Shown here: piece by piece, positions 1 through 64,000 of the stretch
Numbering within the stretch: position 1 is the first letter of the stretch
Layout: each line of letters opens with the position of its first letter
NCBI GenBank assembly: GCA_947494145.1
Contig: CANLTZ010000003.1
Location: 372,001-436,000, forward strand
Direction of reading: 5' to 3'
Length of the DNA: 64,000 nt
Source: an uncultured Jannaschia sp.
Lineage (GTDB): Bacteria > Pseudomonadota > Alphaproteobacteria > Rhodobacterales > Rhodobacteraceae
Made by a program: the position numbers and the translations under genes
Notes under the pieces: generated by a model
What the model saw: only the letters and a program-made list of their open reading frames with translations
Database searches by the model: none
Told to the model about the DNA's origin: nothing

Positions 1-488
1 TCCCGCTCCACCATCGTACCCTTCGTCGTGATCGCGACGGGATGCCTGTGGTCGCGCAGCACCTCCAGCACACCGCGCGTGATCCGGCGGTCCCGCTCAA
101 TGGGCTGATACGGATCGGTATTGGTGCCCAGGGCCATCACTTGTGGCCGATATCCCCGCCCTGCCAATTCCTTGGCCAATTGCTCGGGCGCATTGGGCCG
201 GGCGATCAACTTGGTCTCAAAATCCAAACCTGGCGACAGACCCAGAAACGCATGGGTCGGGCGGGCATAGCAATAAATGCACCCATGTTCGCAGCCGCGA
301 TACGGGTTCACCGACCGGTCGAACCCCAAATCGGGCGAGGTATTGCGGCTGATGACCTTCCCGATCCTCTCCGACCGGACCTGCGTGCGCGGCCGCTCAG
401 GCAGCGGGACCTCGCGTGTATAGGGCTCAAACCGCACCGCCGGGTTCGACAGTGCCCCCCGTGTGGCAATGGCAGACTGGCTCTGCAT
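1..488 (-). CDS. PA0069-family radical SAM protein, C-terminus cut by window edge
   Basis: The N-terminal 162 residues of a radical SAM enzyme related to spore photoproduct lyase. The cysteine motif in NPYRGCEHGCIYCYARPTH (C-x3-C-x2-C) binds the 4Fe-4S cluster that cleaves S-adenosylmethionine; downstream come the LGTNTDPYQPIE and AITTKGT segments usual in this family. The ATG at 488 follows a strong AAAGGAGGG ribosome binding site. The gene continues past position 1, so the C-terminus is unseen. A perfect alphaproteobacterial LexA box lies 27 bp upstream, suggesting SOS control. From memory, genes of this family often sit beside the imuA-imuB-dnaE2 mutagenesis cassette in related genomes, but those genes would lie outside the window. 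The substrate of the family is not established. Confidence 0.88.
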   Translation of the reverse strand, partial: MQSQSAIATRGALSNPAVRFEPYTREVPLPERPRTQVRSERIGKVISRNTSPDLGFDRSVNPYRGCEHGCIYCYARPTHAFLGLSPGLDFETKLIARPNAPEQLAKELAGRGYRPQVMALGTNTDPYQPIERDRRITRGVLEVLRDHRHPVAITTKGTMVER

Positions 489-514
489 GGGCAGATCCCT
501 CCTTTGCAGAATGA

Positions 515-529
515 GAACAATATAAGAAC
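515..529 (-). promoter_or_regulatory. LexA (SOS) box GTTC-N7-GTTC
   Basis: On the minus strand the sequence reads GTTC-TTATATT-GTTC, an exact match to the direct-repeat LexA operator described for alphaproteobacteria. It lies 27 bp upstream of the radical SAM start and next to the AT-rich stretch that would hold its promoter. The sulfotransferase gene on the other strand starts 142 bp away and may or may not be affected. Eight specified bases can occur by chance, but the promoter position supports the call. Confidence 0.75.
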
Positions 530-670
530 ATCTGACGAGGCGAGGCAAGTACCCCTCCCCCTACCCGCCCGATCTCGCGCCTTGACAGGACCCCGGTGCG
601 CAAGAAAACGGGGGGATCGATCCCGCGCTGTGCCTTTTGCGGCGCAACACTGGCCGGACGGAGGTGCCCC

Positions 671-1456
671 ATGGCTTTAGACACGCGCGTTCTTAAACGA
701 CGCCTGGGCGGCTACGTCCTCGAAGCGCAAAGCGTCGCCCGCGCCATGGGCCGGAAAACAACGCAGGCGGATCGGAACTTCATCCTGTTCGGCCGCGGCC
801 GCTCCGGCTCTACGCTTCTGGTGCAGATGCTCGACGCGAACCCCGCCATTGGGTGCCTGGACGAAGTGCTGCGCTTCACGACATTAGCGCCAGTCGCAAT
901 GGTCGAACGCGAATTGGGCGCGCTCACCAAACCCATCCGCGGCTTCAAGCTGCTCAGCTATCAAGTCCGCACACTCCACAATGCGCGCCAGGCGCGGGCC
1001 TTGCGGGACTGGATGGCCGCCCCCGATGTGAAGGTCTTCCACCTTTACCGCGAAAACGTGCTGCGCCACGCGCTGTCCAACATCTATGCCAGAGAACGCT
1101 TTGCCTACCATTCCACCGACAACCGAGCGACTAAGATCGACCGCATCCACGTGGCGCCCGACGAGCTTTTCAAATGGATGCGCGGCAGTCTGGAGCTTCT
1201 GGAATGGGAAAAGACCTATCTGGGCGATCTGGACCGCGAACAAATCCGCTATGAACGGGACCTATCCACGCCCGACCGCCAAGCGGACGCGCTGGACCGC
1301 GTCAGCCGCAGCCTGGGCGTCGACCCGGTGCCATCCCAGGTGCCGCTGCGCAAGGTTACACCCAAAGATTACAACGCCTTCGTGGAAAACTGGGACAGTT
1401 TGCGGGACGCCATCGCCGCCTCCGATTTCCGCGATTATCTGGAGATGGAGGGGTGA
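671..1456 (+). CDS. sulfotransferase family protein
   Basis: A 261-residue cytoplasmic protein with the nucleotide-binding loop FGRGRSGSTLL at residues 40-50, the 5'-phosphosulfate loop of PAPS-dependent sulfotransferases. A second segment with basic and serine residues (around KVFHLYRENVLRHALS) resembles the 3'-phosphate-binding region. It would transfer a sulfo group from PAPS to an unknown carbohydrate or lipid acceptor. I chose the ATG at 671 because GGAGG precedes it; upstream in-frame codons have no ribosome binding site. The gene converges with a small lipoprotein gene 17 bp away. The acceptor cannot be read from the sequence. Confidence 0.8.
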   Translation: MALDTRVLKRRLGGYVLEAQSVARAMGRKTTQADRNFILFGRGRSGSTLLVQMLDANPAIGCLDEVLRFTTLAPVAMVERELGALTKPIRGFKLLSYQVRTLHNARQARALRDWMAAPDVKVFHLYRENVLRHALSNIYARERFAYHSTDNRATKIDRIHVAPDELFKWMRGSLELLEWEKTYLGDLDREQIRYERDLSTPDRQADALDRVSRSLGVDPVPSQVPLRKVTPKDYNAFVENWDSLRDAIAASDFRDYLEMEG

Positions 1457-1473
1457 TGGACTCGCACCCTAGC

Positions 1474-1617
1474 TTACAACGGCGGGCACAGATCCCCGGA
1501 CAAATCGCGGACCGGATCGTCGGGCCCACATTCCTCGCCGCTGACCGGATACCGGTCCGGCGCAGGACAGCCCGCAAGCCCCAGCACGACAAGACACAGT
1601 GTTATAAGACGTCCCAT
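1474..1617 (-). CDS. small lipoprotein (47 aa)
   Basis: A short secreted protein. Residues 1-17 form a lipoprotein signal (MGRLITLCLVVLGLAGC) with lipobox LAGC, so the mature peptide would be a membrane-anchored chain of about 31 residues containing two more cysteines that could form a disulfide. GGGAGG lies five bases before the ATG. A longer upstream reading of the same frame has no signal peptide at its start and was not used. Function unknown; roseobacters carry many such tiny lipoproteins. Confidence 0.6.
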   Translation of the reverse strand: MGRLITLCLVVLGLAGCPAPDRYPVSGEECGPDDPVRDLSGDLCPPL

Positions 1618-1835
1618 TTCGACCTCCCAAGGCACGCCGACGCGGATCCCATGACGGCCCCGCGCCGCTTTCGCCACAAGCCTAGCTTGCATCACCAACC
1701 CGGATTTGACGGTCATCAAAGCGCCGTGCTGCTGCGATTTGGTCGCTCTGCGTCCGCCGTTTGTCGTCTTTGGAATTGTCAAAGGACGTACCGGCCCACA
1801 AAGCTGTTTCAACGCACAAGGAGGTGCTAAGCCCC

Positions 1836-2540
1836 ATGTCCGAAGAAGAAGACGATATCGTTCTGAGCGAATTGGACGACGAAGAACTCGTCCAACAGAT
1901 GTTCGATGACCTCTATGACGGCCTCAAGGAAGAGATCGAGGAAGGCGTCCACATCCTCCTCGACCGCGGGTGGGAGCCTTACCGCATCCTGACCGAAGCC
2001 CTGGTGGGCGGCATGACCATCGTCGGCAACGACTTCCGCGATGGCATCCTTTTCGTCCCCGAAGTGCTGCTGGCCGCCAATGCCATGAAGGGCGGCATGG
2101 CCATCCTGAAACCCCTGCTGGTCGAAACCGGCGCGCCCCGCGTGGGCAAGATGGTCATCGGCACCGTCAAAGGCGACATCCACGATATCGGCAAGAACCT
2201 GGTGTCGATGATGATGGAAGGCGCAGGTTTCGAAGTGGTGGATCTGGGCATCAACAACGCGGTCGAAAGCTATCTCGACGCGCTGGAAACCGAAAAGCCC
2301 GACATTCTTGGCATGTCGGCCCTGCTGACCACGACCATGCCCTACATGAAGGTCGTCATCGACACGCTGGTCGAAAAGCAAATCCGCGACGATTACATCG
2401 TGCTTGTGGGTGGCGCGCCGCTCAACGAAGAATTCGGCCGCGCCATCGGCGCCGACGCCTATTGCCGCGACGCCGCCGTCGCCGTGGAAACCGCCAAGGA
2501 ATGGATGGGCCGCAAGCACAACCAACTGGCCGCAGGCTAG
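1836..2540 (+). CDS. corrinoid (cobalamin-binding) protein, probable split methionine synthase component
   Basis: A 234-residue protein with the two-part structure of methyltransferase corrinoid proteins: a helical cap (about residues 15-100) and a Rossmann-like B12 domain (about 103-225) with the motif GDIHDIGK at 113-120, where His116 should be the lower cobalt ligand. It lacks the homocysteine, folate and reactivation domains of full-length MetH. In roseobacters such as Phaeobacter, a stand-alone corrinoid protein of this kind forms one part of a three-gene split B12-dependent methionine synthase; I infer the same role. A mono-, di- or trimethylamine corrinoid protein is the main alternative. 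AAGGAGGTG precedes the start. The DUF1638 gene at 6698 may be a functional partner. Confidence 0.85.
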   Translation: MSEEEDDIVLSELDDEELVQQMFDDLYDGLKEEIEEGVHILLDRGWEPYRILTEALVGGMTIVGNDFRDGILFVPEVLLAANAMKGGMAILKPLLVETGAPRVGKMVIGTVKGDIHDIGKNLVSMMMEGAGFEVVDLGINNAVESYLDALETEKPDILGMSALLTTTMPYMKVVIDTLVEKQIRDDYIVLVGGAPLNEEFGRAIGADAYCRDAAVAVETAKEWMGRKHNQLAAG

Positions 2541-2541
2541 C

Positions 2542-2964
2542 GTGCGGGCCTTCCTGGCCGACACGCTTGCCCTCGTCACCTTTTTCACGCTTGTGGGTTT
2601 CCTGAACGAACGCTTCGTCGCGGGCATGGCCTGGCATGAGGTGGCCTGGTCGCGGACCATTGGCCTGCCGCTCATGGTCCTGACCGCGCGCCCCTACGGC
2701 CTCTGGCGCGACTGGGTGATGATGCGACTTCCCGGTCCGGCTTTGCTACGCGACACGCTGGCGCTTCTGTCCTTTCAAATGCCGATCTACGCGGGCATCG
2801 TGCTGGTTGCGGGCGCCGACATGCCCGAATTGCTCCGCGCCCTCGGCGGCTTCACCCTGGTCTTGCTCTTCTCCGGACGCCCGTATGGGTTGTGGCTCGG
2901 CTGGGTCAGAACGCGCTTCGGCCTGCCGCCCGACGGCCCGAAACCGATGTCGCTTGGAGGATGA
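2542..2964 (+). CDS. alaE: L-alanine exporter AlaE family protein
   Basis: A 140-residue inner-membrane protein with about four hydrophobic segments. It matches remembered E. coli AlaE in its characteristic parts: RPYGLWRD (AlaE WPYGMYRD), FQMPIYAGIVLVAGAD (FQSPVYVAILLVVGAD) and a second PYGLWLGWVR block. AlaE exports L-alanine and some other small amino acids to prevent over-accumulation. Translation probably begins at the GTG at 2542, one base after the corrinoid gene stop, which implies transcription and perhaps translation with it. An upstream ATG in the same frame lies inside the corrinoid gene and would add a charged extension with no counterpart in the family. Confidence 0.8.
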   Translation: MRAFLADTLALVTFFTLVGFLNERFVAGMAWHEVAWSRTIGLPLMVLTARPYGLWRDWVMMRLPGPALLRDTLALLSFQMPIYAGIVLVAGADMPELLRALGGFTLVLLFSGRPYGLWLGWVRTRFGLPPDGPKPMSLGG

Positions 2965-3002
2965 CAGCCCGATACACTACGACCGGGGGTCGACTCTTCG
3001 CA

Positions 3003-4364
3003 CTAGCCGTGCGGCATCGCTCCGGTTTTCTCCAAATCATCAAGGTCCAGGTCCCCAGGATCGGGTTCGCCGCGTGCCTTTACCGGCTTCGGCGGCGGCG
3101 CCTGCCATGCCTTCAGGTTAACCCCGACGAGGTCATAGAAGCTGGGGACGATGCGTTCCACATCTTCGATAAACGTTCGCCGCCCAGAGAAGCGTTTGCC
3201 CAGATTCTCTACAAGCAAAACCTCAAACGCGTGTGGCGCCGCGGAGGGATTGTCGTTCTGAATCCCGGACCGATCGTCTCGAAACGACTGGAGTTCCTTC
3301 GTCGTCGGCGCCCCCCGACCGGGCCAGTGCGCCCGAACAAGAAGCCGCGCGTCGTCTTCGGGCAGCATTCTCAGCAACCAATTCACCCGCGCCTTGGTCG
3401 ACTTCCTGTCACCGGGCGCTTTCAGCGACATCGACACGGCAACACTCCGCCGGGCAAGATCGACGCAGACATCCATGTCGGAGGCGCAATTGGGCACGCG
3501 AATGACCGATGACAGCGTGTGCCGCGTCACAAGGTCGTCGATCAATGACTTCAACCGAAACGCGGGGTCGTCCACAAGCTTCCGCTCGATCTTGGCACTG
3601 ACCTGTTGGCCGACATGGCTGGACATGTGCAGACAGAGGTCGCGCTCTTCCGCGACCCAGCTTGCGGCAACGGCTTCAACTTCCGGCGCTGTCTTCTTCA
3701 ACGCTTCATCATTCAGCACCGATTGCGTCACATCCTTCCAGCTCGCGGCCATCTGCGTGAACTGCTCAACACCGGTCGAGGGGTGCGCGAGGAAATGGTT
3801 CAGTTGTCGGAGGAGATATCCCTGTTCGCTGTCCGTTACCGAGTCCTGGTATTTCAGGATTTCGCAAGTCGTCGCCAGCCAAGACCAAGACCAAGACCAA
3901 TGGAAAAGACCGACCTTGCGAAGAAGCGTCTTGGGGATCGAAACCGGCGAATGATCCGCCCTCGCCACAAACTCATTCGAAATGGTAATGACGGCGTCGA
4001 TGCCATTGGCCTTTGCCAATTCCGCATATCTGGCGACTTGCTCAGATGTCAGTCCGTTCCGGCCGATCTTGGCTTCTATCAACGCCGACCATTGGGTTCG
4101 CCCGGTATCGACCAGCAACAACCCGTCGGGGCGACAGCCATCCCCACCGTTTTCTTTCAGCACAACTTCAGTAAATGCGCGCACGCGCGTGCGCTTTCCA
4201 ACCCGCACGCCAGTCGTGGACAGAACCTCTTCCGCCAACGCCGGAATCTGCGTCATGACAGCCAGAAAAATCGACGCTACGCGTTTTTCCTTGCTGGTTT
4301 CCGCGAGGATTGGGAATAGCCGCGCCTCGTCCCCACTTAAGATAAAATCTGATCGATCACTCAT
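3003..4364 (-). CDS. PD-(D/E)XK nuclease-like protein of unknown function
   Basis: A 453-residue soluble protein. Residues 79-99 contain PD at 79-80, a hydrophobic strand (GLLLVD), then ALIEAKIG with Glu97 and Lys99: the D-(x)n-ExK arrangement of PD-(D/E)XK nucleases. The C-terminal half is helical and unrecognised, ending in a charged proline-rich tail. Residues 156-162 are a Trp-Ser repeat encoded by a hexanucleotide repeat. The ATG at 4364 follows AGGAGAGGG. It stands alone, opposite to the corrinoid/alaE genes, in slightly less GC-rich DNA than its neighbours, which suggests acquisition. Nuclease activity is inferred from the motif only; a stress or defence role is possible but not shown. 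Confidence 0.65.
   Translation of the reverse strand: MSDRSDFILSGDEARLFPILAETSKEKRVASIFLAVMTQIPALAEEVLSTTGVRVGKRTRVRAFTEVVLKENGGDGCRPDGLLLVDTGRTQWSALIEAKIGRNGLTSEQVARYAELAKANGIDAVITISNEFVARADHSPVSIPKTLLRKVGLFHWSWSWSWLATTCEILKYQDSVTDSEQGYLLRQLNHFLAHPSTGVEQFTQMAASWKDVTQSVLNDEALKKTAPEVEAVAASWVAEERDLCLHMSSHVGQQVSAKIERKLVDDPAFRLKSLIDDLVTRHTLSSVIRVPNCASDMDVCVDLARRSVAVSMSLKAPGDRKSTKARVNWLLRMLPEDDARLLVRAHWPGRGAPTTKELQSFRDDRSGIQNDNPSAAPHAFEVLLVENLGKRFSGRRTFIEDVERIVPSFYDLVGVNLKAWQAPPPKPVKARGEPDPGDLDLDDLEKTGAMPHG
3879..3900. repeat. hexanucleotide microsatellite CCAAGA inside a gene
   Basis: Three full copies of CCAAGA plus CCAA. Because the unit is 6 bp, gain or loss of copies keeps the reading frame of the PD-(D/E)XK protein and would change the number of Trp-Ser pairs at residues 156-162. 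Confidence 0.8.
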
Positions 4365-4548
4365 TAACCCTCTCCTGTCTAATGGAAAAACGTAATCTCG
4401 CAAACGGATTAAGACAACACGTCCTGGTCGGTGACAGACAAGTGAATCGGCAGGGGCTAAAGAATGAGACTGGCTCAATCGGAATGAACCGAAGGACCGA
4501 CCGGCATTAAGCGTGGCACCCGCGCCCATACCTCACAAACCGGCCCGC

Positions 4549-4611
4549 CCTTTCATCCTGGCAAAAATACTCCGGGGGGCTTCGGCTCGCCGAAGCGGGG
4601 GCAGCGCCCCC
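4549..4611 (+). repeat. intergenic repeat: 31-bp motif plus two GC hairpins, copy 1
   Basis: Positions 4549-4579 hold a 31-bp motif centred on CATCCTGGCAAAAATACTCC that recurs at 49410-49440 in opposite orientation with one mismatch. It runs into two hairpins, GCTTCGGC-TC-GCCGAAGC (4579-4596) and GGGGGC-AGC-GCCCCC (4597-4611). The block lies in the 325-bp gap between the starts and ends of two minus-strand genes, where it could end transcription of the dehydrogenase operon. The rest of the gap (4365-4548) shows no gene; it must hold the promoter of the PD-(D/E)XK gene. Confidence 0.7.
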
Positions 4612-4619
4612 TCCCAGAT

Positions 4620-4687
4620 GTTTCGCATGCGAAACGTCCGACCCGGCCCTTTAACCCCTTGTTAATCAATTGTTTCGCACGCGAAAC
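4620..4687. promoter_or_regulatory. twin 16-bp palindromes GTTTCGC-N2-GCGAAAC
   Basis: A perfect palindrome GTTTCGCATGCGAAAC (4620-4635) and a near-identical GTTTCGCACGCGAAAC (4672-4687), centres 52 bp apart, about five helical turns. The second lies two bases beyond the dehydrogenase stop codon. The two arms look like binding sites for one dimeric DNA-binding protein. They resemble but do not equal the parS core (GTTTCACGTGAAAC), being two bases longer at the centre. Confidence 0.55.
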
Positions 4688-4689
4688 AT

Positions 4690-5568
4690 CTATCCCCGCC
4701 CCGCCCCGGTGAAAAACTCCATCAGCGTCGCCTGATCTTCCCCGCCCCAGCCCGCCGCGGTCATCATCCGGTGGATTTCGGCGGCCAGGGCCGTCAGCGG
4801 CATGGCGGTGCCCGTGGCGCGGGCCAAATCCTGCACCGCGTTCAGGTCTTTGACCATGTTGTCGATGCGCCCGGTCTTGGCATAGTCGCGGGCCGCGAAA
4901 CGGGGCATGTATTCCTGCAAGATGGCGCTGTCAGCGCGACCGCCGCGCAGGGCACCGGGGATACGCGCCGCATCGACCCCGGCATCTTCGGCCAATTTCG
5001 TGGCCTCGGCCACGGCCACGAACCCCAATCCACAGAGCACCTGGTTGATCAGCTTCGTCGCCTGCCCCGCCCCCGGCCCACCCATGCGGGTGTAATTGGC
5101 TGAGACATGGCGCAGCAGGTCGTGGGCACGGGTGACATCGCCCTCTGCCCCGCCCGCCATGAGGGTCAGCTGACCCGTCAGCGCCTTCGGTGCCCCGCCG
5201 GACAGGGGCGAGTCGACCCAGGCCAGCCCCGCCTCCGCGGCCCGCGTCGCCAAGTCGCGGGTGGCGCCCGGGTCGATGGAGGACATGTCGATGATCAGCG
5301 TGCCCGGTGCCGCCGTCTCGGCCGCCCCACCCGAGCCGAAGATCACCGCTTCAACGGCGGCGGCCGAGTTCAGCGACGTGACGACGAAGGCGGCGCCCTT
5401 GGCGGCCTCGGCCGGGCCCGCACAGCCGGTGGCGCCCAGATCGGCCAAGGCCTCCACCTTGGGCGGGTTGCGGTCGAAGACGCGCAGGGGCACGGCGCAT
5501 TCCAGCAGGCGCGTGCCGATGGCATTGCCCATGGCGCCCGCGCCGATCAAGGCAGTGGTTTCGGTCAT
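4690..5568 (-). CDS. NAD(P)-dependent beta-hydroxyacid dehydrogenase (3-hydroxyisobutyrate dehydrogenase family)
   Basis: A 292-residue soluble oxidoreductase. The N-terminus has the Rossmann motif GAGAMG (residues 9-14), then the substrate-binding DSPLSGGAPKA and the catalytic-lysine segment GAGQATKLINQ characteristic of the family that includes HibD, GarR and L-threonate dehydrogenase. Its ATG overlaps the gluconokinase stop by 4 bp, so the two are co-translated. With a sugar-acid kinase as partner, the likely substrate is a sugar acid such as a threonate, glycerate or gluconate derivative rather than 3-hydroxyisobutyrate; this is inference. Length is normal. Confidence 0.8.
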   Translation of the reverse strand: MTETTALIGAGAMGNAIGTRLLECAVPLRVFDRNPPKVEALADLGATGCAGPAEAAKGAAFVVTSLNSAAAVEAVIFGSGGAAETAAPGTLIIDMSSIDPGATRDLATRAAEAGLAWVDSPLSGGAPKALTGQLTLMAGGAEGDVTRAHDLLRHVSANYTRMGGPGAGQATKLINQVLCGLGFVAVAEATKLAEDAGVDAARIPGALRGGRADSAILQEYMPRFAARDYAKTGRIDNMVKDLNAVQDLARATGTAMPLTALAAEIHRMMTAAGWGGEDQATLMEFFTGAGRG

Positions 5569-6056
5569 GTCGGGGTCCTCAACGTTTCCAGAATGTCGGC
5601 CAAAAGGCGGTCGGGCGGTGCTGTGATGTCGACGACCAAGGCGGCCTCGTCCGCACCGGGCGGCTCCAAGGTGGCGAGTTGGCTGTCGAGCAGCGAGACG
5701 GGCATGAAATGCCCTTCGCGCGCCGCCATGCGCCGGGCGATCAGGTCGCGGGGGCCCGTCAGGTAGACAAAGGTCACGGCACCCGTGGCGCGGCGGATGC
5801 GGTCGCGGTAGGCGCGCTTGAGCGCCGAGCAGGCAATCACCGCCGGCGGCGCCGTGTCGGCCAGGGTCTGGCCCACCAGATCCAGCCAGGGCGCGCGGTC
5901 GGCATCGTTCAGCGGCTCCCCCCGGGCCATCTTTTCCACATTCGCCACAGGGTGCAGGTCGTCGCCATCCACGAAGGTGCCGCCCAGGGCAGCCGCCAGG
6001 GCCGCGCCCATATGGCTTTTGCCGGTCGATGTGACCCCCATGACGATGATGCGCAT
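5565..6056 (-). CDS. gntK: gluconokinase
   Basis: A 163-residue P-loop kinase that phosphorylates D-gluconate to 6-phosphogluconate for the Entner-Doudoroff or pentose phosphate pathway. Visible features are the Walker A variant GVTSTGKS (residues 7-14), the family signature DGDDLHP...NVEKMARGEPLNDADRAPWL and the REGHFMPVSLLDSQLATLE segment. Length fits the GntK family. The ATG at 6056 follows a GGGGG-rich ribosome binding site. It is first in a two-gene operon with the downstream dehydrogenase. A 20-bp inverted repeat 31 bp upstream may be an operator. Confidence 0.9.
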   Translation of the reverse strand: MRIIVMGVTSTGKSHMGAALAAALGGTFVDGDDLHPVANVEKMARGEPLNDADRAPWLDLVGQTLADTAPPAVIACSALKRAYRDRIRRATGAVTFVYLTGPRDLIARRMAAREGHFMPVSLLDSQLATLEPPGADEAALVVDITAPPDRLLADILETLRTPT

Positions 6057-6086
6057 GCTGTCCCCCCTGCCCGCGCCAAGCTGACG

Positions 6087-6106
6087 GTTAACACTCCGGT
6101 GTCAAC
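6087..6106. promoter_or_regulatory. inverted repeat upstream of gntK, candidate operator
   Basis: GTTAACAC-TCCG-GTGTCAAC: 8-bp arms with one mismatch around a 4-bp centre, in the 113-bp region between divergent gntK and the small membrane protein gene. Position and symmetry fit an operator for a LacI- or GntR-type sugar-acid regulator. No such regulator gene is in the window. Confidence 0.4.
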
Positions 6107-6169
6107 GCCCATTGGCAGGGCGGCGCGCGGGGCGCATACTCCCTGCCAGTCTTCAAAACCGGAGCCGCC

Positions 6170-6382
6170 ATGCCCCTTGACCGTCTTGTCCTGATCTTCG
6201 TCGTCGTCTTCGTCGCCTTCGGCGCCACGATCTGGCTGGTGGCGACCGCAATGGCCGCATTTGCGGTGCCTTTTGGCGGGCTGGCCTTCGTGCCCGCCAT
6301 TGCCGTGGGCTACATCGCCTGGCGCGTGGTGGTGGAGCGTTTACGTAACGCTGAAGACGACCATTACGACAGGATGGAATGA
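6170..6382 (+). CDS. small membrane protein (70 aa) in ybjQ operon
   Basis: Residues 6-32 and 34-52 are hydrophobic, giving two membrane segments, followed by a charged tail (RLRNAEDDHYDRME). No family is recognised. It is the first of three tightly packed plus-strand genes (4-bp gap to ybjQ, then a 4-bp overlap to DUF1638), so it is probably expressed with them. The ATG follows GGAGCC at a suitable distance. Confidence 0.65.
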   Translation: MPLDRLVLIFVVVFVAFGATIWLVATAMAAFAVPFGGLAFVPAIAVGYIAWRVVVERLRNAEDDHYDRME

Positions 6383-6386
6383 GCCG

Positions 6387-6701
6387 ATGTTGGTGGTGAC
6401 AACCGACGGTGTGGCCGGGCGGGACGCCGTGCAGGTGCTGGGCCTCGTGAAGGGGTCGACCGTGCGCGCGAAGCATGTGGGCTCGGACATCGTGGCAAGC
6501 TTGCGCAACCTGGTGGGCGGCGAGGTCAAGGAATACGCGGCCCTGCTGGCAGGCGCGCGAGAACAGGCCATCGACCGCATGATCGCGGAGGCACGGGCCA
6601 TGGGCGCCGATGCCATCGTGGGCATGCGGTTGGAGACGTCGACGATCACGCAGGCGGCCTCGGAAGTGGTGGCCTATGGCACCGCGGTGAAGCTGGGATG
6701 A
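6387..6701 (+). CDS. YbjQ/UPF0145 family heavy-metal-binding-domain protein
   Basis: A 104-residue protein with the family pattern: an N-terminal strand (MLVVTTDGVAG), LGLVKGSTVRAKHVGSDI, the central helix YAALLAGAREQAIDRMIAEARAMGADAIVGMRLETS and a C-terminal strand VVAYGTAVKL. Crystal structures of relatives show pentameric rings, but no reaction is known; the metal-binding name is an annotation convention. It lies between a small membrane protein and DUF1638, with 4-bp spacing and a 4-bp overlap. Start at 6387 lacks a strong ribosome binding site and is probably coupled to the upstream stop. Confidence 0.85.
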   Translation: MLVVTTDGVAGRDAVQVLGLVKGSTVRAKHVGSDIVASLRNLVGGEVKEYAALLAGAREQAIDRMIAEARAMGADAIVGMRLETSTITQAASEVVAYGTAVKLG

Positions 6702-7387
6702 GCGCGCGGCGCGGCGGTCGGGCGGCGCGCTTGGCCGCGCGCCCGGCGGCGCCCGTCACATCGGAAGCGTTGCTGCGCGACGGGCTGGCGCCCAAGGGCG
6801 CGGGCACGGTGCTGATCATCGCCTGCGGCGCATTGGCCCATGAAATAAAGGCGATCCAATCGGCGGGCGGCTATGACCATCTGGACCTGCATTGCCTGCC
6901 CGCCATCTTGCACAACCACCCCGACCGCATCGCGCCGGCGGTGGACGCCGCTTTGCAGGGGCGGGCCAAACCCTATGCCACGACCTTTGTGGCCTATGCC
7001 GATTGCGGCACGGGCGGCGCGCTGCAAGCCGTCTGCGACCGCCACGGGGTGGAGATGATCGCTGGGCCCCATTGCTACGCATTCTTCGACGGGTTGGAGC
7101 GGTTCGCAGCCCGCGATGAGGTCGATGTGTTTTACCTGACCGACTTCCTGGCCAGGCAGTTCGACGCCTTCGTGACGCGGCCCCTGGGGCTGGATCGCCA
7201 CCCCGAATTGCGGGACATGTATTTCGGACACTACCGCAGGCTTGTCTATCTTGCGCAAACCGATGATGCCGAATTGACGCGGAGGGCTGCGCAGGCAGCT
7301 GAAACGCTAGGGCTGCAATTTGAAAGACGTGTAACGGGGTATGGGTGTTTAACGGTAGCCATCGAGAAAGCCGCCAAAGACGCTTAG
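6698..7387 (+). CDS. DUF1638 domain-containing protein
   Basis: A 229-residue protein with a basic N-terminus and the DUF1638 hallmarks: VLIIACGALAHEI near residue 38, conserved His/Asp pairs (LDLHCLPAILHNHPDRI), then YADCGTGG and PHCYAFFDG. The conserved Cys and His residues suggest metal or corrinoid handling, though the fold has no assigned reaction. DUF1638 genes are often found near methyltransferase corrinoid proteins; one such gene lies at 1836 in this window, so a role in the split methionine synthase or its B12 handling is a reasonable inference. It overlaps ybjQ by 4 bp. Confidence 0.85.
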   Translation: MSARRGGRAARLAARPAAPVTSEALLRDGLAPKGAGTVLIIACGALAHEIKAIQSAGGYDHLDLHCLPAILHNHPDRIAPAVDAALQGRAKPYATTFVAYADCGTGGALQAVCDRHGVEMIAGPHCYAFFDGLERFAARDEVDVFYLTDFLARQFDAFVTRPLGLDRHPELRDMYFGHYRRLVYLAQTDDAELTRRAAQAAETLGLQFERRVTGYGCLTVAIEKAAKDA

Positions 7388-7395
7388 TTGCGTCT

Positions 7396-7413
7396 TGTCA
7401 ATTAAAGTTGACA
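7396..7413. promoter_or_regulatory. inverted repeat TGTCAA-N6-TTGACA over a -35-like hexamer
   Basis: The right arm TTGACA (7408-7413) is also a perfect -35 hexamer, with a weak -10 candidate near 7431-7438. The element fits the TGT-N12-ACA pattern bound by PpsR/CrtJ regulators of photosynthetic bacteria, but six fixed bases is weak and the downstream gene is not a pigment gene. It most likely controls the secreted-protein gene at 7603. No convincing gene lies in the surrounding 7388-7602 interval. Confidence 0.35.
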
Positions 7414-7602
7414 CCATATGTAAAGTGTACGTTACTATTTTTACGATCTGCGAAAGCACCCTGATGTTCGACCTATCGTACTTGAAACGTTCCGCTTCTG
7501 CCGCGCGCTCACTGCGGCACCATGGCCTTTCGGCTGGCATTGGTTGCCAGCGGGAAGGGTTTCCCCGGCTTCGACCCAACCACCTCGGGGGAGGTATCTG
7601 AA

Positions 7603-7929
7603 ATGACTAGTAAAGCCCTACTCGCCCTATCGTTCATCACCGTTTTTGCCCTGCCCGCTGCGGCGGAAATGACGGAAGTCACCGTCGAACAAGCCCGCGA
7701 AATGATGGGAACGGCCGTTGAGACGGCCGATGACCAACCACTTGGTGAGCTGATCGGCGTCCAGAAAGGCCCCAATGGGTGTGCCATCACCATTGTGAAG
7801 CTGCATGAACGGCTGGAGGTGCAGACGTCTCCGTTGCAGATCGTCGGTCTGCAAGTGGACGACAATGGCAAGCTGCAGGTCACCGATGGCAGCGACGCGT
7901 TGAAGCGGAACATGGGTCTGCCCTACTGA
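7603..7929 (+). CDS. secreted PRC-barrel-like protein
   Basis: A 108-residue protein with a clear Sec signal (MTSKALLALSFITVFALPAAAEM), mature form in the periplasm. The remainder alternates short strands (GTAVETADDQPLGELIGVQKGPNGCAITIV) in the manner of PRC-barrel domains, common in alphaproteobacterial secreted proteins. GGGGGAGG precedes the chosen ATG; a longer start at 7522 would place about 27 residues before the signal peptide and is unlikely. It stands alone between DUF1638 and purL. Function unknown. Confidence 0.65.
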   Translation: MTSKALLALSFITVFALPAAAEMTEVTVEQAREMMGTAVETADDQPLGELIGVQKGPNGCAITIVKLHERLEVQTSPLQIVGLQVDDNGKLQVTDGSDALKRNMGLPY

Positions 7930-8013
7930 CAGGCCAAGGCAACGGGGCCTTCACCCTTGGCGGGGAAGGCCCTATGACACGGGGCGCGCGCGAAACCGCC
8001 CCGGAGTGATGCC

Positions 8014-10212
<2,199 letters not shown>

Positions 10213-10250
10213 GGCGCGGCTTGCCTGGGGTGGAGGGTCGCGCACCGGGC

Positions 10251-10407
10251 GCAAGCCGATCCTTCGACGGGCCGCGGTTTGGCGATCCGAACGGCCCGCT
10301 AAAGAGTTTTGTGCCTGCCACATCCGCACGCCGCCCCAGCGACAAGCCAACGGCAACGCAATCGCCGGGCCGGGGGGTCGCCGATAGATCGGCGCCCGTT
10401 GGGCTTG
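10251..10407 (-). repeat. dispersed intergenic repeat, copy A (157 bp)
   Basis: Read on the minus strand, this block aligns end to end with copy B (46137-46297) and, over its first 60 bases, with copy C (31850-31909). Shared blocks include GGGCGCYGRTCYATCG, GGCCCGGCGAT, TGCCGTTGGC and ACCGCGGCCCGTCGA. It contains a hairpin GCCGAT-CT-ATCGGC. It occupies most of the 301-bp gap between purL and bolA, where no gene is seen; that gap also must hold the bolA promoter. Confidence 0.75.
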
Positions 10408-10513
10408 GGTCCGATGCGGGCACGAAGCAGCAACGGATCGAAGAGACTTGCCCATCTTGCCCCCATGGACCCCTGCCCTTAGCTATGGGTTAAGACAGCA
10501 AGGACGCGCATCC

Positions 10514-10753
10514 ATGGCCATGCAGGCAAGCGAAATCGAAGCCTTGATCCGGGAAACCTTCCCAGAGGCGAAGATCACGATCACCGATTTGGCGGGGGAC
10601 GGAAATCATTATGCCGCCGAGGTGGTCGATGCTTCCTTCACCGGCAAGTCGCGTGTGGCCCAGCAACGCGCCGTCTATGCCGCGCTGAAGGGCAAGATGG
10701 ACGGCGCCAATGGCGAATTGCACGCCCTGGCCCTGACCACTCGGGCGCCGTGA
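10514..10753 (+). CDS. BolA family protein
   Basis: A 79-residue protein of the BolA/IbaG fold: an N-terminal helix (EIEALIRETFP), a central strand pair (KITITDLAGDGNHYAAEVVDASF), and the conserved RVAQQRAVYAALKGKM helix. BolA proteins bind a 2Fe-2S cluster together with monothiol glutaredoxins of the Grx4 class, and such a gene lies 264 bp downstream in the same operon, which strongly supports that partnership. The ATG at 10514 fits the family N-terminus; an upstream in-frame start would add 22 residues absent from relatives. Confidence 0.9.
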   Translation: MAMQASEIEALIRETFPEAKITITDLAGDGNHYAAEVVDASFTGKSRVAQQRAVYAALKGKMDGANGELHALALTTRAP

Positions 10754-11013
10754 CCTGGACCACCGCCATCCTGGCCGGGGTGATCCTAGCCATTCTGGTG
10801 GCGCGGGCCGTCTGGATCCTGCGTGCGGAGGCGCGCAGCGAAGATGGCGGACGGCCCCGTGGCATTTCGCCGGGCCGAGGCTATACCGAGATCGAAAGCG
10901 ATTATTCTTCGGGTGTTGGCGGCGGCTCGCAGCTGACGACACGTGTCCCGAAGGACCCTCAGGAATATGCGCGGACCTTCGTCCCCAAGCGCCGCAGACC
11001 AGACAGGAGATAA
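10750..11013 (+). CDS. single-pass membrane protein between bolA and grxD
   Basis: An 87-residue protein starting at a GTG that overlaps the bolA stop (GTGA). Residues 4-27 form one membrane helix; the rest is a polar, arginine-rich cytoplasmic tail without a recognised domain. Its position inside the bolA-grxD unit suggests co-expression with the Fe-S trafficking pair, but nothing in the sequence shows the function. Confidence 0.65.
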
Positions 11014-11017
11014 CCAG

Positions 11018-11389
11018 ATGACCGAGACCACCGACGCCAATGCCCGCATCGACGAGATGGTGAAGGGGACCGATGTGGTCCTGTTCATGAAGGGCACGAA
11101 ATCCATGCCGCAATGCGGGTTTTCGAGCCGCGTGGCCGGCGTGCTCAATTATATGGGCGTGGATTTCTCGGACGTGAACGTGCTGGAAGACGCCGATATC
11201 CGGCAGGGCATCAAGGATTATTCCGACTGGCCCACCATCCCGCAGCTTTACGTGAAGGGCGAATTCGTGGGCGGCTGCGACATCATCACCGAGATGACGT
11301 TGTCGGGGGAACTTGATTCGATGTTTACCGAGAACGGCATCACTTTCGACAAGGATGCTGCCGACAAAATCCGCGAGGCGAACGGCTAA
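11018..11389 (+). CDS. grxD: Grx4-type monothiol glutaredoxin
   Basis: A 123-residue thioredoxin-fold protein with the CGFS active site ([10 protein letters not shown]), the [19 protein letters not shown] glutathione-binding stretch and the usual length for GrxD. Such proteins hold a bridging 2Fe-2S cluster with glutathione and pass it to targets, often with a BolA partner; bolA lies just upstream. The ATG at 11018 follows AGGAGATAACC; upstream in-frame starts lie inside the preceding gene. Confidence 0.95.
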
Positions 11390-11449
11390 GGCTTTTACCG
11401 CAGTTTGGGCGGAAGCCGACTGGGACGTCGGTCCGCCCTCGCCTGCCCA

Positions 11450-11662
11450 TTAGGGCGTCGCGTCCGCGGGCGGAATTTCCGAAAAGTCGGTGCGGATGAT
11501 GTCGCGCCCGAGTTGGCCACCGATTGCACTGGCTTGGGTATCGAATGGTTCACGAAGCAGACCTATGACGGCCAGGGCGAGACCCACCAGCACCGCAGTC
11601 AGCACGACCCAATCAACGGTCACAGCGCCGCTTTCGTCGTAGAGAAATGTCTTAATCGCCAT
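11450..11662 (-). CDS. Flp pilin-like small peptide (70 aa)
   Basis: The sequence FLYDESGAVTVDWVVLTAVLVGLALAVIG has a charged start, a conserved Glu near the start of a 20-residue hydrophobic helix, and a short polar tail, the general plan of class III (Flp-type) prepilins. In Flp proteins cleavage occurs before a helix containing a Glu-Tyr pair; here the pair is replaced by Asp-Trp, so processing is uncertain. No tad genes are nearby. Very similar peptides are common as solitary genes in Rhodobacterales as far as I recall. The following 208 bp up to the der stop hold no convincing gene. Confidence 0.6.
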   Translation of the reverse strand: MAIKTFLYDESGAVTVDWVVLTAVLVGLALAVIGLLREPFDTQASAIGGQLGRDIIRTDFSEIPPADATP

Positions 11663-11870
11663 TGAACCGGTCCTGTCTGTTATCTTGAGCCTTGGTGTAA
11701 GTGACCACTATGCTCATGTTTTGACCGGATAGCGGCATTTTCAGCCCAGTCTGAGAAGAGCAGGGTCCCCTTGCGGGCGGGAATACTGCGCCAGGAGGCG
11801 GATTGACCCGCGAAACCCCCAAAAGGCGCCATATGCGTCGGGTTTTAGGCAAATGCCGGGCGCGGAGAGG

Positions 11871-13325
11871 TCAGGTTTTGCGCCGACCTTCGATGTGTTT
11901 GCGCAGCCGCGACGCCTGCGGGCGCTTGCGTCCCTTATAGGGGTTCACATCGCCCTGGCCGCGCAGGTGAAGCCTGATCGGCGTGCCAGGCATGTCGAAA
12001 TCCGTGCGCAGCCCATTCACCAGGTAGCGGGTATAGGCATCGGGCACGGCATCGGGGTGGGAACACATGACCACGAAACCCGGGGGCCGCGTCTTGGTCT
12101 GGGTCATGTAGCGCATCTTGATGCGGCGGCCCTGGGGCGCGGGGGGCGGATGCTGTTCCAACATGCCCGTCAGCCAGCGGTTGAGTGCGGCGGTCGGCAC
12201 GCGGCGGTTCCAAACCCCATGGGCGCTGAGGATCGCAGCATGCAGGCGGTCCAGCCCCCTGCCCGTCTTGGCGCTGACCGTCACGAGGGGCGCGCCGCGA
12301 AGTTGGGGCAGCAGGCGCTCGAATGCCTCTTTCAAGACGGCGAGCTTGGCCTGCCGGTCTTCTTCCAGATCCCATTTGTTGACGGCCACCACCACGGCGC
12401 GGCCTTCACGGGCGGCCAGGTCGGCGATGCGCAGGTCCTGGGCCTCGAACGGGATATCGGCATCCAGCAGGACAACGACCACTTCGGCGAATTTCACCGC
12501 CCGCAGCCCGTCGGAGACCGAAAGCTTTTCGAGCTTTTCGACCACTTTGGCTTTCTTGCGCATGCCAGCGGTGTCGAAAATGCGCGTGGGCGTCCCCTCC
12601 CACTGGGTGGTCAGCGCGATGGAGTCGCGGGTGATCCCGGCCTCGGGGCCGGTCAGCAGGCGGTCTTCGCCGATGATACAGTTGATCAGGGTGGATTTGC
12701 CCGCATTGGGGCGGCCCACCACGGCGATCTTGAGAGGGCGTTTGGCCGTGGGCGCCCAGTCGGCTTCGGTGTCGCCTGCATCTTCGTCAATGTCGATCTC
12801 GGCTTCGGCTTCCTCGGACGGCTCAGCGGCCTTGGCTTCGATCAGGGGCCGCAGGGCGGCAGCCAGGTCGGCCATGCCTTCGCCGTGTTCGGCCGAAAGG
12901 GCCACGGGATCGCCGAGGCCCAGGCCATAGGCTTCGATCAGACCGGCCTCGGCGGCGCGGCCCTCAGATTTGTTGGCGCCGAGCAGGACGGGGTGGCCCT
13001 TGCGGCGCAGGATGTCGGCGAAAACCTCATCGGTGGGCGTGACGCCGGTGCGCGCGTCGATCAGGAAAAGGGCGGCATCCGCCATGTCGACAGCCCGTTC
13101 AGTCAGACGGCGCATGCGGCCTTGCAGGCTGTCATCGGTGGCATCTTCCAGGCCCGCCGTGTCGACAATGGTGAATTTCAGATCGCCCAGACGCGCCTGC
13201 CCTTCGCGCAGGTCGCGGGTGACGCCGGGCTGGTCGTCGACCAGGGCCAGGCGCTTGCCGACCAGGCGATTGAACAGGGTGGACTTGCCCACATTGGGGC
13301 GTCCGACGATGGCGAGGGTGAACAT
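11871..13325 (-). CDS. der: ribosome biogenesis GTPase Der (EngA)
   Basis: A 484-residue essential GTPase with two tandem G domains, unique to the Der family. The first has GRPNVGKST near residue 8 with DTAGLE; the second has GRPNAGKST near residue 208 with DTAGMR and NKWDLEE. A KH-like C-terminal domain (about 380-484) binds the 50S subunit. An acidic linker ([15 protein letters not shown]) separates the G domains. der follows bamB and a YfgM-like gene on the same strand, the same neighbourhood as in E. coli. Confidence 0.97.
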
Positions 13326-13637
13326 GGGGGCAGCGCCGCTGTGAGTGTCAGGCGCGCGGCGTACCGCAAAGTGGGGCGGGTTGCTAGGGTTTGGCGCGGG
13401 GTGTGTTGGCGGTGAAGTCTTGCGGGCGGCTCAACTCAGGAAACGTCGCGCTCGTTCAAGACGAGAGCCGGGCCAGCGCCGGGCCGGGGAGTGGCGCGGC
13501 TACGGTGGGGCGAGGCGCTTTATGTTCGCAAAATCCGTCGAACAGACCTCCTGCGCGTGAGGCGGGCCAAAGCGCCGGTCCGCTGAGCCGGACCGGCGGG
13601 GCTGAAGCCCCTTGTTCCGTGCCAGAAAAGAACGTCC
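13326..13637. other. intergenic region between bamB and der
   Basis: 312 bp without a supported gene. It holds two adjacent GC hairpins near the bamB end (see the terminator entry) and a very GC-rich stretch around 13460-13520 with repeated GCCGGGCC-type words, probably the der promoter region on the minus strand. Short frames here have no ribosome binding sites and no family resemblance. Confidence 0.5.
13574..13611 (-). terminator. double hairpin downstream of bamB
   Basis: GCCGGTCCG-CTGAGC-CGGACCGGC (13574-13597) followed at once by GGGGCT-GA-AGCCCC (13598-13611), 27 bp past the bamB stop codon. No T-run follows on the minus strand, so it may stabilise the 3' end rather than act as a strict intrinsic terminator. 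Confidence 0.4.
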
Positions 13638-14960
13638 CTAACGATACGCGTGCAACGTGCCGCTGCGACTCACCACGAAGATCGCATCGCCGAACGCGAT
13701 GGGGCGGGACGCCGCGCCGCCGGGGATGTCGATCTGGCTGGCCAGGGCGCCGGTGGCCGGGTCGAAGCCGCGCAAGGTGCCATCGCTGGACGCGACCCAA
13801 AGCCGGGACCCTGCCAGAACAGGCCCGAAATGGGCAAAGATGCCTTGGCGGCGACGCAGGCGGGTGTTGCGATAGAACGGCAGGTCCTGGCGCCACAGGA
13901 CTTCGCCCGTGGCCGCATCCAGCCGCAAAAGCTGCGCCCGGTCCGACACGGCGAAGACAGAGCCGCCCGCCACGGCAAGGGGGCTGACCGCCCCTTCGGT
14001 CGCCGTCCAGAGCCGTTCGCCCGAGGTGGCCGAGGCCGCGATCATCCGACCGGCAGAGGTGCCCGCATACATCACGCCATCCGACACGACCGGATCGCCA
14101 GTGATATCGCCCACATTCGCGTAAGCCACACCGCGCCGCTGGCCAGACACGCTGGAGCCCCAGACCCGGATGCCGGACACTTTGAGGGCGGACAGAAGCT
14201 CACCGGAGCTGAAGGGGAAAATGACCGTGCGGTCCGTCACGGCGGGTGCGGGTGCCGTGGCCATGACGGCGGCGGCGGGGGCGCTGGGCAGGTCCCACAC
14301 GATCCGACCGGTATCGGCGTCGAGGGCCCAAGCCCGGTTATCGCGGCTGACGAGGTAGACGAAGTCGCCATCGACCTTGGGCGTCGTCAAAGGCGCTTCC
14401 AGCCGTTGTACCCAGCGCGTGGCGCCATTGGTGGCGTCGAGGGCGTGCAACTCTCCGAAGCCGGTGGTGACATAGACCGTGCCCCCACCCGAGGCGACAC
14501 CGCCGCCGGACGCATCGCCTTCCCGCTCGAACCCCGGCACCAAGCTGCGCGACCAGAGTGCCGTGCCATTCGTCGCGGTCGCGGCAATCGTGGCGCGGGC
14601 GTCGAGGGTGAAAATACGTTCCCCATCCGATACCGGGTCGGCGGTGATACGACGCTTGCGGCTGTCGCCTGCGCCGATATTCGCGCTCCAAACCCGCTGG
14701 GGGGTGTCGGCCAAGGTGGCATGGCCCGGGTCGTTGCGTCCATTGCCCACGCGCATGGGCCAGGCGGCCAGGCGGGTGGGCGCGGGAAGCGAAATCGTCA
14801 GCTCTTCGGGTGCGGCAGCGGTCAGCCCGGCTTCGGCGATGACGCCCACGCCACCGTTTTCGCGCACCGGCAGGCGTTCCCCCGGCAGGATAACCTCCCG
14901 CTCGGCGCAAGCGGCCAGAAGCAGGCTTGCACCAAGAAGAAGCCCAGTGATCGGTTTCAT
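13638..14960 (-). CDS. bamB: outer membrane protein assembly factor BamB (PQQ-like beta-propeller lipoprotein)
   Basis: A 440-residue lipoprotein. The signal MKPITGLLLGASLLLAAC has a lipobox ending LAAC, so the protein would be anchored to the outer membrane. The rest consists of repeated beta-propeller blades of the PQQ-like type (ARATIAATATNGTALW, LHALDATNGATRWVQRL, AWALDADTGRIVWDL, RLDAATGEVLWRQDL). BamB scaffolds the BAM complex that folds outer-membrane proteins. An alternative ATG at 15002 overlaps the upstream stop (ATGA) and would add 14 residues before the signal; the shorter start gives a normal signal peptide. Neighbours yfgM and der match the classic order. Confidence 0.88.
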   Translation of the reverse strand: MKPITGLLLGASLLLAACAEREVILPGERLPVRENGGVGVIAEAGLTAAAPEELTISLPAPTRLAAWPMRVGNGRNDPGHATLADTPQRVWSANIGAGDSRKRRITADPVSDGERIFTLDARATIAATATNGTALWSRSLVPGFEREGDASGGGVASGGGTVYVTTGFGELHALDATNGATRWVQRLEAPLTTPKVDGDFVYLVSRDNRAWALDADTGRIVWDLPSAPAAAVMATAPAPAVTDRTVIFPFSSGELLSALKVSGIRVWGSSVSGQRRGVAYANVGDITGDPVVSDGVMYAGTSAGRMIAASATSGERLWTATEGAVSPLAVAGGSVFAVSDRAQLLRLDAATGEVLWRQDLPFYRNTRLRRRQGIFAHFGPVLAGSRLWVASSDGTLRGFDPATGALASQIDIPGGAASRPIAFGDAIFVVSRSGTLHAYR

Positions 14961-14998
14961 GGGTTTGCCCCCGTCCGTCTGCCCCGCGCGCCGATCTA

Positions 14999-15655
14999 TC
15001 ATGCCGGCTCAGGCGAGGCCCCCAGGGCCACAATCAACTGCGTTGCGCGCTGGCGCAAGGATTCCGTGGCTTCCGCGTCTTGGCTCAGCGCCCGCAGAAG
15101 CGTCAGCGCGGTGGCTTCGTCCCCCGCATCGAGCGCACGCAGTGCCTGCATTTCCACCGCCAAGGTGCGGAAGGGCGCGCCTGGCGTGGCCAGTTCATCA
15201 AGGATCGCGCCGTCTTCGCCGGCATCCCCACTGCCACCGGCAAGCATCAGTTTGAGAAGTGCGAGATGGCGGTATTCGGTCGAAATGTCCGGCAGGTCGG
15301 CCACGGCTTGCAGCGCATCGGTTGCCACGGCGGGGTCGCCGCCTTCGGCCAATTCGGTCGTGGCGCGCAGAAGCGACAGGATAGCGGTTTGATATTCGTC
15401 CGTTGGCGTCACCCCGGCCAAGGCGGCGCGGCGTGCGTTCAGATCGCCTGCCCCAAGCGCCGACAAAACGGCATCGCCAAAGACTTCCGCGCGGAATTCT
15501 GCTTGTGATTTGCGCCATTCGTTCCAGGCGGCACCGCCAACGGCAAGCACGACGACAAGAACGGGCACCCAGCCCCAGCGGCGCATGAGGCCATACATCC
15601 GGTCACGGCGGACTTCTTCGCTGACTTCGTCGATGAAACTGTCGGGGTTCGACAT
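14999..15655 (-). CDS. YfgM-like tetratricopeptide membrane protein
   Basis: A 218-residue protein with a short cytoplasmic N-terminus (SFIDEVSEEVRRDRMYGLMRRWG), one membrane helix at about residues 28-45 (WVPVLVVVLAVGGAAWNEW) and a helical periplasmic domain resembling TPR repeats. YfgM associates with the Sec translocon and periplasmic chaperones in E. coli. The gene is directly upstream of bamB and der. The ATG at 15655 was chosen over 15745 because the extra 30 residues are arginine-proline rich and not family-like. Confidence 0.82.
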   Translation of the reverse strand: MSNPDSFIDEVSEEVRRDRMYGLMRRWGWVPVLVVVLAVGGAAWNEWRKSQAEFRAEVFGDAVLSALGAGDLNARRAALAGVTPTDEYQTAILSLLRATTELAEGGDPAVATDALQAVADLPDISTEYRHLALLKLMLAGGSGDAGEDGAILDELATPGAPFRTLAVEMQALRALDAGDEATALTLLRALSQDAEATESLRQRATQLIVALGASPEPA

Positions 15656-15838
15656 CCCGGCCCTCCTCTCGGCGCTGGCCCCGTCTAGCTCAGGGGCGCG
15701 CGGGGGCCAAGGCGCAAAGCTCCTGTTCCCGGCATCCTTGCACAAGCTTGCCGCAGGGGTTGTCGGCGGGACGGGAACGGACTAAATCTGAACCAATCGG
15801 TTTACCGCGCCGTATTGCGCTCTAAATCACGCCCGATC

Positions 15839-17140
15839 ATGAGCTTCGATAGGTCCAAGATGCGCTTCTTTTCCCTGATCACTGCCGCCTTGGTTTGTGT
15901 CGCATTGTTCTTCGTCGTCTTGCAGCGAGAGGCATTGTTGGACTTCGCGCGGGGTCTGACGGGTGATGCCGAAGTTTCGGGCGCGCCCGAGGCGGAGGAA
16001 GAAGCCGTCCAGCCCGTGGCCATCGCGACAACCGAAGCCGAGGAGGCAACGGAAGCCGTCCATGTCGTGGTACTGCGGTCGGTGGCGAAGGATGTGGACG
16101 ATGCCGTGATGGTACGCGGCCAGTCCGAGGCCGCCCGCACCGTGACGGTCAGCGCCGAAACAAGCGGCGTCATCATCAATGAACCGATCCGTAAGGGGGC
16201 CTTTGTGGAGGCTGGCCAGATGCTCTGCCAGCTTGACCCCGGCTTTCGGGCAGCCAGCCTGGCCGAGGCGCAAGCGCGCCTCGCCGAAGCGCGGGCCCGC
16301 GTGCCCCAGGCCCAGGCCGTCGTGGCCGAGGCCCAGGCCCGGCTGGAAGAAGCGATGATCAACCAGACGGCCGCCCAGCGCCTGGGCGAAGGCGGCTTCG
16401 CATCGACCACGCGGATGGCCAATGCGGATGCGGCGCTACGGTCTGCCGAAGCGTCGGTGACGGCTGCGGAAACGGGGCTGGAAAGCACGCGCGCAGGCAT
16501 CGAAGCCGCCGAAGCGGTGGCCGCGCAAGTACAGCTCGACATCGATAACCTGACGATCGAGGCGCCGTTTGGCGGGCTGTTGGAAACCGACACGACCGAG
16601 CTTGGAACCCAGCTTCAGGTGGGGGATGCCTGCGCCACCATCGTGCAGTTGAACCCCATCAAGCTGGTGGGCTTCCTGCCGGAAGCGCAGGTAGACGATG
16701 TGGAGGTGGGCGCCCGCGCCGCGGCGCGTCTGGCGTCTGGCGTAGACGTGGCGGGCCAGGTAACCTTCCTGTCGCGCGCCGCCGATGAATTGACCCGCAC
16801 CTTCCGCGTGGAAGTCACCGTGCCCAACCCCGATCTGACGATCCGCGATGGCCAGACGGCCGAAATCCTGATCGAAACGGCACCGATCACGGCGCATCTT
16901 ATCCCCGCATCGGCGCTTACGTTAAACGATAGCGGCGTCTTGGGTGTGCGGGTGGTCAATGACGGTGTGGCCGATTTCATGGGCGTCACGCTCATCCGCG
17001 ATACGGTGGACGGGGTGTTGCTGACAGGTCTGCCCGACAGCGTCGATATCATCACGGTGGGGCAGGAATACGTCACCGACGGCGTGGCGGTGCGCGCCAC
17101 CTATGCCGGTGAGAAGAACAGCGCGGAGGCCACCCAATGA
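15839..17140 (+). CDS. RND efflux periplasmic adaptor (membrane fusion protein)
   Basis: A 433-residue adaptor. An N-terminal membrane anchor (FFSLITAALVCVALFFVVL) is followed by an acidic linker, a lipoyl half-motif (VSAETSGVIINEPIRKGAFVEAGQMLCQLD), a long alpha-hairpin rich in Ala and Glu (about residues 140-235), the second lipoyl half (IEAPFGGLLETD) and beta-barrel and membrane-proximal domains. It would link the inner-membrane pump encoded by the next gene to an outer-membrane channel, which is not in the window. The ATG at 15839 is one option; 15860 also fits. Upstream, AACC-AATC-GGTT near 15792-15803 is a small inverted repeat of the kind TetR regulators use. ATGA overlap with the pump gene. 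Confidence 0.88.
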   Translation: MSFDRSKMRFFSLITAALVCVALFFVVLQREALLDFARGLTGDAEVSGAPEAEEEAVQPVAIATTEAEEATEAVHVVVLRSVAKDVDDAVMVRGQSEAARTVTVSAETSGVIINEPIRKGAFVEAGQMLCQLDPGFRAASLAEAQARLAEARARVPQAQAVVAEAQARLEEAMINQTAAQRLGEGGFASTTRMANADAALRSAEASVTAAETGLESTRAGIEAAEAVAAQVQLDIDNLTIEAPFGGLLETDTTELGTQLQVGDACATIVQLNPIKLVGFLPEAQVDDVEVGARAAARLASGVDVAGQVTFLSRAADELTRTFRVEVTVPNPDLTIRDGQTAEILIETAPITAHLIPASALTLNDSGVLGVRVVNDGVADFMGVTLIRDTVDGVLLTGLPDSVDIITVGQEYVTDGVAVRATYAGEKNSAEATQ

Positions 17141-20100
17141 CTGGCATCATCGACTGGGCCGCCGGCCGGGCGCGAATGGTTCTGGCCTTTGTGACGCTGT
17201 CCATCATCGCGGGGACCGTCGCCTATATTTCGCTTCCAAAGGAAGGCGAGCCGGATATCGACATCCCAGGTATCTTCGTTTCGGTCCCCTTCCCGGGGAT
17301 CAGCTCGCTCGATTCCGAGAAGCTGCTCGTCAAACCCATGGAAACCGAGCTCAAGGAACTTGATGGCCTGACCGACATGACCGCCACCGCGGCCGAAGGC
17401 TTTGCGGGCATGTTCCTGGAATTCGAATTCGGCTGGGACAAGTCGGCCACCATCGCGGATGTGCGCGACAAGATGAACAAGGCCGAGGCTGAGTTTCCCG
17501 ACGGCGCCGAGCAATACATCATTGAAGAGATCAACTTCTCGGAATTCCCGATCCTGATCATCTCCCTGTCGGGGGATGCGCCGGAACGCACGCTGCTGCG
17601 GCTGGCAAATGACATGCAGGACAGGCTCGAATCGATGCCTGCCATCCTGGAGGCGGGTCTGGCCGGGCATCGCGACGAAATGGTCGAAGTGCTGATCGAC
17701 CCTCTGGCGCTAGAAGCCTACAACGTCACCGCCGGTGAGTTGTCGAACGCGGTGACGCAAAATAACCTGCTGGTGGCCACCGGCTCGGTCGAGACGGCAT
17801 CGGGCGCGTTCCCGGTCAAGATCCCCGGCTCCTTCGAGACCACGCAGGACGTCTATGCCCTGCCCATCAAGACCGATGGCGACCGGGTCGTCACCCTGGG
17901 CGATCTGGCCCAGATCAACCTGACCTTCGAAGACCGGCTGGGCACGGCACGCTATAATGGCGACAGCACCGTGGCGTTGCAGGTCGTCAAGCGGAAGGGT
18001 TTCAACATCATCGACACCGCCGCCGATGTGCGCGCCGTTGTCGACGAGGAGGTCGCGACCTGGCCAGACGAACTGCGCCAGGCCGTCGACGTTGAGGTCA
18101 CGCTGGACCAGTCGCGGACCGTCCGGTCCATGGTGAGCCAGCTTGAAGGGTCGGTGCTGACGGCCATCGCGCTGGTGATGATCGTGGTTCTGGCCGCGCT
18201 TGGCACGCGGTCGGCCCTGCTGGTGGGTTTCGCCATCCCCACATCGTTCCTGCTGAGCTTCGCGCTGATGGCGGTGCTGGGCCTGACGATTTCCAACATC
18301 GTGATGTTCGGGCTGATCCTGGCGGTGGGGATGTTGGTGGATGGCGCCATTGTGGTGGTGGAATATGCCGACAAGCGCATCCGCGAAGGTTCTGGCCCCA
18401 TGCATGCCTACACAGACGCGGCCAAGCGGATGTTCTGGCCCGTCGTGTCATCGACCGCGACCACGCTTTGCGCCTTCCTGCCCATGCTGCTTTGGCCCGG
18501 CGTCCCGGGCGAGTTCATGGGAATGCTGCCCGTCACGCTGATCTTCGTGCTGTCGGCCTCGCTGATCGTGGCGCTGATCTACCTGCCCGTGCTGGGCGGC
18601 GTGTCGGGCCGCCTGTCGCGGATGTTCGAGCGCTCGGCCGCCGTGCTGCGCGCCAAGCTGCCCTGGGCGGTGCGTGCTGTGATGGTCGCGGGCGCGGCTT
18701 GGCTGATGATCATTTCGATCCTGCAGACGCTGAACCCGGCCTATCTGCTGCCCGACCCGGCCCCGGGCCTGAGCGCATCGCTGCTGGGCGCGGGCATGTT
18801 CATTCTGTCGGCAGTGATGCTGTCGATCACGCTGACTTCCGTCACCTTTGAGCGCAAGGCGCGCAAGATCCGCGCGGGCTATCGCCGGTCGCCCTTTGGG
18901 CAGTTCATCAACCTGATGGTGGGCAACCCGCTGGGCCCTATCGTCGCCATCGGCTTGGTGTTTTTCGCCGTGGTGTCCACCTTCACCTATTTCGGGGCCA
19001 ACAATAATGGCGTCGAATTCTTTGTCGAAAGCGAGTTGGAGAACGCCAACATCTATGTCCGGGCGCGGGGCAATCTGTCGCTGGACGAAAAGGATGCGCT
19101 GCTGCGGCAGGCCGAAGACATCGTCATGCGCACCCCCGGCATCCAGTCAGCCTTTGCCTTTGCGGGTGATGGCGGGCTGAGCACGGGCGGCCCTTCGGCA
19201 TCGGGAGGACCGGGCGACACGATCGGGCAAATCCAGATCGAAATGGTCCCCTGGGAAGACCGCCCCACCGTGTCGGAGCCTTGGTTCGACGTTCTGGGCT
19301 TCACCGTGACGCGCAGCGTCGTAGACCCCGCATTTGACGGCGACATCATCGCCGAAGACCTGCTGGCGCGGCTGCGCGAGTTACCCGGTATCAAGGTGGA
19401 CCTGTCCGCCCAGGACCGCGGCCCGGCCCAGGGCAAGCCCGTTCACCTGCGCCTGCGCGGCGAAAATTGGGAAGAGCTTCAGGCCGCCACCCGCGACATG
19501 GCCGAGGTCTTTGCCGACACGCCGGGCCTGATCGATATCGAAGACAGCCTGCCCCTGCCCGGCATCGACTGGGAAATCGACGTGGATGTTGAAAAAGCGG
19601 GCCGGTTCGGCGCCGATGTGGCCACGGTCGGCGCCATGGTGCAGCTTGTGACACGGGGCATCCTGCTGGACACGATGCGGGTCGACAGCTCGGACGAGGA
19701 AATCGATATCCGCGTGCGCTTGCCGGAAAAGGACCGCGTGCTGTCAACGCTCGATTCTCTCAAGGTGCGGACAAATGACGGGTTGGTGCCGCTGGCCAAT
19801 TTCATCACCCGCACACCGGTGCCGCAACTGGCTCAGATCGACCGTGTGGACGCGGAGCGTTTCTTTGACGTCAAGGCCGATGTAGCGCCGGGCTTGGTGA
19901 AACTGGTGGATGAAAACGGTGTCGTGCAGGGCATCGTGCCAGAAGAACAGGCCGAGGGCACCGATTTCAGCGCGGTGCCGGTGAACGCCAATGAACGGAT
20001 CGCCGTTTTGAACGAGGTCCTGAAAGCCGAAGGGGCCCTGCCCGTCTCGGTCCAGTTCGAATGGACCGGCGACCAGGAAGAACAGGCCGAAAGCCAGGCC

Positions 20101-20886
20101 TTCCTGGGCCAAGCCTTTATCGGTGCCCTGGGCCTGATGTTCGTGATCCTGCTGGCGCAGTTCAACTCGATCTACAATTCGGTCTTGGTGCTGCTGGCGG
20201 TCGTGCTGTCGACCACGGGCGTGTTGATCGGGATGCTGGTGATGAACCAGCCCTTTTCAATCATCATGACGGGTACGGGCATCGTGGCCTTGGCGGGGAT
20301 TGTGGTGAACAACAACATTGTTCTCATCGACACCTACCAGGAATATTCCCGCTACATGCCGCGAATCGAGGCGATCACGCGCACGGCCGAAGACCGCATT
20401 CGCCCCGTTCTACTAACGACGCTGACGACCATGGCGGGTCTGGCACCCATGATGTTCGGGCTGTCGATCAACTTCTTCGGCGGTGGCTATTCCATCGGCT
20501 CACCCACGGCGTTGTGGTGGATTCAGCTTGCCACGGCGGTCGTTTGGGGCCTGGGCATCGCGACGGTGCTGACGCTTCTTTTCACACCGGCGATGTTGGC
20601 GGCACGGGTCTGGGTGGGCACCTATCTGCTGGCGCTGTTCCGTCTGATGGGCCGTTTCGGCTTTGGCCGCAGCAGCCGCATGGGGCGCGATTGGGTTCTT
20701 ACCCGTCAGGCGCGCCGCGTGCGTGCGCCGATCCTGCTATGGGCGGAAGAGGATGACGCCGTGACACAGCCCGAAAAGGTGGCCGTACCCGAAGTGACCG
20801 CGCCAGCGGGGCCACCTGCGCCCGTAAAGGCCGAAGACGAACCCGAACCGACAGAGCCCCACCCGCCCCTTCGCGCCGCCGAATAG
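17137..20886 (+). CDS. RND efflux transporter permease (HAE-1-like)
   Basis: A 1249-residue proton-driven pump, longer than the usual 1030-1060. The N-terminal membrane helix, periplasmic porter domains and paired helix bundles are recognisable: the TM4 region carries GLILAVGMLVDGAIVVVEYADKR with the conserved Asp, and the second half has ALAGIVVNNNIVLIDTYQEY. An insertion with extra hydrophobic stretches lies between the halves (about residues 510-610), and a tail of roughly 45 residues rich in Pro and Glu ends the protein. Substrate unknown. It is translationally coupled to the adaptor gene. Confidence 0.92.
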   Translation: MTGIIDWAAGRARMVLAFVTLSIIAGTVAYISLPKEGEPDIDIPGIFVSVPFPGISSLDSEKLLVKPMETELKELDGLTDMTATAAEGFAGMFLEFEFGWDKSATIADVRDKMNKAEAEFPDGAEQYIIEEINFSEFPILIISLSGDAPERTLLRLANDMQDRLESMPAILEAGLAGHRDEMVEVLIDPLALEAYNVTAGELSNAVTQNNLLVATGSVETASGAFPVKIPGSFETTQDVYALPIKTDGDRVVTLGDLAQINLTFEDRLGTARYNGDSTVALQVVKRKGFNIIDTAADVRAVVDEEVATWPDELRQAVDVEVTLDQSRTVRSMVSQLEGSVLTAIALVMIVVLAALGTRSALLVGFAIPTSFLLSFALMAVLGLTISNIVMFGLILAVGMLVDGAIVVVEYADKRIREGSGPMHAYTDAAKRMFWPVVSSTATTLCAFLPMLLWPGVPGEFMGMLPVTLIFVLSASLIVALIYLPVLGGVSGRLSRMFERSAAVLRAKLPWAVRAVMVAGAAWLMIISILQTLNPAYLLPDPAPGLSASLLGAGMFILSAVMLSITLTSVTFERKARKIRAGYRRSPFGQFINLMVGNPLGPIVAIGLVFFAVVSTFTYFGANNNGVEFFVESELENANIYVRARGNLSLDEKDALLRQAEDIVMRTPGIQSAFAFAGDGGLSTGGPSASGGPGDTIGQIQIEMVPWEDRPTVSEPWFDVLGFTVTRSVVDPAFDGDIIAEDLLARLRELPGIKVDLSAQDRGPAQGKPVHLRLRGENWEELQAATRDMAEVFADTPGLIDIEDSLPLPGIDWEIDVDVEKAGRFGADVATVGAMVQLVTRGILLDTMRVDSSDEEIDIRVRLPEKDRVLSTLDSLKVRTNDGLVPLANFITRTPVPQLAQIDRVDAERFFDVKADVAPGLVKLVDENGVVQGIVPEEQAEGTDFSAVPVNANERIAVLNEVLKAEGALPVSVQFEWTGDQEEQAESQAFLGQAFIGALGLMFVILLAQFNSIYNSVLVLLAVVLSTTGVLIGMLVMNQPFSIIMTGTGIVALAGIVVNNNIVLIDTYQEYSRYMPRIEAITRTAEDRIRPVLLTTLTTMAGLAPMMFGLSINFFGGGYSIGSPTALWWIQLATAVVWGLGIATVLTLLFTPAMLAARVWVGTYLLALFRLMGRFGFGRSSRMGRDWVLTRQARRVRAPILLWAEEDDAVTQPEKVAVPEVTAPAGPPAPVKAEDEPEPTEPHPPLRAAE

Positions 20887-21032
20887 CGGGTGATTCACCC
20901 CAAGGATGCAAGAGCGAGCAGCATTGCTGAAAGCTTTAGCGCGTTGAGAATTCCAAACTGTGCGGAGAAGGGCCAAGTGATGCAACATCGCTTCTTTGTG
21001 AACAGTTTGACGTAATTTCTGCATGTGCATCG

Positions 21033-21060
21033 TTGACCTTTCTGCGGCGCAGCTTAACTT
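21033..21060 (+). promoter_or_regulatory. candidate promoter of the sRNA
   Basis: TTGACC (21033-21038), a 16-bp spacer and TAACTT (21055-21060). The start of transcription would fall near 21067. Related anti-SD sRNAs of Rhodobacter are transcribed by heat-shock-type sigma factors, whose -35 elements are similar; the sequence alone does not decide between these and the housekeeping factor. Confidence 0.45.
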
Positions 21061-21066
21061 GGAAAA

Positions 21067-21163
21067 CAGCGAAACGTAGGGGTCTCTCCTCCTCCCTGAT
21101 CTCTGCGAACCGCGCTACGAATGCGGCCCCGTCCATCCTCCTCCCGGGCGGGGCCGTTTTCTT
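21067..21163 (+). ncRNA. probable anti-Shine-Dalgarno sRNA (cuckoo / CcsR-like)
   Basis: About 97 nt, two stem-loops, each exposing CCTCCTCCC: copy one at 21088-21096 inside a stem closed by CGTAG/CTACG (21075-21079 with 21115-21119) and GGT/ACC; copy two at 21137-21145 inside the terminator stem CGGCCCCG/CGGGGCCG (21124-21131 with 21149-21156) followed by TTTTCTT. Alphaproteobacterial cuckoo, alpha-r14 and CcsR RNAs have just this plan and act in stress responses, probably by binding ribosome binding sites or proteins. No reading frame fits this interval. It lies downstream of the RND operon but has its own promoter-like sequence. Confidence 0.72.
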
Positions 21164-21241
21164 GACACAATCCTGCCGTAGGAAGTTCACCCTCTGTTGC
21201 TTCACTTGGCCATCGGTCCAAAAAAGCAATGAGGCAGGCAG

Positions 21242-21331
21242 ATGGACATCAAGCAACCGACCCCGCAGACGCCCGTGAAGCACAAGCCGCGGCCGAAGCC
21301 GGTCAAATTCTCAGATTGGGCGTCGATCTAA
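21242..21331 (+). CDS. very small basic protein (29 aa)
   Basis: MDIKQPTPQTPVKHKPRPKP begins a chain of 29 residues that is rich in Lys and Pro and ends FSDWASI. GAGG stands seven bases before the ATG, and a TTGACA hexamer follows the sRNA terminator at 21162. The regular Pro-Lys composition and aromatic end suggest a real small protein, but no family was recognised and chance is possible. Confidence 0.4.
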   Translation: MDIKQPTPQTPVKHKPRPKPVKFSDWASI

Positions 21332-21479
21332 AGGACGGCCCATACATGGATTGAGCGTCGTTGCATCGCCCCGTCGGGACGATGCCTCGAACACTCGGCC
21401 TGACGCCGCCGATATGTCTGGCGCCCCACAATCCCACAGGTGACTGGACGTTGCAGCATTTCCAGGCATTCTGGATGCC

Positions 21480-21809
21480 ATGGATGACGCGCCCCTTTCG
21501 ACCCTTCGCAATATCGGCCCAGCCATGGAAGCCGCCTTCGCCGAGGTCGGGATCGAGACCGTCGGCGCGCTGCGTGACCTTGGGACGGACGCCGCCTATG
21601 CGCGATTGCTGCGTGGCGGGCATCGTCCCCACTTCATAGGCTTCTACGTGATTGAAATGGCGCTTCAGGGGCGCCCCTGGAACGATTGCAAAGGCGATGA
21701 GAAGGCGGCCCTGCGCAGTCGCTTCGACACGGTCAAGGCCAGCGCCACGGACGCCGAACGCGATGCCTTCGAGACCATGATGGACGCCATCGGCGTGGTG
21801 GAGCGGTAG
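21480..21809 (+). CDS. TfoX C-terminal domain protein
   Basis: A 109-residue protein beginning LSTLRNIGPAMEAAFAEVGIETVGALRDLG, the helix-hairpin-helix-like pattern of the TfoX/Sxy C-terminal domain, followed by AYARLLRGGHRPHFIGFYVIEMALQGRPWND. The N-terminal TfoX domain, which regulates competence in gammaproteobacteria, is absent, as in most alphaproteobacterial members. The frame is closed by a stop 36 bp upstream, so the ATG at 21480 is the natural start even though no strong ribosome binding site is seen. Role unknown. Confidence 0.78.
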   Translation: MDDAPLSTLRNIGPAMEAAFAEVGIETVGALRDLGTDAAYARLLRGGHRPHFIGFYVIEMALQGRPWNDCKGDEKAALRSRFDTVKASATDAERDAFETMMDAIGVVER

Positions 21810-21828
21810 CGCCTCTGATCCTTGAGAC

Positions 21829-22662
21829 TTACAAACCGCTCGCCTGCGGTTGCGGCCCGCGATTGGGGTTCAGGCGACCGTCGTCGAAAGCCCGGCGGTA
21901 GCCCGGGGGCGGCGGCGGCAGCGCCGCCAAACCCTGTCCAGCCCCGATGCCGCGCGACGAGGCCCTGGCATCGCCATCGTCGCCCTGGTTGATCACCTGG
22001 CCATTCTGCGGCGTGGCTGGCGCGGTTTGGATAAAGGGCTGGCTCGGCCCGGCCTGTGCCGCGACCCCTTCATCCCGGGCCGCCAGTGCTGCCGCGCAGG
22101 CCGGTGTGTTGCGCAAATAGCGCTGCGACAATTCAGAAGCGCCGCAGGCCACGGGCAGGGCCGTCGCAGCGGGGCGCCGTTGGGTGGCCACGCGGGGTGC
22201 CGCAGGCCGCGGTGCCGCGGCCCGGGCCGGGCGTGCCGGGGCGGCGGCAACGGGCGGCGGCGCGGGCGCCGTGACGCGCGGTTCCGGTTCGGCGATGTCA
22301 CGCGGGGCCGCGGGGGCCGGTTGGCGGCGGATCACAGGCTCCGCCTCGCGGACGGGCGGGGTTGTGGCGGTCGCTTGCGCCACCCGGGTCTCCGCCGGGG
22401 CGGGTTGCAGTGAAGGGCGCGCGCCGCAGACAAGCGTGCGGTCACGGCGCACGCGGGGCACCCAGAGGGTTTGGCCGCCCGTGCCTGCGCGGATAAAGAC
22501 GCAGCCTTCGCTGTCCACGTATTGTGCGCCGCGAAAATCGGCGGGCGGCTGTTCTGCCGGGCCCGGACTGTCGCGCAGGGTTCTTTGGGCCTCCGCCGGG
22601 CCGGTTGCGGTGCCCAGCACCAAAAGCGCCCCCGCCGCGACACTTACCGCAAGCCTTTTCAT
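21829..22662 (-). CDS. secreted Ala/Pro-rich protein of Rhodobacterales
   Basis: A 277-residue protein with a Sec signal ([25 protein letters not shown]), then a compact domain [20 protein letters not shown]...[14 protein letters not shown] with two cysteines likely to form a disulfide, and a long low-complexity Ala/Pro/Arg linker. In related genomes similar proteins end in a SPOR peptidoglycan-binding domain; none is visible here. An ATG nine bases upstream (22671) is an equally possible start. It converges with the TfoX-type gene 20 bp away. A cell-envelope role is inferred. Confidence 0.65.
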
Positions 22663-22758
22663 GCCGCCCATACCAACTGCGTCCCGTGATGCCAGAAATT
22701 GCGCGCACCTTGCCTGTCGGGTCGGTCCAAATCAAGGAAATCCCGGGTAAGGCATACT

Positions 22759-23388
22759 CTATTTCGTGCCAAACATCCGATCGCCCGCATCCCCTAGTCC
22801 GGGAACGATATAGCCCTTGTCGTTGAGCCGTTCGTCCAAGGCAGCGGTGACAATGGGCACGTCAGGATGGGCGTCCTTCATCCGGGCCACGCCTTCCGGG
22901 GCGGCCAGCAGACAGAGAAACCGGATATCTTTGGCGCCCTGAGCTTTCAGCAAGTCGATGGCCGCGGCCGAGGAATTGCCCGTGGCCAGCATCGGATCCA
23001 CCGCAATGACGAGGCGTTCGTCCAGGTGATCGGGCGCCTTGAAGTAGTATTGCACGGGTTGCAGCGTTTCTTCGTCGCGGTAGAGCCCGACGAAGCCCAC
23101 GCGGGCCGACGGGACCAGTTCCAGAATGCCATCGAGCAGCCCATTCCCCGCCCGCAGGATCGACACGAGCGCCATCTTGCGACCGGCAAGGACGGGCGCG
23201 TCCATGGGCTGGATGGGCGTTTCGATCCGCTTGGTGGTCATGGGCAATTCGCGCGTGACCTCATAGGCGAGAAGCTGGCTGATTTCGCGCAGAAGCTGGC
23301 GGAACACGGCGGTCGAGGTCGAGGTTTCGCGCATGAGCGTCAGTTTGTGCTGGACCAGCGGATGATCGACGATGGTGAGGTGGTCCAT
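22759..23388 (-). CDS. upp: uracil phosphoribosyltransferase
   Basis: A 209-residue enzyme making UMP from uracil and PRPP. The PRPP-binding loop is [17 protein letters not shown]; the uracil-binding end reads [20 protein letters not shown], and the N-terminal [18 protein letters not shown] is typical. It is the last gene of the nucleoside salvage operon, starting 3 bp after add, so uracil released in the same pathway can be recovered. Confidence 0.97.
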
Positions 23389-23391
23389 GGG

Positions 23392-24357
23392 CTACTCCAG
23401 ACGTTTGAGAAGCGCGGCGCGGGTGGCGTCGTCGCAAAAGGCGGCCTCTGCGGCGGTGCGGTTGACCTGGCGGATCATCTCGTCGTCCCAGCCAAACGCG
23501 GCGTCAAGCGCGTCATATTCCGCCATGAGGTCGGTGTGAAAGAAGGGCGGGTCATCGGTGGACACCGTGACTTTCACCCCCCTCTCTCTCAGTTTTTCAA
23601 TGGGATGCGCGCCTAGCTTCGCGTAGACACGCAGCGCCACGTTGGAGCCTGGGCAGACTTCCAGCACGATGCCGTCTTCGGCCAGCCGATCCACCAGCGC
23701 CAGGTCTTCGATGGCGCGCACGCCGTGGCCGATGCGACTGACGCGCAGGTCATCGAGGGCCGCGCGCACGCTGTCGGCCCCCCGAAACTCGCCCGCATGG
23801 GCCGTCAGGCCCAGCCCCGCTTCGCGGGCGCAATCGAAGGCCCAGGCGAAATCCTGGGGCTCCAGCACCGTCTCGTTGCCAGCAATCCCGAAGCCCGTGA
23901 TGAAATCGCCCGCCGTCTCGGCGGCGCAGATGGCCGTTTCGCGCGCCTTGTCGGGGCCCAGATGGCGGATGCAGGTGATGATGCCGCGCATTTCGATCCC
24001 GTCGACGCCCTGCGCGGCCTCCTGCATGGCGGCGGCGTAGTCACGCCAGGCGGCTATATCGCGGCCACCACAAAAATCGGGGCTCAGAAAGGCCTCGGTA
24101 TAGATTGCGCCGTGATCGCGTGACCGCTCCAACACCTCGGAGGTCAGGCGGGCATAGTCTTCGGGTGTCTGCAGCACCGCGGTCGCAGCTTCATAAACTT
24201 TAAGAAAGCCTTCGAAGTCCTTGTAAACATAAGAGCCGCGTTCATCGAAGACGCCGGTCAGATCGACCTTCTTTTCGGCGGCCAGGCGTCGGATGAAGTC
24301 GGGCGGGGCCGCGCCTTCCAGGTGCAGATGAAGTTCGATCAGGGGGATCTGCGTCAC
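23392..24357 (-). CDS. add: adenosine deaminase
   Basis: A 321-residue TIM-barrel hydrolase that deaminates adenosine and deoxyadenosine to inosine. Metal ligands are visible in IELHLHLEGA near residue 10; GLTAHAGE carries the third His and the catalytic Glu follows in the same region, and VSTDDPPFFHTDL supplies the C-terminal Asp pair. It starts at GTG 24357, overlapping the deoB stop, with GGAGGAG upstream; the longer in-frame ATG lies inside deoB. Part of the cdd-deoA-deoB-add-upp unit. Confidence 0.93.
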   Translation of the reverse strand: MTQIPLIELHLHLEGAAPPDFIRRLAAEKKVDLTGVFDERGSYVYKDFEGFLKVYEAATAVLQTPEDYARLTSEVLERSRDHGAIYTEAFLSPDFCGGRDIAAWRDYAAAMQEAAQGVDGIEMRGIITCIRHLGPDKARETAICAAETAGDFITGFGIAGNETVLEPQDFAWAFDCAREAGLGLTAHAGEFRGADSVRAALDDLRVSRIGHGVRAIEDLALVDRLAEDGIVLEVCPGSNVALRVYAKLGAHPIEKLRERGVKVTVSTDDPPFFHTDLMAEYDALDAAFGWDDEMIRQVNRTAAEAAFCDDATRAALLKRLE

Positions 24358-25544
24358 AGAAAGCTCCTCCCCGGGCCGACTTTGGGCACGCCCAGATGCG
24401 CGCAAATGCTGGCCGCGACGTCCGCGAAGGCGATCAGCCCCGCCTCCCCCTTAAGGCCAGCGCAGACGACCGGCACGCGTTCGCGGGTATGGTCGGTGCC
24501 GCGCCAGGTCGGGTCATTGCCGTGGTCGGCGGTGAAGACCATCAGATCTCCGGGGCGCATGGCCTGCAGGATGGGTGATAGGCAATCGTCGAACCATTCG
24601 AGGTGGCGCGCATAGCCAGACGGGTCGCGGCGATGGCCATAAATGCTGTCGAACTCGACGAAATTGGCGAAGGTCAGCGAGCCGATGGGCTGGTCGGCCA
24701 CGGCATCGGCCAGATGGTTCATCAGGTCCGTGTCGGGGCCCTTGACCATACTGTCGATACCTCGGCCTGAGAAGATATCCCCAATCTTGCCAATGGCATG
24801 TACCTTGCGTCCCGCATCCTGGACTGCGTCACACAGCGTTGGCGCAGGGGGCTTGATGGCGAAATCCTTGCGGTTCGCGGTGCGTGTCCATTGCCCATTT
24901 TCGCCCTTGAAGGGACGCGCGATGACGCGGCCCACGCGCATGTCGTGCAAGATGGGGGCCAAGCTGGCACAAAGGTCCAACAGGCGTTGCAGACCGAAAT
25001 GGTCTTCGTGGGCGGCAATCTGGAACACGCTGTCGGCAGAGGTGTAGCAAATCGGCCAGCCTGTCTTAATATGCGCCTCGGCCTCATCTTCGATGATCAG
25101 CGTGCCGGAGGCGTGGCGATTGCCCAATATACCCGCGGTGCCAGCGGCTTGTTTGACGCGTTCCACCAGGTCTTCGGGGAAGCAGGGATCGGTTTCGGGG
25201 AAATAGTGCCAATCCCACGGCACCGGCAGGCCTGCCAGCTCCCAATGGCCCGAAGGCGTGTCCTTGCCCCGGCTCACTTCGGTGGCTGCCCCCCAGAGCC
25301 CCTTGGGCACGGCCTCCAGCCCCGGCGTGTCCGCGCCCGAGGCCAGGCGCACGGCCGCTCCAAGACCCAGCGCATCCAGATGCGGCACCCGCAGAAGGCC
25401 GCTGCGCCCGTCTTCCGCGCGGCCATCGGCGCAGGCCTGCGCGATATGGGCCAAGGTGTTGGCGCCTTCATCGCCGAATTCGGCCGCATCGGGGGCGCCG
25501 CCGCAACCTACGGAATCGAGCACGACCAGAAAGGCCCGGCTCAT
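24354..25544 (-). CDS. deoB: phosphopentomutase
   Basis: A 396-residue alkaline-phosphatase-superfamily enzyme that interconverts ribose 1-phosphate and ribose 5-phosphate (and the deoxy forms). The N-terminus has VVLDSVGCGGAPDA with the first metal Asp; further metal sites lie in VEFDSIYGHRRDP and FTADHGNDPTWRGTDHTRE, where the Thr/Asp/His arrangement is conserved. It links the sugar phosphate made by DeoA to central metabolism. ATGA overlap with deoA and GTGA with add. Confidence 0.97.
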   Translation of the reverse strand: MSRAFLVVLDSVGCGGAPDAAEFGDEGANTLAHIAQACADGRAEDGRSGLLRVPHLDALGLGAAVRLASGADTPGLEAVPKGLWGAATEVSRGKDTPSGHWELAGLPVPWDWHYFPETDPCFPEDLVERVKQAAGTAGILGNRHASGTLIIEDEAEAHIKTGWPICYTSADSVFQIAAHEDHFGLQRLLDLCASLAPILHDMRVGRVIARPFKGENGQWTRTANRKDFAIKPPAPTLCDAVQDAGRKVHAIGKIGDIFSGRGIDSMVKGPDTDLMNHLADAVADQPIGSLTFANFVEFDSIYGHRRDPSGYARHLEWFDDCLSPILQAMRPGDLMVFTADHGNDPTWRGTDHTRERVPVVCAGLKGEAGLIAFADVAASICAHLGVPKVGPGRSFL

Positions 25545-26857
25545 CGCAGCGTCTCCTGCACCAGGGGCGGGGGCGTGACGGCGCCCGATTCCATGGTGAT
25601 GGCTTCCGCGACGCGGGCAGCGGCGACTTCGGCCACGTCGCTTTCAGCGGCGTGGATGCGGGCCAGCGGTTGGCCTTCGGTGACAACCGCGCCAAGTTGC
25701 ACGATGTGGCTCAGCCCCACGGCGGGGTCGATGGTGTCATCTTCGCGCCGACGCCCACCGCCCAAATCGACGACGATTTCGCCCAAGGCGCGCGCGTCGA
25801 TTTCGGACACGACCCCGGGGTGATCGGCCCGCAATTCAGCGACCACGGGGGCCGCGGGCAAGCGGTCGCGCCAGCGTTCCAGGAAGTCGGCGGGCGCGCC
25901 TTGGGCCGCAGCCATCCGGCCAAAGACTTCGGCCGCAGCACCCGATGACAGCGCCGTGCCAATCCGCTCCGCCCCTATATCGGCATCGGGAACCAGTCCG
26001 CCCAGTGCCAGCGCCTCTCCGCCCAGGGACTTGACCAGGGTCACCAGCCGCTCCGACCGGCGGGCACCGGGTTCGGTCAAGGCTTCCATGGCCGAGATAA
26101 CCTCCAGCGCGTTCCCGCAGGAGGTCGCGGCGGGTTGGCTCATGTCCGTCAGGATGGCCGAGGTCATGACGCCATTGGCCTGGGCCGTCTCGACCAGGGC
26201 TTGGGCCAGGCCGCGCGCGGCCTTCGGGTCGGCCATGAAAGCGCCCGAGCCGGTCTTGACGTCCAGGACCAGTGCCTCGGGCCCCTCGGCCAGCTTCTTG
26301 GACAGGATCGAGGCGACGATCAGATCCAGGCTTTCCACCGTGCCCGTCACATCGCGCACAGCGTAAAGCCGACGGTCCGCCGGGGCGATATCGCCGGTGG
26401 CCCCCACGATGGCACAACCCACGCGGCGCACGATGGCCTGCACTTCGTCGGTCTGCATCTCGGTTCGAAAGCCGGGAATGGCAGACAATTTGTCGAGCGT
26501 GCCGCCCGTATGGCCCAGACCCCGGCCCGAGATCATGGGCACGAAGGCCCCACAGACCGCTAAAGCGGGGGCCAGTATGAGCGAGACGCAATCGCCGACG
26601 CCCCCGGTGGAATGCTTGTCGATAACGGGGCCGGGCAGGTCCCATTCCATCACTTCGCCGCCGTCGCGCATGGCACGGGTCAGCGCGGCACGGCCTTCGG
26701 GCGTCAAAGGCGTGCGGCAGACGCCCATGGCGAAGGCACCGGCCTGGGCATCCGAGACCGACCCATCCGCCAGCCCACTTGCAAAGTCGCGCAGCGCATC
26801 GGCGTTGGGCGCGTCGCCCTGGCGCAGCCGGGCAAGGGTTTCACGCGGCCCGGTCAC
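25541..26857 (-). CDS. deoA: thymidine phosphorylase
   Basis: A 438-residue enzyme that splits thymidine with phosphate into thymine and deoxyribose 1-phosphate. The family signature is visible in the GRGLGHTGGTLDKL segment, preceded by DKHSTGGVGDCVSLILAP, which binds phosphate; SILSKKLAEG and VDVKTGSGAFM-type residues follow. The C-terminal domain (VVTEGQPLARIHA) is the usual hammerhead. It starts at a GTG overlapping the cdd stop (GTGA). Confidence 0.96.
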   Translation of the reverse strand: MTGPRETLARLRQGDAPNADALRDFASGLADGSVSDAQAGAFAMGVCRTPLTPEGRAALTRAMRDGGEVMEWDLPGPVIDKHSTGGVGDCVSLILAPALAVCGAFVPMISGRGLGHTGGTLDKLSAIPGFRTEMQTDEVQAIVRRVGCAIVGATGDIAPADRRLYAVRDVTGTVESLDLIVASILSKKLAEGPEALVLDVKTGSGAFMADPKAARGLAQALVETAQANGVMTSAILTDMSQPAATSCGNALEVISAMEALTEPGARRSERLVTLVKSLGGEALALGGLVPDADIGAERIGTALSSGAAAEVFGRMAAAQGAPADFLERWRDRLPAAPVVAELRADHPGVVSEIDARALGEIVVDLGGGRRREDDTIDPAVGLSHIVQLGAVVTEGQPLARIHAAESDVAEVAAARVAEAITMESGAVTPPPLVQETLR

Positions 26858-27243
26858 GCCATATGGCCCGCATCGAACGCGCCCGGCAGCAGGGCTGCGA
26901 CCGTGGTCGCCTGCTCGGCCCCGCCTGTGGTGGCAAGCGTCACCGGCGCGCTGCCTGCGCCGAATTCAGCCAGCTTTTGGCGGCACCCGCCGCAGGGCGG
27001 CACCGGCTCGGGCGAGCCTGCGACGACATAGGCCTCGGTGAACGATGTCTCACCGGCGGCGACCATCGCGGCGATGGCGCCCGCTTCGGCGCAGGTGCCT
27101 TCGGGATAGGCCACGTTTTCCACATTGCAGCCGCGATAGACGGCGCCCGACGCCCCGCGCAATGCGGCCCCGACTTTGAAGCCGGAATAGGGGGCATGGG
27201 CATTCTCGCGCACGGCGAGGGCTGCGTCGCGCAATTCGGACAT
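26854..27243 (-). CDS. cdd: cytidine deaminase
   Basis: A 129-residue zinc enzyme of the small tetrameric type converting cytidine to uridine. Zinc motifs are CAEAGAIA (Cys plus catalytic Glu) and PCGGCRQKL (two Cys). The ENAHAPYSGFKVGAAL opening is typical. It is first in the five-gene salvage operon, so the promoter should lie in the 154 bp before the divergent YHS gene. Confidence 0.96.
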   Translation of the reverse strand: MSELRDAALAVRENAHAPYSGFKVGAALRGASGAVYRGCNVENVAYPEGTCAEAGAIAAMVAAGETSFTEAYVVAGSPEPVPPCGGCRQKLAEFGAGSAPVTLATTGGAEQATTVAALLPGAFDAGHMA

Positions 27244-27397
27244 GGGGGCCTCCGCGATGGAATTCCCCCTGCTAGGCCCGGCGGAGGGCGGGATGCAAGC
27301 GCGAAGGCAAGCCTGCCCTCACGGAGCGGTGAGTGGCCGTGACTGGCATTACGGCCCGTCTGGCCCGATATTTCGAACAACTGAAAGGACCGCAACC

Positions 27398-27874
27398 ATG
27401 TTGAATCGTCGAACGCTTCTGATTGGCGGCGCTGCCGCCGTGACCGCAACCGCAGGCGCTGCAAGCCTGATCCTGCCCCGCGGGTTGGAGCCTGCCCTGA
27501 CCTACGTGAAGGATGGCTATGCCATTGGCGGCACCGACCCCGTCGCCTATTTCACCCATGCCCGCCCCATCGCGGGCGATCCGATGATCTTCCATGATTG
27601 GGCGGGCGCGACCTGGTCCTTCGTGGATCAGACCCATCGCGACACCTTTGCCGAGAACCCGCTGAAATACGCCCCCCAATATGGCGGCTTCTGCGCCTGG
27701 GCTGTCGCCGAAAAGGGGGAGCTGTTCTCAACGCAGCCGAGAAACTGGGCCATCGTGGATGACAAGCTCTATCTGAATTTCAACGACGACATCCAAGCCC
27801 GCTGGGACGAAGACCGTCCGGGTTTCATCGCATTGGGGGATGAACGCTGGCCGGAGATCACGGCAAACGTCTGA
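27398..27874 (+). CDS. YHS domain-containing exported protein
   Basis: A 158-residue protein. MLNRRTLLIGGAAAVTATAGAA is a twin-arginine-like signal, so export may occur through Tat. The mature part has a YHS-like domain: YAIGGTDPVAYF, then GATWSFVDQTHRDTFAENPLKYAPQYGGFCAWAVA. YHS proteins are thought to bind metals, often copper, though the metal Cys of classical YHS domains is here only in YGGFCAW. AAAGGA precedes the ATG. It converges with the metallo-beta-lactamase gene across a strong terminator. Confidence 0.8.
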   Translation: MLNRRTLLIGGAAAVTATAGAASLILPRGLEPALTYVKDGYAIGGTDPVAYFTHARPIAGDPMIFHDWAGATWSFVDQTHRDTFAENPLKYAPQYGGFCAWAVAEKGELFSTQPRNWAIVDDKLYLNFNDDIQARWDEDRPGFIALGDERWPEITANV

Positions 27875-27900
27875 CCGCCAAGGCAACGTATCGAAAAGAG

Positions 27901-27926
27901 GAAAGGGCGGGATTTCCCGCCCTTTC
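27901..27926. terminator. bidirectional intrinsic terminator
   Basis: GAAAGGGCGGG-ATTT-CCCGCCCTTTC, an 11-bp perfect stem with A-rich and T-rich flanks, midway between the convergent YHS and metallo-beta-lactamase genes; it can serve both. Confidence 0.85.
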
Positions 27927-27934
27927 TTCGTATC

Positions 27935-28858
27935 TTACAACATCAACTGATAGCTTTCCGGCACCCAGCGGAAGCCATCGCCATCCACATCCACGAAGCC
28001 CGTGGCCGGGAACGGCATGTGATAGCCCAGCATGGGGATCTTTTCAGCCGCCAACATGCCCAGCACCCTGCGGCGCGTGGCGGCGGCGGCTTCCTTATCC
28101 ATGTCGAAGCGCACTTCCCAATCGGGATGGGCCAGCGACCAGACGTAGTGATTGGCCATGTCCGCGGTCACCAGCACGCTGTCATCACCGCTCGACAGCA
28201 TGAACCCCATATGGCCCGGCGTGTGGCCCGACATGTCCATGGCCGTGATGCCCGGCGCCACGCTGGCACCGTCTTCGACGAAAGCAAAGCGCTCGGCCAA
28301 GGGCGCCATGTTGGCCGTATAGGCCTCGCTGGGATTGGCCGACCAGAAGGTGAATTCACCCTTGCCGGTCGTGTAGTTGGCATTGGCGAAGGTGGGCGCG
28401 TCCTCGTTCATCAAGCCGCCGATATGGTCGGGATGCATATGGGTGATGACGACATGGGTGACGTCTTCGGGCGTGTATCCCGCCGAAGCCAACGCCGCCG
28501 TGATCCCGGCCGCATTGAGCCCGGTGTCGAACAGCACCAGCTCGCCCCCGGTGGCGACGATTGTGGGCGTAAAGAAGAATTGCGACTTGTCGGTGGGGAT
28601 GAAGGCCGCGTCGCTGGCCGCCTTGAAAGTCTCGGCGTCCACGTTCATGCCGAAGGTGCCCTGGGCGTCGCCTTCGAAGGTGCGGGTGCCTGCCAGCAGG
28701 GCCGTGGCCTGCATGTCGCCCACGGCAAAGCCGCGCGCCAGCGGTTGGGCGGGCCCGGCGCTGTGGCCATCGGCAAGGGCGGCGCCCGTGGGCACCATTG
28801 CAGCGGCGGGAATGGCGGCGGCGCCAGCCAGCGCCGCGCGTCGGGTGATATCTGTCAT
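27935..28858 (-). CDS. exported metallo-beta-lactamase-fold hydrolase
   Basis: A 307-residue protein with a twin-arginine-type N-terminus (MTDITRRAALAGAAAIPAAA) and the zinc motif THMHPDHIGG, then SGHTPGHMGF, TADMANH and LGYHMPFP, which provide the remaining ligands of a two-metal site. It resembles periplasmic MBL hydrolases related to quorum-lactonase and beta-lactamase groups; substrate unknown. It is transcribed away from gltX, sharing a 126-bp promoter region with it. Confidence 0.85.
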   Translation of the reverse strand: MTDITRRAALAGAAAIPAAAMVPTGAALADGHSAGPAQPLARGFAVGDMQATALLAGTRTFEGDAQGTFGMNVDAETFKAASDAAFIPTDKSQFFFTPTIVATGGELVLFDTGLNAAGITAALASAGYTPEDVTHVVITHMHPDHIGGLMNEDAPTFANANYTTGKGEFTFWSANPSEAYTANMAPLAERFAFVEDGASVAPGITAMDMSGHTPGHMGFMLSSGDDSVLVTADMANHYVWSLAHPDWEVRFDMDKEAAAATRRRVLGMLAAEKIPMLGYHMPFPATGFVDVDGDGFRWVPESYQLML

Positions 28859-28984
28859 GGGTGTCTCCCCGTTTGGTATTATCTCCGTTATTTAGTACGC
28901 GGGCGCGTCGGGGCGACATCACGACACCGCGAGACTGGACAGGGCCCGGCCCCGGTGGCACATGCCCGCCAAAGGAGCCTTCGC

Positions 28985-30307
28985 ATGACCATCGTCACCC
29001 GCTTTGCCCCCTCGCCCACGGGTCATCTGCATATCGGTAACATGCGCCCCGCGCTCATGAACTGGCTGATCGCGCAGAAGGCGGGCGGCACGTTCATCTT
29101 GCGCATCGACGATACCGACCCGGAACGGTCGCGCGAAGAATATGTGGATGGCATCCGCGAAGACCTGGAATGGCTGGGCCTGACCTGGGATCGCGAAGAA
29201 CGGCAATCGCTGCGCCTGGACCGCTATGAGGCCGCCGCCCAAGCCTTGCGCGACAAAGGCCGCCTTTACGAGGCATTCGAGACCCCGACTGAATTGGACC
29301 TAAAGCGCAAAAAGCAGCTCAACATGGGCAAACCGCCGGTCTATGACCGCGCCGCTTTGGCCCTGTCGGAAGACGACCGCGCGAGACTTCGGGCCGAGCG
29401 CTCGGGCCATTGGCGCTTCAAGCTGGACCACGCCCGCATCGAATGGGCGGACGGCATCCTGGGCGATCTTTCCATAGATGCCGCCAGCGTCAGCGACCCC
29501 GTGCTGATCCGGGGGGACGGCCAGTTCCTCTATACCCTGGCCAGCGTCGTCGATGACAGTGAGATGGGGGTAACCCATGTCGTGCGCGGCTCCGACCATG
29601 TGACCAACACGGCCACGCAAATCCAGATCATGGCGGCGCTCGGCCATGGGCACCCCTCTTTTGCGCACCATTCGCTTCTGACCGGCCCCCAGGGGGAGGC
29701 GCTGTCGAAGCGGCTGGGCACCCTGGCCCTGCGCGATTTGCGCGCCGCAGGGATCGAGCCCGCGGCCCTTCTGTCGCTGATGGCGCGGCTGGGTTCCTCC
29801 CAGCCGGTGGAATTGCACGCCACGGCGGGTGAATTGGCCGAGGGCTTCGATCTAGGCAGCTTCGGCTCCGCGCCCACGAAGTTCGACGCCGAAGACCTCA
29901 AGCCGCTGACGGCGCAGCATCTGCAAACCCTGCCCGCCACCGCCGTCGCGGCGGAGTTGGAAGCCGCAGGCGTTCCCGCAGACCTGCGGGAGCCGTTCTG
30001 GACCACCATCCGGGACAATGTGGGCACCCGCGCCGACATCGCGGGCTGGTGGACGCTTGTGTCTGAAGGGGCGACGCCGGACATCGCCGATGCCGATCGC
30101 GATTTCGTGGCCGACGCCGTGGCCCGCCTGCCGGAGCCGCCGTTTGACGCGGAAAGCTGGTCGCGCTGGACGGCTGATGTGAAAGCCGCGTCGGGCCGCA
30201 AGGGGGCCGCGCTTTTCAAGCCGCTGCGCCTGGCGCTGACGGGGCGGTCGACGGGCCCCGACATGGCCAGTCTGATGCCGCTTTTGCAGCACAAGCCCCG
30301 GCTCTGA
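28985..30307 (+). CDS. gltX: glutamate--tRNA ligase
   Basis: A 440-residue class I aminoacyl-tRNA synthetase. The HIGH motif lies in PSPTGHLHIGN, the substrate pocket in FILRIDDTDPERS, and the KMSKS equivalent is EALSKRLGT. The full C-terminal anticodon-binding helical domain is present, so it is not the truncated GluQ form. Alphaproteobacteria commonly have two GltX proteins, one sometimes charging tRNA-Gln; which type this is cannot be decided from the window. The ATG at 28985 begins the conserved TIVTRFAPSPTG. Confidence 0.93.
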   Translation: MTIVTRFAPSPTGHLHIGNMRPALMNWLIAQKAGGTFILRIDDTDPERSREEYVDGIREDLEWLGLTWDREERQSLRLDRYEAAAQALRDKGRLYEAFETPTELDLKRKKQLNMGKPPVYDRAALALSEDDRARLRAERSGHWRFKLDHARIEWADGILGDLSIDAASVSDPVLIRGDGQFLYTLASVVDDSEMGVTHVVRGSDHVTNTATQIQIMAALGHGHPSFAHHSLLTGPQGEALSKRLGTLALRDLRAAGIEPAALLSLMARLGSSQPVELHATAGELAEGFDLGSFGSAPTKFDAEDLKPLTAQHLQTLPATAVAAELEAAGVPADLREPFWTTIRDNVGTRADIAGWWTLVSEGATPDIADADRDFVADAVARLPEPPFDAESWSRWTADVKAASGRKGAALFKPLRLALTGRSTGPDMASLMPLLQHKPRL

Positions 30308-30478
30308 TGCTGCAGTGCCGAAACAATTACGCCGCAGGTTCCTTCTAACCCTCGGTTTTTCGGCGCCTCGCATCACAGGTGGGGGCACTTGCGTCACGGG
30401 CGCGTGACAAACGCCGCCAGGCGGTTGTCGCAGCATCGGAGCGTTGCCATTCTTGGGTCACGCACAAGGATCGACCCC

Positions 30479-31735
30479 ATGCCCACAGAACGCTTTACCT
30501 TCCCCGGCCACGATGGCTCCGAACTGGCTGCCCGGCTCGACATGCCCGACGGCGCGCCCGTCGCTACGGCGCTGATCGCGCATTGCTTCACATGCGGGAA
30601 GGACATCGCCGCATCCCGCCGTATTGCGGCGCGGCTGGCATCGCAGGGCGTTGCCGTTCTGCGCTTCGACTTCACCGGGCTGGGTCATTCACAGGGCGAG
30701 TTTGAGAATACCTCGTTCACCTCCAACGTGGCCGATCTGGTGGCCGCCTATCGCGCCTTGGCCGCCCGCGATCAGGCACCATCCCTTCTGATCGGCCATT
30801 CGCTGGGCGGCGCCGCCGTGTTGCGCGCCGCCCACGACATGCCCGAGGTAAAGGCCGTTGCGACCATCGGCGCGCCCTTCGATCCAGGCCATGTCACCCA
30901 CAATTTCGATGAGGCGTTGGAGCGTATCGCCCGTGATGGCGTGGGTGAAGTGATGCTGGGCGGGCGCCCCCTGAAGATCGGACAAGGCTTCGTCGATGAC
31001 GTGTCCGCCCAGAAGTTGGAGCCTGCCATCGCATCGCTCAACCGTGCGCTTCTGGTCCTGCATGCGCCTTTGGACGAGACCGTCGCGCTCGACAATGCGA
31101 CGCGCATCTTTCTGGCGGCCAAGCATCCGAAAAGCTTCGTGACGCTGGACGATGCCGACCATCTGGTGACCCGTGCCGAAGACGCGGAATATGCCGCCGA
31201 AGTCATCGTCGCCTGGGCCACGCGTTACTTGGACCTGCGCCGCCCTGCCCCGCCCATCGGCGCGCCAGAAGGCGTGACCCGCGTGTCAGAGGCGGATCCG
31301 AACGGCTTCGCACAGGACGTGGTGTCTGGCGGGGGCAAGCACCATATGACCGCCGACGAACCCGTGCCCTATGGCGGCACCGATCGCGGCCCCACGCCCT
31401 ATCAGCTTCTGGCCGCGGCCCTGGGCGCCTGCACCTCCATGACGCTGCGCATGTATGCGCGCCGCAAGCACCTGCCGCTGGATCATGTCAGCGTCGACGT
31501 CACCCATGACCGCATGCACGCGCAGGACGCGCCGTCTTCGGGCACGGAACGCATCGACCGCTTCCGCCGCGAGATCACGTTGAAGGGCGATCTGACCAAC
31601 GAACAACGTGCTCGCCTTCTGGAGATTGCGGATCGCTGCCCGGTTCATCGCACTTTGGAAACCGGGGCCGAGGTGGAAACGGTGCTTCTGGGGGCACCCG
31701 AACCCGCAGCCTTGCCGTTCGACGAATTGGTCTGA
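30479..31735 (+). CDS. bifunctional alpha/beta hydrolase - OsmC family protein
   Basis: A 418-residue fusion. Residues 1-255 form an alpha/beta hydrolase with nucleophile elbow GHSLGG and a C-terminal DADHLV that supplies the Asp/His. Residues 260-410 are an OsmC/Ohr-like domain with PYGGTDRGPTPYQLLAAALGACTSMTLRMYA and DRCPVHRTLE, giving the two redox cysteines of OsmC peroxidases. The pairing suggests removal of an acyl group coupled to hydroperoxide reduction, but the true substrate is unknown. The ATG at 30479 follows AAGGATCG; a longer start lacks similarity. Hairpin repeats follow the stop. Confidence 0.9.
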   Translation: MPTERFTFPGHDGSELAARLDMPDGAPVATALIAHCFTCGKDIAASRRIAARLASQGVAVLRFDFTGLGHSQGEFENTSFTSNVADLVAAYRALAARDQAPSLLIGHSLGGAAVLRAAHDMPEVKAVATIGAPFDPGHVTHNFDEALERIARDGVGEVMLGGRPLKIGQGFVDDVSAQKLEPAIASLNRALLVLHAPLDETVALDNATRIFLAAKHPKSFVTLDDADHLVTRAEDAEYAAEVIVAWATRYLDLRRPAPPIGAPEGVTRVSEADPNGFAQDVVSGGGKHHMTADEPVPYGGTDRGPTPYQLLAAALGACTSMTLRMYARRKHLPLDHVSVDVTHDRMHAQDAPSSGTERIDRFRREITLKGDLTNEQRARLLEIADRCPVHRTLETGAEVETVLLGAPEPAALPFDELV

Positions 31736-31766
31736 GGTGCGTCCCGGGTTGAGCGGCACACCGGCG

Positions 31767-32056
31767 GTATTCGAGAAGCTGGTGGATCAGGTTTTTCGAG
31801 CTAATCCTCAAGAGCCTTTTCGGCTTCCACTTCACCTGTGGACTGCAAGCAAGCTCAAGGGGCGCCGGTCTATCGACGGGCCCTGGCCCGGCGATTTGTG
31901 TAACGATGGTGCGGGTCTTTGAAGTTATTCGGTTTTTGCCGCCTTTAAAGCGGTTTTCGGAAAACCTGAATCAGCATTTCCGAAAAACGTCCCGCCATCG
32001 CACTGATGTTGCACCGTTTCTCGAAAAGCTGATGCTTCAGGTTTTTCGAGAACCGC
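31767..32056. repeat. three REP-like hairpin units
   Basis: Three copies of a palindromic unit of about 40 bp: 31767-31814 (plus), 31950-31990 (minus) and 32015-32056 (plus). The third is clearest: outer stem TTCTCGAAAA/TTTTCGAGAA around an inner stem CTGA-TGCT-TCAG. Units two and three are inverted relative to each other, so they could also pair into one long stem. They fill the 379-bp gap between the OsmC fusion and the histidine kinase, which converge here and where no gene is seen. Unit one may end transcription of the OsmC gene. Confidence 0.7.
31850..31909 (+). repeat. dispersed intergenic repeat, copy C (left half only)
   Basis: Sixty bases matching the first third of copies A and B: CAAG-CTCAAGG-GGCGCCGGTCTATCGAC, then GGCCCGGCGAT and a degenerate TAACGATGG in place of TGCCGTTGG. 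It sits between REP-like units one and two. A weaker inverted match (GGTCTATCG next to CGGGC) lies at about 32085-32110, next to the kinase stop. Confidence 0.6.
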
Positions 32057-32114
32057 TCTAAGCACATGCGCGATACGGTTTGATCGTCGTGCCGCAGCCC
32101 GGCGATAGACCGCC

Positions 32115-33572
32115 TCAGCCAAACGTCGCCGAAGCCAAATCCACCCGCAACGCCGCCAGGCGCGCCAGGCAGATCTTGCCTGCCACGCGTATGGCATCGC
32201 TATCCCCCGATCGCGCCAATTGGTTGAGCCGTTTCGCAGCCTCCTGCGTGGGAATGGCCCCGATGGCCGAGGTCAGGGACAGCAGGATATGGGTCTGAGC
32301 GCGCACCTCATCCACATTCCCACGTTCAAGAGCATCGGTAAGCACCTTGTCGCTTTGCGCCAGATCTTCCCGCAGGCGATCCAGAAGCTGTTGCTCATAA
32401 TCCGGGCCCGCCGCCTGCAGCAGTTCCAGCAACATGAAGGCGCTCATATGCGGCTCGGTTTCGGGCACCCAGTTGAGCGCACGCGGCCCGGTATCGAGGT
32501 AATGCCGCATCGCCTTGCCGAAAGCGCCGATCTTTCCCAATGGCTTCGCCAGGATCCCATCGGCACCAGCCTCGATGATCGCCTCGTTGTTATCGCGCCC
32601 GCCATAGGCCGTCATCGCCACCATGGGCAAAGGCGGTGCCATGCCGCGGGCCTGGCGGAGGCGTTCGGCCCGGAAGACTTCCATACCGCCCAGCATTGGC
32701 ATTTCCACATCAATCAGGGCCAGATCAAACCGTTCCCGCGACAGCCAGTTCAGCGCTTCGATCCCGTCCTTGGCCACTTCGCATTCCGCGCCCATCCGTT
32801 CCAGCATGGCGCGGACAAGGGTCTGGTTGGTGACGTTGTCATCGGCCACCAGAATATGGGTGCCCGACAGGTCGGGCAGATCGGCAGCTTCTTCTTCGCG
32901 ACGCAGCCAGACCGTCTGCGGTATGGTCAAGATGGCCCGCGCGCCCCCCTTTGGCCGGTTCACCAACTTCAGCGTTCCGCCCAGCGCCTCGGCATTGGCC
33001 GCTGCAATATGGAGCCCCATCCCCGCCCCGACCGAGGCCGCGCCCCGTGCGGCGGGCTGCGTGGCGTCTTCCAGCAGATCGTCGGGAAAGCCCGAACCGT
33101 TATCGGTGACGCAGATCGATAGCGTGGCGTCGCCATAAAGCTCTGCCCCCAGAACGACTTCGCCGCCGGGCGCGTGTCGCAATGCGTTGGACATCAAATT
33201 GGCCACCACCCGGCGCAGGCGCAGCAAGTCCAGCCGGACCACTTCGGGCAGCGATGACGGCCGTTCCAGCTTCACCCGCGTCCCCGTGCCCTGGGCCGCC
33301 CCATGCCAGCGGCGTAGTTCATCATCCAGAAACCGGGTCAGGTTGAGATTGCCCATATAGGACGGCTCATCGGCGTGACCGTTTCCGCCCAGCAACTCCT
33401 CCACGAGGCGTGCCAGCAGTTCCGAGGAGGCATGGACACGATCCACCTGCGTGCGTGCGGCGCCCGGCAGGGTTTCGCTGTCGATCAGGCGCAGCCCGCC
33501 GATCACGTCCGACAGGGCGGAGCGGATGTCGTGGGCCAGCAGATCGCGCGGATCGGGTTTGCCGTCACTCAT
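32115..33572 (-). CDS. soluble hybrid histidine kinase with receiver and Hpt domains
   Basis: A 485-residue protein without a membrane segment or sensor domain. Residues 10-62 hold a HisKA box with His14 (LLAHDIRSALSD); 115-222 the ATPase with N-box Asn129 and G-boxes VTDNGSGF and GAGMGLHIA; 238-355 a receiver with phospho-acceptor Asp288, acidic pair Asp244/Asp245 and Lys343; 375-485 an Hpt-like helical domain with candidate His428 (AQTHILLS). All phosphorelay steps are thus in one chain. It overlaps prpE by 4 bp and is translated after it. The output regulator and input signal are unknown. Confidence 0.88.
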   Translation of the reverse strand: MSDGKPDPRDLLAHDIRSALSDVIGGLRLIDSETLPGAARTQVDRVHASSELLARLVEELLGGNGHADEPSYMGNLNLTRFLDDELRRWHGAAQGTGTRVKLERPSSLPEVVRLDLLRLRRVVANLMSNALRHAPGGEVVLGAELYGDATLSICVTDNGSGFPDDLLEDATQPAARGAASVGAGMGLHIAAANAEALGGTLKLVNRPKGGARAILTIPQTVWLRREEEAADLPDLSGTHILVADDNVTNQTLVRAMLERMGAECEVAKDGIEALNWLSRERFDLALIDVEMPMLGGMEVFRAERLRQARGMAPPLPMVAMTAYGGRDNNEAIIEAGADGILAKPLGKIGAFGKAMRHYLDTGPRALNWVPETEPHMSAFMLLELLQAAGPDYEQQLLDRLREDLAQSDKVLTDALERGNVDEVRAQTHILLSLTSAIGAIPTQEAAKRLNQLARSGDSDAIRVAGKICLARLAALRVDLASATFG

Positions 33573-35458
33573 GCGCGGGGAAATCCCAACCCCCCCAGCA
33601 CGCTACCAATCTCATCGAAAATGGCCGGGTCGTCCACGGTGGCGGGCATCTTCCAGTCGGCGCCATCGGCGATCTTCGCCATGGTGGCCCGCAATATCTT
33701 GCCCGACCGGGTCTTGGGCAGCCGGTCCACCACGGCCGCATAGCGAAAGGCCGCCACGGGTCCGATCTTTTCGCGCACCAAGGCCACCAATTCGGCGCGC
33801 ACTTCGTCTTCGGGCCGGTCCACGCCCTTGGACAGGCACACAAAGCCCACAGGCACTTGCCCCTTCAGCGCATCCGCCGCGCCGATCACCGCGCATTCGG
33901 CGACGTCGGGATGGGCGCCCAGCACCTCCTCCATCGCGCCGGTGCTGAGCCGGTGACCCGCCACGTTGATCACGTCATCGGTGCGCGCCATGATCCAGAG
34001 ATAGCCATCTTCGTCCAGCATCCCGGCATCGCCCGTCTCGTAGTACCCCGGGAACGTGGTGAGGTAGCTTTTGCGGAACCGATCTTCCGCCCCCCAAAGC
34101 GTGGGCAGCGTGCCGGGCGGCAGGGGCAGCTTGATGGCGATGGCGCCCAACGTGCTGGGTGCCACCGGGTGACCGCCTTCATCCACCACGGTCACATCAT
34201 AGCCAGGCATCGGCACCGAAGGGGAGCCGATCTTGATCGGCAACCGTTCCAACCCCACGGGATTGGCGGCGATGGCATAGCCGGTTTCGGTCTGCCACCA
34301 ATGGTCGATCACGGGGCAGCCCGTGCGCGCCTGGATCCACTCGATCGTGTCGGGATCGGCCCTTTCGCCTGCCAGAAAGACGTTGCGCAGCTTCGACAGA
34401 TCGTGCCCGGCCATCTGTGCGCCCAGCGGGTCTTCGCGGCGCACGGCGCGGAAGGCGGTGGGCGCTGTGAAGAAATTCACCACGCCATGGTCGGCCATGA
34501 CCCGCCAGAAGGTGGACGCATCGGGCGTGCCGATGGGTTTGCCTTCGAAGACGATGGTGGTGCAGCCATGGATGAGCGGCGCGTAGCAGATATAGCTGTG
34601 CCCCACGACCCAGCCCACATCGGACGCGGCCCAGAAGACTTCGCCCGGGCGCGTGTCGTAGATGTTCTCCATCGTCCAGTCGAGGGCTACCAGATGCCCG
34701 CCCGTGGGCCGCACCACGCCCTTGGGCGCGCCCGTCGTGCCGCTGGTGTAAAGGATATAGGCGGGGTGATTGCCTTCGACGGGCACGCATTCCGTAGGCG
34801 CAGCGTCTGCGACGAAATCGGCCCAATTCACATCGTTGGGGCCCAGCTCGGCTGGGCCCATTTCGCGCTGCAAGACGACCTGGAAGTCGGGTTTATGGGT
34901 CGCGATGCGCACGGCCTCATCCATCAGCGGGCCGTAATGCACGATGCGCCCCGGCTCGATCCCGCAGGATCCTGCCAGAATGGCCTTGGGCCGGGCATCA
35001 TCGATGCGCACGGCCAGTTCCGTGGGGGCGAAACCACCGAAGACCACGGAATGGATGGCGCCGATGCGCGCGCAGGCCAGCATCGCCTCCAGAGCTTCGG
35101 GCACCATGGGCATGTAGATGATGACCCGGTCACCCTTGGTCACGCCGCGCGCGGCCAAGGCGCCCGCCAGCCGCGCCACGCGGTCTTGCAACTCGGCGAA
35201 GGTAAGCTTCGTCGCGCTGCCTGTTACGGGGCTGTCATGGATGATGGCAACGCGGTCGCCGTGCCCGGCGTCCACATGGCGGTCGACGGCGTTATAGCAG
35301 CCATTGACCAACCCATCAGCGAACCATTCCGGCACCGGCCCGCCCAGATCATGCAGCGCTTTCGAGGGTGCTTTCACCCAGTCGATGGCCTGGGCCGCGT
35401 CCATCCAGAAGCCCTCCGGGTCGCCCTTCGCCCGCTCCCAATCCGATTTCCAGCCCAT
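33569..35458 (-). CDS. prpE: propionate--CoA ligase
   Basis: A 629-residue acyl-CoA synthetase close to the PrpE I know from roseobacters. The opening WERAKGDPEGFWMDAAQAIDW is typical; the AMP loop is YILYTSGTTGAPKGV, followed by AASDVGWVVGHSY, WWQTETGYAIAANP and the C-terminal catalytic lysine in TRSGKILRATM. It activates propionate for the methylmalonyl-CoA or methylcitrate route. It is divergent from the sulfur operon with 94 bp between, and the kinase gene follows with a 4-bp overlap. Confidence 0.93.
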   Translation of the reverse strand: MGWKSDWERAKGDPEGFWMDAAQAIDWVKAPSKALHDLGGPVPEWFADGLVNGCYNAVDRHVDAGHGDRVAIIHDSPVTGSATKLTFAELQDRVARLAGALAARGVTKGDRVIIYMPMVPEALEAMLACARIGAIHSVVFGGFAPTELAVRIDDARPKAILAGSCGIEPGRIVHYGPLMDEAVRIATHKPDFQVVLQREMGPAELGPNDVNWADFVADAAPTECVPVEGNHPAYILYTSGTTGAPKGVVRPTGGHLVALDWTMENIYDTRPGEVFWAASDVGWVVGHSYICYAPLIHGCTTIVFEGKPIGTPDASTFWRVMADHGVVNFFTAPTAFRAVRREDPLGAQMAGHDLSKLRNVFLAGERADPDTIEWIQARTGCPVIDHWWQTETGYAIAANPVGLERLPIKIGSPSVPMPGYDVTVVDEGGHPVAPSTLGAIAIKLPLPPGTLPTLWGAEDRFRKSYLTTFPGYYETGDAGMLDEDGYLWIMARTDDVINVAGHRLSTGAMEEVLGAHPDVAECAVIGAADALKGQVPVGFVCLSKGVDRPEDEVRAELVALVREKIGPVAAFRYAAVVDRLPKTRSGKILRATMAKIADGADWKMPATVDDPAIFDEIGSVLGGLGFPRA

Positions 35459-35552
35459 GATATCCCCTCCGTCTTGGCCTTATCTAGAAGCTTCCCTGCG
35501 CCAAAGGGCAAGCCCGCTTGACCGATGGGCCCTTGCGCGGGACAGTGTGACC

Positions 35553-36422
35553 ATGACCGATTACCCCCATGTCGAAGGCTTCTTCGACCCAGGCACCAAC
35601 ACGATCAGCTACTTGGTCTCGGACGGGACAACCTGCGCCATCATCGACCCGGTGTTGGATTTCGACATGGCGGCGGGCCGCACCTCCACCGCGTCGGCCG
35701 ACCGCGTGATCGCAGCCATCCGCGACCGGGGCCTGGTGCTGGACTGGCTTCTGGAAACCCATGTCCATGCCGACCACCTGTCTGCGGCCCCCTACATCCA
35801 GGAGGCCTTGGGCGGACGCATCGGCATCGGCGCCGAGATTGTCACGGTGCAGGACACGTTCGGCAAGATCTTCAACGAAGGCACGCGTTTCCAACGCGAT
35901 GGCAGTCAATTCGATGCGCTGTTCCGCGAAGGCGACCGGTTTGAGATCGGCACCCTGCCTGTGCGGGTGCTGCACACGCCCGGCCACACGCCCGCCTGCC
36001 TAACCTACGTGGTGGGCGGTGAAAATCAGCGACTCAGCGCTTTCGTGGGTGACACGATGTTCATGCCCGATTTCGGCACGGCGCGTTGCGACTTTCCCGG
36101 CGGGTCGGCCGAGGCTTTGTGGGCGTCGATGCAGAAGATCCTCTCGCTACCCGATGACACGCGCATCTTCGTGGGCCACGACTACAAGGCCCCGGGTCGG
36201 GAAAACTTCGCCTGGGAAACCACTGTGGCCGCAGAAAAGCGCAACAAGCACTTGCTGGATGGGCGCGACGCCTTTCTGAAGATGCGCCAGGAACGGGACG
36301 CGACCTTGGGCGCGCCCAAGCTCATCCTGCCCTCGCTTCAGGTGAATATGCGCGGCGGGCGGATGCCTGAACCGGATGCACAGGGCAATGTCATGCTCAA
36401 GGTGCCGATCAACAAGATTTGA
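35553..36422 (+). CDS. persulfide dioxygenase-like MBL-fold protein (Blh/ETHE1 type)
   Basis: A 289-residue metallo-beta-lactamase-fold protein. The metal motif THVHADHLSAAPYI is at residues 69-82 (His70, His72, Asp74, His75), with HTPGHTPACLTY, GDTMFMPDFGTARCDFPGGSA and FVGHDY following; the last two are hallmarks of the ETHE1/Blh group, which oxidises glutathione persulfide to sulfite with a single iron. It heads a seven-gene operon with YeeE-type sulfur transporters and a sulfurtransferase, as in BigR-regulated sulfide-detoxification operons. No BigR gene is in the window. The ATG at 35553 was chosen because the longer frame overlaps prpE. Confidence 0.85.
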   Translation: MTDYPHVEGFFDPGTNTISYLVSDGTTCAIIDPVLDFDMAAGRTSTASADRVIAAIRDRGLVLDWLLETHVHADHLSAAPYIQEALGGRIGIGAEIVTVQDTFGKIFNEGTRFQRDGSQFDALFREGDRFEIGTLPVRVLHTPGHTPACLTYVVGGENQRLSAFVGDTMFMPDFGTARCDFPGGSAEALWASMQKILSLPDDTRIFVGHDYKAPGRENFAWETTVAAEKRNKHLLDGRDAFLKMRQERDATLGAPKLILPSLQVNMRGGRMPEPDAQGNVMLKVPINKI

Positions 36423-36446
36423 CCGCCCGCAGACAGGAGAAGGCAA

Positions 36447-36869
36447 GTGGAAGGTATCATCTGGGACGGCACCGCTATCCTTCGCGCGCTGATCGGTGGG
36501 CTGATGATCGGCGGGGCCGCGGCGCTTCTGCTGCTGGTCAATGGCCGCATCATGGGGGCGTCAGGCATTCTGGGCGGGCTGTTGGACGGCTCGGGCGACG
36601 CGCGCCGCGAACGGCTGGCCTTTCTGGCAGGATTGGTCGGGGCGCCGCTTCTGATCATTGCGGCCACGGGGCCCAACCCCACCAATATCGATGCGTCCTG
36701 GCCCACCCTTGTGATTGCCGGTCTGCTGGTGGGCATCGGCACGCGGCTGGGCGCGGGCTGCACGTCGGGCCATGGCATCTGCGGCCTGTCGCGTCTGTCA
36801 CCACGCGCGCTTGCGGCCACCGGCACTTTCATCGCCGCAGGTATCCTGACCGTGCGGGCCTTCGGATGA
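36447..36869 (+). CDS. YeeE/YedE family sulfur transporter, half 1
   Basis: A 140-residue inner-membrane protein with about four helices and the motif GAGCTSGHGICGLSR near residue 102, whose Cys is thought to take part in sulfur-species transfer in YeeE/YedE proteins. Its partner is the next gene; together they make one functional unit (called PmpA and PmpB in Xylella-type operons). Start at GTG 36447 after AGGAGAAGG. The neighbouring persulfide dioxygenase suggests import or export of thiosulfate- or persulfide-like sulfur. Confidence 0.85.
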   Translation: MEGIIWDGTAILRALIGGLMIGGAAALLLLVNGRIMGASGILGGLLDGSGDARRERLAFLAGLVGAPLLIIAATGPNPTNIDASWPTLVIAGLLVGIGTRLGAGCTSGHGICGLSRLSPRALAATGTFIAAGILTVRAFG

Positions 36870-37285
36870 GGCCCCTCATCGCTTGCCTGTCAGGCGCGCT
36901 TTTCGGGGCGGGGCTGCTGGTTTCCGGCATGACCGACACCGCCAAGGTGCGTGGCTTCCTGGCCCTGCTGGGCCCTGGCCCCTGGGACCCCACGCTGATC
37001 TTTGTGATGGTCAGCGGCATCCTTCCGATGTTTCTGGCTTGGGCGCGCAATGGACGCCAGACACCTGTCTATGCGGCGACCTGGCCTGAACGGGTCACCG
37101 GCATCGACGGCCCGCTCATGGCAGGGGCGGTTCTGTTCGGCCTGGGCTGGGGCCTTGTGGGCCTGTGCCCCGGACCGGCATTGGCGGCGTTCGCTTGGGG
37201 CGGGCCCGAGGTCTTGGTCTTTACGGCCTCCATGGCGGCGGGCATGGTCGCCCTGCCCCATATCCGCAAAGCGAGACCCGCCTGA
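36866..37285 (+). CDS. YeeE/YedE-like sulfur transporter, half 2 (DUF6691)
   Basis: A 139-residue membrane protein with four helices. LVSGMTDTAKVRGFLALLGPGPWDPTLIFVM and the C-terminal GLVGLCPGPALAAFAWG are the conserved signatures, with the Cys in the second one. It is the companion of the preceding gene, with its ATG overlapping that gene stop, and its own stop overlaps the start of the sulfurtransferase. Confidence 0.85.
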   Translation: MRPLIACLSGALFGAGLLVSGMTDTAKVRGFLALLGPGPWDPTLIFVMVSGILPMFLAWARNGRQTPVYAATWPERVTGIDGPLMAGAVLFGLGWGLVGLCPGPALAAFAWGGPEVLVFTASMAAGMVALPHIRKARPA

Positions 37286-37713
37286 TGGACCTGCGCCCCC
37301 TGGACCACACCACCTCCGTCGCACCCCAGCTTGAGCCCGAGGACATGGCCGCGCTGGCGCAAGACGGCGTCACCACCATCATCTGCAACCGCCCCGACGC
37401 AGAAATCCCGCCCAGCCATCAGGCGGCCGCCATGCAGGCGGCCGCCGAAGCCGCGGGAATGGCCTTCACCTTCAACCCCATCGCCATGCCCAATCTGACG
37501 ATGGATGCGGTCGAAGAACAGGCCGATGCCATTGCAGGCGCCGAAGGCCGCGTGGTGGCCTATTGCGCGTCTGGCACCCGCTCGGCGGTGCTGTGGGCAC
37601 TGTCCATGGCGGGCAAGATGCCGGCAGATGACATCCTCGCGTCGACGGCCCGGGCGGGCTATCAGCTTGGCGGGCTCAAATCCCAGATCGAAGCTCTGGA
37701 GGCACAGCAATGA
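37285..37713 (+). CDS. TIGR01244 family sulfurtransferase
   Basis: A 142-residue protein of the DUF442 / phosphatase-like rhodanese group. The catalytic loop is YCASGTRSA with Cys94; the N-terminus (VAPQLEPEDMAALAQDGVTTIICNRPD) is typical. In other bacteria this domain is fused to or beside Blh-type persulfide dioxygenases and moves sulfane sulfur between glutathione persulfide and thiosulfate. Here it is a separate gene whose stop overlaps the first hydratase gene by 4 bp, tying sulfur handling to the hydratase downstream. Confidence 0.85.
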   Translation: MDLRPLDHTTSVAPQLEPEDMAALAQDGVTTIICNRPDAEIPPSHQAAAMQAAAEAAGMAFTFNPIAMPNLTMDAVEEQADAIAGAEGRVVAYCASGTRSAVLWALSMAGKMPADDILASTARAGYQLGGLKSQIEALEAQQ

Positions 37714-38045
37714 CCGATGGCAGACGATGGCACGACATGGGGGGCGATGCCGCAGGCCCCGTCCCGGGGGATGAGCATGACTTCGCGCTCTGGGAAAAGC
37801 GGGTGGATGCGTTGATGATCCTGGCGTCTGGCGCGGGACATTTCACCGTCGATGGGCTGCGCCGCGCACTGGAAGACATGGGCGAAAAAGCCTTTGAGGA
37901 GATGACGTATTACGAGCGCTGGATCGCCTCCATCAATCAGAACCTGATCGAGGCAGGCATCTATTCCATCGAGGAATTGGGCGCCAAGATGGAGGAGGTC
38001 AGCGCCCGCGGCGACACCTATGGAGAGGCCGCCGATGCAAGCTGA
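37710..38045 (+). CDS. nitrile hydratase / thiocyanate hydrolase beta subunit, N-terminal half
   Basis: A 111-residue protein resembling the N-terminal domain of nitrile hydratase beta subunits and the separate beta subunit of thiocyanate hydrolase: WHDMGGDAAGPVP, a WEKRVDALM helix, and MTYYERWIASINQNLIEAGIYSIEELGAKM. Canonical NHase beta is about 210-230 residues in one chain; here the C-terminal half is the next gene, overlapping by 11 bp. A nitrile hydratase accessory protein is an alternative, since it shares this fold, but the HDMGG opening favours beta. Confidence 0.8.
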   Translation: MTDGRRWHDMGGDAAGPVPGDEHDFALWEKRVDALMILASGAGHFTVDGLRRALEDMGEKAFEEMTYYERWIASINQNLIEAGIYSIEELGAKMEEVSARGDTYGEAADAS

Positions 38046-38319
38046 TGCTGACTTCGCGCCTGGCGCCCGCGTCCGCGTCCGCGCCCTGATGCCGCCGGGC
38101 CATATCCGCACCCCCGCCTATCTGCGCGGCCATGTCGGTGAGGTGGAGCGCGTGCTTGGCCCCTTCGGCAACCCCGAAAAACTGGCCTACATGCTGCCCG
38201 CCGACAAGCAACGCCTTTACCGCGTGCGCTTTCGCCTAGCGGATCTCTGGCCCGACGCAGATGCCCCCACCGACACGATCGATGCCGAAATCTACGCCCA
38301 TTGGCTGGAGCCCGCCTGA
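38035..38319 (+). CDS. nitrile hydratase / thiocyanate hydrolase beta subunit, C-terminal half
   Basis: A 94-residue SH3-like barrel: FAPGARVRVRALMPPGHIRTPAYLRGHVGEVERVLGPFGNPE, then YRVRFRLADLWPDADAPTDTIDAEIYAHWLEPA. This matches the C-terminal domain of NHase beta, or the alpha subunit of thiocyanate hydrolase. The ATG at 38035 has GGAGAGG upstream; an alternative ATG at 38020 would add five residues. The stop overlaps the start of the metal subunit gene. Confidence 0.82.
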   Translation: MQADADFAPGARVRVRALMPPGHIRTPAYLRGHVGEVERVLGPFGNPEKLAYMLPADKQRLYRVRFRLADLWPDADAPTDTIDAEIYAHWLEPA

Positions 38320-38972
38320 TGCCCCATGATCACCACGACCATTCCCACGAAGGCATGTCGCCTTCCGGCCATCCCTACCGCGCCGACCAGGACGGCCCAC
38401 TGAGCTATTGGCAGAATATGGAAATTGCCGTGCGCGAATTGCTCATCGAGAAGGGCGTGGTCACACCCGAACAGGTGGCCGCCCAAATCGAGGCCATGGA
38501 TGCCCGCACACCCGCCAACGGTGCCGCCGTCGTGGCCCGCGCCTGGACCGACCCCGCCTTCCGCGCGCGGCTGTTGGAAGACGGATCGGCCGCCAGCCGC
38601 GAAATGGGCTTCGATGTGGGGCCCATGAAGCTGATCGCCGTGGAAAACACCGAGGACGTCCATAACGTGATCGTCTGCACGCTGTGTTCCTGCTACCCGC
38701 GCAACCTGCTGGGCCTGCCGCCTGATTGGTACAAATCCCGCGCTTACCGCAGCCGCACCGTGCGGGAGCCGCGCAAGGTGCTGTCGGAATTCGGCCTGGA
38801 CCTGCCCGACGACGTCACTGTCCGCGTCCACGACTCGACCGCAGACATGCGCTACATCGTCGTGCCCGCGCGCCCGGAAGGCACCGAAGGCATGGACGAA
38901 GCCACATTGGCGACGCTTGTCACACGTGACAGCATGATTGGCACGGGTGTCGCCCGGCTGCCCAATTCTTAA
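38319..38972 (+). CDS. cobalt-type nitrile hydratase alpha / thiocyanate hydrolase gamma subunit
   Basis: A 217-residue catalytic subunit. The metal site VCTLCSCYPR has Cys120, Cys123 and Cys125; Thr after the first Cys marks the cobalt class (iron enzymes usually have Ser). The N-terminus is His-rich (MPHDHHDHSHEGM). LSYWQNMEIAVRELLIEKGVVTPEQV and VRVHDSTADMRYIVVPARP are typical of the family. With beta split into two genes, the complex has three subunits like thiocyanate hydrolase or the ToyJKL nitrile hydratase. The sulfur genes just upstream favour thiocyanate or carbonyl sulfide chemistry, but a nitrile substrate is not excluded. Confidence 0.87.
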   Translation: MPHDHHDHSHEGMSPSGHPYRADQDGPLSYWQNMEIAVRELLIEKGVVTPEQVAAQIEAMDARTPANGAAVVARAWTDPAFRARLLEDGSAASREMGFDVGPMKLIAVENTEDVHNVIVCTLCSCYPRNLLGLPPDWYKSRAYRSRTVREPRKVLSEFGLDLPDDVTVRVHDSTADMRYIVVPARPEGTEGMDEATLATLVTRDSMIGTGVARLPNS

Positions 38973-39010
38973 CTTAAGAATTGGGTGGAAAGTCTTAAGT
39001 TAAGACTTTC
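38961..39010. repeat. pair of perfect palindromes with core CTTAA-S-TTAAG
   Basis: Positions 38961-38985 form a 12-bp perfect inverted repeat with one central base (CTTAA-C-TTAAG core), and 38988-39010 an 11-bp one with the core CTTAA-G-TTAAG. The flanking bases differ, each being self-complementary, so the two hairpins were conserved or formed independently. The first includes the stop codon of the hydratase gene; the second ends 7 bp before the end of the convergent permease gene. Possible roles are paired terminators or binding sites. Confidence 0.7.
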
Positions 39011-39017
39011 TGACCGC

Positions 39018-39947
39018 TCACCGCCCCCGGATCCGCGGGTCCAGCGCGTCGCGCAAGCCGTCGCCCACATAATTGATCGACAGCACCACCAGCGAAATCG
39101 CCAAGCCCGGCCAGAAGGCGCGGCCCGGATATTGCTGAAGATACGGCACGCCATCGTTCAAAAGCCGTCCCCAGGTGGGAAAGTCGGGCGGGAAGCCCAG
39201 GCCCAGGAAGGACAAGGCGCTTTCGGTGATGATGGCCGTGGCGATACCCAGCGTGGCCGAAACCATGATGGGCGACATCACGTTGGGCAGCACGTGACGC
39301 GTGATGATCTTGGCGGGCGTCGTCCCCGTGGCGCGGGCGGCCAGCACGAATTCCCGTTCTTTCAGCGCCAGCACGTCGCCGCGCACGATGCGCGCCGTCT
39401 GCATCCAGGACGTCACACCAATGGCCGATACGATCAGGATGAAGATCCCTGTCTCGATCCCGAAGGCGGCAGTCAAAGGCTCCCGGAACAAAAGCACCAT
39501 CACCAGCAGAAGCGGCAGAAGCGGCAGCGCCAGGAACAGGTCGGTCAGGCGCATCAGCACCCCGTCCAGCCGACGGAAATAACCTGCCAGCACGCCGATC
39601 AACGTCCCCAGAAGCAAGCTCAGCCCCATGGCGGTCAGGCCGACGGCCAGGCTGATGCGCCCACCCTCGATCATACGGGCGAAGATATCGCGGCCCAGTT
39701 GGTCGGTGCCCAGGGGCGCCGATAGCGACATGGGCGCGTTGCGTTCGCGGATATTCGTTTTGGTCGGGTCCACATCCCAGATGAGCGGCCCGAACACCAC
39801 GAGCGCCACGATAGCCAGGAAGAACGCTGCGCCCACCATGGCGCCCTTGTGGCTGCGGAACTGGTCCCAGACATCCCACCATTGGCTGCGAGGCGCTTGG
39901 CTGGGCGGGCTCGCGCCCGCATTGGTCGGCACGGGGGTGTCAGTCAT
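39018..39947 (-). CDS. peptide/oligopeptide ABC transporter permease (DppC-like)
   Basis: A 309-residue inner-membrane permease. A cytoplasmic N-terminus (PSQAPRSQWWDVWDQFRSHKGAMVG) precedes six membrane helices; APLGTDQLGRDIFARMIEGGRISL and the EAA loop EFVLAARATGTTPAKIITRHVLPNV are typical of DppC/OppC. The end DALDPRIRGR is characteristic. Its start overlaps the DppB-like gene by 8 bp. It works with the binding protein at 41079 and the double ATPase at 43011. Confidence 0.92.
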   Translation of the reverse strand: MTDTPVPTNAGASPPSQAPRSQWWDVWDQFRSHKGAMVGAAFFLAIVALVVFGPLIWDVDPTKTNIRERNAPMSLSAPLGTDQLGRDIFARMIEGGRISLAVGLTAMGLSLLLGTLIGVLAGYFRRLDGVLMRLTDLFLALPLLPLLLVMVLLFREPLTAAFGIETGIFILIVSAIGVTSWMQTARIVRGDVLALKEREFVLAARATGTTPAKIITRHVLPNVMSPIMVSATLGIATAIITESALSFLGLGFPPDFPTWGRLLNDGVPYLQQYPGRAFWPGLAISLVVLSINYVGDGLRDALDPRIRGR

Positions 39948-40947
39948 AGCGGATCCTTGGGTCCAGGATGCCGTAGAGAACATCCGCCAGTAGGTTGAAC
40001 AGCACGATCAGCACCGCGAAGATGAAGGTCAGGGTCTGCACCATGGGCAGGTCATTGGCCTGAATGGCCGTGATCAGAAGCTGTCCGATCCCGTTCACCT
40101 TGAAGACCTGCTCGGTGATGATGGCGCCGCCGAAGATGGAGGGCACGCCCAGCGCGATCACGGTGACCACCGGGATCATCGAGTTGCGGAGTACATGGAC
40201 CAGTACGACCGCGCGTTCCTTCAGGCCCTTGGCGCGGGCGGTGCGCACATAGTCCTGTTGCAGATTGTCCAGCATCGACGCCCGCATGAAGCGGCTCAGC
40301 TGGGACGTGATCTGAAGCGCCAACACCATGACCGGCAGGAACATCTGCCGCACTTGAAAGAGGAACGCATCCCAGGAATTCACCACGTGGGTGGTGTCAT
40401 AGATCGACGGGAACCATTTGAGCTGGACCGCGAAGATGATGATAACCAGAACGCCCGAAAAGAAAGGCGGCACCGAAAAGCCCACCATGGTCACGAAGGT
40501 ACCCGCCTGGTCGAAGACCGAATATTGCTTGTAGGCCGAATAAATGCCCACCGGCACCGCGATCAGGATGGCCACAACATAGGCCGTGCCCACCACCCAC
40601 AGCGTCTGGGGGATACGTTCGGCGATGGCGATGAAGACCGGCGCGCGGTTCTGCCAGGAGATGATGCGCAACTTGCCTTCCGCGAAGGACGTGCCGAAGA
40701 GCGCATCGAAGACGTTGAGCGGCTCGATCCAGAAGAACTGGATGATCCATTTCCAGAAACGGATATGCATCGGCTCGCCCAGGCCCAGCGCGATGCGCAT
40801 CTGTTCCTTCACCTCGGCGGGCACCGTCAGAGGCACGTTGGCCATAGGGTCGCCGGGCGCCAGTTCCAGCAGCAGAAAGATCACCAGCGCAATGAAAAGC
40901 AGCGTGGGGATCGCGAAGAGAAGGCGTCTGATCGTGAAGGTCAGCAT
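39940..40947 (-). CDS. peptide/oligopeptide ABC transporter permease (DppB-like)
   Basis: A 335-residue permease with an N-terminal helix (IRRLLFAIPTLLFIALVIFLLLELAPGDP), a large periplasmic loop and the EAA loop DYVRTARAKGLKERAVVLVHVLRNSMIPV. The GAIITEQVFKVNGIGQLLI and GILDPRIRYD ends are typical of DppB/OppB. The loop between the first two helices contains a Phe/Trp-rich stretch (IRFWKWIIQFFWIEPLNVFDALFG) seen in a subset of the family. Separated from the binding protein gene by two strong hairpins. Confidence 0.92.
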   Translation of the reverse strand: MLTFTIRRLLFAIPTLLFIALVIFLLLELAPGDPMANVPLTVPAEVKEQMRIALGLGEPMHIRFWKWIIQFFWIEPLNVFDALFGTSFAEGKLRIISWQNRAPVFIAIAERIPQTLWVVGTAYVVAILIAVPVGIYSAYKQYSVFDQAGTFVTMVGFSVPPFFSGVLVIIIFAVQLKWFPSIYDTTHVVNSWDAFLFQVRQMFLPVMVLALQITSQLSRFMRASMLDNLQQDYVRTARAKGLKERAVVLVHVLRNSMIPVVTVIALGVPSIFGGAIITEQVFKVNGIGQLLITAIQANDLPMVQTLTFIFAVLIVLFNLLADVLYGILDPRIRYD

Positions 40948-41002
40948 CGCGACATGTCCGATATAGGATGGGGTTTGGCCCCACCTCTCCCTGGTTGGAT
41001 CA

Positions 41003-41070
41003 GGGGGCGGCGCACGCGGCGCCCCCCAGGGTCACATTGGGCGTGCCAGCCCGCCTTGGCGGGCCGGCAC
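41003..41070 (-). terminator. two intercistronic hairpins after the binding-protein gene
   Basis: GGGGGCG...CGCCCCC (41003-41026) and a 13-bp stem GTGCCAGCCCGCC-TT-GGCGGGCCGGCAC (41043-41070) with one mismatch, both in the 131-bp gap between the binding protein and first permease. Without a T-run on the minus strand they probably act as partial terminator or mRNA stabiliser, so that the binding protein is made in excess over the permeases, as is usual. Confidence 0.6.
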
Positions 41071-41078
41071 GGACCCGA

Positions 41079-42797
41079 TCAGGACCCGTCGATCCGATAC
41101 CAGTCAGCGATGTTCCAAAGCTCGCTGTCCCAAACGTTCAGCTTGATGCCGCCCAGGCTGTTGGCATGGGCCGACAGGCGACCGCGGTGCACCAGCGGGA
41201 TCATGCCGCCATTCTGGACGATCATGTCATTGAGTTCCTTCGCGATCCGCGTGCGTTCTTCGAACTGGGCGGTCTGCGACAGCTCATTCCAGAGCGCGTC
41301 GTATTCCTCCATGCAGAAGCGCGAGATGTTTTCACCCTGCCACTGCGAGGATGGCTGGGGCGCCTTGTCGCACAGACCGTTGGCCAGATAGGCCTGCGGG
41401 TCGGTGCCGTTGAAGGTGTTGGCGTACATCTCAACGTCGGCATAGAACTTCTGGAACGTGTCGGGCGAGCCCGCATCACCGCCGAAGAAGACCGAGGCGT
41501 TGACGTTGCGAAGTTCGACCGCGAAGCCGATTTCTTCCCACCATTCCTTGATCAGCGCCTGGAAGTCCTGACGCACCGCGTTGGTCGACGTTTGATAGAG
41601 CATCCGAAGCTCGACCCCGTCCTTTTCGCGCACACCGTCGCCATTGCTGTCGACCCAGCCCGCTTCTTCCAGCATGGCCTTGGCGCCGTCCAAGTCCTGC
41701 GTGTCACAGGTGATGGAGGTGGAGTTGAAAGCCTCGGGCGCGGGCACCCAATTGCAGGTCACGCGACCGGCTTGGCCATAGCCGATTTCCACCAGAAGCG
41801 GACGGTCGATGGCCATGGACAGCGCGTTGTAAACCGCCGGGTCGCTCAGGAACGGGTGGGGCCGGATGACAGACCGCTCATCGGGGCCGAGCGCCGGGTC
41901 GGGGTTGGTATTGTTGAGCATGATGCGCTCAACCAGCGGACCAAAGCCCACCACGGGTGTGCCGAGGCCGCCTTCTTCCATCTGGGCGATGACCTCGGGG
42001 GCCAGTTGCAGGTTCCAGGCATAGTCGAATTCACCGGTCTGCATCACGGCGCGGCCCGCCGCATCGGCGTCGCCGCCGCCCTTGAAGTTCACGGTGGCGA
42101 AGGCGGGCTTGCCCGGCTCGCGGTAATTCTCGTTCGCGGCGTAGGAAATCACGTCATTGGTGCGGAATTCCGTGACCACGAAGGGGCCCGTGCCGATGGG
42201 GCCGAAATTCTGCTCGGTACAGGTGGACGCCGCTGCGCCAACGCACTGTTCGAACTGGGCTTTCTGGAGGATCGGGCTCTCACCGCCGGTGAAGGCCGTG
42301 TAGGGGTATGGCTTGGGTGCGGAGAAGTTGACGACCACGGTATGGGCATCGGGCGTCTCAACGCTTTCGACGCCTTCAAACTTGGTGATCTGGGCGCAGC
42401 CGCCTTCGGGGTGGGTGCAGTATTCCCAGGTGAATTTCACGTCCTCAGAGGTGAAGGGCGTACCATCCGACCAGACGATGTCGTTGCGCAGCTTCCACGT
42501 GATCTGGGTCAGGTCTTCGGCCACGCCGCCATTTTCGACCGTCGGGATCTCGGTGGCGAGCCAGGGCGTGATTGTTCCGGTCTCATCGAAGCGGGCCAGC
42601 GGTTCCAGGATGAGCGAGGCGGATTCCACGTCTTTCGTGCCACCCGACAGGAATGGGTTCAGCGTCGAGGGTGCCTGCCAGTAGATGATGCTGACCTCAC
42701 CGTCGCGGCCACGCTCGCCCTCATGGCCATCGGCAAATGCCATTTGCGCCAGAAGCGCGCCCGCCACACTGCACATTAGTGCCGTTCTCGTTCGCAT
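41079..42797 (-). CDS. peptide ABC transporter substrate-binding protein
   Basis: A 572-residue periplasmic protein with a Sec signal (MRTRTALMCSVAGALLAQMAFA) and the SBP family 5 layout, including IIYWQAPSTLNPFLSGGTKD, WKLRNDIVWSDGTPFTSEDVKFTWEY and a C-terminal lobe ending SELWNIADWYRID. Family 5 proteins bind di- and oligopeptides, opines or sugars; the neighbouring N-acyl and peptide hydrolases suggest peptides or N-acylated amino acids. GGGAGAGATC precedes the ATG. It is divergent from the ATPase gene across 213 bp containing a TGATCC-GGATCA palindrome. Confidence 0.92.
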   Translation of the reverse strand: MRTRTALMCSVAGALLAQMAFADGHEGERGRDGEVSIIYWQAPSTLNPFLSGGTKDVESASLILEPLARFDETGTITPWLATEIPTVENGGVAEDLTQITWKLRNDIVWSDGTPFTSEDVKFTWEYCTHPEGGCAQITKFEGVESVETPDAHTVVVNFSAPKPYPYTAFTGGESPILQKAQFEQCVGAAASTCTEQNFGPIGTGPFVVTEFRTNDVISYAANENYREPGKPAFATVNFKGGGDADAAGRAVMQTGEFDYAWNLQLAPEVIAQMEEGGLGTPVVGFGPLVERIMLNNTNPDPALGPDERSVIRPHPFLSDPAVYNALSMAIDRPLLVEIGYGQAGRVTCNWVPAPEAFNSTSITCDTQDLDGAKAMLEEAGWVDSNGDGVREKDGVELRMLYQTSTNAVRQDFQALIKEWWEEIGFAVELRNVNASVFFGGDAGSPDTFQKFYADVEMYANTFNGTDPQAYLANGLCDKAPQPSSQWQGENISRFCMEEYDALWNELSQTAQFEERTRIAKELNDMIVQNGGMIPLVHRGRLSAHANSLGGIKLNVWDSELWNIADWYRIDGS

Positions 42798-42851
42798 GTG
42801 ATCTCTCCCTATCGGATCGTTCTTAAGTCTTTTTCGCGAGCCCGGCTTTTC

Positions 42852-42863
42852 TGATCCGGATCA
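42852..42863. promoter_or_regulatory. 12-bp palindrome in a divergent promoter region
   Basis: TGATCCGGATCA, perfect, 55 bp upstream of the binding-protein start and 148 bp from the ATPase start. Its central position could let one regulator control both arms of the transporter, but 12 bp can arise by chance. Confidence 0.3.
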
Positions 42864-43010
42864 CGCGCTAACCATGCAAACCGCAGAAAGCTGGGATTGC
42901 AAGCATGCTTTGACGCGTCGCCTGACGGTCTGGCTTTACACTTGTCGAAACCTCCTGTTCCCTATGCAAAGCGCCCACCACCCGGGCACCACCACCATTT
43001 CGGAGCCCGC

Positions 43011-44942
43011 ATGACCGACACCGACACCCGCCAGCCCGTCGCCAGGTTCGACCGCCTGCGCGTCGAGTTTATGACCAGAGGCGGCACCGTCGTGGGCGTC
43101 AAGGATGTGTCCTTCGACATTTTCCCCGGGGAAACCGTCGCGGTGGTCGGCGAAAGCGGCTCTGGCAAGTCGGTATCGTCGCTTTCGATGATGCGCCTGG
43201 TGGAATTCGGCGGAGGTCGCATCGCCAATGGCCGCATCCTTTTCGACCGAGGCGAAGGCGATGGCCCCATCGACGTCACCGAAGGCGGGCCCGAGGCCAT
43301 GCGGCCGCTGCGTGGCAACGAAATCGGGATGATCTTCCAGGAACCGATGACCGCGCTGAACCCGGTCTTCACCATCGAACGGCAGCTTATCGAAGGCATC
43401 CTGGAACATGATGGCGGCAGCCAGGCCGAGGCCCGCGCGCGCGCATTGAAATTGCTGCAAGAAGTCCGCATCCCCGAACCCGAGCGCCGGCTGACCCAAT
43501 ACCCCCATGAACTGTCCGGCGGGATGCGCCAGCGCGTCGTCATCGCCATGGCTTTGGCCTGCCGACCCCGCCTGCTGATCGCCGATGAACCCACCACCGC
43601 TCTGGACGTGACCATCCAGGCGGAAATCCTGGCACTCATCGACCGTCTGAAGCGCGAAACCGGCACTGCGGTGATGTTCATCACCCATGACATGGCTGTG
43701 GTCGCCCAGATGGCAGACCGCGTGGTGGTCATGTATCGCGGCGAAAAGGTGGAAGAAGGCAAATCCGAAGATATCTTCGCCGCCCCGCAGCACCCTTACA
43801 CCCAGGCGCTTTTGTCCGCCGTGCCCCGGCTGGGCGAGATGACGGGCACCGATCTGCCGTCGCCCATGAAGCTGGTGGGGCGCGACGACCAGGACCTGTC
43901 CCCCATCGTTGGCACGCAGGAACCGCTTCTGAAGGTCGAGAACCTGACGGTCCGGTTCCCCGTCCGCGGTGGCTTGTTACGCCGCGTCATTTCCAACGTT
44001 CACGCGGTGGAAGACGTGTCCTTCACCGTCAACAAGGGCCAGACCCTCAGCCTGGTCGGCGAATCGGGCTGCGGCAAGTCTTCCTGCGGGCGGGCGGTGC
44101 TGCGCCTGGTGGAGCCGCAGAGCGGGCGCATCACCATTGGCGATACGGACATAATGGCCCTGCCCCAGTCCGATCTGCGGCGCGCCCGGCGCGAAATGCA
44201 GATGATCTTCCAGGACCCGTTTGCCTCGCTCAACCCACAACGGCAATTGGCCGATCAAGTGGCCGAACCCATGGTCAATTTCGGCATCGGCAACGCCCAG
44301 GAACGCGCCGACCGGGTCGCGGCGCTTTTCGACCGGGTAGAGTTGCCGCGCGACTTCATGCGTCGCTATCCGCATGAGTTGTCCGGCGGCCAGCGCCAGC
44401 GCATTGCCATCGCCCGCGCCCTGGCACTGCGCCCCTCGCTCATCGTGGCCGATGAAGCGGTCTCGGCGCTTGATGTGTCGGTGCAGGCCCAGGTACTGAA
44501 TCTGATGCTGGAATTGCAGCAGGAAATGGGGCTGTCGTATCTGTTCATTTCCCACGACATGGCCGTCGTGGAGCGCGTCAGCCACCAGGTGGGTGTGATG
44601 TATCTGGGCCGTATCGTGGAAATCGGCCCCCGTCGCGCCGTGTTCGAAGACCCGCGCCACCCCTATACACGCGCGCTGATGCGCGCCGTGCCCGTGGCCG
44701 ACCCGACCAAGCGGATGCTGGACCGCAATCTCGATTTCCGGCCCATCCCCTCGCCCATCTTCCCCGTCGACCATAAGCCCGAACCGTCGCGCTATACCGA
44801 AGTGACACCGGGCCATTTCGTGCTGGACGGCAATTGGGGTGGATTTGAGCGCGACGACGATGCCCGCGCGTCCGAGGCCCGCCTGCGCGAAGGCGAAGAT
44901 GTGCCCGACGGGTTGGGCGGCCGCAAACTTCTCTATGATTGA
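43011..44942 (+). CDS. peptide ABC transporter ATPase, two nucleotide-binding domains fused
   Basis: A 643-residue protein fusing the DppD- and DppF-like ATPases. Domain one (residues about 10-280) has Walker A GESGSGKS, signature LSGGMRQR and Walker B LLIADEPTT; domain two (about 305-600) has GESGCGKS, LSGGQRQR and LIVADEAVS. Both have the peptide-transporter C-terminal stretch HPYTQALL / HPYTRALM. It energises the permeases encoded on the opposite strand. A tail of about 60 residues follows. argE lies 6 bp downstream, suggesting a common transcript. Confidence 0.93.
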   Translation: MTDTDTRQPVARFDRLRVEFMTRGGTVVGVKDVSFDIFPGETVAVVGESGSGKSVSSLSMMRLVEFGGGRIANGRILFDRGEGDGPIDVTEGGPEAMRPLRGNEIGMIFQEPMTALNPVFTIERQLIEGILEHDGGSQAEARARALKLLQEVRIPEPERRLTQYPHELSGGMRQRVVIAMALACRPRLLIADEPTTALDVTIQAEILALIDRLKRETGTAVMFITHDMAVVAQMADRVVVMYRGEKVEEGKSEDIFAAPQHPYTQALLSAVPRLGEMTGTDLPSPMKLVGRDDQDLSPIVGTQEPLLKVENLTVRFPVRGGLLRRVISNVHAVEDVSFTVNKGQTLSLVGESGCGKSSCGRAVLRLVEPQSGRITIGDTDIMALPQSDLRRARREMQMIFQDPFASLNPQRQLADQVAEPMVNFGIGNAQERADRVAALFDRVELPRDFMRRYPHELSGGQRQRIAIARALALRPSLIVADEAVSALDVSVQAQVLNLMLELQQEMGLSYLFISHDMAVVERVSHQVGVMYLGRIVEIGPRRAVFEDPRHPYTRALMRAVPVADPTKRMLDRNLDFRPIPSPIFPVDHKPEPSRYTEVTPGHFVLDGNWGGFERDDDARASEARLREGEDVPDGLGGRKLLYD

Positions 44943-44948
44943 GACCCC

Positions 44949-46106
44949 ATGACCGAGCTTTCCGCCCGTGCCATCCTCGACCGGTTGGTGGCCTTCCCGA
45001 CCGTCAGCCGCGATTCCAACTTGGACTTGGTCGATTGGGTCGAAGATTATCTATCGGGTTTCGGTGTCTCCGCCCGCCGCGTCTATGACGCCACGGGCAA
45101 GAAAGCCGCGCTTTATGCCAATATCGGCCCCGAGGTCGATGGCGGCATCGTCCTATCCGGCCATACCGACGTCGTCCCCGTGGACGGCCAGGATTGGTCC
45201 ACCGACCCGTTCACCGTGACGGAACGGGGCGGCAAGCTCTACGGTCGCGGCACCTGCGACATGAAGGGCTTCGACGCGCTGGCTTTGGCCATGGTGCCCG
45301 TGGCCCTGGCGTCGGACCTGAAGCGCCCGTTGCAAATCGCGCTCAGCTACGACGAAGAGGTGGGCTGCATCGGCGCCCCGCCCATGATCGACGATATGGT
45401 GACCCACCTGCCCCGCGCCGCCGCCGCGATCATCGGAGAGCCGACGATGTTGCGACCCGTCACCGGACACAATGCGTCAATCATGATCCGCATCCATGTC
45501 CAAGGCTATGAGGTCCATTCTTCGAAGCTGCCCGAAGGCGTGTCGGCCATCCATGAGGCGGGCCGCATACTGGCTTGGGTGAACGATTGCAACGCCGCCA
45601 TCCAGGCGGAAACGCCGGATGCCTTGTCGGCCCTGTTCGATCCACCCTTTACCACGGCCCATGTGGGCATTATCGAAGGCGGCACCGCCCACAACATCAC
45701 CGCTAAGGATTGCTACCTAAATGTTGGCTTCCGCTCCCCCGCCGGGGACAACCCCGAACGCCATGCCGCGGCCCTTGAGGCCTTTCTGGACACGCTTCAC
45801 GCTACGCTCCGCCAGCGCCACCCCCAGGCGGGCATCTCTTATGCGCGCAATTTCGGCGTGCCGGGGCTGAAGCCCGAAGCCGAGGGCACCGCCGAGGCCA
45901 TCATCCGCCGCCTGACCGGCGATAACGGCACCCATGTCGTCACCTACGGCACGGAAGCTGGCCAGTTCCAGGAACGCGGCTATTCCGCCGTGGTCTGCGG
46001 CCCCGGCGACATCGCCCAGGCCCACCAACCCGACGAATGGATCGCGGTGGATCAGTTCCAGAAGGGTGAAGCGCTGCTGCGACGGGTGGTGGGCACTTTG
46101 GTTTGA
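44949..46106 (+). CDS. argE: acetylornithine deacetylase
   Basis: A 385-residue M20 peptidase-family enzyme. Zinc residues appear in LSGHTDVVPVDGQDW and GRGTCDMKGFDA; the catalytic Glu is in YDEEVGCIGAPP, and EPTMLRPVTGHNASI supplies another ligand. The end VVCGPGDIAQAHQPDEWI is close to roseobacter ArgE proteins, which remove acetate from N-acetylornithine; members also act on other N-acyl amino acids. Here it sits with the peptide ATPase, so the N-acyl substrate could be imported rather than biosynthetic. Confidence 0.85.
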   Translation: MTELSARAILDRLVAFPTVSRDSNLDLVDWVEDYLSGFGVSARRVYDATGKKAALYANIGPEVDGGIVLSGHTDVVPVDGQDWSTDPFTVTERGGKLYGRGTCDMKGFDALALAMVPVALASDLKRPLQIALSYDEEVGCIGAPPMIDDMVTHLPRAAAAIIGEPTMLRPVTGHNASIMIRIHVQGYEVHSSKLPEGVSAIHEAGRILAWVNDCNAAIQAETPDALSALFDPPFTTAHVGIIEGGTAHNITAKDCYLNVGFRSPAGDNPERHAAALEAFLDTLHATLRQRHPQAGISYARNFGVPGLKPEAEGTAEAIIRRLTGDNGTHVVTYGTEAGQFQERGYSAVVCGPGDIAQAHQPDEWIAVDQFQKGEALLRRVVGTLV

Positions 46107-46136
46107 GCGCATTACCCGGCGCCCTTGGACCGGAAT

Positions 46137-46297
46137 CAACCCCAAAGGGCGCTGGTCCATCGACAGGCCGCCCCACGGCCCGGCGATATGGATGCCGTTG
46201 GCGCGAAGCTCCCATCCTCTGCGGAGGTGGCTGACATAAAACGCATTAGCCCTACACCCCGATCGCCGCACCGCGGCCCGTCGACAGCCCCGCTTGC
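46137..46297 (+). repeat. dispersed intergenic repeat, copy B (161 bp)
   Basis: Aligns with copy A (10251-10407, minus) across its length, with blocks GGGCGCTGGTCCATCG, GGCCCGGCGAT, TGCCGTTGGC, ACATAAAACGCATTAGC (ACAAAACTCTTTAGC in A) and ACCGCGGCCCGTCGA. It lies in the 418-bp gap between argE and the LysM-TRAP gene, which converge here; no gene is seen in that gap and the remaining part (46298-46524) holds nothing I recognise. Confidence 0.75.
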
Positions 46298-46524
46298 AAA
46301 CAGATGGGACATGTCATGATGAGCTTCGCTGCAAACCCGACCAGCCGTCGTTCATCGTCTTTTGCGCGGAATTGTGCATCTGATGCTGCGTCCTAACCCC
46401 ATAAATCACCGGCACGCGCACCAAGGTGCAATACTTGCTTGCGGCGCTCGGCCACCCCGGCCCTGGGGACTTCACTCTCTATGCAGGCCGCGGGAGGCGG
46501 CCCGCATGTGCATGGCCCGGGTGT

Positions 46525-47832
46525 TCAACGGAACAGAAGACGGTCTTCCAGGGCGCGCAGGTTCTCTTCGTAGGCGGCCAGCGCCTCTTCGCCGGGGATG
46601 CCCAGCGCCTCGGCCTCGGCAAGCCAGATCGCGACCGCTTCGTTCTTGTGGTCTTCCAGATCGGCCAACAACGCCTCGTCCGCCTTCTTGAACTTGAGGC
46701 CGTTGGCCAGCATGTCCGCACGGAACCCGTTGTCGAACGCATCCCATGAGGCGGAGCGTGATGCGAGCCGCTCGCCCGATACCGACATGATGGCCGCCTG
46801 ATCTTCCGGTGAGATTTCGGCCCAGGCCTCATCGGACAAGATGACCGTATATGTGGGCGTGTAGACCCCGTAATCGACCTCGGTCACCATGACGTCGTTC
46901 GTCCAGATCCCCAGGGCCCGGGCCGCACCATGGGCCAGAAAGAAGGTTGGCGGCGCGGTGTTCTGAGCCTCATATTCGACCATCCAGTTCGCCACATTCT
47001 CCCGCAGGACAGCGGGGCCGCGGACATCGAGGTCTTGGAAATAGGGGACGGGATAAACGTTCTTGTCGATGATGTCCTCATCGGCGCGCACGGGCTCCGC
47101 TTCCTCGCGCCAGATATGGGCGGCGGGTGCGGCCACGAAGCCCAGAATGTGGGCTTCGTCGAAATAGGGTGTCTCCGACAGATACTCATCATGGAGACGC
47201 CAAAGCGACACGGCCGTCTGCTCAGCCGAGCCGCCCAGAAGCGGCTGCATCGGCAGCTTCAAAAGCGGATGCGATACGCGCAGGCGGTCATTGAGCACAT
47301 AGGCCGCGTCCACGTCGCCCGACATCACGAGGTCATATTGTGCATCCGGGTCGCGATTGACGACCTCCGGATCGACGAACTGGACCCGTCCGTCGGTCAC
47401 CTCAGCGATGTCTTCGAGAAAGTTGTCGATGATCCCGGTATTGATGATGAAACCGGGCGCGGATGCCTTGTTGAAGGTCAGGATCAACGGGGCGTCGTCT
47501 GCGACGATGGCGTCGGCTTCAACGCTAACCGGCTTGGCCACTGGCGCTGGCTGTGCGGCGGCGCTTGTCGTTCCGAGGCAGGGGATTTCCAGTACTTGAC
47601 CGACCCAGATCATGTTCGGATCTGATCCAATCTCGGCGCTGTTATGACGAAAAAGCGCGTTGAAATCGGTTGTGCCGTAAGCGCGCGCGCTGATCCGGCT
47701 CAGCGAGTCGCCCGCGACGACCGTGTAGGGTTGCCCACAGGTCAGCGCCTGGGCAGACGCCGACGCCAACGGCAAGGTCGCGCCAACAGACAAAAGGCTA
47801 AGGGTAAACAGGCTTTTGGAAACAGGTCTCAT
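46525..47832 (-). CDS. LysM domain fused to TRAP-type substrate-binding protein
   Basis: A 435-residue exported protein. After a signal peptide (MRPVSKSLFTLSLLSVGATLPLASASA) residues 35-86 form a LysM domain (YTVVAGDSLSRISARAYGTTDFNALFRHN...WVGQVLEIP) that binds peptidoglycan. The rest resembles a DctP/TRAP periplasmic binding protein: LTFNKASAPGFIINTGIIDNFLEDIAEVTDGRVQF..., YFQDLDVRGP, and a helical C-terminus with YTPTYTVILSDEAWAEISPEDQAAIMSVSG. No TRAP membrane subunits are nearby, so the protein may be a cell-wall-tethered solute sensor or scavenger rather than part of a transporter. Confidence 0.8.
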   Translation of the reverse strand: MRPVSKSLFTLSLLSVGATLPLASASAQALTCGQPYTVVAGDSLSRISARAYGTTDFNALFRHNSAEIGSDPNMIWVGQVLEIPCLGTTSAAAQPAPVAKPVSVEADAIVADDAPLILTFNKASAPGFIINTGIIDNFLEDIAEVTDGRVQFVDPEVVNRDPDAQYDLVMSGDVDAAYVLNDRLRVSHPLLKLPMQPLLGGSAEQTAVSLWRLHDEYLSETPYFDEAHILGFVAAPAAHIWREEAEPVRADEDIIDKNVYPVPYFQDLDVRGPAVLRENVANWMVEYEAQNTAPPTFFLAHGAARALGIWTNDVMVTEVDYGVYTPTYTVILSDEAWAEISPEDQAAIMSVSGERLASRSASWDAFDNGFRADMLANGLKFKKADEALLADLEDHKNEAVAIWLAEAEALGIPGEEALAAYEENLRALEDRLLFR

Positions 47833-48196
47833 GGCAAATCACTTCTAAAAAATCGATCGATATGAACCGAAGTGGGCCAAACCAATATGGTGAAGTTACA
47901 TCGGCAATTTGTCAGAAATGCAGCCCGCCTGATTTTTAGGCGACTTTGCTCGAAACGCGGGCGCGATAGGGCGCGAAGCTGAGCCTGAAACTAGCTAAGT
48001 CTGACCGCTGTAATTATTACAAAACAATACTTTGAATATGGGCGCCGCAGGCCGACTCAAACACTAAGCCTTAAGGCCAAATTTTAGGCGATTTTTTGAT
48101 CAACGCCTTGGATGGCCCTGCCTAACCCTTGCGAGACGCACATCAAACCCTAAGGTTAGAGGCCGCTGCCGCATCCCCGTTGCAAGGACGATCCCC
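47833..48196. other. intergenic region with AT-rich core and a 10-bp direct repeat
   Basis: 364 bp, between the divergent LysM-TRAP and M20 genes. TTTTAGGCGA occurs twice in direct orientation (47934-47943 and 48082-48091), flanking an AT-rich stretch near 48010-48040 that likely holds promoters. No gene or RNA is recognised. Confidence 0.5.
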
Positions 48197-49360
48197 ATGC
48201 CCGTCAAGAACCGCTTCGCCGAGCTTCTGCCTGAGATCACCGCCTGGCGCCGGGACCTCCATGAGAACCCGGAAATCCTGTTCGACACCCATCGGACCTC
48301 AAAGATCGTGGCCGAAAAGTTACGGGCCTTTGGCTGCGACGAGGTGGTGGAGGCCATCGGTCGAACCGGTGTCGTGGGTGTGATCAACGGCAAGTCCGAC
48401 AGCCGGGGGAAGGTAATCGGCTTGCGCGCGGATATGGACGCCCTGCCCATCCACGAACAGACCGGGAAGGACTACGCGTCCAAGACCGACGGCGCCATGC
48501 ATGCTTGCGGCCATGACGGGCACACCGCCATGTTGCTGGGGGCCGCGAAATATCTGTCGGAGACGCGCAATTTCGACGGCAAGGTCGTGGTCATCTTCCA
48601 GCCCGCCGAAGAAGGCGGCGGCGGCGGCAAGGAGATGTGCGACGACGGAATGATGGACCGATGGAACATCCAGGAAGTCTATGGGATGCACAATTGGCCC
48701 GGGCAACCGGTGGGCAGCTTCTCTATCCGGCCAGGCGCGTTTTTCGCCGCAACCGACCAATTTGACATCACGCTGGAAGGCAGAGGCGGCCACGCCGCCA
48801 AGCCCCACGAAGTCGTCGATACGACGCTGATGGCGGCCCATCTGGTCACGGCGCTGCAAAGCATCGTCAGCCGCAATGCGGATCCGGTGAAGCAGATCGT
48901 GGTTTCCGTAACGTCGTTCGAGACATCGTCGAAAGCGTTTAACGTCATCCCGCAACGTGTTCACATCAAAGGGACCGTGCGCACGATGTCCACGGATCAA
49001 CGCGATCTGGCCGAGACACGGATGCGCGAGATCACCGACGGTGTCTGCGCCACATTTGGCGGCACGGCAGAGTTCGTCTATCACCGCGGCTACCCGGTGA
49101 TGGTGAACCACGATGAGCAGACCGATTTCGCCGCCGACGTTGCCCGCGCTGTGTCGGGCGCGTGTGAAGACGCGCCGTTGATCATGGGGGGCGAGGATTT
49201 CGCCTTCATGCTAGAAGAACGCCCTGGCGCCTACATCTTGGTGGGCAATGGCGACAGTGCACCGGTGCACCATCCCGAATACGACTTCACGGATGAAGCC
49301 ATCCCGGCCGGATGCTCCTGGTGGGCGGAGATTGTCGAACGCCGGATGCCGGCCGCCTAG
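48197..49360 (+). CDS. M20 family amidohydrolase (hippurate hydrolase-like)
   Basis: A 387-residue aminoacylase of the M20D type. DMDALPIHEQTGKDYASKTDGAMHACGHDGHTAML carries the metal Cys and His, FQPAEEGGGGGKEM the catalytic Glu pair, and GMHNWPGQPVGSF and MGGEDFAFMLEERPGAY the distal ligands. Such enzymes cleave N-acyl or aromatic amide bonds from amino acids (hippurate, indole-acetyl or acyl amino acids). AAGGACG precedes the ATG. It is near the peptide transporter and argE but not in the same operon. Confidence 0.88.
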   Translation: MPVKNRFAELLPEITAWRRDLHENPEILFDTHRTSKIVAEKLRAFGCDEVVEAIGRTGVVGVINGKSDSRGKVIGLRADMDALPIHEQTGKDYASKTDGAMHACGHDGHTAMLLGAAKYLSETRNFDGKVVVIFQPAEEGGGGGKEMCDDGMMDRWNIQEVYGMHNWPGQPVGSFSIRPGAFFAATDQFDITLEGRGGHAAKPHEVVDTTLMAAHLVTALQSIVSRNADPVKQIVVSVTSFETSSKAFNVIPQRVHIKGTVRTMSTDQRDLAETRMREITDGVCATFGGTAEFVYHRGYPVMVNHDEQTDFAADVARAVSGACEDAPLIMGGEDFAFMLEERPGAYILVGNGDSAPVHHPEYDFTDEAIPAGCSWWAEIVERRMPAA

Positions 49361-49374
49361 TGGGCTAGACAAAA

Positions 49375-49440
49375 GGGGGGCCAGCCCCCCGTCCCGGCAA
49401 GCCGGGACTCCCCCCGGAGTATTTCTGCCAGGATGAAAGG
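49375..49440 (-). repeat. intergenic repeat: 31-bp motif plus GC hairpins, copy 2
   Basis: The 31-bp motif lies on the minus strand at 49410-49440, one mismatch to the copy at 4549-4579. Two hairpins stand beside it on the same side as in copy one: GTCCCGGC-AA-GCCGGGAC (49391-49408) and GGGGGGC-CA-GCCCCCC (49375-49390). It follows the M20 gene stop by 15 bp and may end its transcription. The remainder of the 354-bp gap up to 49714 contains one further hairpin and no gene. Confidence 0.7.
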
Positions 49441-49642
49441 GGGCTGTTTGACGGTTTGTTAGCGGTTTTGGAGAAAGACAGGACTGGCGGAACAGAATGA
49501 GGGACCGATGGACATGTAAGGTGAGGGGCGGGGATGTCTCTCGGCGGCAGGATTAGGTTCAAATACGTCCTTCAAACATGGTGCAGAGATGCGGCTTGAC
49601 GCCTCGACCCGTCGTCAAATCGGGATAACGTTGGGTCACTTG

Positions 49643-49664
49643 GATCGGCGGTTTACCGCCGATC
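49643..49664. promoter_or_regulatory. perfect 22-bp inverted repeat upstream of a secreted protein gene
   Basis: GATCGGCGGT-TT-ACCGCCGATC, 51 bp before the start codon at 49715. No T-run follows, so an operator or 5' untranslated hairpin is more likely than a terminator. Confidence 0.45.
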
Positions 49665-49714
49665 AATCCGGTGTCATAGTGCCGGTGTCAGCTAGAAGAT
49701 AGAGACAATACAGT

Positions 49715-50149
49715 ATGTTCAAGACGGTCCGCGTCGCCTTGATGGGTTTGGCGCTCTCCCTCCCTTTCGCGCAAAATGCCAATGCACAGAACATCTCGGT
49801 CGCCCCCGAAGATGGCTCTCCTGCCATGTTCACCGCCGGATGGTACGGCGGTGGCGGTGGCAACATGGTCGTGATTTGGGCGCCGTCCTTACGCGAAGAC
49901 GGCACGGTCGCCGTCTGCGGAGTCTATGCCATGACCAACAACTTCATTCGCCAAGGTGTCGACCAGATGCTGCGCCGTGCAACCGTGAACGTGGATGGCC
50001 AGCGCGTGCTGCGCAATGTCCGCAAGTTCAAGCGCGCCAGCAGCGTTCAGACCATGGGTCAGACAATGGCGACCTGTATTGAGACCGAGGCGCGCGGCCA
50101 ATGGAACAAGGTCGAAATCGTCTTTGGCGAAGGTAGCTTCCGCGGCTGA
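49715..50149 (+). CDS. secreted protein of unknown function
   Basis: A 144-residue protein with a Sec signal (MFKTVRVALMGLALSLPFAQNANA) and a mature domain of about 120 residues with two cysteines (AVCGVYAMTNN and MATCIETEARG) placed to form a disulfide. Glycines cluster at AGWYGGGGGNMVVIW. No family is recognised. It stands alone with a hairpin-containing leader; the stop is 18 bp from the convergent acyl-CoA ligase gene. Confidence 0.65.
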   Translation: MFKTVRVALMGLALSLPFAQNANAQNISVAPEDGSPAMFTAGWYGGGGGNMVVIWAPSLREDGTVAVCGVYAMTNNFIRQGVDQMLRRATVNVDGQRVLRNVRKFKRASSVQTMGQTMATCIETEARGQWNKVEIVFGEGSFRG

Positions 50150-50167
50150 TCGGGGCGCGGCAACCAA

Positions 50168-51739
50168 TCAAGCGTCACGCAACGCGCGACGCATGACCTT
50201 GCCGGTGGCCGTCATCGGCAGCGTATCGACAAAGCGAACCGCCCGGGGTGCCATATGGGGCGACAACCGGTCGCGGACCCAGGCGATCAGTTCCGGTTCC
50301 AGCCCCGCACTTGGCGCATCCGCCACGACGAAGGCCGTGACCGCTTCACCGCGCTGCGCGTCGGGCAAGCCCACCACGGCGCAGGTCAGCACATGGGGAT
50401 GCGCCATCAGGCAGATCTCCACCTCGCTAGGCCCGATCCGATAGCCCGCCGAGTTGATCACATCGTCATCGCGGGACACGAAGGTGATCACGCCACCCCC
50501 CTCGACCCGCCCCAGATCACCCGTGCGCAACCAGCCATCGCGCCACTTGGCCTCGGTCGCCGCGATGCGGTTCCAATAGCGCAGAAACGCCGCCGGGGAG
50601 CCTTGGACGCAGATTTCGCCCACCTCGCCGACATGGCAGGCATCGCCTGCGGCATCGCGCACCGTGACATCGACGCCAGGCACCGGGCGGCCCAGCGTTC
50701 CCGGCGTCACGTCCTGTGTGCCCGCGCAGGCCGCCATCACCAGATTGCACTCGGTCTGGCCGTAGATTTCATTGACCGGGACGCCCAGAACCTCGCGCCC
50801 CCAAGACAAGAGTGCCGGGCCCAGCGCTTCCCCGCCAGAGATCACCGCCCGCAGCGCCAAGCCTTCGGGCGGCGGGGCCTGGCGCAGCAGTTTGAGCGCT
50901 GTGGGCGGCAGGAACGCGGCGGTGACGGCTTCGGACTGCATCAGCCCCCAGGCCTCGGCCGCGTCGAATTTGGCGAAGCGCTTGGCCACCAGCGGCACCC
51001 CGAAATAGAGGCATGGCATCGCCAGATCCATCAAGCCGCCGATCCAAGCCCAATCGGCGGGTGTCCAGCCCACATCGCCCGGCTGCGGGAAACCTTCCAA
51101 CGCGGCCTCTACGCAAGGGAGGTGCCCCACCAGAAACCGGTGGGCATGAAGCACACCTTTGGGCGCCCCCGTGGTGCCGGAGGTGTAGATCATCATGGCC
51201 GGGTCTTCGGCGCCGGTGCGTTTGACTGCTCCGCCTGGCCCATCCATGGCCCCCGGCGCATCCACGTCCACGCGCAGGCGAAGGTCGGGCAAGTCCAACC
51301 GCGACAGTTTCGCCAGCCCTGCCGCATCGGTAATGACCGCCGTCGCGCCCGAATCTCGCAGCCGGAATTCCAATGCCTCGGACCCAAACAAGGTAAAAAG
51401 CGGCAGCGATATCGCGCCCCGTTTCATAGCCGCGAAATGGGCCACCATGACTTCGGCCCGTTGCGGCAGCAAAATAGCCACCCGGTCGCCAAGTGCCACG
51501 CCCGCCGAGGCCAATTTGCCCGCCAGCGCGTCCGAGGCATCGCGCAAGCGCCCATAGCTCCAGATTGTGCGGTCGCCCGACAGATCGATGATGGCCGTGC
51601 GCTCTGGCGCGGCATCGGCCCAATCGTCGCAACAGGCCTGGGCGATGTTGAAATCCGTCGGGACGTGCCAGGCGAAACGCGCCCGCATTTCGGTCCAGGG
51701 GGCGAGGCGCGGAAGGGTGCGCCGGTCGTCCGGTGTCAC
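50168..51739 (-). CDS. AMP-dependent acyl-CoA synthetase
   Basis: A 523-residue ligase of the acetyl-/medium-chain type. The AMP loop is MIYTSGTTGAPKGVLHAH, substrate-pocket segments are NEIYGQTECNLVMAACAG and GWLRTGDLGRVE, and the catalytic Lys is in TATGKVMRRAL near the end. Family members activate medium-chain or aromatic acids; this one cannot be narrowed. It starts at a GTG overlapping the lipoprotein stop, so both are one unit. It is separate in sequence from prpE. Confidence 0.88.
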   Translation of the reverse strand: MTPDDRRTLPRLAPWTEMRARFAWHVPTDFNIAQACCDDWADAAPERTAIIDLSGDRTIWSYGRLRDASDALAGKLASAGVALGDRVAILLPQRAEVMVAHFAAMKRGAISLPLFTLFGSEALEFRLRDSGATAVITDAAGLAKLSRLDLPDLRLRVDVDAPGAMDGPGGAVKRTGAEDPAMMIYTSGTTGAPKGVLHAHRFLVGHLPCVEAALEGFPQPGDVGWTPADWAWIGGLMDLAMPCLYFGVPLVAKRFAKFDAAEAWGLMQSEAVTAAFLPPTALKLLRQAPPPEGLALRAVISGGEALGPALLSWGREVLGVPVNEIYGQTECNLVMAACAGTQDVTPGTLGRPVPGVDVTVRDAAGDACHVGEVGEICVQGSPAAFLRYWNRIAATEAKWRDGWLRTGDLGRVEGGGVITFVSRDDDVINSAGYRIGPSEVEICLMAHPHVLTCAVVGLPDAQRGEAVTAFVVADAPSAGLEPELIAWVRDRLSPHMAPRAVRFVDTLPMTATGKVMRRALRDA

Positions 51740-52308
51740 CCCGTACTCGCGAGCGTCACTGGAAAAAGCCCCGCGGGCGGCAAGCCGAGGGCTTGCAAAG
51801 CGGGCAAAGAAATCTGCGCGCCCCCCGCCCCATCAAGCGGTCGCAAGGTGACTGCCACGGTTTCGCCGTTGGCGGCCGTGACCGTGCCGGGCGTGTTCGA
51901 CGAGACAAGCCCGGTCTTCACCCAAAGGCCCAGATCGGTCGGGTCGCCCAGCGATACGGTTTCGCGCCCCAGATCGCCCCGCGTGGGCACCGCATTCGCC
52001 ACCTGGCGCGCGGCATTGCCCGGCGCATTGGTCACTTGGCGCACCGCGTCGCCAGGCGCATTCGCGACTTGGCGCGCCGCGTCCCCCACGGCGCCCGTGG
52101 CCGAATTCACGGCATCTGCACCCGCATTGGCCGCATTGATCCCGGCATCGGCCACACCATCGACCGCCGCCCCGGGCGATGGCAGCGTCACGTTCGAAGG
52201 CGGCAGGAAGACCGGATCAGGCTCCGGTATGCCGCGGCCGCCGAACAAACCCCCGCCGCCGCATCCGGCCAGAACAAGAACAGAAGACAGCAAAGCAAGT
52301 CGGACCAT
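51736..52308 (-). CDS. lipoprotein with 11-residue repeats
   Basis: A 190-residue lipoprotein with signal MVRLALLSSVLVLAGC (lipobox LAGC). Residues about 55-105 are a helical stretch of repeats, the clearest being AARQVANAPGD, AVRQVTNAPGN and AARQVANAVPT. The C-terminal domain (TVTAANGETVAVTLRPLDG and PALQALGLPP) is short and beta-rich. The repeats may form an amphipathic helix on the membrane or wall. Function unknown; translated just ahead of the acyl-CoA ligase. Confidence 0.7.
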   Translation of the reverse strand: MVRLALLSSVLVLAGCGGGGLFGGRGIPEPDPVFLPPSNVTLPSPGAAVDGVADAGINAANAGADAVNSATGAVGDAARQVANAPGDAVRQVTNAPGNAARQVANAVPTRGDLGRETVSLGDPTDLGLWVKTGLVSSNTPGTVTAANGETVAVTLRPLDGAGGAQISLPALQALGLPPAGLFPVTLASTG

Positions 52309-52408
52309 GGCGAAAACCCCCGGGTTAAGTGCGCAGCCACCTTGGCGCAGCGAAACGTCGCTGTCAGCCCATCTTGTGATCAGGCCCGGCAGATCCTAGC
52401 CTGTGAAC

Positions 52409-53422
52409 ATGACCGTGCCCCTGATCGACCCCTTCGCCCGGACAATCGACTACCTGAGGGTATCGGTGACCGACCGCTGCGACTTCCGCTGCACCTATTG
52501 CATGTCGGAACACATGACCTTTCTACCCAAGAAAGAGCTGCTCACCCTTGAGGAGCTTGAGCGCCTCTGCACCACCTTCGTGCGGCTGGGCGTCAAGAAG
52601 TTGCGCATCACCGGGGGGGAGCCTTTGGTGCGGCGCAATATCCTGAGCTTCTTCGAAGGCATGTCCCAGCATCTTGGCAACGGTCTGGATGAGCTGACGC
52701 TCACCACCAATGGCAGCCAGTTGGACCGCTTTGCAGCACCCTTGGCCGCGGCGGGGGTGCGCCGTATCAATGTGTCGCTCGACACGCTGGATGCGGACAA
52801 ATTCAAGGCCATCACCCGGTGGGGGTCGCTCGACAAGGTCAAGCGCGGCATCGCCGCCGCACAAGAGGCGGGCATGCGCGTCAAGATCAATGCGGTGGCG
52901 CTCAAGGGTTTCAACGATGTGGAGCTTTTCGACCTCGTTGGCTGGGCGAAGGCCGAAGACATGGACCTTACGTTCATCGAGGTGATGCCCATGGGGGATA
53001 TGGGCGACGGCACCGACGGCACGTTGCGTCTGGACCAGTATTGGCCGCTCAAGAACCTGCGCGCGCAACTCGCGACCCGCTACACCCTGACCGAGCTTGA
53101 CCACCGCACCGGGGGGCCCGCGCGCTACGTCCGGCTGGAAGAAACCGGCCAGCAGATCGGCTTCATCACGCCGCTGACGCATAATTTCTGCGAAAGCTGC
53201 AACCGGGTGCGACTGACCTGCACCGGTCAGCTTTATATGTGTCTGGGCCAGGAAGACATGGCCGACCTGCGCGCGCCGCTGCGTGCGTCCGAGGCCGACG
53301 TGCCGCTGGAAGACGCCATTCGCGCCGCCATCGCCCGCAAACCCAAGGGCCACGATTTCGACTATTCCCGCCAGAAGGTCGCGGGCCAGGTTTCCCGCCA
53401 TATGAGCCACACGGGCGGCTGA
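52409..53422 (+). CDS. moaA: GTP 3',8-cyclase MoaA
   Basis: A 337-residue radical SAM enzyme for the first step of molybdenum cofactor synthesis. The N-terminal cluster motif is [12 protein letters not shown] and the second cluster is in [21 protein letters not shown]; the GG end (HTGG) is the conserved C-terminal tail. ATG at 52409 is preferred over GTG 52403. The gene is divergent from the lipoprotein and has no moa neighbours in the window. Confidence 0.96.
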
Positions 53423-53431
53423 CCGCCCGCT

Positions 53432-54262
53432 TCAGACAGCACGCAACCCCAGGATCGAGCGCGCCTGTTCAGGGGTCGCGACCGGACGGGCATACCGCTC
53501 CGCCACATCCACCGCCCGGCGGACCAAGGCGGCATTCGAAGGTGCCAGCGCGTCGCGGTCCAGACGCACATTGTCTTCCAACCCCGTGCGGGCATGGCCG
53601 CCCGCCGCGATTGCCCAATCGTTGACCTCGATCTGATGGCGCCCGATCCCGGCGGCACACCACGGCGCCTCCCCGAACAGGTGCCGCTTTGTGGCCAGCA
53701 TCACGTCAAAGGCATGGCGGTCGGCAGGCATGGCGTTCCGCACCCCCAGCACGAACTGGCAATAGGGCCGGGCAGGCAGCCGCCCGTCCCGATGCATCGC
53801 CGCAGCCTGATAAAGATGCGACAGGTCGAAACACTCAATCTCGGGCACAACGCCGTGCGTCGCCATCTCGGCGGCCAGCCAATCCACCAGGTCGGGCGGG
53901 TTTTCGTAGACGCGGGTCGGGAAGTTGTTGGAGCCCACGCTCAGGCTGCACATGTCGGGGCAGAGCGGGATCATCCCGCCCCGTTCGCGCCCCGCGCCCG
54001 ACCGTCCGCCGGTGGACAATTGAATGACCATGCCGGGGCAATGCGCCTCGATCCCTTCCTTGAGGGCTGCGAAACGCTCCGGGTCGCTGGTGGGGGTCCC
54101 ATCGTCCAGGCGGACATGGCAATGGGCGATGGCTGCGCCCGCCTCAAAGGCTTCGTGGGTGGATTCGATCTGTTCCGCCACGGTGATGGGCACGGCGGGG
54201 TTGTCGGCTTTGCGCGGCACCGAGCCGGTAATCGCAACACAGATGATGACCGGATCAGACAT
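53432..54262 (-). CDS. BKACE (beta-keto acid cleavage enzyme, DUF849)
   Basis: A 276-residue TIM-barrel enzyme. The zinc motif GAAIAHCHVR gives His47 and His49; SVPRKADNPAVPIT and the GGRSG segment are typical of the family, which cleaves a beta-keto acid with acetyl-CoA, giving acetoacetate and a new acyl-CoA. It starts overlapping the pcaG stop by 8 bp, so it is in the pcaCHG operon. The natural substrate here is likely 3-oxoadipate, which would give succinyl-CoA plus acetoacetate. A longer start at 54280 is possible. No PcaIJ or PcaF gene is present in the window. Confidence 0.88.
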   Translation of the reverse strand: MSDPVIICVAITGSVPRKADNPAVPITVAEQIESTHEAFEAGAAIAHCHVRLDDGTPTSDPERFAALKEGIEAHCPGMVIQLSTGGRSGAGRERGGMIPLCPDMCSLSVGSNNFPTRVYENPPDLVDWLAAEMATHGVVPEIECFDLSHLYQAAAMHRDGRLPARPYCQFVLGVRNAMPADRHAFDVMLATKRHLFGEAPWCAAGIGRHQIEVNDWAIAAGGHARTGLEDNVRLDRDALAPSNAALVRRAVDVAERYARPVATPEQARSILGLRAV

Positions 54263-54788
54263 CGAGAAATGCCGTCTCATTGGCCCCCTGCAGCCGGATA
54301 TCCAGGCGCCAGACTGCCCCGTCCCGACGCGCGATCAAGGTCCGTGCCCGCGCGCCCGCCGCCCGCAGCAACGGGTCGCCTGCATTGGCGGGATCGCCTT
54401 CGAAGTAGCACCGCAGGTGCAGGGCTCGGTTCATGCCGCGCGCATAGATCATCATCGCCCCGTGGGGGGCGCCCGCCCCCGGCACAGCCCCAGGCCGGAC
54501 GGTCTCGAACATGTAGCACCCTTCATCGTCGCAAGCGGCGCGGCCCAGATTGGACAGGCTCGGGTCGGACCCGGGGGGAAACCGTCCCTCCGCATCGGGT
54601 TGCCAAAGCTCGATCAGGGCATCCGTCACGGGCGCGCCATCGCCATCGATCACGCGCCCCACCAGGGTTACGGCCTCGCCCCGGGCCCCATCGCGCCGCA
54701 TTCGGGAGCCGATCAAGGCGGGGCCAGCAGCATCCGTCATGCCGATATGCAGGTAGGGCCCCGCGGTCTGGGACGGCGTTTCGCGCAT
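54255..54788 (-). CDS. pcaG: protocatechuate 3,4-dioxygenase alpha subunit
   Basis: A 177-residue non-catalytic subunit of the intradiol dioxygenase. ETPSQTAGPYLHIG, VTDALIELWQPDAEGRF and the barrel segment MIYARGMNRALHLRCYFEGD fit PcaG. It assembles with PcaH. It starts right after pcaH (adjacent stop and start) and overlaps the BKACE gene. As usual for alpha, the iron ligands are missing. Confidence 0.93.
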   Translation of the reverse strand: MRETPSQTAGPYLHIGMTDAAGPALIGSRMRRDGARGEAVTLVGRVIDGDGAPVTDALIELWQPDAEGRFPPGSDPSLSNLGRAACDDEGCYMFETVRPGAVPGAGAPHGAMMIYARGMNRALHLRCYFEGDPANAGDPLLRAAGARARTLIARRDGAVWRLDIRLQGANETAFLDV

Positions 54789-55508
54789 CTATTGCCCCTC
54801 CGGCTGTGTCTCGAACGGGGTCTGAGCCACCCCCCGCAGGACGATATCAAAGCGCCAGGCCACCGTATCCATTGGCTCGGTCGCGTCCAGATCAAGCCTC
54901 GCGGTCAGGCGATCGCGGGCCTCGGGCCGGGGGATGGCGCACAGAATGGGGCAATGGGGGATGAAGGGGTCGCCTTCGAAGTAAAGCTGCGTCACCAGCC
55001 GCTGCGCGAAGGCCCGGCCAAAGAGAGACAGGTGAATATGCGCCGGGCGCCAATCATTGCCGCCATTGGGCCAGGGATAGGGCCCCGGCTGGATAGTGCG
55101 GAACGCATAGCGCCCCTCTGCGTCGGTTAGCACGCGCCCGCAGCCGCCGAAATTCGGGTCCAGCGGCGCAAGATAGCCATCCTTCATATGGCGATAGCGG
55201 CCACCCGCATTCGCCTGCCAGACCTCAATCAGCGCACCCGTGACCGGACGATCGTCTTCGTCGACCACCTTGCCGTGAACCCGTATCCGCGGACCCAGTG
55301 CGCTTTCGCCTTGCTGCGCGAAGTTCAAATGCAGGTCACCGTCCAGCGGCCCAAGATCCCCATGGCCAAAGACCGGGCCCGTCAGTTCCACCCCAGCGGA
55401 CGGCAGCGTCAGCGGCGGCGCCGTCGGCGCCCGCAGGCGCGTGCTGCGATAATCGGGGGCAAGGGCGGGCGGGTGCCAGCCCGGCGCACGGGGACGAAGC
55501 AAGGTCAT
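54789..55508 (-). CDS. pcaH: protocatechuate 3,4-dioxygenase beta subunit
   Basis: A 239-residue catalytic subunit that opens protocatechuate between C3 and C4 with non-haem iron. Candidate ligands are Tyr in GGRYRH and in GPYPWPNGG, and the His pair in RPAHIHLSLFG. IEVWQANAGGRY is characteristic. It overlaps pcaC by 4 bp. Length fits the family. Confidence 0.95.
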   Translation of the reverse strand: MTLLRPRAPGWHPPALAPDYRSTRLRAPTAPPLTLPSAGVELTGPVFGHGDLGPLDGDLHLNFAQQGESALGPRIRVHGKVVDEDDRPVTGALIEVWQANAGGRYRHMKDGYLAPLDPNFGGCGRVLTDAEGRYAFRTIQPGPYPWPNGGNDWRPAHIHLSLFGRAFAQRLVTQLYFEGDPFIPHCPILCAIPRPEARDRLTARLDLDATEPMDTVAWRFDIVLRGVAQTPFETQPEGQ

Positions 55509-55885
55509 GTCGCATCCATTTCCGCAAACGTGGCCTTGGCAATGGAGATGGCGCGATTGGCCTTCGGCACGCCCGCATAGACAGCCACATGCAGCAGGGC
55601 TTGTATAACGTCGTCGCGCCCCGCGCCGGTGCGGGCGGTGGCGCGGACATGCATGGCGATCTCATCGAAGCTGCCCGTCGCTGCCAGGATAGCCAGCGTC
55701 AGCATAGACCGTTCGCGCCGCGTGATCGTGTCATCGGCCCACAGGCCGCCCCAGGCATAGCCCGTGATCATGTCCTGAAACGGTGCATCGAACGCCGTGG
55801 TCGCGGCCTTGGCCCGGTCCACATGGGCGTCGCCCAAAACCGACCGGCGGACGGCCTCTCCGCTTGGAATATCTTCGCTTGGCAT
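55505..55885 (-). CDS. pcaC: 4-carboxymuconolactone decarboxylase
   Basis: A 126-residue decarboxylase of the AhpD-like fold: RRSVLGDAHVDRA, FQDMITGYAWGGLWADDTITRRERSMLTLA and MHVRATARTGAGRDDVIQALLHVAVYAGVPKANRA, all typical of PcaC. It makes 3-oxoadipate enol-lactone. It is first in the pcaC-pcaH-pcaG-BKACE operon, controlled from the intergenic region shared with pcaQ. No PcaD or PcaB is in the window. Confidence 0.95.
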   Translation of the reverse strand: MPSEDIPSGEAVRRSVLGDAHVDRAKAATTAFDAPFQDMITGYAWGGLWADDTITRRERSMLTLAILAATGSFDEIAMHVRATARTGAGRDDVIQALLHVAVYAGVPKANRAISIAKATFAEMDAT

Positions 55886-55952
55886 CTGGCCCTCCCGCCC
55901 CTTCTATAGCAGTCGAAATGGGGCGACGGAATTGAGTTTGACCGACAGCGCC

Positions 55953-55968
55953 ATTACCAGGGGGTTAT
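55953..55968. promoter_or_regulatory. PcaQ-type operator ATTACC-N4-GGTTAT
   Basis: Matches the PcaQ consensus ATAACC-N4-GGTTAA at ten of twelve fixed positions. It overlaps the pcaQ start codon and lies 68 bp upstream of the pcaC start, a place where an activator would work for pcaC and could also repress pcaQ. Confidence 0.65.
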
Positions 55969-56890
55969 GGAAATCCCGTCTCGCCTTCGCCTGCGCCATC
56001 TCCGGGTGTTTCTGGAAGTGGCCCGCCAAGACAGCCTGACCGCCGCCGCCGGCACCCTTCATGTGACCCAACCCGCGCTGTCCAAAGCCATTCGCGAGTT
56101 GGAGGACATCGTCGGCGCCTCTCTCTTTGATCGAACGCACCGGCGCATGGTGCTCAGCGAGGCTGGCCACCGTTTCCGCGTCCACGCCGCCCGGATCGAG
56201 CGCGACCTGGACCGCGCCACCCGCGCCGCCCGGGGCGCCGTTGAGCGGACGCGCCTTACACTTGGGGTCTTGCCGACCGCGGCCACAGACCTGGTGCCCA
56301 GTGCCGCCCATACGTTTGGGCGCAGCCACCCCACCTGCCTGCTGGACATCACCACCGGCGGCAATGCCGCCCTGATGGCGGAGTTGCGGGAGGGCGCGCT
56401 TGACCTGGTGGTCGGGCGCATGGCCCCGCCCGATGACATGGCGGGCCTGCTTTTCGAGCAGCTTTACCCTGAAGAAATCATCGCCGTAGTGCGCCCCGGC
56501 CATCCGCTTCTTACAAACGCCGAAACCGATGTTGCGGCGCTCGAAGACTGGCCCCTCATCCTGCCGCCACCTGCGGCATTGATCGCGCCCCCCGTTCGGT
56601 CCTGGCTGACCAGCGTCGGCTTGGGCGATGTGGACGGGACCTTGCGCACCGTGTCCTTGGCTGTGGGGCGCGGGGCGGTGCTTGGCTCCGACGCGATTTG
56701 GTTCATCAGTCTTGGCGTCGTGTCGTTCGAATTGCGGCACGGCCATCTGGCCCGCCTGCCGCTGTCGAAACCCATCTTCGCCGGTCCCCTCGGGATTTCG
56801 CGCCGCGACGACGGGGCGGATGGCCCCGAAATGCGCGCCTTTTGCGACTGTCTGCAAACGACCGTGCGCGCGCTGCGGGGACGAATATGA
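55967..56890 (+). CDS. pcaQ: LysR-family regulator, PcaQ-like
   Basis: A 307-residue regulator. The N-terminal helix-turn-helix (RLRHLRVFLEVARQDSLTAAAGTLHVTQPALSKAIRELEDIVG) closely fits PcaQ/GbpR proteins; the remainder is a LysR effector domain. PcaQ activates pcaDCHGB genes in response to carboxymuconate. It is divergent from pcaC across 81 bp containing a PcaQ-type box. GGGGG just before the ATG supports the start. The stop overlaps the next LysR gene by 4 bp. Confidence 0.85.
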   Translation: MEIPSRLRLRHLRVFLEVARQDSLTAAAGTLHVTQPALSKAIRELEDIVGASLFDRTHRRMVLSEAGHRFRVHAARIERDLDRATRAARGAVERTRLTLGVLPTAATDLVPSAAHTFGRSHPTCLLDITTGGNAALMAELREGALDLVVGRMAPPDDMAGLLFEQLYPEEIIAVVRPGHPLLTNAETDVAALEDWPLILPPPAALIAPPVRSWLTSVGLGDVDGTLRTVSLAVGRGAVLGSDAIWFISLGVVSFELRHGHLARLPLSKPIFAGPLGISRRDDGADGPEMRAFCDCLQTTVRALRGRI

Positions 56891-57819
56891 AAAACATGAC
56901 CCTGCGCCAGATCGAGGCCGTCCGCGCCGTGATGATGACCGGCACCATTGCGGGCGCGGCTGAAATGCTGTCGGTCTCGGCCCCCGGCATCAGCCGGCTG
57001 ATCCGCTACACCGAAGAATCCCTGGGTCTGCGCCTATTCGAGCGCCGCGCGGGCCGCTTCGTGCCCTCGGTCGAGGCGGGCGCCGTGTTCGAGCAGATCG
57101 CCCGCGTCTATCGCGATGTGGAAAACCTGGGCCACGCCATCGACAGCCTGCACCGCGGCGAAACGACGGAACTGCGCTTGGCTTCCGCGCCGTCCATCGC
57201 GCAATTCGTCGCCGCCCGCGCCGTGCGGGGCGTGCGCCGCCGGTTTCCAGACCTGTTCGTCGACCTGAATATCCTCAAGATCGAGGAAACCATCGACTAC
57301 CTTTTACTAGAGCGGGGCGAGTTCGTGGTGATGAGTTCACCCGTCACCGGGGCCGCCGTGGAAAGCCGGGAACTGGCCCGCGGTCAGCTGGTCGCCATCG
57401 TGCCCGAAGACCACCCTTTCGCCGCGCGCCCCTCGGTTTCGGTCCATGACCTGGCCACTGAGACACTGATTGGGGTGGACCCTGACGACCCCTATGGCGC
57501 GCAGCGCATCCGGCCCTTCGTGGATGCCGGAATCGAGCCGCGTTTTTCCCTACGCGGCCGCTTCGCGCAAACGGTCGTGGGTTTGGTGCGCCATGGTCTG
57601 GGTGTGGCGATCATCGACGAATTCTCGGTGGCCGAGATCTATATGGAAGGGTTCCGCCGCCTACCATTGGAAGAAGAAACGAGCATCACCGCCCATGTGG
57701 CCCACAAGAAGGGCCGGAGCCTGTCCAGCCACGCCGAATACGCCATCGCCTGCTTCGCCCAAGAACTTGGCGCCGCGACCCGGGCCCGCCCGTGGGAGGC
57801 GTCGGCCCAGGCCGATTAA
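56887..57819 (+). CDS. LysR-family regulator of the TctABC / dehydroshikimate cluster
   Basis: A 310-residue LysR regulator with a helix-turn-helix at residues 4-64 (TLRQIEAVRAVMMTGTIAGAAEMLSVSAPGISRLIRYTEESLG) and an effector-binding domain. It overlaps pcaQ by 4 bp and precedes tctC by 115 bp, so it likely regulates the transporter and dehydratase genes. The inducer is unknown; quinate, shikimate or dehydroshikimate are candidates from context. Confidence 0.85.
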   Translation: MKNMTLRQIEAVRAVMMTGTIAGAAEMLSVSAPGISRLIRYTEESLGLRLFERRAGRFVPSVEAGAVFEQIARVYRDVENLGHAIDSLHRGETTELRLASAPSIAQFVAARAVRGVRRRFPDLFVDLNILKIEETIDYLLLERGEFVVMSSPVTGAAVESRELARGQLVAIVPEDHPFAARPSVSVHDLATETLIGVDPDDPYGAQRIRPFVDAGIEPRFSLRGRFAQTVVGLVRHGLGVAIIDEFSVAEIYMEGFRRLPLEEETSITAHVAHKKGRSLSSHAEYAIACFAQELGAATRARPWEASAQAD

Positions 57820-57934
57820 CATCATGTTACGTTTACTTCCAAGAAAGCATTTGTCGTTCCGGCACCATAACCTGATACATATGCGTTGATCGTCCGGCGC
57901 GAACCGGCATGACATCAAATGGGAGGAATGAATC

Positions 57935-58930
57935 ATGAGAGGACCGATCGTTCTCGTCGCGGCACTTTTCGCCGCCACATCCGCCGTGGCGGAGTTTCCC
58001 GAGCGCGAAATCAGGGGCGTGATCCAATGGGGGGCCGGTGGTTCCACCGACACGGTCATGCGCTCCGTCACGCCCCATGCCGAAGAGGTGCTGGGCGCAT
58101 CCATCGTGATGCAGAACGTCACCGGGGGCGTGGGGGCCATCGCGCTCAACCAAGTGGCCGAGGCGGACCCGGATGGCTACACCCTGCTAATGGGGGCCGA
58201 AAACCCGACGCTTTACAAGGTGATGGGCCTGGGTGAGCGGGATTATTCGGACTTCGTCCCCGTTGTGTTGTTGGCCCGCGGCACGCCCATGCTGGTCGCC
58301 GGTGCCGACGCGCCCTTCGACGATTACGCCAGCATGGTGGCCCATATCGCTGAGAACCCCGGCGATGTGCGTTTCGGCTCCACCGGACCGGGCGGCCTGT
58401 CATCGGTGGTGCTGGCCATGATCGAATCCGTCGAGGGCGAGATGGACATCATCGAAGTGCCCTATGACGGCGACGGCCCAGCGCTGACGGCGTTGCAAGG
58501 CGGGGCCATCGACGTGATGCCCGCCGTGGTGGGCGCCGCCATCGAAGGCATCCGTGCGGGCACCATGAAGCCCATCACCGTCATGGACGAGGCGCCGCAT
58601 TACGCGTTGCCCGATGTCCAGCCGGTGACGGCGGCGCAAGCGGCCTATGACCCGATGCTGCCTTGGGGGCCGTTCTTCGGCGTTTTCGCCCCCGCGGGCA
58701 CACCCGACGACGTGGTGGCGACCTTGTCGGAGGCGTACCGCCAGGCGGCGGAGCAGGACGATTTTCGCGCCCTGATGGAGGATCGCGGCTTCACCTTGAT
58801 GAATGTCTCGGGGCAAGAGGCGCAGGACTACCTAGACAGCTATCAGCAGAACACGGTCTGGCTGATCCAGGATGCGGGGCTGGCCAAACGCTCGCCCGAA
58901 GAATTCGGCATCCCCCGCCCCGGCGAGTGA
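57935..58930 (+). CDS. tctC: tripartite tricarboxylate transporter substrate-binding protein (TctC)
   Basis: A 331-residue periplasmic protein with signal MRGPIVLVAALFAATSAVA. The pocket region IRGVIQWGAGGSTDTVMRSVTPHAEEVLG and FGSTGPGGLSSVV follow the TctC pattern, with a ligand-binding loop near TGGVGAIALNQVAEADPDGYT. It delivers a carboxylic acid to TctAB. GGGAGGAATG precedes the start. The neighbouring catabolic genes suggest a cyclic or aromatic acid. Confidence 0.88.
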   Translation: MRGPIVLVAALFAATSAVAEFPEREIRGVIQWGAGGSTDTVMRSVTPHAEEVLGASIVMQNVTGGVGAIALNQVAEADPDGYTLLMGAENPTLYKVMGLGERDYSDFVPVVLLARGTPMLVAGADAPFDDYASMVAHIAENPGDVRFGSTGPGGLSSVVLAMIESVEGEMDIIEVPYDGDGPALTALQGGAIDVMPAVVGAAIEGIRAGTMKPITVMDEAPHYALPDVQPVTAAQAAYDPMLPWGPFFGVFAPAGTPDDVVATLSEAYRQAAEQDDFRALMEDRGFTLMNVSGQEAQDYLDSYQQNTVWLIQDAGLAKRSPEEFGIPRPGE

Positions 58931-58985
58931 CCTGATCCGGGCGGCGCCCAGGGGCCGCCCCCTTCCCTTGATCCGAGGTCAGCCC

Positions 58986-59501
58986 ATGCGCGACCAAAGC
59001 CCCAGCAGGCGCCGCCCGGGCGAAGCGCTGTTTGCGCTTGTGATGGTGGGCCTGAGCGCCGTGCTGCTCTGGAGTGCCCATGGCATTTCTGGGTTTGAGG
59101 CCCTTTCGGCCCCTGGCTCCGTCCCCATGGCAGCCACGGCGGTCATGTTCTGCGCCGCCGCCGCCATCGCCATCCGCGCGCTGCGCCAGCCTCTGGATCC
59201 CACCCAATCGGTGCGCCGCGACGTGCTGCCCGGCCGCATCCTTGTGATGGCTGCCCTTCTGTTGGCCTACGCGCTTCTGCTGGAACCCTTGGGTTTCCTG
59301 CCCACCTCGGCGCTGTTTCTGACGCTGTCGATCCGACTTCTGTCGGGGCGGGGCTGGCGCTTTGCCGCCCTCACTTCGCTGGGCAGTCTGATCGCGATCT
59401 GGCTCATTTTCCGCATCGTCTTCACCGTGCTGATGCCATCGGGCCTCGTGCCCGAGGCCCAATTCATACAGATGCTGCGCGATCTGTTCGGGGGCGCCTG
59501 A
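58986..59501 (+). CDS. tctB: tripartite tricarboxylate transporter small membrane subunit (TctB)
   Basis: A 171-residue membrane protein with four hydrophobic helices and the positive-charge pattern of TctB; the SAPGSVPMAATAVMFCAAAA and LLLAYALLLEPLGFLPTSALFLTLSIRLL segments are typical. One base separates its stop from tctA. Confidence 0.85.
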   Translation: MRDQSPSRRRPGEALFALVMVGLSAVLLWSAHGISGFEALSAPGSVPMAATAVMFCAAAAIAIRALRQPLDPTQSVRRDVLPGRILVMAALLLAYALLLEPLGFLPTSALFLTLSIRLLSGRGWRFAALTSLGSLIAIWLIFRIVFTVLMPSGLVPEAQFIQMLRDLFGGA

Positions 59502-59502
59502 G

Positions 59503-61002
59503 ATGGAAACGTTGCTGGCCATGGCCACCGTCTTCTTCCAGCCGCAGCTTCTGCTGCTGGTGGCCTTAGGCACGTTGGCGGGCGTCTATGTAGGCGCCAT
59601 CCCGGGCCTGTCGGTGACGATGGCCGTGTCGATCCTGATCTCCTTCACCTTCGCCTGGGACGTGCAGCCCGCGATATCGCTGATGATCGGCATCTATATG
59701 GGCGGGGTTTATGGCGGCGCGCGCACCGCCATATTGCTCAATATCCCCGGCGCGCCGTCGGCCATCGCCACCGCCATGGACGGCTATCCCATGGCCCTGC
59801 GCGGCGAGGCGGGGACGGCCATCGGCATCAGCACGGTCATGTCCTTCGTGGGCGGGCTGGTGGGCGTCGCGGTCCTGGCGCTGGCGGCGCCCGCCGTCTC
59901 GGACGTCGCGCTGCGCTTTCAGCCCCGCGATTATCTGCTGCTGGCGTTGCTGGGCATCCTTCTGGTGGGCTCGCTCTCGGGTGGCTCCATGCTCAAGGGC
60001 GTCTTCGCGGGCGCGTTCGGCGTGGCGATCGGCGCGGTGGGGATGGACCCGCTGACCTTCACCGAACGCTTCACCTTCGGCGTGCCCGATCTACGGGGCG
60101 GGGTCAGTTTCGTGGCCGTTATGATCGGCCTTTTCGGCGTGTCCGAGGCGCTGGCGCAACTGCACCACGTGGACACGCCCGCCATAAAGCAGCGCCTCAA
60201 CCGCATTGTGCCATCCTGGGGCACCGTGCGGCGTCACCTGCCGCTCAGCCTGCAGACCTCGTCCATCGGCGTCATCATCGGCGCCCTGCCCGGCACCGGC
60301 GGGGATATCGCGGCGCTGATGGCCTATGACCACGCCAAGCGCGTGACCAAGGACCCCGAGCACCCCTTCGGCGAAGGCGCGGTCGAGGGCCTGATCGCGC
60401 CGGAAACCGCCAATAACGCTGCCGTGGGCGGGGCCTTCGTGCCGATGATGACGCTGGGCATTCCTGGCGATGCGGTCACCGCCATCATGATCGGGGCGCT
60501 GTTCATCCATGGACTGAACCCGGGCCCCATGCTGATGATCGACCGGCCCGAGATGTTCTGGTTCATCGTCGGCGCCCTGCTGGCGGCCAATGCCTTTGTG
60601 CTGCTGTTCGGCCTGACGGGTATCCGCATCTTCACCAAGATCGTGGAAATGCCCCGCGCCGTGCTGATCCCTTTGATCCTGCTTCTGTCCATCGTCGGCG
60701 CGTTTGCCGTGAACAACTCGGTGACCGAGGTCTATTGGATGCTGGGCTTCGGCGTGCTGGGCTATTTCATGAAGCTCTATGCCTGGCCCCTGGGGCCCGT
60801 CGTGCTGGGTGTGATCCTGTCCCGCTTGCTCGACGAAAACTGGCGCCGGGCCGTCATCACCGAACGTGAAAGCCTGTGGGGCCTGTTGGAAGGCATGGTG
60901 ACGTCGCCCCTGTCGCTGATCCTGTTGCTGGCGGTGCTGGCCACCATCTTGGGGCAGACACCGATCTGGCGCGCCGCGCGGGCGCGCCTGCGCCGGACAT
61001 GA
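59503..61002 (+). CDS. tctA: tripartite tricarboxylate transporter large membrane subunit (TctA)
   Basis: A 499-residue permease with about twelve helices. The signature is GVYVGAIPGLSVTMAVSILI near residue 26, mirrored by SSIGVIIGALPGTGGDIAALMAYDHAKR; NIPGAPSAIATAMDGYPMALRGEAGTA also matches. It moves the substrate captured by TctC. ATGA overlap with the dehydratase gene indicates one transcript for transport and first catabolic step. Confidence 0.93.
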   Translation: METLLAMATVFFQPQLLLLVALGTLAGVYVGAIPGLSVTMAVSILISFTFAWDVQPAISLMIGIYMGGVYGGARTAILLNIPGAPSAIATAMDGYPMALRGEAGTAIGISTVMSFVGGLVGVAVLALAAPAVSDVALRFQPRDYLLLALLGILLVGSLSGGSMLKGVFAGAFGVAIGAVGMDPLTFTERFTFGVPDLRGGVSFVAVMIGLFGVSEALAQLHHVDTPAIKQRLNRIVPSWGTVRRHLPLSLQTSSIGVIIGALPGTGGDIAALMAYDHAKRVTKDPEHPFGEGAVEGLIAPETANNAAVGGAFVPMMTLGIPGDAVTAIMIGALFIHGLNPGPMLMIDRPEMFWFIVGALLAANAFVLLFGLTGIRIFTKIVEMPRAVLIPLILLLSIVGAFAVNNSVTEVYWMLGFGVLGYFMKLYAWPLGPVVLGVILSRLLDENWRRAVITERESLWGLLEGMVTSPLSLILLLAVLATILGQTPIWRAARARLRRT

Positions 61003-62879
61003 AAACCTCCATCGCGACCGTCTGCCTGGCTGGCACCTTGGAAGAAAAGGTCACTGCCATCGCCGAAGCCGGGTTCGATGGATTAGAGATTTTCGAACCG
61101 GATCTGATCGCCGACCATCGCACCCCGCGCGAGGCGGGCGAGATGATCCGCGCCCACGGCCTGACCATCGACCTGCTGCAACCGTTCCGCGACCTGGAAG
61201 GGCTCGACGGCGAAGACCGGCGCCGCGCCTTCGACCGGTTGGAGCGGAAGTTCGACCTGATGGGGGAGCTTGGGTGCGATCTGATGCTAATCTGTTCCGC
61301 CGCACACCCGCGCGCCAAGGGTGGTATCGACCGCATGGCAGCCGACTTGGCGGAGGCGGGCGAACGGGCCGCCAACCGCGGCCTGCGCTTGGGCTATGAG
61401 GCCTTAGCCTGGGGCCGCCACATCCACGATCACCGCGACGCTTGGGAAGTGGTGCGCCGCGCCGGCCACCCCGCCACCGGGCTCATCCTCGACAGCTTCC
61501 ACACCTTGGGTCGCGGCCTCGACCCAGACACGATCCGATCCATCCCGGGCGACCGGATCTTCTTCGTGCAACTGGCCGATGCGCCCCGGATACCTATGGA
61601 CCTGCTCTATTGGTCGCGGCATTTCCGCTGCATGCCTGGCGAGGGCGATCTGGACGTGGCCGCCTTCATGCGCGCGGTGGGGGCCACCGGCTATGGCGGC
61701 CCGCTCAGCCTGGAGGTGTTCAACGACCTCTTTCGCGGCGGCCGCCCGCTGGACGTGGCCCGGGACGGCCATCGCAGCCTCATCGCGCTGATGGACGATG
61801 TCCGCCGGGTTGAGCCGCCCGCGCGCCTCAACCCCACCGCTTTGCCCGCGCGCGCTCAGATCGACGGTATCGCTTTTGTCGAATTCGCCACCGGCCCCGA
61901 CGGCGCCCCCGACCTGCAAACCATGCTGCGCGCCATGGGCTTCCGCCCTGTGGGTAAGCACCGTACCAAGCGCGTCACCCTTTGGCAGCAGGGTGCAGCG
62001 CGCCTCATCCTGAACGCCGAACCGAGCGGCTTCGCCCATAGCGCCCATGCCGCCCATGGGGTCAGCGTCTGCGATGTCGGGCTTCGCGTGCCCGGCGCCG
62101 GCGCCGCCATTGACCGGGCCCGCGCCCTGGGCGCCGTGCCGTTTACGCAAGCGCGCGATGCCGGACAGCTCGACATTCCAGCAATCCGCGGTGTGGGCGG
62201 CGGCATCATGCACCTGATCGATCCCGATGACGGCCTGGACCGCGTCTGGCAGGTGGAGTTCGGCCAAACCGAGGCACCCCCCGGTGACCTGCGCTTCGAC
62301 CACTTAGCCGAGACCACGACCTACGATCAGATGTTGTCCTGGGGGGCGGCCTATGCGGCGATCTTCGATCTGGACTGCACGCCTATGCTGGACGTCTCCG
62401 ACCCCGACGGCCTGATCCGCAGCATGGCGCTTGCCGCGCCCGATCGCGCGTTTCGCCTGACCATCAACGGGGCGGAAACCCACCGGACGCTGGCCGGGCA
62501 CTTCCTGGCCGACAGCTTCCATTCCGCCGTCCAACATATCGCCTTTGCCACAGACGACCTGCCCACCCTGGCCCGGCACCTCGCGGAACAAGGATTCGAT
62601 CCGCTGCCCATCCCAGCCAATTACTACGACGACATGGCCGCGCGCTTCGGCCTCGACCCGGCCACGACTGCTGGGCTGCGCGAGGCCAACATCCTTTTCG
62701 ACCGTGACGAAGCTGGCGGCACGTTCCTGCAACTCTATTCCCATCCAACACCCGAAGGTCTGTTCTTTGAGTTTGTCGAACGCCGGGGCGGCTATGACGG
62801 CTACGGCGCCGCCAACGCCCCCTTTCGCATCGCCGCGCTGAAGCGTCTGCTGCGCCCTCGGGGCATGCCGCGTGGATAA
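60999..62879 (+). CDS. 3-dehydroshikimate dehydratase (QsuB/QuiC-type, fused to an HPPD-like domain)
   Basis: A 626-residue two-domain protein. Residues 1-275 form an AP-endonuclease-2-like TIM barrel (KTSIATVCLAGTLEEKVTAIAEAGFDGLEIFEPDLI, YEALAWGRHIHDH, DSFHTLGRG, LEVFNDLF) with metal His, Glu and Asp residues of 3-dehydroshikimate dehydratase; residues 290-610 resemble 4-hydroxyphenylpyruvate dioxygenase (VOC) with FDHLAETT, QHIAFATDDL and EFVERRGGYDGYG. This architecture turns dehydroshikimate into protocatechuate, the substrate of PcaGH encoded nearby. The role of the C-terminal domain is unclear. Confidence 0.87.
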   Translation: MKTSIATVCLAGTLEEKVTAIAEAGFDGLEIFEPDLIADHRTPREAGEMIRAHGLTIDLLQPFRDLEGLDGEDRRRAFDRLERKFDLMGELGCDLMLICSAAHPRAKGGIDRMAADLAEAGERAANRGLRLGYEALAWGRHIHDHRDAWEVVRRAGHPATGLILDSFHTLGRGLDPDTIRSIPGDRIFFVQLADAPRIPMDLLYWSRHFRCMPGEGDLDVAAFMRAVGATGYGGPLSLEVFNDLFRGGRPLDVARDGHRSLIALMDDVRRVEPPARLNPTALPARAQIDGIAFVEFATGPDGAPDLQTMLRAMGFRPVGKHRTKRVTLWQQGAARLILNAEPSGFAHSAHAAHGVSVCDVGLRVPGAGAAIDRARALGAVPFTQARDAGQLDIPAIRGVGGGIMHLIDPDDGLDRVWQVEFGQTEAPPGDLRFDHLAETTTYDQMLSWGAAYAAIFDLDCTPMLDVSDPDGLIRSMALAAPDRAFRLTINGAETHRTLAGHFLADSFHSAVQHIAFATDDLPTLARHLAEQGFDPLPIPANYYDDMAARFGLDPATTAGLREANILFDRDEAGGTFLQLYSHPTPEGLFFEFVERRGGYDGYGAANAPFRIAALKRLLRPRGMPRG

Positions 62880-63088
62880 ACGCGCCTGAGAAGGCAACCT
62901 GAAATCAGTCAAATCACCAGGCCAGGGCGCGATGCAGGACCATCCGGTCCAAGCAAAAGGAAGGTGTTGGTCGGGTCTGTGCATTGAGCGACCGGAATCA
63001 ATGACGACTCTGTTGAATGGATATTTTTGCCAGGAAGACGTCCGGAGAGATTTCTCCCGAGGCCCCAGGTTTGCGCGATTGAGAGATG
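62880..63088. other. intergenic region with a third match to the CCTGGCAAAAATA motif
   Basis: No supported gene. On the minus strand, 63022-63035 reads TCCTGGCAAAAATA, matching 14 bases of the motif at 4549 and 49440 but without the flanking GC hairpins. Frames through here lack ribosome binding sites. Confidence 0.45.
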
Positions 63089-63295
63089 TCAGGCGGCTTT
63101 CACCTTTGCGTCACGTGTCCGGGTCTGAACGGAAACACCGCCTTTGGCGCAAAACGCGCGGCAGGTCTCGGAAAAGGGCGTCACAACCGATGCTTTGTTA
63201 CGCTTGGCGGTCTGGTTCAGGTCTTGCCCCTTTTTGACCTGCGGCTCGGCTTGTTTCTTGGTCCAGAGGGCCTGAGCATGCCGCTGAAGCACCAT
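63089..63295 (-). CDS. small basic protein (68 aa), coupled to membrane protein gene
   Basis: MVLQRHAQALWTKKQAEPQV begins a Lys/Thr-rich chain with two Cys that ends RDAKVKAA. Codon choice looks natural for this genome (third positions mostly G or C). The ATG overlaps the stop of the upstream membrane gene (TGATG), a classic sign of translational coupling. No family recognised; the same frame continues upstream, so chance cannot be excluded. Confidence 0.45.
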   Translation of the reverse strand: MVLQRHAQALWTKKQAEPQVKKGQDLNQTAKRNKASVVTPFSETCRAFCAKGGVSVQTRTRDAKVKAA

Positions 63296-63672
63296 CAGGC
63301 TGTAAACACTGCCAGGGTCGCAATCACCAACATGATGAATGTCAACGGACCCCAGAGCCTCCTCTCTGGCACGGACGGTGTGATCCAGTTCAGGACGGTC
63401 GCCAGAGCCTGGACCGTCAATGCTGCCCATTTTGTCCAGTTTGGCCAATGCGGCCACAATCCCGCTGCGGACAGAATTCCGCACGCCATGGCTGCCAAAA
63501 CAAAAACGGAGATGCCCGCAGCGATACGGCCTGAGAGGGGCAGAGGACCTTCGTGTTGGCCACCTTGGGTTAAGCGTCCCCAAGGCGCCCCGGTGATGAG
63601 AGCAAGCTGAAATCCAATGACACCTACGCAGGCGCCGCCATAGACAATCGCGAGGTATGAAACCGCATTCAT
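63295..63672 (-). CDS. membrane protein of unknown function (125 aa)
   Basis: Four hydrophobic stretches: SYLAIVYGGACVGVIGFQLALI, ISVFVLAAMACGILSAAGLW, WAALTVQALATVLNWI and LTFIMLVIATLAVF. Charged loops hold GRLTQGGQHEGPLPLSGR and PSVPERRLWG. It looks like a small inner-membrane protein, topology of four helices. No family recognised. The next gene overlaps its stop. No clear ribosome binding site is seen at 63672. Confidence 0.6.
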   Translation of the reverse strand: MNAVSYLAIVYGGACVGVIGFQLALITGAPWGRLTQGGQHEGPLPLSGRIAAGISVFVLAAMACGILSAAGLWPHWPNWTKWAALTVQALATVLNWITPSVPERRLWGPLTFIMLVIATLAVFTA

Positions 63673-64000
63673 TTAATCATCCATCGGTGCAAACGACCAA
63701 GCAGAGCGCCTGCAAGTGGAAGGTCACGTGAAAGCACGACTTTTGGCAAGCTACCCCAGCCCACCGACGCAGCCTTTTGAGACACGGACTGCAACGAAGG
63801 GAGTAGGTCACAAGATCAGCCCACGTTTCGTTTCGGCCGTCATGCCGACTTCTTTTCCGTGACACGACCCATAGCGGAAGAGAGTGCCCGCAAGCCTACG
63901 AAGTGTGTGCCTGATTTGGCGCAGTCGCACCCCCACACACATCACAGGTTGAGGCGACAAATCTCAAAACCAGCTCCGACCCGCAGACCACTCATCCACG
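63673..64000. other. right-end region without supported gene
   Basis: 328 bp. A Cys-rich 62-codon frame on the minus strand (63677-63865) has acceptable codon choice but no ribosome binding site or family resemblance. Base composition is less GC-rich than the rest of the window. Nothing else is recognised. Confidence 0.4.

Follow-up and report, generated by a model that had tools for sequence, protein, structure and literature searches.

A putative three-subunit, activator-independent cobalt hydratase encoded behind a sulfur-oxidation operon in a Jannaschia genome

Seven consecutive genes in the stretch of DNA analysed here (64,000 nucleotides, called the window below) combine an ordinary sulfide/persulfide-oxidation operon (genes 1-4) with genes 5-7, which we read, with a probability of roughly 0.6, as encoding a three-subunit cobalt hydratase that is independent of an activator. 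The evidence comes from the layout of the locus, from profile scores and residue patterns, from trees and from the distribution of related loci.

Results

Layout of the locus

All seven open reading frames that the sequence-only reading had placed in a row from 35553 to 38972 were recovered on the forward strand with matching coordinates. The first (35553..36422) encodes a persulfide (sulfur) dioxygenase of the ETHE1/Blh type that matches PF00753 and, over the dioxygenase half, NF040641 (366.9 bits, aligned to model positions 141-422; the cut-off of 625 is set for the fused Blh protein). Two YeeE/YedE-type membrane halves come next, one with a GTG start (36447..36869; PF04143, 23.8 bits, below the cut-off of 27) and one of the DUF6691 type (36866..37285; PF20398, 105.6 bits), followed by a rhodanese-like sulfurtransferase of the DUF442/BLH-phosphatase fold with the loop CASGTRS (37285..37713; PF04273; TIGR01244, 130.3 bits, above the cut-off of 85.85). 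The hydratase is encoded by separate genes for the N-terminal half (37710..38045; PF21006, NHase_beta_N, 66.3 bits) and the C-terminal half (38020..38319; PF02211, NHase_beta_C, 82.5 bits) of a nitrile hydratase beta subunit and by a gene for the cobalt subunit (38319..38972; NHase_alpha, 275.6 bits), which has a His-rich N-terminus and the motif CTLCSCYPR ending in Arg128; the split beta subunit and the CTLCSC cobalt site were both recognized correctly from the letters alone. The beta-N subunit is AnhD-like and also resembles thiocyanate hydrolase beta, and the beta-C subunit is AnhE-like and also resembles thiocyanate hydrolase alpha; for the latter, an alternative start at the ATG at 38035 is possible. 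The genes had been described as overlapping directly by 4 to 1 bp, which holds for junctions 2/3, 3/4, 4/5 and 6/7 (4, 1, 4 and 1 bases), but the two beta genes overlap by 26 bases (11 if beta-C begins at 38035), and between the dioxygenase stop and the GTG of the first YeeE gene there is no overlap but a 24-base gap with AGGAGAAGG.

Genes 1-4 show the traits of a Blh-type operon, i.e. a sulfur dioxygenase, a DUF442 sulfurtransferase and a transporter for sulfur compounds, of which the first half is weakly matched. The dioxygenase and the sulfurtransferase are common to the Blh/BigR-type sulfide oxidation operon as presented in the accessible part of PMC5823870; in the window, however, they are separate proteins accompanied by YeeE-type halves, and no regulator gene lies among the seven genes.

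Distinction from classical nitrile hydratase

The classical two-subunit cobalt nitrile hydratase belongs to the same protein families, has the same cobalt motif, and its beta residues Arg52, Glu56, His147 and Arg149 have equivalents in the window. With 267 bits the metal subunit exceeds the cut-off of the nitrile hydratase alpha model TIGR01323 (249.85), and nitrile hydratases are the solved structures closest to this subunit; since the split enzymes L142, L143 and L146 pass as well, this model cannot separate the groups. In the loci retrieved for the family, 59/59 close relatives have the N-half first, then the C-half and then the metal subunit, whereas the metal subunit came first in 17/17 classical loci, and CYPR was present in 62 of 63 split loci as against W or F in all 17 classical ones. 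In a set of 38 classical rows the residue after CTLCSCYP was W (33), F (3) or H (2), where the window has Arg, and beta was in one frame in 36. The tie between splitting and Arg is broken by L091, which is split but has Trp, and by L121, in which Trp and a leading metal subunit go with beta halves in two frames. The activator model TIGR03889 gave no match in the window assembly (the best score, 16.1 bits against a cut-off of 46, fell inside the beta-N gene) and was exceeded in 2/60 genomes with a close-clade enzyme as compared to 16/16 genomes with a classical enzyme. Both activator-positive close-clade genomes carry a second metal-subunit match. Exceptions are few: according to these comparisons, a split beta subunit, Arg in CYPR and the absence of an activator generally occur together.

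In the trees, the classical enzymes formed one clade (support 100/99), with the window enzyme, like thiocyanate hydrolase, on the opposite side; a firm grouping of the metal subunit among classical nitrile hydratases, named beforehand as the outcome that would speak against a thiocyanate role, did not occur. The metal-subunit tree, which comprises a chosen subset of the loci (37/80 of L032-L111 and 19/35 of L112-L146), gives a less clear picture by itself, as the Arg-bearing L092, L101, L107 and L131 were placed next to the classical clade at low support values (55/56, 91/56). PMC10098168 presents a tree with both nitrile hydratases and thiocyanate hydrolases which, judging from the accessible part of that source, may already contain members of the window clade.

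A classical nitrile hydratase is ruled out by the split beta subunit, the missing activator match, Arg in place of Trp and the separate clade. An ordinary two-subunit enzyme whose beta gene was broken recently would agree with the TIGR01323 score and the nearest structures, yet the split is conserved in all 59 fetched close relatives, which refutes this explanation, and the residue pattern, the absent activator and the trees also differ from the classical enzyme; we regard it as highly improbable.

Distinction from thiocyanate hydrolase

The proposal that genes 5-7 encode a thiocyanate hydrolase could draw on several shared features. The enzyme of Thiobacillus thioparus (PDB 2dd4) likewise consists of three chains corresponding to beta-N, beta-C and the metal subunit, and has CTLCSCYPR, a His-rich N-terminus and an Arg in YYxRW. 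Arg128 of the window aligns with thiocyanate hydrolase gamma-Arg136, which we take to be a pocket residue, and this Arg is present in 138/138 close-clade metal subunits from two overlapping locus sets. At the position of beta-Arg90, presumably also a pocket residue of thiocyanate hydrolase, the window has Leu50, as do 139/139 close-clade rows (some 118 separate loci, with 21 represented by identical DNA in both sets), whereas both reference thiocyanate hydrolases have Arg. Further residues of the window are Arg51, Glu55 and the YYERW motif in beta-N and His28 and Arg30 in beta-C (with numbering that starts at ATG 38020). In the Pseudomonas putida beta subunit the residues aligned with Glu55 and His28 are likewise Glu and His, whereas 2dd4 has Asn and Tyr at these positions. 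Equivalents of Glu56 and His147 (numbering as in the accessible part of PMC8278588) were found in all 139 close-clade rows and 12/12 other split rows but in 0/2 reference thiocyanate hydrolases.

On the thiocyanate hydrolase gamma model TIGR03887 the metal subunit scored 205.7 bits, below the cut-off of 291.45, while the Roseomonas ScnC used as a positive control reached 359.2 bits. Because none of 398 genomes drawn from the phylum yielded a thiocyanate hydrolase above this cut-off, the two references were taken from the PDB and from a Roseomonas plasmid. They form a long branch of their own (100/100), and the window enzyme lies within a clade of 26 rows (starred in the tree) that is free of thiocyanate hydrolases; from this tree two PDB nitrile hydratases with incomplete beta chains were left out. 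The split had been taken as a mark of thiocyanate hydrolase, but it is not diagnostic because the Roseomonas enzyme that passes TIGR03887 has both beta halves fused. The gene cluster of thiocyanate hydrolase is given as alpha, beta, gamma and activator in the accessible part of a review (PMC7193024); the hydratase genes of the window, by contrast, start with the beta-like half, and the search for an activator found none. Thiocyanate hydrolase proper was rejected on the TIGR03887 score, on Leu at beta-Arg90 and on the retained Glu and His. Of the thiocyanate hydrolase reading, the Arg of CYPR and the non-classical side of the tree thus stand, whereas the model score, the missing beta-Arg90, the retained Glu/His and the absence of sulfur genes beside most relatives speak against it; the three-subunit nitrile hydratase offered as its alternative fits better.

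Nearest described enzymes

By gene order, the nearest described enzyme is AnhD-AnhE-AnhA of Streptomyces canus, reported in the accessible part of PMC7329996 with the order N-half, C-half, metal subunit, with no activator and with AnhD as the chaperone. It hydrates acetamiprid, thiacloprid and 'BN' but not indole-3-acetonitrile (PMC7329996, same part). Both enzymes have a Glu and a His in their beta halves, named AnhD-Glu56 and AnhE-His21 for the Streptomyces canus enzyme in the accessible part of PMC13243292; the sulfur operon upstream is found only in the window. The two are likened by gene order and not by sequence, and their kinship rests on this order, on the lack of an activator and on a Streptomyces plasmid homologue (L143) as a proxy. 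The toyocamycin nitrile hydratase (ToyJ and partners) is also described as having three subunits in the part of PMC7329996 consulted, a make-up shared with the window enzyme.

Distribution and joining to sulfur genes

The enzyme type of the window was found in 60/394 genomes of the family, and a beta-N scan with one genome per species gave 423 related stretches. The best 80 of these, which are biased to near relatives (beta-N identity at least 72%), were taken as named loci; 21/79 represent DNA already contained in the family-fetched set, and the sets are not additive as independent. A sulfurtransferase lies directly upstream of the hydratase in 22 of these best 80 loci by direct search (17/79 with a cruder gene caller), and 58/80 are without an adjacent match, although in a few of these little upstream sequence is left before the contig end. 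Most of the clade exists without adjacent sulfur genes. The seven-gene order, whose conservation had been suggested as a check, recurs complete in 6 of the best 80 loci, and the arrangement is therefore more than chance, but only a minority of the clade has it. Close downstream neighbours were a lipid A-type acyltransferase (43/78) and an EamA permease (25/78), giving no hint of the substrate. Among plasmid records, the metal subunit had 179 matches, of which eight were at 60-80% identity and none above (best-ranked match 56.7% over 99%), and the beta-N half had 36, all below 60%; as the 80 close relatives have at least 72% beta-N identity, no close-clade copy was seen among these plasmid matches.

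The joined sulfurtransferases belong to different clades, which suggests that the hydratase and sulfur modules were probably joined separately two or three times. The count is based on a quick-method tree with one support value, from which L189 was left out (its contig lacks the metal subunit) and in which L172, L200 and L221 were not counted (short upstream), and on another tree in which L083 and L201 are long branches. In view of this apparent repeated joining, the two modules may be functionally linked. It is a tentative but serious alternative that unrelated modules came to share one transcript neutrally, the hydratase having no role in sulfur metabolism. Sulfurtransferase homologues occur in 50/60 enzyme-bearing genomes (six of them with a copy beside the hydratase) and in 18 of the 20 enzyme-free genomes used for comparison (five of the 20 hold another metal-subunit homologue); the four-gene operon stands alone in unchanged order in 8/20 stand-alone sulfurtransferase loci chosen from the best-scoring rows of the genome search; and contig 14 of the window genome carries a second dioxygenase-sulfurtransferase pair, contig 16 a third dioxygenase. 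Neutral joining is at odds, however, with the recruitment of the same partner in separate lineages, with the short overlaps that connect window genes 2 to 5 and with the lack of any sulfurtransferase match in the 17 classical nitrile hydratase loci.

Discussion

In the activator-independent hydratase proposed here, Co(III) would be bound by the CTLCSC claw of the metal subunit. Both beta halves would close the pocket, to which they would contribute the conserved Arg, Glu and His. A cyano group would bind at the cobalt and be hydrated to an amide-level product. By analogy to AnhD of Streptomyces canus, the beta-N half probably doubles as a metal and subunit-swapping chaperone. Arg128 in place of the Trp of nitrile hydratase would make the pocket more polar, so that the natural substrate is more likely to be a small polar or heteroatom-bound cyano compound than a large aromatic nitrile. 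The upstream position of genes 1-4 suggests that the sulfur genes and the hydratase are probably expressed together. A cyanate route was discarded, there being no cyanase match in the window assembly.

A rival reading is a cyanide/thiocyanate module, in which the DUF442 protein would make thiocyanate from cyanide and sulfane sulfur, the hydratase would convert it, via thiocarbamate, to COS and ammonia, and the dioxygenase would oxidise the COS-derived sulfide. A cyanide or thiocyanate role keeps some plausibility because the DUF442 domain of Xylella Blh turns thiosulfate and cyanide into thiocyanate and sulfite in vitro, according to the accessible part of PMC5823870. The shared tree side and CYPR Arg and the repeated joining are in line with it, as are 13 of the 22 linked loci, in which the sulfurtransferase is directly upstream and no adjacent dioxygenase or YeeE match was found. 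A thiocyanate hydrolase gamma chain with W at the CYPR site is also present in the PDB (3vyg_C). We nevertheless consider this module unlikely in view of the TIGR03887 score, Leu at beta-Arg90, the retained Glu and His, the clade apart from the two thiocyanate hydrolases and the 58 of the best 80 loci without an adjacent sulfurtransferase match. Slightly more doubtful still is a line of cyanide disposal in which thiocyanate made by the DUF442 protein is destroyed by the adjacent hydratase, as an activator-free relative of thiocyanate hydrolase that handles thiocyanate with just one of the two pocket arginines of that enzyme, the dioxygenase oxidising the sulfide.

Among the papers listed by searches of an open-licence library, no title or abstract opening described a persulfide dioxygenase operon linked to a hydratase. 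Annotation models label the close-clade enzyme as nitrile hydratase and cannot distinguish it from the classical enzyme, although the two are unlike in their subunits, pocket residue and maturation. The relatives include named strains of Jannaschia, Litoreibacter and Thalassobacter that provide material for substrate tests, and the recurrent joining to sulfur genes makes cyanide and thiocyanate the first substrates to test. If the cyanide disposal line were true, the recurrent joining in Rhodobacteraceae would reflect a coupling in which thiocyanate is made and destroyed.

Gene block and surroundings

The seven genes at 35553-38972 (+ strand), in an assembly of 4.9 Mb, were matched by family models to a sulfur dioxygenase, two YeeE-type halves (with a weak match for the first), a DUF442 sulfurtransferase, the N- and C-terminal halves of nitrile hydratase beta (beta-N and beta-C) and a cobalt metal subunit. 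All reading frames lie where the sequence-only reading had placed them, although the direct overlap it described does not extend to the dioxygenase and first membrane genes, which are separated by 24 bases. On the opposite strand, the block is flanked upstream by an acyl-CoA synthetase gene of the propionate-CoA ligase type (below the model cut-off) and downstream by an oligopeptide-type ABC transporter permease gene. Where the metal subunit gene ends and faces a convergent gene, an inverted repeat (CTTAACTTAAGA / TCTTAAGTTAAG, 38968-39004) may act as a terminator in both directions. At 30470-31735, the window also encodes an alpha/beta hydrolase fused with an OsmC-like domain, which scores 58.5 bits against an OsmC-related selenoprotein model whose cut-off is 95.

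Subunit order and the residue after the cobalt site

A metal subunit match was found in 201 of 394 family genomes and reached at least 285 bits in 60, the window's genome among them (next best, 248). Eighty family loci were fetched, 59 of which form the high-scoring group (L032-L090). The order N-half, C-half, metal subunit in separate frames holds in all 59 and recurs in four remoter loci (L091, L092, L101 and L107); the metal subunit comes first in all 17 classical family loci, i.e. those of two-subunit cobalt nitrile hydratases, in which beta is usually a single chain. CTLCSCYP is followed by Arg in 62 of 63 split family loci; all 17 classical ones have Trp or Phe there. The sole split locus with Trp, L091, is a possible natural intermediate. 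In 35 further loci, which include some genomes already sampled and the window itself, Arg occurs in 14 split, rearranged or thiocyanate hydrolase loci and Trp, Phe or His in 21 classical loci. A beta-N alignment scan with one genome per species yielded 423 related stretches, the best 80 of which were retained; those named belong to Rhodobacteraceae-type genera, e.g. Jannaschia, Litoreibacter, Roseovarius, Yoonia and Thalassobacter, and 79/79 of their metal subunits carry Arg. Two loci depart from the tie between splitting and Arg: L121 (Trp, metal subunit first, beta halves in two overlapping frames) reflects either another, independent split or an error in the sequence, and in L095, with beta halves in two frames, beta appears frame-broken.

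Phylogeny and pocket residues

The hydratase trees are unrooted. Twenty classical rows form one clade (100/99) in the metal-subunit tree (60 rows), with the window outside it, as do 18 classical rows (100/99) in the three-part tree (58 rows), where the opposite side holds the 38 split enzymes together with the thiocyanate hydrolases of T. thioparus and of a Roseomonas plasmid. The thiocyanate hydrolases form a long branch beside the split enzymes L143, L144 and L146 (81/83, not starred), and the window lies within a 26-row clade (100/98). The sequence-only reading had weighed thiocyanate hydrolase against nitrile hydratase: the window is indeed outside the classical clade, but in the three-part tree its own clade stands apart from the thiocyanate hydrolases. 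Since the classical clade and the thiocyanate hydrolase branch both exclude it, the window enzyme is not a classical nitrile hydratase and, judging from this evidence, not a thiocyanate hydrolase proper either. Four Arg-bearing rows (L092, L101, L107 and L131) fall beside the classical clade in the metal-subunit tree with weak support; they are divergent split enzymes that keep CYPR and have altered beta-N motifs, and one genome (G171) holds both L107 and a close-clade enzyme, L048.

Beta residues were compared by alignment with P. putida beta in 139 close-clade rows, corresponding to about 118 distinct loci. Thiocyanate selectivity is presumably governed by beta-Arg90 and gamma-Arg136. At the position of beta-Arg90, all 139 close-clade rows have Leu, both thiocyanate hydrolases have Arg, and three further split enzymes (L143, L144 and L146) have Lys; in PDB chain 3vyg_C, the residue matching Arg136 is Trp. 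Every row counted has Arg at both the Arg52 and the Arg149 position. At the Glu56 and His147 positions, Glu and His are found in 139/139 close-clade rows and 12/12 other split rows, whereas the thiocyanate hydrolases have Asn and Tyr (T. thioparus) or Ala and Tyr (Roseomonas). Both residues are described as important to nitrile hydratase activity in PMC8278588. These pocket residues argue against a general function of the clade in converting cyanide or thiocyanate.

Further remote split enzymes are plasmid-borne, in Planktothrix, Streptomyces, Polymorphobacter and Rhizobium. Cobalt/nickel transporter genes adjoin the latter three (L143, L144 and L146), joined by an aquaporin gene in Streptomyces and Rhizobium (L143 and L146). 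The Planktothrix hydratase (L142) adjoins genes for asparagine synthase, a TauD-like dioxygenase, NADAR and glutathione transferase, perhaps a biosynthetic cluster. On the Roseomonas marmotae plasmid (L145), the thiocyanate hydrolase has a fused beta-alpha chain and is accompanied by CbtAB and a TauE/SafE gene. Immediately downstream, a small ORF that lacks annotation resembles beta-N weakly (21 bits) and matched no Pfam or NCBIfam family.

Maturation

In the window's assembly, the activator model TIGR03889 matched only the beta-N gene, at 16.1 bits. Matches above the cut-off occur in 16/16 genomes with a classical enzyme and in 2/60 with a close-clade enzyme (G267 and G278, each with a second metal-subunit match). 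Such a match is present in G409 and G527, which have two metal-subunit matches each, and none was found in G233 and G660, where the split enzyme is the only one among the matches seen. According to PMC7329996, the three-subunit enzyme of S. canus functions without an activator, its beta-N half AnhD being a metal and subunit-swapping chaperone. By analogy, the window enzyme would be activator-free, with its beta-N half acting as a chaperone like AnhD.

Linkage to sulfur genes

Conservation of the seven-gene order is partial: among the named loci (best 80 of 423), 22 have the sulfurtransferase directly upstream of the beta-N gene and most have no adjacent sulfurtransferase match. These 22 linked loci comprise 6 with the full order including dioxygenase and both YeeE halves, 3 with the YeeE halves (or the one on the contig) and no dioxygenase match, and 13 with the sulfurtransferase alone. 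Among the close loci of the family set (L032-L090), the sulfurtransferase is upstream in 5/59, of which four are DNA already counted among the named loci; a search of the 17 classical family loci gave no sulfurtransferase match. Homologues occur anywhere in the genome in 50/60 enzyme-holding genomes (6 of the 50 at the hydratase locus) and in 18/20 compared genomes without the enzyme. Of 20 loci retrieved around sulfurtransferase homologues, 8 carry the four-gene sulfur operon on its own. Elsewhere in the window's assembly, another dioxygenase gene is paired with a sulfurtransferase gene on contig 14, and contig 16 carries a third dioxygenase.

Other neighbours were named from one representative each. 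In the named loci (best 80 of 423), the gene directly after that for the metal subunit, often overlapping it by 4 bases, encodes a lipid A-type acyltransferase (43/78) or an EamA permease (25/78), and a FliG-like gene is common upstream (39/79). The window differs from most named relatives in that the gene after the metal subunit is on the opposite strand.

In the hydratase tree (quick method), linked loci occur at three separate positions, implying three changes, two of them forced by starred branches. In the sulfurtransferase tree, linked Litoreibacter-type and Jannaschia-type copies belong to different supported clades, with four changes, two forced. The trees favour two or three separate joinings of sulfur genes and hydratase; a single gain followed by losses retains a little probability.

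The plain part of the reading is that an activator-free three-subunit cobalt hydratase comes directly after a sulfide-oxidation operon. As a general role of the clade, cyanide or thiocyanate conversion is further disfavoured by the absence of the sulfur link in most relatives. Such a role for the hydratase is nevertheless kept alive, because the same sulfur partner was probably joined repeatedly and because a DUF442 domain can, according to PMC5823870, convert cyanide and thiosulfate into thiocyanate.
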